21,169 nucleotides of DNA, taken from the IMG/VR virus record IMGVR_UViG_3300020474_000152, positions 1-21,169 of that record, one strand, 5' to 3'. The position numbers and the translations under genes are program-made. This document shows, piece by piece, positions 1-21,169 of this stretch. This DNA comes from a virus. Numbering within the stretch: the stretch's first letter is position 1; the number at the start of each line of letters is the position of its first letter. The notes under the pieces were generated by a model. It did no database searches. It was not told the origin of the DNA and saw nothing but the letters and a program-made list of their open reading frames with translations.

Positions 1-1
1 A

Positions 2-1525
2 CCTGATTGGAGATATGCATTAGCAATAAAGGGTGGTATGAGGGTGAAAGGAGCTGGAGCAACTTTTAGAACTAACCTACCTATCGATTTCAGAATATCC
101 GGTTCAGGAAATGAAACAGAAATATCTATATTTACTACTGACGATACAACAGGAGAGCCTACTTACTATCTATTAAAGAAAACTGCTACATTTGAATCTG
201 GAAAGACTTTGAAACAAACGTTTACTGTTGCAAGTGCTCAACCATTTACACAACTAGCTTTATCGCGAAAAAATATACTTGAGGTATTATCATGTACCGA
301 CACAGAAGGTAATGATTGGTATGAGGTTCCGTTTATGGCTCAAGATATGATACATAAACAAATAGAAAATAATCAGTACAATGATCCTGAATTAACTTCA
401 TATAATGCACAAACACCATATCTATTAAAATTAAAAAAGACATCTAAACGTTTTGTTAAACGTATAAGAGAAGATGGAAAGGTAATACTAGAGTTCGGTT
501 CTGGAACATCTACTAAACCTGATGAAGAAATAGTACCTAATCCAGTCAATGCAGGATCAACACTACCTACTGCAACACCTAGTGCTAATACTTTTATAGA
601 TCCATCTAATTTTATGTATACTAAAGCTTATGGAGAAGCTCCATCAAATACTACACTTACAGTTGAATATACAGTTGGTAGAGGAATAGAAGATAATGTA
701 TTATCTGGAGAAATTAATTCAATAGATAATATAAAATTTAATTCAGATGGTGCTGGTTTAGATGCTAAATTATATCAAGATACAATAGCATCAGTTGCAG
801 CTACTAACCCTGCACCTGCTCAAGGTGGTAGAGGAAAAGAAGCAATGAATGAAGTTAGAGAAAATGCTCTAGCGTTCTTTAATGCTCAAGGACGTATTGT
901 AAGTAAGAATGATTATATGATTCGTACACTGACAATGCCGTCGCAATACGGATCTGTATCAAAAGTATATGTCACACAAGACGAGCAATTAAATACATCA
1001 AATACAAATAATCGTTTAAGAAATCCTTTTGCAGTAAGCCTTTACACGTTATCTTATAATGCTGATAAAGAGTTGGTTCACACTAACCCTGCTACAAAAG
1101 AAAATATAATAAATTATTTATCTCCATACAGACTATTAACAGACTCTGTTACGGTAAAAAATGCATTTATTATTAATATAGGATTAGATTTTGAAATAAT
1201 AACATTACCAGGATTTAACAGTAATGAGGTTTTATTAAAAGCGATTGGAGCTATAAAAGAATTACTTCATATTGATAAAATGCAAATAAATCAGCCTATA
1301 ATATTTGCAGACATATACAGCGAGTTAGCATCTGTTATGGGTATTCAAAGTATAACTAAATTAGAAGTATATAATTTATTTAATGAAGAAGACGGTTATT
1401 CTGGAAATATATATGATATTAAAGTAGCAACTAGAGATGGAGTAATATACCCATCACTCGATCCAAGTATATTTGAAATAAAGCATCCTAATTCAAATAT
1501 CAGAGGTAGGGTCGCTGGAATATAG
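2..1525 (+). CDS. 6: Baseplate wedge protein, T4 gp6-like (5' end missing)
   Basis: The frame is open from base 2, so the gene begins upstream of the window. The ATG at 38 is probably internal, because the codons before it (PDWRYALAIKGG) read smoothly into the conserved-looking GMRVKGAGATFRTN. About 507 codons are visible; T4 gp6 has 660 residues, so roughly 150 may be missing. The best family signal is the stretch near bases 826-975 (RENALAFFNAQGRIVSKNDY, then MPSQYGSVSKVYV). This is typical of gp6/baseplate-J-like proteins of T4-like phages. In T4, gp6 dimers form the inner ring that joins baseplate wedges around the hub. The C-terminal part is mixed alpha/beta and ends with GRVAGI. A good AGGAG (1524-1528) overlaps the stop and serves the next gene, so the two are probably co-transcribed. 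The assignment to gp6 rather than another J-like wedge protein is from memory of the family. Confidence 0.75.
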   Translation, partial: PDWRYALAIKGGMRVKGAGATFRTNLPIDFRISGSGNETEISIFTTDDTTGEPTYYLLKKTATFESGKTLKQTFTVASAQPFTQLALSRKNILEVLSCTDTEGNDWYEVPFMAQDMIHKQIENNQYNDPELTSYNAQTPYLLKLKKTSKRFVKRIREDGKVILEFGSGTSTKPDEEIVPNPVNAGSTLPTATPSANTFIDPSNFMYTKAYGEAPSNTTLTVEYTVGRGIEDNVLSGEINSIDNIKFNSDGAGLDAKLYQDTIASVAATNPAPAQGGRGKEAMNEVRENALAFFNAQGRIVSKNDYMIRTLTMPSQYGSVSKVYVTQDEQLNTSNTNNRLRNPFAVSLYTLSYNADKELVHTNPATKENIINYLSPYRLLTDSVTVKNAFIINIGLDFEIITLPGFNSNEVLLKAIGAIKELLHIDKMQINQPIIFADIYSELASVMGIQSITKLEVYNLFNEEDGYSGNIYDIKVATRDGVIYPSLDPSIFEIKHPNSNIRGRVAGI

Positions 1526-1528
1526 GAG
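1524..1528 (+). promoter_or_regulatory. Ribosome binding site (AGGAG)
   Basis: AGGAG overlaps the TAG stop of the gp6-like gene and lies 8 bases before the ATG at 1537. It fixes that start and suggests coupled translation of the two genes. Confidence 0.7.
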
Positions 1529-1536
1529 TATAACTA

Positions 1537-2676
1537 ATGATTAAATCAATATATGCAACTTCTGATAACACTATCTATGAAAAAACTGGAAGCTTAAACT
1601 CTGGTATTGATAGTATTTTAGAATTAGCTAAAATATCTTCTTCTGCTGGAATATTTACATCAAGAATACTTATCAAGTTTGACCTCGATGCAGTTAGTTC
1701 CTCAATAGCAGCTGGAGATATTACTGATCCAAAGTTTTATCTAAACTTATATTCAACTAATGTTAAAGAAACACCACTTGCATATGCACTAGCTGCATAT
1801 CCAGTTTCTCAATCATGGCAAAACGGTGTTGGTCGAATGCTAGAACCAATACGTCAGAACGGATATATTCACGACGGCTCATCTTGGATTTATAGAGATA
1901 AAAAAGACCTTACATCAACTTATGTTGCAACTAAAGATACACAGTGGACATCTGAATCACTAGCTACCGGTACTGCAATGAAATACTCGAGCGTAACAGG
2001 TGGTGGTACTTGGTATACAAATTATTATGGAACAGAATCCTTTGATCATGAAACAACTGATTTAAGAATGGATGTAACACCTGTCATAAATTACATACTG
2101 CAAACTACAGCATCTAAAAGTGCTCCTGGAACATTTATTAATGACGGTATTATACTAATGCGATCAGGCTCTCAAGAAACTGACGCAGTAGCTTATGGAA
2201 ATATTCAATTCTTTTCACGTGAAACAAATACAGTATATCAGCCTAGGCTAGAAATAGTGTATGATGATTCTTCGTTTGATACAACTGGACTAACCGAGCT
2301 GACATCTGATGAAGGTGTTGTATACGTTAAAAATCTAAAACATGAATATTCAACTAAAGAAAAACCAAAAATTCGCGTTGTAGGTAGGGATAGATATCCA
2401 ACTAAAACTTTTTCTACTGAATCTAACTATAAGACAATAAAGTTTTTACCAACATCATCTTATTATGCAATTAAAGATGCTTTAACTGAAGAGTTTATAG
2501 TACCATTTAGTAGTGCAGGTACTAAACTAAGTTGTGATACATCTGGAAATTTCTTTAAGTTAGACATGAATTCATTTATGCCTGAGCGATATTATAAACT
2601 AGCTTTCCAAGTAACACAATCAGATGCATCTGTTGTAGTTTACGATGAGAATTTTTATTTCAAAGTAGTTAAGTAA
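1537..2676 (+). CDS. Putative virion structural protein with DNRLRE-like beta domain
   Basis: This 379-residue protein has no signal peptide or membrane segment. Residues 7-50 (TSDNTIYEKTG, ILELAKISSS, SRILIKFDLD) and 204-243 (DGIILMRSG through FFSRETNTVYQPRLEIVYDD) resemble the opening and closing strands of DNRLRE-type beta-sandwich domains, which often occur in surface-exposed proteins. A second beta-rich domain appears to follow from about 260 to 379. The ATG at 1537 sits 8 bases after an AGGAG that overlaps the stop of the gp6-like gene, which supports this start. The gene after it begins one base past this stop, so it lies in a tight structural operon. Its position next to gp6 suggests a baseplate or tail-associated part. 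The DNRLRE resemblance is by eye; the exact role is unknown. Confidence 0.6.
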   Translation: MIKSIYATSDNTIYEKTGSLNSGIDSILELAKISSSAGIFTSRILIKFDLDAVSSSIAAGDITDPKFYLNLYSTNVKETPLAYALAAYPVSQSWQNGVGRMLEPIRQNGYIHDGSSWIYRDKKDLTSTYVATKDTQWTSESLATGTAMKYSSVTGGGTWYTNYYGTESFDHETTDLRMDVTPVINYILQTTASKSAPGTFINDGIILMRSGSQETDAVAYGNIQFFSRETNTVYQPRLEIVYDDSSFDTTGLTELTSDEGVVYVKNLKHEYSTKEKPKIRVVGRDRYPTKTFSTESNYKTIKFLPTSSYYAIKDALTEEFIVPFSSAGTKLSCDTSGNFFKLDMNSFMPERYYKLAFQVTQSDASVVVYDENFYFKVVK

Positions 2677-2677
2677 T

Positions 2678-3958
2678 ATGGCAGCTAGTAATCTAAATAT
2701 CCAGCGAGCGAGAGAGATAGCAGCAGGGTCTAATTCACCTACTCAGCAAGCTAATCAGGTTCTTGGTAAAACAAACTTTTCACCTGCTGTATTACCATAT
2801 ATACCACCAACGACACAACCTACACCATCCTACTTACCACCGCAGACAACAAATCAAACGTTTCCAGCAAATGAGTCGGATGTACGGACAGGAGGTGAAA
2901 CACCTGTAGGTTACGTTAATGGTACAGTTGGTGAAACTAACAACAGAGGTAAATGTGATGGGGTTTGTCCGTATATACCACCTATAGTAGATGGGAAGCC
3001 TAATCAAGATTATGTTACAGCTATACCAGACCCACCACCTCCTCGTGATCCAGAAAAAACAGAATCTATTATTCAAGATGTAGTAGATGAGATTATACAG
3101 GAATCGAACGATGTAATTGATGAGGTGCAAACACATGTACTACCTGGACCGAAAGTGATACCAGATCAAGATATAGTAGTAGCTCCCCCAGCAGTAACAC
3201 CGACAGAGCTAGTTTTACAAAATCAAGCAGCCTGTGAAGATCCTAATCTAATACCTGAAATAGTTATTAACAATGATATAACGGTAAAGGTTAATGTCGA
3301 AGCTCCACCAAGTGCAAGTATTCCTAGATTTGAAGTACCAAATATAGTGTTTGGATGTATGGATCCAGATGCATTAAACTACAATCCAGATGCTACTGTA
3401 AACGACTTCACTTGTGAATTCGAACCACCTCCAGAAGAGGAAGAAGAGGAAGATGAGGTGGTTGTAGTTGAAGAACCTGAGTATGATCCTCCTATGCCTC
3501 CAGAAGTACCATTTTTGAATTCTCATGGCGAAGTGTTATATATCGTTACTAAAGAAGATGTAAAAGAAGGTAAAATGGTTAAATTGCCTAGTGGTAAAAA
3601 AATAAAAGCTACACTTGATTTTGTAAATTATATAATGCGACAACAAACATCATCATCAGATATTGTATTAACAGAAGAAGAACGAGATGTAACTATACGT
3701 AAAGAGGCTCGTAAACTATTAGGAGGAAAACTTCCAGGAGATGAGCTAGGGATGGGAGAGACTACTATTGCAGTAATGGATGATGAGTTAGAAAAAGAAA
3801 ACAAAAAAATATTTAGAAACCCTCGAGGTATAATTTATATAAAACCGGAAACTGACCCTAATCTAAAAATTAGCTTGAGAAGTAGAGCTTTTGATCACGG
3901 TCAATATACAAGAACAATAGATACAACTTTTCCAGGACTTCTTGGCAAAATGGAATAA
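2678..3958 (+). CDS. Proline-rich, acidic structural protein with a Cys-bounded GCxDPxAxNYNP motif
   Basis: This 426-residue protein has a low-complexity, probably extended N-terminal two thirds. Prolines cluster at 35-55 and 117-122, and there is a short Cys pair at 93 and 97. Residues 226-246 form a Cys-bounded motif (GCMDPDALNYNPDATVNDF, then TC) of the type often seen as GCTDPxAxNYxPxAxxDDGSC in secreted bacterial proteins, notably of Bacteroidetes. A run of Glu/Asp follows (253-267). From about 280 a more ordinary globular part begins (SHGEVLYIVTKEDV), and it ends with a charged and aromatic tail. The start codon follows the previous stop by one base; no strong ribosome binding site is visible, so translational coupling is likely. 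The position between structural genes implies a virion role, perhaps a flexible tether. Function is not recognised. Confidence 0.65.
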   Translation: MAASNLNIQRAREIAAGSNSPTQQANQVLGKTNFSPAVLPYIPPTTQPTPSYLPPQTTNQTFPANESDVRTGGETPVGYVNGTVGETNNRGKCDGVCPYIPPIVDGKPNQDYVTAIPDPPPPRDPEKTESIIQDVVDEIIQESNDVIDEVQTHVLPGPKVIPDQDIVVAPPAVTPTELVLQNQAACEDPNLIPEIVINNDITVKVNVEAPPSASIPRFEVPNIVFGCMDPDALNYNPDATVNDFTCEFEPPPEEEEEEDEVVVVEEPEYDPPMPPEVPFLNSHGEVLYIVTKEDVKEGKMVKLPSGKKIKATLDFVNYIMRQQTSSSDIVLTEEERDVTIRKEARKLLGGKLPGDELGMGETTIAVMDDELEKENKKIFRNPRGIIYIKPETDPNLKISLRSRAFDHGQYTRTIDTTFPGLLGKME

Positions 3959-3964
3959 TAAAAT

Positions 3965-6900
3965 ATGGCACCATTTATAGGATATTCAAACGAACTCGTA
4001 ATTGACTCAACTCAAGGTCAAGCTATAGCTGAATACTATAGTCCCGATGATATTGATCGTATAACGGTCACGTTCGGGTATTTAGAAGATCCTGCATTCG
4101 GCTTGAGTGATAGAGACAGGGTAGAACTTCACGTTTACGATATTAGTAAAAATCACTTATATTCTGATCATAAAATAGAAGGATGGGAAATAGGCTCTGA
4201 TACAGAAGGCAAACCAGTAATACATTTAAGAATTCGCGATGATTTGCGAAAGTTAGGGTTTACTAAAGGTGTATATAATATTGTATATAATTTTCATAGA
4301 GATGTAGTAGGTAAGAATATTGGACCTAAATTCTCTGTACATTCTATAAGCAATGACAGAAAAGAAATACGTTTAGTGCCTATGATACCGGAAGATAGTA
4401 TACCATATGCTGGACCTGAATTAGAAGATTTTTACGAAGCTTTCCAGCAACTAAAAGGTTCTTCTGGTGTAACAGGACCATTTATAGGACCTTCAGTATC
4501 TAATAATACTTTATGGTCTCAAATGCATATTAACTTCGGATACAATTATACTCCTTTAGCAGCTGCATGGGTAGTTAATGATGTTTATCCACCCGATCCA
4601 TTGTTTCCTAATACAATATTACTAAAACTGTATACAAAAGTACCACCAAATATACAAGCAAAAGATAGGTGCTGGTTAGTTGCAGAAGCAGCTCAACCTG
4701 TAATTAATAGATGTATGATTGATGAACCAATCTTACAACCGGGTAACATGATGGCCAATCCTAACTTTGACTTATGCCTAGATACTACCCCGAGAGTTCA
4801 TCTAGATCATAAAACTCAATCTGAGATATTAGGAAGTGAATCTGATTTAGCAAACGAATTAGTAAATGCATATTCATCAAGCGCTGCAGGAATAAAATTA
4901 AATGTAGATTATTCTATATTTGAAAATTATGTACACTTTAGTTCAGTTAAAGAAAGGTTAGAGAATTTTGTATATAAATTAAAATTAATTAATGGATATG
5001 ATACGCGAGCTCGAGATTTCGATTATAGTGAATTTTCATCTCAAGACGTGTATATATACGAATATACTGGATCGCACGGCTCAATACATACGAAAAGGTA
5101 TCAACGAAGGTGGGTTAATAAAAAGCTTGATTTAATAAATAATTTTGATGATTGGGAAAAATGGCTCTATTTTGATAGTGGTTCTAAAGCTAAATATATA
5201 ACTACTACTGGATCGAGAGGTGGTCACGAATATGATTGGTCACGTTCAGCTATAACCCCATTCCCTAAACTATCAGGTTCTTACAAAAACGATTTATGGT
5301 CTGAAGATTATTTAGAGTGGAGTGTCGATCAACTATTTGATTGGGCAGTTCACAGTATTTTTATTCCTGGACCGAATTATGAATTATTACATTTAACCTC
5401 TTCTAAATCATCAAATTGGTTATCAGCGGCGAGAGCATCTGCAAGTGCATATGATAAATGGAACCCTAATATATTACGGAAGACAGTACCAGAATATTTA
5501 AGTGATATAGGGGCAGCTCAAAACGAAACATATCTGAGATTTGTAGATATGGTTGGGCAAGCTCACGATATTCCATGGACTTACACAAGAGCATTTACAG
5601 AAAAAGCGGATAGACTGCATAATGAACATTATGAAAATAAGCGGGGTATGTCTGATGATATTATATACCATGTAGGAAAAGCTGCAGGTATAGAATTAGT
5701 AGATGGTGATCCAAACCAAACTCTTTGGGAATATAAATTAGGTAAAGATTCTGAAGGATTTATAAAACAGAATGCACCTACGGCATCTATAAGAACTATG
5801 CCAGCTAAACAACGAACAAGAGAGGTATGGAGACGTATACTAAATAATTTACCTTTATTATTAAAATCGAAAGGTACTCGAACAGGAGTTCGTGGATTAA
5901 TAAATTGCTACGGAGTACCAGAAGAAGTTCTTCCAATATATGAATATGGTTCTAGTAAGCGAAGTGATCAAACAACACTATACGAAGAACAAAATTTTAA
6001 GTACTGCTTAAACTTTCATCAAAGTCAATCAGTATCTACTTACTGGGGACCACATCAACTTTCAGCTGGGCGGATAACATCTAGTGCAGTAACCCCTAAC
6101 GCTGTAGAATTTAGAGTTTACCCTAATCCTAATACAGCAGCTTATACACAATCTTTATGGCAAGTAAATAATAGGGCAGGTATACGATTACATAGAAGCT
6201 ATAGTAGTGCAGTTAAACTCAACGGTCAACCAGAAGCGTTTACAGAGTACGGACATTTTAGTTTAATACTTTCAAGCTCTCAAGGCTATGTATCTGCATC
6301 AACAGGCAAAGCTAAAATATTTCAAGAAAGTAATGAGAGAAAATCTGGTGAAGGTTGGTGGACAGTATTACTAAATCGAGTACCTAATAATAAAAAACAA
6401 ACACCTTACGGAGCATATCATAGTGCGAGTATGTTTAATTATACATTGACATGCGTTCGAGCTGAGTACGGTACTGTAGATCAAGCAGTTTCATGTAGTT
6501 TTCCAGTAACTGGAGCAACTAATTATCACTCTGCATCAATGAATCAAGCTTACTCTGGAAGCCTTGAATCTGGAATAAAAGCTTACTTAGGTGGGTATGT
6601 AACTACGAGTGGCAATTATTATGGTTCTCAAAATCATAAACTATTTGGAGATGCATTTAGTGGGTCAATGCAAGAGTTAAGATATTATGCATGCGCTCTA
6701 TCACACTCAGTTTTAGTTGATCATACTCTCGCACCAGAAATGTATTCATCTAATAACCCTCTAACTACACATTCTGATTTATTAGTTAGATTAAAGTTAA
6801 GTGAAAGATTAAATCATTATAGTGGTAGTGTACAATCACCATCATCTTCTCAACATATTATAAACTTATCTCCTGATCAAGAATCATCAAGCTTAAATTA

Positions 6901-8389
6901 CAATAAAACTAATTTTGTAACTTATGGTGTAGCAAATAACTATCCATCGACCTTTCCATATGCATTTACTGAAGAACGATATTATATCGATACACCGGAA
7001 TTAGGTCCAAACAATTATACAAGTGATAAGTTTAGAAGAGAAGAGAATAGACTAGTAAGAAACCTAAGCCCGTTCGGTCGTGCTGAAAAGCCTAGCGGTG
7101 AAAAATACGCTTTAGATAGTAATGAATTAGGTGTATACTTCTCACCGACAGATCAAGTAAATAAAGATATATTTAATTCAATAGGTGGAGAGCAGCTAGA
7201 TGATTATATAGGGGATCCGAGAGATAAATTTAGAACATTCTATCCAGATTTAGATATTCTAAATAACGCATATTGGAAAAAGTATAAAAAAGAAAATAAT
7301 AAAAACACTTATTTGGAGCAGCTTAGGTTATATGATATGTCATTATTTACAATGATAAAGCAATTCTTACCTGCTAGAGCTAATGCTGATGTGGGTGTTG
7401 TAATTGAGCCGCATTTTATAGAGCGCTCTAAAGTTATACCTCCAGGTAGAATGAAAATTACAGGTGACACTAAACAACAGAATATAGCTAGAAATGCTGG
7501 CTCTTTTAGACGATTCCGACAAATGACTACACCTGCGCAGACGACACAACCGCAACAGACAACTACTGGTTTTGTACTCCAACCACAAACATGGACATCT
7601 ACAATAGGTAAGCCAAATAAACCGCCGGTAGGTTCACCTAAAGTGTTTGGATTAAAAGGCTCTATATCAGCATATCCTCTAAATTCAATTCTTAAAAGCT
7701 TTACTGGAAAGATACAAGCTCTTGCAATGGTAACTTCATCATCACCTAATAAATTAACTATTGATGGTACAATAGGAGGTTCTTCTGATCCATTAATTAG
7801 ATTATCAGATGAAACGGTTAAATCAGCTGGAATAGGTATAGACAGAATAGTACAGAAAAAGGGTAGTGAAGTAATGTCACATACATCTATAACAAGCTCT
7901 AATACTCAAATAGAAGGTACAATTAACGTTGCAGCTAACATTTCTGAATCTAGATATAAATACAAAACGCTACCTAGTCGTTCTAATGGATATGTTGAAG
8001 AGACATCTGAATTTGATCTTAAATTTGAGCCGACTACTTCATTTGTAGGGTCATTTAAGAAGTCAGAATTTAGACAGACGACTAAATATTTTTATAATGG
8101 AAATGCAGAAAGTGCTTCTAGAGGAAAACTTTATGAAACAGGAGGTAGTGTTAACTTATTTGCTACTAGTAAATCACGACAAGCAGCAGAAGTTAATGAT
8201 TATAATTTAGATGGAATAGAAGGATTATTTAGAATGAAATATAAAGGTACACAGATTAAGGGAGGAGACTTCAATATTGATAGTTCTGAGACACCAGATG
8301 GTGGCCCAGTTGTATCATTTACGTTTGGAGATCCAAATCAGCTAATAACAACTGACCCTACTTTTGGAGGTACTGTAGATATTCATTAG
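3965..8389 (+). CDS. Giant virion structural protein with concanavalin/LamG-like domain
   Basis: This 1474-residue protein is among the largest in the window. The N-terminal approximately 130 residues look like a compact beta domain. Around residues 627-660 is a helical motif (LLLKSKGTRTGVRGLINCYG, then VPEEVLPIYEYG) that I associate with tail or baseplate proteins of large phages. Residues about 700-915 look like a LamG/concanavalin-type jelly roll, ending in SGSMQELRYYA (899-909), the closing motif also seen twice in the gene at 10450. A Gln/Thr/Pro-rich linker lies near 1183-1205 and a beta-rich tail follows. The ATG at 3965 comes 6 bases after the previous stop, with no strong ribosome binding site. 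It is probably a baseplate-peripheral or tail appendage protein. Its size and Ser/Tyr/Asn-rich makeup fit this; the precise homologue in T4 is not evident. Confidence 0.65.
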   Translation: MAPFIGYSNELVIDSTQGQAIAEYYSPDDIDRITVTFGYLEDPAFGLSDRDRVELHVYDISKNHLYSDHKIEGWEIGSDTEGKPVIHLRIRDDLRKLGFTKGVYNIVYNFHRDVVGKNIGPKFSVHSISNDRKEIRLVPMIPEDSIPYAGPELEDFYEAFQQLKGSSGVTGPFIGPSVSNNTLWSQMHINFGYNYTPLAAAWVVNDVYPPDPLFPNTILLKLYTKVPPNIQAKDRCWLVAEAAQPVINRCMIDEPILQPGNMMANPNFDLCLDTTPRVHLDHKTQSEILGSESDLANELVNAYSSSAAGIKLNVDYSIFENYVHFSSVKERLENFVYKLKLINGYDTRARDFDYSEFSSQDVYIYEYTGSHGSIHTKRYQRRWVNKKLDLINNFDDWEKWLYFDSGSKAKYITTTGSRGGHEYDWSRSAITPFPKLSGSYKNDLWSEDYLEWSVDQLFDWAVHSIFIPGPNYELLHLTSSKSSNWLSAARASASAYDKWNPNILRKTVPEYLSDIGAAQNETYLRFVDMVGQAHDIPWTYTRAFTEKADRLHNEHYENKRGMSDDIIYHVGKAAGIELVDGDPNQTLWEYKLGKDSEGFIKQNAPTASIRTMPAKQRTREVWRRILNNLPLLLKSKGTRTGVRGLINCYGVPEEVLPIYEYGSSKRSDQTTLYEEQNFKYCLNFHQSQSVSTYWGPHQLSAGRITSSAVTPNAVEFRVYPNPNTAAYTQSLWQVNNRAGIRLHRSYSSAVKLNGQPEAFTEYGHFSLILSSSQGYVSASTGKAKIFQESNERKSGEGWWTVLLNRVPNNKKQTPYGAYHSASMFNYTLTCVRAEYGTVDQAVSCSFPVTGATNYHSASMNQAYSGSLESGIKAYLGGYVTTSGNYYGSQNHKLFGDAFSGSMQELRYYACALSHSVLVDHTLAPEMYSSNNPLTTHSDLLVRLKLSERLNHYSGSVQSPSSSQHIINLSPDQESSSLNYNKTNFVTYGVANNYPSTFPYAFTEERYYIDTPELGPNNYTSDKFRREENRLVRNLSPFGRAEKPSGEKYALDSNELGVYFSPTDQVNKDIFNSIGGEQLDDYIGDPRDKFRTFYPDLDILNNAYWKKYKKENNKNTYLEQLRLYDMSLFTMIKQFLPARANADVGVVIEPHFIERSKVIPPGRMKITGDTKQQNIARNAGSFRRFRQMTTPAQTTQPQQTTTGFVLQPQTWTSTIGKPNKPPVGSPKVFGLKGSISAYPLNSILKSFTGKIQALAMVTSSSPNKLTIDGTIGGSSDPLIRLSDETVKSAGIGIDRIVQKKGSEVMSHTSITSSNTQIEGTINVAANISESRYKYKTLPSRSNGYVEETSEFDLKFEPTTSFVGSFKKSEFRQTTKYFYNGNAESASRGKLYETGGSVNLFATSKSRQAAEVNDYNLDGIEGLFRMKYKGTQIKGGDFNIDSSETPDGGPVVSFTFGDPNQLITTDPTFGGTVDIH

Positions 8390-8395
8390 GAAAAG

Positions 8396-8416
8396 GGTTA
8401 GTTTTATAATTTAACC
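8396..8416 (+). other. Weak hairpin in the intergenic gap
   Basis: GGTTA (8396-8400) can pair with TAACC (8412-8416) around an 11-base loop, 7 bases past the stop of the giant structural gene. Five pairs in AT-rich DNA is weak. It might slightly attenuate transcription or protect an mRNA end, but chance is equally plausible. Confidence 0.2.
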
Positions 8417-8442
8417 ATATTTATTAAAGACACAACACATAC

Positions 8443-8449
8443 AAAGGGA
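8443..8449 (+). promoter_or_regulatory. Ribosome binding site (AAAGGGA)
   Basis: A purine-rich AAAGGGA ends 7 bases before the ATG at 8457 and supports that start. The 67-base gap before this gene could also hold a promoter, but I see no convincing one. Confidence 0.5.
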
Positions 8450-8456
8450 TAACAAA

Positions 8457-9125
8457 ATGGGATATTTAGATAACACATCGATCACAGTAGACGCAATCTT
8501 AACAAAGAAAGGTCGTGAAATATTAGCTAAAGGGGCTGATGAATTCAAGATCACACAATTTGCACTTGCTGATGACGAAATTGATTATAGTTTATGGAAT
8601 CCATCTCACGCACTAGGTAGCAATTATTATGGAATAGCAATTGATAATATGCCATTAGTAGAAGCAATACCGGATGAAACACAAACTATGAAGTATAAAT
8701 TAGTAACACTTCGAAAGAGTACTACACGTATTCCTGTAATCACAGTACCACAATCAACTGTAACTTTAGTAGCAGGAGGTGATGCAGTAGAAGTAAAACC
8801 TAACACATCAAACTTTGAAGGTGGTAATTCTGTTCTAGGATATACAGCTATACTTTCAAATAGTGATGTTGCATTTTTAGAAGTTGGTAGTCCAGTTAAG
8901 AGTTTGTTAATGCAACAAGCAACTGTACCTACTTTTGTTGGAGACGACGAATCAGCACAATCAGTAACTGCAGTTGGATTTAGCTTTAGAATAGTAGCTA
9001 AAAATCAACCTATAGAAAAGAAGAGTGCAACTCTTACTATTATCGGTAATGAGACAGGTGGAAGAGCAACAGTAACAGTAACTGTTAACAAACAAGAAGT
9101 TGCAACATCTGGTGGTAGTTTATAA
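8457..9125 (+). CDS. Putative virion structural protein, small beta-rich
   Basis: This 222-residue protein begins MGYLDNTSITVDAILTKKGR. Residues 1-50, with the segment FKITQFALADDEIDYSLWNP (29-48), match a pattern I know from structural proteins of T4-like phages that lie in the virion gene cluster. The C-terminal part, from about 95, is alternating hydrophobic and Thr/Val-rich and closes with ATVTVTVNKQEV, which suggests an Ig-like beta sandwich. There is no Cys and no membrane segment. The start is supported by AAAGGGA 7 bases upstream. The next gene begins 14 bases after its stop. A tail or baseplate component, or a fibre connector, is likely. No enzymatic motif is visible and the exact role is unknown. 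Confidence 0.65.
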   Translation: MGYLDNTSITVDAILTKKGREILAKGADEFKITQFALADDEIDYSLWNPSHALGSNYYGIAIDNMPLVEAIPDETQTMKYKLVTLRKSTTRIPVITVPQSTVTLVAGGDAVEVKPNTSNFEGGNSVLGYTAILSNSDVAFLEVGSPVKSLLMQQATVPTFVGDDESAQSVTAVGFSFRIVAKNQPIEKKSATLTIIGNETGGRATVTVTVNKQEVATSGGSL

Positions 9126-9139
9126 AATAGGGAATAGAA

Positions 9140-10363
9140 ATGGCTAAAAAAACTAAAGCACAAATAGAAAAAGAACTTGCAGAAGTAGAAGCGATAAAAA
9201 ATCAGCTTAACGAAGAAAAACGTCAAGCAGATGGACTTCCATCAACTGCTGATTCAGCTAGAGGAGCTATCTTGCGTGAAGCTCAAAAGATAGCAAACCA
9301 GATAGTAAGAGAGCGAGATGCACTAGCTCAAAAAACTACTACAGGAAAAATATATTCAAGATTTGATCCAGGTAATGATGTAATCTCTAATAGAAAAGAA
9401 ACAGTAACATCTGGTTTATGGTCTAACAATTCAGGTCAATTAAAAACTTATTTTACTTCATCTACACAAACAAGTTCTAATGCTGGTAGATATTACTGGG
9501 ATGTATATAATAGTTCATCTACTCAAGTAGGTTCAGCAGTCCAGTTTGCAATAGCATATGGCCATAAATTTGGTAGTGGTAGTTTATTGACTAATCAAGA
9601 CTATCCTACAAAAGCTGTATATACTCAATACCGTAACTTATTATTAGCTCCAGGTGATTCAACTTTTACGTTTGATAATAGTGCTGATGAAAATCATGTA
9701 GTTGTATTAAATATACAACGTTCACGACTTAAAGAAAAATTAGATCCAGGTACTTGGGAACTGACATTAAGTGGTAGTGGTGGTCAGATGACTAAATTAA
9801 TAGATGATAGTACAAGCTATGATGCAGAATTACAGGACGGGAAGCGAGTATATAATGTAGTTAGTGGAACAATATCGACAGGTATTAAAACATCAGGAGG
9901 AGAGACTACAGGAAGTGGTTACGGACTTGTATATCCTGATTTAGGTATAGTAGTATTAAATCCTAAAAGATTAGGACAGGTTGGAGTAGTTCATGTTGGA
10001 ACTTTAACTGCATCAAATACTAATAATCACTGGAACTCACAAATATATAAAGCAATATCTGGAGCAGCAGGGTACAATTCTAATTATGGTTTTCAAGCAC
10101 GTAATGAAGAAGAAATAACATCTACCTTCTATTACATACGAGTAAAGAATGCTGATTATAACTTTAGTAATAATCCAACATTTACAACCGGTTCTTTAGG
10201 AGCTCTCTATCATAAAACAATGATAAAGGATCCAAAAACATATATTACTACTGTAGGGTTATATAATGATAAGCAAGAATTATTAGCAACTGCTAAATTA
10301 AGCAAACCATTATTGAAATCGTTTGATAGAGAAGCATTAGTTAAGGTTAAACTTGATTTTTAA
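9140..10363 (+). CDS. Putative virion structural protein with N-terminal coiled coil and shared C-terminal module
   Basis: This 407-residue protein opens with a Lys/Glu-rich helix (residues about 3-31, KAQIEKELAEVEAIKNQ) that should form a short coiled coil, which suggests oligomerisation. A beta-rich body follows, with Ser/Gly/Asn turns. The last approximately 100 residues match the C terminus of the next gene product. Both have an RN...NPT segment (about 327-348 here) and then a 42-residue gapless block (366-407), starting KTYITTVGLYNDKQELLATA here, with 15 identities. An AGGGA at 9129-9133 supports the ATG at 9140. A clear intrinsic terminator follows 32 bases after the stop. It is likely part of a baseplate or tail-tip assembly. 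I cannot name a T4 equivalent with confidence. Confidence 0.65.
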   Translation: MAKKTKAQIEKELAEVEAIKNQLNEEKRQADGLPSTADSARGAILREAQKIANQIVRERDALAQKTTTGKIYSRFDPGNDVISNRKETVTSGLWSNNSGQLKTYFTSSTQTSSNAGRYYWDVYNSSSTQVGSAVQFAIAYGHKFGSGSLLTNQDYPTKAVYTQYRNLLLAPGDSTFTFDNSADENHVVVLNIQRSRLKEKLDPGTWELTLSGSGGQMTKLIDDSTSYDAELQDGKRVYNVVSGTISTGIKTSGGETTGSGYGLVYPDLGIVVLNPKRLGQVGVVHVGTLTASNTNNHWNSQIYKAISGAAGYNSNYGFQARNEEEITSTFYYIRVKNADYNFSNNPTFTTGSLGALYHKTMIKDPKTYITTVGLYNDKQELLATAKLSKPLLKSFDREALVKVKLDF

Positions 10364-10395
10364 TATCTATCCCCTAAAATAATACCATATTATAT

Positions 10396-10433
10396 AAACC
10401 CTTTATATTTATTATAGAGGGTTTTATATTATT
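10396..10433 (+). terminator. Intrinsic transcription terminator
   Basis: A 12-pair stem is formed by 10396-10407 (AAACCCTTTATA) and 10413-10424 (TATAGAGGGTTT), with one T-G wobble and a 5-base loop. A T-rich tail (TATATTATT) follows. It lies in the 86-base gap between two structural genes, the largest gap in the window, so the gene at 10450 probably has its own promoter or depends on read-through. Confidence 0.75.
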
Positions 10434-10449
10434 GTAATAGTAAAGATTT

Positions 10450-13400
10450 ATGTCAGTATTCAAAAAAATAGATTCTAATGATGTTAATATCACATCTTTT
10501 GATGTGCATAAGAAATACACCATTACACCAGACAATTATTCTGGAAGTAATGGCTACGGAGTACATATATTAGCAGCTCATTATAGGTCCAGCAGCTTTG
10601 CAGATCCGATTAACGGTGGAACTAATATTGATGAAGAAGATACTAATCCTAATGGTACATACAGAACTATTATCTATGATAGTATTAATCATTTATACTA
10701 TACACGAGAAGATAACCCAGGCGAAACATTTGGAGGCCATCTTCCAGAAAAACAAGATAGATTTTTAGGACAAGATGCGCATGTAATATCTATACCATCA
10801 CCATTATATGACTTAAAAATAAAAACTGGTTCTGTTAGAATATTAGATCATTATGTTGATTCTTTTGATATAACAAAGCAAAAAGCATTAAGTGGTAGTT
10901 CTTCATCTCCAAGATACTCTGCATCAATGGCAAGTGACGAGACAGTATATATATCAACTCCTATGCTTGCTAATCACTATAAATTTATAAATTCTGAAAG
11001 TAAGTTTACATGTAACGAAGGCGGGAGTAGCTTGACAGATGCTCGTACCTCTGAAATATCGAGAGTATACGTAGTAACTAAATCAGATAACTGGAATGAT
11101 ATGTCCCAGTCTTTAGATGGTCCTATAGCTGGTACGGGAAGTCTACATATGATAGTAGATGCATACGATACAATTGCTGGAAAACATTTTAATAAAGGTA
11201 ATGGACTACTGCTTCGGCAATCAGGTCAGTTTCAAGGTACATTAAATGACGATTGGTGGCAAGGTAATAGCACTAATTTCGAATCAGGAATGCCAGCATA
11301 TACAATAACTATGTGGATTAAGCCACCAGACTGGAATAAGATGCCTAATAAAGTAACAGGCGCTCCAGGAAGAAGTACTATTCTAACTCGAGATAAAAAC
11401 GCATACTTTGAACTACAAATGATAACTAGTTCATATCAGACTAATAATCCAAAAGGGTTATTACCACTACAGATGTTCTGGGGCGCAACTGGAAGTAACT
11501 GCACAACCTCAGCTTCTCAAGATGCTATATCAACTGGTTTAGCTCTTGCAACCGGTTCTTGGAATCTAGTAACAATACAGCAAGAATTCTGGCCAGGAGA
11601 TGCAGATATGGGAACTTCTGGGTCAGCAGGTCCTGGAGGATCAGAAACAGAGAATGATGAACAATTACCATCATGGGGACACTCACCAGCTAAAACAACG
11701 TTAAGAATATATAGACCTGACCCAGTAGCATCTCATTCATTTACATATTCAAAATTTGTTGGATATGCAACTAAGTCATTACACGTATCAGGAACTTCTG
11801 GAGCTGGTAGTGGTATACCAGTTTTAGATGGAGGAGCAGAAAATTTAGATTTTCCTTGGTGGCATAACCAAAATAATTTTTGGGTTACATCAAGTAATCA
11901 ATACGCTAGAAATCTTTATATAGGAGCTTCTGGTTCAGTAGCAGCAGGTGCAGCAAATAATAACGCTACATCTATGACGACGTACGAAGCCATTACAGGT
12001 TCAATTGATGATGTAAGATTTTATGAATCAGTATTAACTGATACACAAATTGCGCTACTATGGGAATATCCTTGGATGGATTTACGGAGAACACCTCCAG
12101 TAACTGCTTCATTTGATTTAAGAGATGATTCATTTGGTAATATAATAGATACTGGGATAGTATCTTCTTCATTTGTAACACAAAGTAGGTTAGTTGGGTA
12201 TTATGGATTTAACGAACAGTTTCTTATAGACAATGAGACAAGTGCATCATCTGATATACTATTACATAGAGGCTATGGTAAAGCGCATGTTGAAGATGGT
12301 AGTAAACATGAAAATACAGGAACTTCAGATAAAGTAACATTTATACCAGGTATAACAGTCACGGTACAGAGTGGTTCAGTCTATTCAGCTGATGCACTAA
12401 ACTTTTATCATACTAATGTACATTCAGGAATAGCAGCACGGTTTAACAATAGCGGTAGTATACGAATACCACATAAAGATCACCTTAATTTGAATAGCGA
12501 GGACGGATGGGCAATTAGTTTTTGGGTAAGGATACCAGAAGCACAAATACCAGGAGTTAATACAATAACTGGTTCAGATGCATATCTAACAACTGGAGAA
12601 ACTAACTCCATCGGGATGAATAACGGGACAGGTAATGCAGGAGGTACTAGCAAGCCTTGCGTCAGACATTATTCAGGTTCTACTGCTGGTAGAGATTATG
12701 TAACTTTAATTACCAAATCTGGGCTTGGAACTAAAAAAACTATAAATTCAGCAGACGGAGCTATTATTACATCTGAAACAACTGAAGGAATGGAAAGAGC
12801 TTATCCATATAAAATTCAATTAAAAAACACATCACTAGAAAAGGATGGAAAACCTTTTGGATTAGGTGGTAATTGTAATAATGGATTAGGAGCTCAATTA
12901 AATACTATTGTGGTGCGTAGAAGTGATGGTCAAGGGCATTTACTTTTAGAATCTAAAACTGCATTAACACCTTTAATAGATAATCATGTTGTAGTTACTA
13001 AAAACGGAACCACTTTACAAATATGGATAAATGGAAACTTAGACACAGATATTCAAGACAAACTAAACTGTACAGATAATATTTCAGATTTATTTTTTGG
13101 AGATGAAGGACAAGCATGGGCAACTGGATCAGATATAGGAAAAAATACTCCTTACCCTATCAACCCGTTTAGTGGTTCATTAGATGAAATAAGATTTTAC
13201 GATACAAAATTAGGAGAGAGCGAAGTACTATCATTATATGATAATAGTTTTACTAACGGAACAGCTTATCAGCAAAATATTGTAGGTAATGTATTTTACG
13301 AGCAAGGTATAAATACAATAACGAGCACACAATATCCTAGATACTTTTCTGGATCACTCCATACAGGAACTGCTTATGTAGGTAATCCTGAAAAAGCTTT

Positions 13401-13719
13401 CTTTAGCGAAAACTTTAATTATATATTTAGAAACACGCGACGAATATATGAGCACAAATATAAGTGTTTAACAAAAGCATCTGATTTTAATTTACCAACA
13501 AATCCGACTTTACGTAAAACGACTAAAGATGGTTGTGAAAATGTTCTATCTATACAAGAATTACACGATAATTACTATCATCAAGCATTTACACCATATG
13601 TAACGACAATTGGATTGTATGATGATTATGGTAGATTATTAGCAATTGGTAAGTTAGCACGTCCAATTAAAAAAATGAAAAACGTAGATACAACGTTTGT
13701 AATAAGGTTTGATACATAA
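10450..13719 (+). CDS. Large virion structural protein with two LamG/concanavalin-like domains
   Basis: This 1089-residue protein has an N-terminal part (residues about 70-133) with SINHLYY (78-84) and VISIPSPLYDLKIKTGSV (112-129), a pattern I recall from virion proteins of T4-like phages. Two jelly-roll domains follow, at about 246-540 and 659-930. Each has a core strand (YTITMWIKPPDW near 283, WAISFWVRIPE near 687) and the closing motif GSIDDVRFYE (517-526) or GSLDEIRFYD (909-918). LamG-type folds commonly bind carbohydrate or protein. The C-terminal 42 residues (1048-1089, TPYVTTIGLYDDYGRLLAIG at their start) are homologous to the end of the preceding gene product. The gene follows a terminator, so it may start its own transcription unit. 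It is likely an exposed baseplate or fibre component. The binding role is inferred. Confidence 0.65.
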   Translation: MSVFKKIDSNDVNITSFDVHKKYTITPDNYSGSNGYGVHILAAHYRSSSFADPINGGTNIDEEDTNPNGTYRTIIYDSINHLYYTREDNPGETFGGHLPEKQDRFLGQDAHVISIPSPLYDLKIKTGSVRILDHYVDSFDITKQKALSGSSSSPRYSASMASDETVYISTPMLANHYKFINSESKFTCNEGGSSLTDARTSEISRVYVVTKSDNWNDMSQSLDGPIAGTGSLHMIVDAYDTIAGKHFNKGNGLLLRQSGQFQGTLNDDWWQGNSTNFESGMPAYTITMWIKPPDWNKMPNKVTGAPGRSTILTRDKNAYFELQMITSSYQTNNPKGLLPLQMFWGATGSNCTTSASQDAISTGLALATGSWNLVTIQQEFWPGDADMGTSGSAGPGGSETENDEQLPSWGHSPAKTTLRIYRPDPVASHSFTYSKFVGYATKSLHVSGTSGAGSGIPVLDGGAENLDFPWWHNQNNFWVTSSNQYARNLYIGASGSVAAGAANNNATSMTTYEAITGSIDDVRFYESVLTDTQIALLWEYPWMDLRRTPPVTASFDLRDDSFGNIIDTGIVSSSFVTQSRLVGYYGFNEQFLIDNETSASSDILLHRGYGKAHVEDGSKHENTGTSDKVTFIPGITVTVQSGSVYSADALNFYHTNVHSGIAARFNNSGSIRIPHKDHLNLNSEDGWAISFWVRIPEAQIPGVNTITGSDAYLTTGETNSIGMNNGTGNAGGTSKPCVRHYSGSTAGRDYVTLITKSGLGTKKTINSADGAIITSETTEGMERAYPYKIQLKNTSLEKDGKPFGLGGNCNNGLGAQLNTIVVRRSDGQGHLLLESKTALTPLIDNHVVVTKNGTTLQIWINGNLDTDIQDKLNCTDNISDLFFGDEGQAWATGSDIGKNTPYPINPFSGSLDEIRFYDTKLGESEVLSLYDNSFTNGTAYQQNIVGNVFYEQGINTITSTQYPRYFSGSLHTGTAYVGNPEKAFFSENFNYIFRNTRRIYEHKYKCLTKASDFNLPTNPTLRKTTKDGCENVLSIQELHDNYYHQAFTPYVTTIGLYDDYGRLLAIGKLARPIKKMKNVDTTFVIRFDT

Positions 13720-13728
13720 ACTACCTAA

Positions 13729-13742
13729 TTATTATATAATAA
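13729..13742. repeat. Perfect 14-bp AT palindrome before the endonuclease gene
   Basis: TTATTATATAATAA is its own reverse complement and ends 3 bases before the ATG at 13746. It contains a TATAAT hexamer (13735-13740), but no well-spaced -35 element is visible and the ATG is too close for an ordinary leader. In DNA this AT-rich it may be chance; a regulatory role is only possible. Confidence 0.3.
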
Positions 13743-13745
13743 GTT

Positions 13746-14156
13746 ATGGCTAGAAAAATTTCAAAAGCAAGAGCAAATGCTATAAAGCATGGTTATCGAA
13801 GCGGATTCGAACATAAAGTTTCAGAGCAACTAAATGAAGCTAAAATTAAATTCGAATACGAAAAAACTGTAATTTCATACATAAAACCAGAAACCAATCA
13901 TACATATACAATTGACTTCACTTTACCTAACGGTATATTAGTTGAGACAAAAGGTCGTTGGGTTCTTGAAGATCGTAAAAAACATTTACTTATAAAAAAC
14001 CAGCATCCTGAATTAGATATCAGATTAGTATTTCAAAACTCCAAAGGTAAAATAAGAAAAGGTTCTAAAACAACATACGCAGATTTTTGTGATAAGAACG
14101 AAATTATTTGGGCCGATAAAACTATTCCTACTTCTTGGTACAACGAAAAAAAATAA
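13746..14156 (+). CDS. T7 endonuclease I-like Holliday junction resolvase
   Basis: This 136-residue protein resembles phage T7 gene 3 endonuclease I (149 residues) along almost its whole length. Shared blocks include FRSGLE-like YRSGFEHKVSEQL (17-29), KFEYE (35-39), NHTYTIDFTLPNGILVETKG (51-70), DRKKHLLIKNQHPELDIRLV (76-95) and the C-terminal segment (WADKTIPTSWY). The catalytic residues of the T7 enzyme (Glu20, Asp55, Glu65, Lys67) are all kept, here as E22, D57, E67 and K69. The family is a domain-swapped dimer that cuts four-way junctions and other branched DNA, clearing branches before packaging. The start ATG at 13746 has no strong ribosome binding site. The primase gene follows 41 bases after its stop. 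In a T4-like setting this gene may replace endonuclease VII (gp49), but only the rest of the genome can show that. Confidence 0.93.
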   Translation: MARKISKARANAIKHGYRSGFEHKVSEQLNEAKIKFEYEKTVISYIKPETNHTYTIDFTLPNGILVETKGRWVLEDRKKHLLIKNQHPELDIRLVFQNSKGKIRKGSKTTYADFCDKNEIIWADKTIPTSWYNEKK

Positions 14157-14197
14157 AATAACGTTTGTTATTAGCAATTATTTTCGTATATTATTAT

Positions 14198-15118
14198 ATG
14201 CTTAAAAAACTCCAAACACTACTCGAGTCTTTATTAAATAGAGGTAGGACATTGCAAAATGATGAAATATCATTTCATTGCCCGTGCTGCAATCACTATA
14301 AAAAGAAGCTGCAGGTAAACCTTAGAACACAGATGTGGCAGTGCTGGGTATGTGGTATAAAGGGTAGAAGTATATATCATTTATTTAAGAAACTTAAAGC
14401 TTCGAAAATGCATTTCGAAAAGCTTCAAGAGTTTTCTGATTATGTACCTATAAAATCTAAAAAGAAAACTTATGACGACTTATCATTACCAGCTGAATTC
14501 AAGACTTTCTTGAATGTAGAAAAAGGTAATCCAGAATTTCATAATGCATTAGGATATTTAAGAAAACGAGGGTTAACACGAGAAGATATCTTAAGATATA
14601 ATATAGGATACTGTGAATCAGGTCCATATAATAAAATGGTAATAATACCGAGTTACAATAAAGACGGTATGTTAAACTTTTTTACAGGAAGATCATATTA
14701 TAAAGATGCATCATTTAAGCATAAGAATCCACAAGTATCAAAAGATGTTATAGGATTTGAATTATATATAAACTGGAACTTGCCTATAACTATAGTAGAA
14801 GGTGCATTTGATGCATTAGCTATTAAGCGAAACGCAATACCGTTATTTGGAAAAATAGTTTTAGAAAAATTAAAAAAAGCAGTTGTTGAAAACAGAGTTA
14901 AAAATATTAACATAGCGTTAGATAGAGATGCACGAGCAAAAGCTCTACAGTGCTGTGAGTATTTTATTAATAATGGAGTTACAGTTACGTTAGTCGATTT
15001 AGAAGAGCAAGATCCAAGTGACTTAGGATTTTCTAATATTACTAATATAATACAAAATAGTAACACACTAACACCATATCAGTTAATGGAACAAAAGATT
15101 AAGGAGAAGATGATTTGA
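14198..15118 (+). CDS. DNA primase, DnaG/T4 gp61-like
   Basis: From the ATG at 14198 this is 306 residues, close to T4 gp61 (342). A TTG at 14165 would add 11 hydrophobic residues that fit no primase; I prefer 14198, although neither has a clear ribosome binding site. The N-terminal zinc domain has four Cys as CxxC pairs (C28/C31 and C49/C52). The polymerase core begins with YLRKRGLTREDILRYNIGYC (120-139) and NKMVIIPSYNKDGMLNFFTG (145-164). A Toprim fold follows, with its first Glu in TIVEGAFDAL (E201) and the DRD pair in ALDRDARAKA (D242, D244). It makes RNA primers for lagging-strand synthesis, working with a replicative helicase not seen here. Its stop overlaps the next gene by 4 bases (TTGA), so the two are translationally coupled. 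Confidence 0.9.
   Translation: MLKKLQTLLESLLNRGRTLQNDEISFHCPCCNHYKKKLQVNLRTQMWQCWVCGIKGRSIYHLFKKLKASKMHFEKLQEFSDYVPIKSKKKTYDDLSLPAEFKTFLNVEKGNPEFHNALGYLRKRGLTREDILRYNIGYCESGPYNKMVIIPSYNKDGMLNFFTGRSYYKDASFKHKNPQVSKDVIGFELYINWNLPITIVEGAFDALAIKRNAIPLFGKIVLEKLKKAVVENRVKNINIALDRDARAKALQCCEYFINNGVTVTLVDLEEQDPSDLGFSNITNIIQNSNTLTPYQLMEQKIKEKMI
15102..15106 (+). promoter_or_regulatory. Ribosome binding site that fixes a TTG start
   Basis: AGGAG lies 8 bases before the TTG at 15115, inside the end of the primase gene. No ATG is available upstream of the first nuclease motif of the next gene, so this site decides its TTG start and couples the two genes. Confidence 0.75.
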
Positions 15119-18100
15119 ATAAGATAGATGTTGGATTTGAAAAAGTAGAATGTATAGCACATATAGCTGATGTGCATATTAGAAACTTAAGACGTCATAA
15201 AGAGTACAAGCAGGTATTTAGAAAGTTGTATAAAGACTTAAAAGATAATCTACCACAAAATTCTTTAATTTATTTAGCTGGTGATATAGCTCACGCTAAA
15301 ACAGAAATGAGTCCTGAGCTTATAGAAATGACTTCTGACTTGTTTACTAAATTAAGTAAAATAGCTCCAACTATTCTCATTGCTGGTAACCATGATTGTA
15401 ATCTAAATAATAAGAGTAGATTAGATGCACTATCACCAATAGTTGATTCATTGCATTTAGATGATTTTTACTACCTACGCGATAATGGGTTATATGAAAT
15501 AGGCGATTGTGTATTTAACGTAATGTCAGTATTTAACGATCCAGATGACTATATACTATCTAAAAATATAAATACAGATAAAACTAAAATAGCTTTATAT
15601 CATGGTTCAGTAGAAAGTGCAACAACAGATGTAGGATTCAAATTACCTGGTGAAGTTACTACTGATATATTTACAGGATACGATATGGTACTGTTAGGTG
15701 ATATTCATAAGCAACAATACCTTAACAAACAAAAAACAATTGCATATGCAGGTTCTCTAGTATGTCAGAATTGGGGAGAGCATCCGACTAATCATGGTTA
15801 TATAAAGTGGGACGCTCCAAAACGGAAGCCAGAATATAGAATTATAGAAAACGATTATGCTTATGTAACTCTTGAGGTTGAAAATGGTAAAATAGTAAAC
15901 GAGATACCATTACCTAAATATCCAAGAATGCGTATAAAAGTTTGTAAAACAGAAGAATCTCAACTAAAGAAAATTTTAGCAGAGATACGAAAAACATCTA
16001 AACTTAAAGATGTAGCTATAATTCGAACTGATAGGTTATCTGCTCAAAAAAGTGGTGATAGAAACGCAAAGGACGCTGGTATTGGAGATGTAAGAGATCC
16101 TAACTATCAAAATAGACTTATAGTAGATTATCTAGAACGTACTTTTGCTTTAGAAGATGATGTTATTAAAACAGTAAAAAAGATTAACAAAGACTTAAAT
16201 AGTAATATACCTCAGGTAGAAGTTTTTAGAAACTTAACATGGAAACCCATGAAGTTTCAGTTTAGTAATATGTTTAGTTACGGTAAAGGTAATTCAGTAG
16301 ATTTTTCAACTATGAAAGGAGCATATGGATTATTTGCTCCTAATGCATCAGGTAAATCAGCATTGCTAGATGCAGTAACATATTGTTTATTTGATAAGTG
16401 TAGTAGATCATCTCAAGCTAGGGATGTTATGAATAGTGAAAAAACCACGTTTCATTGTAAGTTGCATTTCCAAATAGATGGTCAAGATTATTTTATAGAG
16501 CGTAATGGTAGTAAAGGTCTCAAAGGATGGAAAGAAGGTAAGTATTCAGTTAAAGTAAATTTCTGGACGTTAGATGAAGAAGGTAATGAAGTTTCGTTAA
16601 ATGGTGAACATAGATATGATACTAACAAAATTATAAGTTCTTATGTTGGTCATTTCGAAGATTTTATTTTAACAGCCCTATCAGTTCAAAATAATAATAC
16701 TGGGTTTATTGATATGTCTCAGTTCGAAAGGAAAGATTTATTAGCACAATTTTTAGATATAAAGGTATTTGATGAATTATATCGTTCAGCTTTAGATGAG
16801 ATAAAAGATGTTCAAGCATTATTAAAAGATTTCAAAAAGAATGATTTCACTCAACAGCTAGCTGATGCTGAAACAGAGCTTGAAATAAAGCGTGAACGTA
16901 AACAAGAAGTAAAAAAGAACTCAACTTCTTTAGCCGGTAAAATTAAAACTTTAGATAAGCGTATTACAGCACTCCAATCTAAAATAATAGAATTAGAATC
17001 AGTCAATCAAGATATCGATTCTATGAATATTCAATATAAAAATTATAGCAAACAAATAGAAGCTATAAATGATAGACTATATTCAGATGAAAATATAGCT
17101 GAAGAAAATAAAGAAAAAATTCGTAAAGCTAATACTATATTAGAAGGTTACGATATTTCAGAGGTTGAAAACATATTTACATTACTTTGTGAACGAAAAG
17201 AAGAAGTAAAAGAATTAACAGCAGAACGGGATCGGATTAAGGTAGATGTTAAGTATAAGTTAGAAAAGCTAGAATCTACTAATAATCAATATGATCCTAA
17301 TTGTGAATTCTGTAAAGAGCGAGAGAGCGAATCTATAAAAATTGCAAATAAAACTAAAGCAAGTTTAGAGCAAGACAAGAAAAAAGCAGATATAGTAATG
17401 CAAAAAATTAAAGATTGTAATAGTTTCTTACTACAGAATGCTGATATAGAAATAGATTATAATAAAATTATTAAAATAAATAATTTATTAGCAACTATTG
17501 AAAAAGAAAGAAATGCAGGCAGGATAGCATATTACCAGGCTAGAGAAAAGCGTGACCAAATCCAACAATTGCAATATGAAATTGAATTAGATATTAAAAA
17601 ATATCATGAAAATAAAAAAGCAATTATTCATAATACAAAAACGACTGAACAAATAAGTGAGTTAAGTATTAAGATGGATGAGTTAACTGATGCTAAAGTT
17701 GGTATAGATGAAGAGTTTATGACACTTCATGGAGCCATCGAAGTTGCCTTATCTACTAAAAATAATATAACACAATCAATAAAAAAAGCAGAAGAATTAG
17801 AGCAAAAATTCAAAGCATATGAATACTACATAGATGCCATTCAGAGAGATGGTGTGCCATACGAACTAATTACAAAAGTAATACCGATAATAGAGGAAGA
17901 GGTTAATGATATATTAGCACAAATAGTTGATTTTAAGATAATGTTTGAATTAGATGGTAAAAATATTAACACTTATATTGTATACAGTGAAGAAAAAACT
18001 TGGCCGCTAGAGTTAACATCAGGTATGGAAAAATTTATATCTTCATTAGCTATTAGAACTGCTCTAGTTAATATATCTAATCTACCAAGACCTAACTTTC

Positions 18101-18291
18101 TAGCAATAGACGAAGGGTTAGGAAACCTAGATTCAGAAAATCTTAACTCATTATTTATGTTATTTACTTTCTTAAAATCACAGTTTGAACTGCTGATGAT
18201 AATAAGTCACCTAGATTCTGTCAGAGATGTAGTAGATAATCTAATAGATATAAAAAAAATATCAGGTTTCTCTAAAATTACCCATGAATAA
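15115..18291 (+). CDS. Fused Mre11/SbcD-like nuclease and Rad50/SbcC-like ATPase (gp47-gp46 in one chain)
   Basis: This 1058-residue protein carries both recombination subunits. Residues 1 to about 375 hold the Mre11-type phosphoesterase motifs: D19-V-H21, GDIAH (56-60), GNHD (91-94), YHGS with H163, GDIH (195-198), and the YAGSL block (211-215). Residues about 376-1058 hold the Rad50-type ATPase: Walker A NASGKS (410-415), Q-loop Q525, a coiled coil with a CEFC zinc hook (C730, C733), a TSGME signature (968-972), Walker B LAIDEG (997-1001 region, D999, E1000), D-loop NLD (1004-1006) and H-loop H1032. All key residues are kept, so both halves should be active. In T4, gp47 (339) and gp46 (560) are separate and trim DNA ends for recombination-dependent replication and repair. 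The TTG start is backed by AGGAG. Met379 could allow a separate ATPase, but no ribosome binding site precedes it. Confidence 0.93.
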   Translation: MNKIDVGFEKVECIAHIADVHIRNLRRHKEYKQVFRKLYKDLKDNLPQNSLIYLAGDIAHAKTEMSPELIEMTSDLFTKLSKIAPTILIAGNHDCNLNNKSRLDALSPIVDSLHLDDFYYLRDNGLYEIGDCVFNVMSVFNDPDDYILSKNINTDKTKIALYHGSVESATTDVGFKLPGEVTTDIFTGYDMVLLGDIHKQQYLNKQKTIAYAGSLVCQNWGEHPTNHGYIKWDAPKRKPEYRIIENDYAYVTLEVENGKIVNEIPLPKYPRMRIKVCKTEESQLKKILAEIRKTSKLKDVAIIRTDRLSAQKSGDRNAKDAGIGDVRDPNYQNRLIVDYLERTFALEDDVIKTVKKINKDLNSNIPQVEVFRNLTWKPMKFQFSNMFSYGKGNSVDFSTMKGAYGLFAPNASGKSALLDAVTYCLFDKCSRSSQARDVMNSEKTTFHCKLHFQIDGQDYFIERNGSKGLKGWKEGKYSVKVNFWTLDEEGNEVSLNGEHRYDTNKIISSYVGHFEDFILTALSVQNNNTGFIDMSQFERKDLLAQFLDIKVFDELYRSALDEIKDVQALLKDFKKNDFTQQLADAETELEIKRERKQEVKKNSTSLAGKIKTLDKRITALQSKIIELESVNQDIDSMNIQYKNYSKQIEAINDRLYSDENIAEENKEKIRKANTILEGYDISEVENIFTLLCERKEEVKELTAERDRIKVDVKYKLEKLESTNNQYDPNCEFCKERESESIKIANKTKASLEQDKKKADIVMQKIKDCNSFLLQNADIEIDYNKIIKINNLLATIEKERNAGRIAYYQAREKRDQIQQLQYEIELDIKKYHENKKAIIHNTKTTEQISELSIKMDELTDAKVGIDEEFMTLHGAIEVALSTKNNITQSIKKAEELEQKFKAYEYYIDAIQRDGVPYELITKVIPIIEEEVNDILAQIVDFKIMFELDGKNINTYIVYSEEKTWPLELTSGMEKFISSLAIRTALVNISNLPRPNFLAIDEGLGNLDSENLNSLFMLFTFLKSQFELLMIISHLDSVRDVVDNLIDIKKISGFSKITHE

Positions 18292-18296
18292 TTTTA

Positions 18297-18343
18297 TGCC
18301 ATACTTATTTATATAAGGTAATATAAGTAAAAGACGTATGGCA
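18297..18343 (+). promoter_or_regulatory. Inverted repeat enclosing the tail-fibre gene start
   Basis: TGCCATAC (18297-18304) is exactly complementary to GTATGGCA (18336-18343), with 31 bases between. The second arm contains the ATG (18338-18340). Within the loop, CTTAT and ATAAG can also pair weakly. If the RNA folds, the start codon would be hidden and translation could be reduced. There is no T-tract after it, so it is not a normal terminator. Eight pairs over this span could occur by chance. Confidence 0.4.
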
Positions 18344-21169
18344 CAAAATATAGTAAACACATATCCTGCTCCTGGTGGCGGTAAGGAGATACGTAGGTAC
18401 ACCGTAGCTATCCCTAAAGATCTTTTAGGAATGGACATCCTGTTGAACGATTCTTCAGATTTCAGTCCATACTACTTCGGTGTAGTTCGGAAACCAGCTA
18501 AATTAAAATTAGGTGGTAATATCTTTGAATTTCTACCACAACCTAATCGATTCGTCCCTGGCACTCAAATACTATTTGAAGCAGTTGATAGTCAACGGAA
18601 ACAAATACCGTATGAGATTATAGCTAAAGGTCACGGAGGAGCTATACGAGTATGTATATGGATAGACGATAAAACACCAGTAGGTCAAGCTAGTATTTCT
18701 TTAGTAGGAGAGGTAGCATTAGACGATTGTGGATGTCCAGTCCCAGATGAATGGAAAGGAATACCTAATGTTAGGTGGTCAGATATCATTCATGTAGATG
18801 ATACAGATATATCTGATACAATTGAATATGTAGTTGCTCCATGGGCAATAATTGATGAATTATCCATACCGTGGCAATATCAAACGTACGAAGATATTAC
18901 TAATATAAACCCAGGATCCCCTGGTTCACCTTATACCGTTTCAGGCTCATATATATCAACTTATAATTCACAGCCTACAGGGAGCGGAACAGGAAAAGTA
19001 AATTATACGCTAACTCAGACACCAGATACTCAAAGCGTTGGAAAAGGTACTATTCAAGTATTTTTTGGAGATTTAAGATTTTCCGCTAGTATGGTTGGTG
19101 GTAATATGTATGTCTCTGGAGGGATAGGGCATATACATGGTCTTAACCCGTATCCAGTTCCAGCTGGTCGATATAATGTACCTCCATACTATGCAACTAT
19201 TAGTGCGGTAATAAATGAAACTACAGCAGAAGTTGAACCTGCATATCAAGTTCAAGGAATAGGGGATATTCAATCATATTACCCAACTGCATTTCATACT
19301 AAAAATGGTCATAGACATACATGGACTGAAACAAGTAATTCAATATCATTTACCGATCCAACCGCACCAAGTTCAAGTATTACTCGAAAATTCTTAACTG
19401 AAGAATTAGCAATTTCATATGCAGATATTGAGTTATTTGATCTAAAACCACATTGTGGTGTAGCAACCTTTCTAGACGTTTATTCAAAGAGTGAACGATA
19501 CTCAGGTAATGAAACTAAAATGGCTATGGTAGCTATCGAGCCTTTCAACTTCCTTATAGACGAAGTCACATCTATGGGTCAAAAAGTGTTTGCTAAACCT
19601 ATAGGTGATTTTGCAAATAATCACGAAAATACTTTATACTGGGATATAAACGGAAATAATGAAAGCTCTCCTCCTACTGCAGTACATGGAAATTCAGCGT
19701 TAATGAATTCGATTAAAGTTGATGGAGCTGGATTAGGTAATGGAAAGCATGCTGTTTATAGCCATAAATCTACGTACAATCCTAGCTTATATAAAGGTAC
19801 AGATTATTTTATAGAATTTGATGCAGTATCAGAAAAAGCTAATGATGTAAAACCTGTCCTAGACGTCTTTATGTCAGGTAGTGGTATTTTTCCAACTAAC
19901 ACACAAAATGCTACTGAAAAAGCTTTCGGACAGCATGTAGGTACTTTAACTAATAATGGAAATTCATATCAACAATGGTTAGGTAATTCTTTTGAATATT
20001 ATCAAGAATACAGCGGTAAAGCGAATTTACGCTTTGTGGTAAGGTCAGGTACTTGGCATATAAAAGGTGTTAAGTTAATGAATTGTCCAGGTGAGATAGA
20101 TGAAACAGGTATAACACCAAATCATACACGCCTTTTAATACCTATGCCAACTTTAGCAGTAGCAGGTGATTGTTACGACTTTACACTGCGATATGCAAAC
20201 AAAGACCGAACAGCTGAGCCAGAATTCAAAACTAGTGCTTGTATAATGTTCGATGGGACTGATCCAGGTCCTATTATGGAATCACATGGAGGTGATGGAG
20301 ATTGGTTTATTGGACAGCATGTACTAACTTCATCTAGAGATGTTTGGATATCAGGCTCATTAACTGTAAGTGGTACTATTCGAGCAGATGAATTTTACAC
20401 TAATATAGTTTCTAAATCAATATCTCAAATAATCGTATCAGGTTCAACTAGATTTGGTGATAATTGTGCAGATGTTCACGTATTTACTGGCTCTATCAAA
20501 CAGCATTGTGGGGATATAAATGGTGGTGGTGATTTAACTATACGAAATATTACTGCTTCCAACAACATAACTGCTTCAACTTTAATTGCAAACAGTGCGA
20601 GTATCCCAAACATATATACTTATGCATTAACTTCTTCATATATATCTAACTCATATAATATAACTACTAACAACTTTACATCTTCTTTTGGTAACGTCAC
20701 ACACCTTACTGCATCACTATCAGGAGCTCTACAAGGAAGAGGTTCCACTATACATGCTACTGGATCAATAGAAGGTACTGCAAGTTATGGTAGAGATAAT
20801 GACTGGTACGCTCAAGGTCAAACGTATGTAGGAGGGCTAGGAGGAATAGATCCTGTTATTGACGGTCAAATATATCATAGCGGATCAGTAGGTATAGGAG
20901 ATTATTACAATAATCCTATACCAAGTAAACTAACTGTTGATGGTGATATAAGTTCAAGTGGATTTGTTTCAGCAACAGATATGACAGCCTCAGGTGATAT
21001 AAGCGCAAGTGGAACTGTATATGTTAAAGGTTCATCAACTAGTGGAGTATATGTAAATAACGAACATGCCCTAGGAACAAGTACTACTGTAACAGAAGGA
21101 GCTGTATTTGGAGCAACAAGTTGGACAGCAATCCATATTGGAAGAGATGGAACAAATAGTAAAAATATA
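18338..21169 (+). CDS. Large tail fibre-type virion protein (3' end missing)
   Basis: From the ATG at 18338 the frame stays open for 944 codons to the window edge. The N terminus (MAQNIVNTYPAPGGGKEIRR) leads into beta-rich domains with a CGCP motif near residue 131. A His/Tyr/Pro-rich section lies around 260-275. From about 665 the composition becomes Ser/Gly/Thr-rich with fibre-like repeats: SGSLTVSGTIRADEF (about 672), then GDNCADVHVFTGSI (about 707), a GSVGIG...KLTVDG segment (about 852-868), and a near 17-residue repeat, GDISSSG (869-875) and GDISASG (886-892). The GxVGIG...KLxVxG pattern is common in long fibres of phages and bacterial surface proteins, and such genes often end in an S74-type intramolecular chaperone. 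That end would be outside the window. The start has no good ribosome binding site and lies in an inverted repeat. Receptor binding is inferred, not shown. Confidence 0.7.
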   Translation, partial: MAQNIVNTYPAPGGGKEIRRYTVAIPKDLLGMDILLNDSSDFSPYYFGVVRKPAKLKLGGNIFEFLPQPNRFVPGTQILFEAVDSQRKQIPYEIIAKGHGGAIRVCIWIDDKTPVGQASISLVGEVALDDCGCPVPDEWKGIPNVRWSDIIHVDDTDISDTIEYVVAPWAIIDELSIPWQYQTYEDITNINPGSPGSPYTVSGSYISTYNSQPTGSGTGKVNYTLTQTPDTQSVGKGTIQVFFGDLRFSASMVGGNMYVSGGIGHIHGLNPYPVPAGRYNVPPYYATISAVINETTAEVEPAYQVQGIGDIQSYYPTAFHTKNGHRHTWTETSNSISFTDPTAPSSSITRKFLTEELAISYADIELFDLKPHCGVATFLDVYSKSERYSGNETKMAMVAIEPFNFLIDEVTSMGQKVFAKPIGDFANNHENTLYWDINGNNESSPPTAVHGNSALMNSIKVDGAGLGNGKHAVYSHKSTYNPSLYKGTDYFIEFDAVSEKANDVKPVLDVFMSGSGIFPTNTQNATEKAFGQHVGTLTNNGNSYQQWLGNSFEYYQEYSGKANLRFVVRSGTWHIKGVKLMNCPGEIDETGITPNHTRLLIPMPTLAVAGDCYDFTLRYANKDRTAEPEFKTSACIMFDGTDPGPIMESHGGDGDWFIGQHVLTSSRDVWISGSLTVSGTIRADEFYTNIVSKSISQIIVSGSTRFGDNCADVHVFTGSIKQHCGDINGGGDLTIRNITASNNITASTLIANSASIPNIYTYALTSSYISNSYNITTNNFTSSFGNVTHLTASLSGALQGRGSTIHATGSIEGTASYGRDNDWYAQGQTYVGGLGGIDPVIDGQIYHSGSVGIGDYYNNPIPSKLTVDGDISSSGFVSATDMTASGDISASGTVYVKGSSTSGVYVNNEHALGTSTTVTEGAVFGATSWTAIHIGRDGTNSKNI
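20942..21013 (+). repeat. Tandem-like 17-codon repeat in the fibre gene
   Basis: Two 21-base copies, at 20942-20962 and 20993-21013, match at 19 positions and are 51 bases apart, which keeps frame. They encode GDISSSG and GDISASG. This is consistent with a repeated strand in a fibre shaft. More copies may lie beyond the window edge. Confidence 0.6.

Follow-up and report, generated by a model that had tools for sequence, protein, structure and literature searches.

A single-chain Mre11-Rad50 protein encoded directly behind a primase gene in an IMG/VR virus contig

The canonical complex of Mre11 (SbcD) and Rad50 (SbcC) has a 2:2 composition. Fusions of the two proteins have been described for mimivirus (R555), for Bacillus phage 0305phi8-36, for five bacteria, in some of which they reside on plasmids, and for six eukaryotes (Yoshida, Claverie and Ogata 2011, PMC3175470). 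The same work argued that many R555-like sequences from the Global Ocean Sampling (GOS) are viral, their neighbors being phage primases and T7-gp3-like endonucleases, and it reported two substitutions in R555, namely, a His that ends the GDxxD motif and an Asp that replaces His206 of Pyrococcus furiosus, together with a linker of about 9 to 12 residues between the helix-loop-helix (HLH) and the Rad50 N terminus in fusions of this type (PMC3175470). The protein that we analyze here is not new in kind, since both its type and its neighbors were described in 2011 (PMC3175470). The possible novelty of phage fusions, raised in a preliminary description of this DNA, does not stand, given that report and the several isolated phages considered below, though the biochemical side of the description mostly holds.

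The stretch of DNA analyzed, hereafter called the window, is a 21,169-base IMG/VR virus contig from a marine phage. On its plus strand, positions 15115 to 18291 hold 1,058 codons without a stop and encode a fused Mre11-Rad50 (SbcD-SbcC) protein of 1,058 aa with both halves in one frame. The gene begins with a TTG start codon, 8 nt downstream of a Shine-Dalgarno-like AAGGAG (about 15101 to 15106; motif and start codon together, 15100 to 15117, plus strand), and this start overlaps by 4 nt the stop of the primase gene that precedes it. Pfam detected Metallophos at residues 14 to 199 (E 2.5e-10) and AAA_23 at residues 383 to 624 (E 7.9e-12) in the one protein, whereas PHROGs matched residues 336 to 1057 to an SbcC-like family. 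Pfam, a 36-sequence alignment, and an AlphaFold2 (AF2) model all agree with the preliminary description that a single open frame of 1,058 residues holds the nuclease and ATPase parts, and the fusion of a complete Mre11/SbcD nuclease with a complete Rad50/SbcC ATPase is real.

The AF2 model was built on the 36-sequence alignment for one chain, and this monomer has a mean pLDDT of 80.8 and a pTM of 0.49. All the following features lie on the plus strand. Residues 1 to 243 (15115 to 15843) form the calcineurin-like nuclease domain, with D19, H21, D57, N92 to D94, H163, D196, and H198, as supported by Pfam Metallophos, by AF2, and by VIA-align to 7dog. They are followed by the Mre11 capping domain at residues 248 to 304 (15856 to 16026), identified from AF2 secondary structure and from the match to the SbcD nuclease and capping domains. 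Two AF2 helices (329 to 343 and 348 to 364) make up a region at residues 329 to 364 (16099 to 16206) which, by its position, would correspond to the Rad50-binding HLH of Mre11. The helices end at 364 and the first Rad50 strand begins at 375, leaving a linker of about 10 residues (365 to 374; 16207 to 16236) that is neither helix nor strand in the model. The Rad50 N-lobe spans residues 375 to 546 (16237 to 16752; Pfam AAA_23, VIA-align to 7yzo_D) and carries Walker A up to GKS 413 to 415, the coiled coil spans residues 551 to 909 (16765 to 17841; AF2 helices) and carries the CxxC hook C730/C733, both Cys of which are invariant, and the C-lobe spans residues 914 to 1058 (17854 to 18288; alignment, AF2, and VIA-align) and carries the signature SGME 969 to 972, Walker B D999/E1000, and H1032. 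The residues singled out earlier from the letters alone are all where they had been placed, both in the nuclease (D19, H21, GDIAH 56 to 60, GNHD 91 to 94, H163, and GDIH 195 to 198) and in the ATPase (Walker A to K414/S415, C730/C733, TSGME 968 to 972, D999/E1000, and H1032). In the 36-sequence alignment, D19, D57, N92, H93, D94, H163, D196, H198, K414, S415, C730, and C733 are invariant, and H21, S969 to E972, D999, E1000, and H1032 are conserved in at least 90%. The protein therefore contains the motif set of Mre11-Rad50/SbcCD nucleases, with a D-for-H substitution at position 196, and an ABC head with Walker A, signature, and Walker B, along with the coiled coil and its hook. Structural alignment with VIA-align matched residues 376 to 1058 to Escherichia coli SbcC (7yzo_D; Z 30.8, 352 residues aligned, rmsd 3.3) and residues 12 to 305 to Staphylococcus aureus SbcD (7dog_B; Z 24.4, 276 residues aligned, rmsd 3.8).

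With the R555 type, the window protein shares the order Mre11 then Rad50 in one chain, a linker of matching length, and both substitutions, GDxxH appearing as GDIAH and the Asp for the first His of GHxH as GDIH. Neither motif is fully diagnostic when taken alone, since GDxxH also occurs in the split phage proteins of P108 and Stubb, and GDLH is found in the T5-like Stubb, whereas T4, S-N03, P108, and a Moorella phage have GHxH. The primase and the T7-gp3-like endonuclease found next to phage-like GOS members of the R555 type are also the neighbors in the window, but the GOS scaffolds are partial while the window fusion is full length and comes with its gene context. R555, from a giant virus, has 1,351 aa versus 1,058 aa for the protein of this probable myophage, so that the coiled coil of the latter, judging from length, is probably shorter than that of R555. 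A Foldseek search of BFVD returned full-length giant-virus proteins as the best matches, the first being a Tupanvirus DNA repair protein (27% identity, 1,319 columns).

Fusions encoded by a single CDS are also present in the isolated phages Mel-JY01, Sphingomonas PAU, Tenacibaculum PTm1 and pT24, and Chryseobacterium MA9V-1, where they are mostly labeled just "metallo-phosphoesterase." The protein of Microcystis phage Mel-JY01 (WWT39521; PP395634.1), whose sole annotation is "AAA domain containing protein," is 40% identical over 99% and is encoded by a single 1,066-aa CDS with a primase nearby upstream, while a GIY-YIG gene occupies the place that endonuclease I has in the window. The jumbo-phage fusions (PAU gp288, PTm1 ORF-075, pT24, and MA9V-1) likewise have the nuclease before the ATPase in a single CDS, but they are longer (1,301 to 1,326 aa), have DxQ as the first motif, and lack GDxxH, and those of pT24 and PTm1 are about 14 to 16% identical to the window fusion in structural alignments; so they would be either a distant branch or the product of a separate fusion.

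T4 gp47/gp46 and the phage SbcD/SbcC pairs have the same domains in the same order as the window fusion and presumably the same role. In T4, however, these are two chains of 339 and 560 aa, with two small genes lying between their genes, and the signature is the canonical GDxxD/GHxH instead of GDxxH/GDIH. E. coli SbcCD and archaeal Mre11-Rad50 share folds and motifs with the window protein at about 16 to 20% identity in structural alignments, but they consist of two subunits. A tree of the Rad50 head, calculated from phage proteins only (14 fused, 5 split), separates fused from split proteins with support 99/97, placing T4 and the split phage pairs on the other side from the fusions, and the Mre11 tree does not resolve fused versus split (67/9), long branches limiting both. 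The preliminary description had taken the gene order, that of T4 genes 47 then 46, as a sign of a simple gene fusion; the order is real, but direct derivation from T4 gp47/46 is not supported by the Rad50-head tree or by the motifs.

Directly upstream of the fusion, positions 14165 to 15118 (plus strand) encode a DnaG-like primase (Toprim, MG010-like), which immediately precedes the fusion in 106 of the 107 loci with enough DNA. Further upstream, positions 13746 to 14156 (plus strand) encode a T7-gp3-like endonuclease I of the Holliday-junction resolvase family (Pfam Phage_endo_I, E 8.3e-57), present in 65 of 101 related loci. Together with these genes, the fusion makes up a conserved [T7 endonuclease I]-primase-fusion cassette. 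Baseplate wedge homology at positions 38 to 1525 of the window points to a probable myophage. Three window open reading frames at 10450 to 13719, 3965 to 8389, and 18338 to 21169 (1,089, 1,474, and >944 aa) are, by their position, likely to encode virion or tail proteins; searches in PHROGs (all three), Pfam (two), and NCBIfam (one) gave no match.

We consider it very likely that the protein is a single-chain Mre11-Rad50 of the R555 type, which would act as a homodimeric MR end-processing nuclease in recombination-dependent phage replication, a role proposed from the gene neighborhood and from analogy to T4. We know of no biochemistry for the window protein or for any R555-type fusion. Two chains would dimerize via their nuclease domains, and the ATPase heads would also dimerize upon ATP binding, giving the usual M2R2 head, in which each nuclease would be tethered to a head by the short linker that follows the HLH. 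The enzyme would resect or open DNA ends of the phage chromosome, from which a phage RecA/UvsX could start recombination-dependent replication, with the cassette primase priming lagging strands and, in the many relatives that have it, the endonuclease I resolvase resolving junctions. Degradation of host DNA, as by T4 gp46/47, would be a possible second role. Since the canonical complex has a 2:2 composition anyway, the fusion leaves the 1:1 ratio unchanged, and the earlier claim that it forces this stoichiometry does not describe a change; what it may add is guaranteed coexpression and assembly.

No RecA gene was identified in the window, a 21-kb fragment. Six large records of 115 to 190 kb, the complete Mel-JY01 genome among them, contain one RecA/UvsX homologue each, and therefore a recombinase is available. 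They also contain one AAA_23 match each, within the fusion frame, and in this search no second, split copy of Rad50 was seen; it seems, therefore, that the fusion stands in for the two-gene form. The record G003 has two additional frames for phosphoesterases (219 and 247 aa). These data also bear on the idea of a defense, antidefense, or host-DNA-degrading nuclease instead of an end-processing replication enzyme, an idea favored by the annotation of T4 gp46/47 as needed both for recombination and for the degradation of host DNA and by Foldseek matches that include SMC-like folds of the defense systems JetABC and Lamassu. We deem it unlikely, since the best solved-structure matches, SbcCD and Mre11-Rad50, rank above Lamassu and Jet, the linkage to the primase is conserved, and the six large records contain no AAA_23 match besides the fusion and each encode a RecA.

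At least 574 relatives were confirmed in IMG/VR, where successive searches yielded 30 and then 80 loci. Among the fetched loci, counting the window and Mel-JY01, 92 have the complete protein in a single frame, corresponding to 84 distinct viral or metagenome-assembled genome (MAG) sequences after removal of repeats, and in 20 the fusion is truncated by the contig end. None of the fetched loci is split into two adjacent genes, a result valid for the fusion clade only, because the hits were picked by similarity to a fused query, which favors fused relatives. The exceptions to a complete single frame are three: the contig start cuts L036, an insertion interrupts L033, and L015 is frameshifted near residue 575. 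Between close relatives (84 to 92% identity), dN/dS is 0.01 to 0.16 in all six segments of the fusion and 0.02 to 0.16 at the junction (residues 346 to 378), where dS could be estimated, indicating that purifying selection acts on every domain, junction included.

Translation might also start inside the gene, near residue 379, and give a separate Rad50 subunit besides the fused chain, as Met379 of the window coincides with the position of the N terminus of free Rad50 proteins. Such a start is highly improbable, given that in 57 of 85 distinct sequences the 30 residues ahead of the ATPase core do not include a Met and that none of the Mets present in this stretch in the 85 sequences has a Shine-Dalgarno-like sequence; with the Met not conserved and such a signal missing, the single chain is the likely product. 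That the fusion is an artifact of assembly or sequencing, made from two separate genes, has virtually no chance of being true, since, even if the L015 frameshift indicates that contigs can contain errors, the junction is read through in one frame in 84 distinct relatives from many metagenomes and in isolated phages, its dN/dS is low, and the independent contigs, by staying open across it, also exclude a missed stop.

The fusion is very common in aquatic phages. It is quite possible, if a little short of probable, that its carriers form a large clade of aquatic myophages, most of them uncultured, which has the fused form only and keeps it in a recombination-replication cassette of fixed makeup, with a dedicated primase and, in many cases, endonuclease I, that the linker forces each nuclease to pair in cis with its own head, and that this clade, instead of the giant viruses, is the main reservoir of the R555 type. 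Being full length and having their gene context, the phage members support the suspicion of 2011 that the abundant ocean reads resembling mimivirus R555 are largely phage. Knowledge of MR complexes is unchanged by this finding. A single-chain MR enzyme, whose nuclease cannot come apart from its ATPase, would therefore lend itself to structural studies and single-molecule experiments. In a scan of genome contigs, two MAG contigs were found to carry the fusion, one of which is likely to be misbinned phage DNA. The 11.4-kb contig L035 (CALBOT010000005.1), from a "Candidatus Nitrosopelagicus" MAG, has the same endonuclease I-primase-fusion cassette and is probably phage DNA binned with the archaeon.

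Some variants were observed. In the 484-kb phage L033 (LR756508.1), the fused gene is interrupted at 6598 to 7662 by about 1.06 kb right after the catalytic GDIHKRQ. The insert holds a 305-aa open reading frame whose product has zinc-finger-like repeats rich in Cys as well as a TnsA-like endonuclease domain (PF08722, E 5.8e-6); the insert is not an intein, since there is no continuous frame, a search of Rfam gave no match to a group I intron, and it is possibly an intron or a homing-type insertion. Seven loci (L057, L059, L062, L080, L082, L095, and L111) have DxQ instead of DxH as the first nuclease motif (ISDIQIRN), as also seen in the distant fusions of PAU, PTm1, pT24, and MA9V-1. Finally, a 1,009-aa "recombination exonuclease" of Listeria phage LMTA-57 (BFVD A0A068CB47) matches the fused model along 1,145 columns and is possibly another phage fusion.
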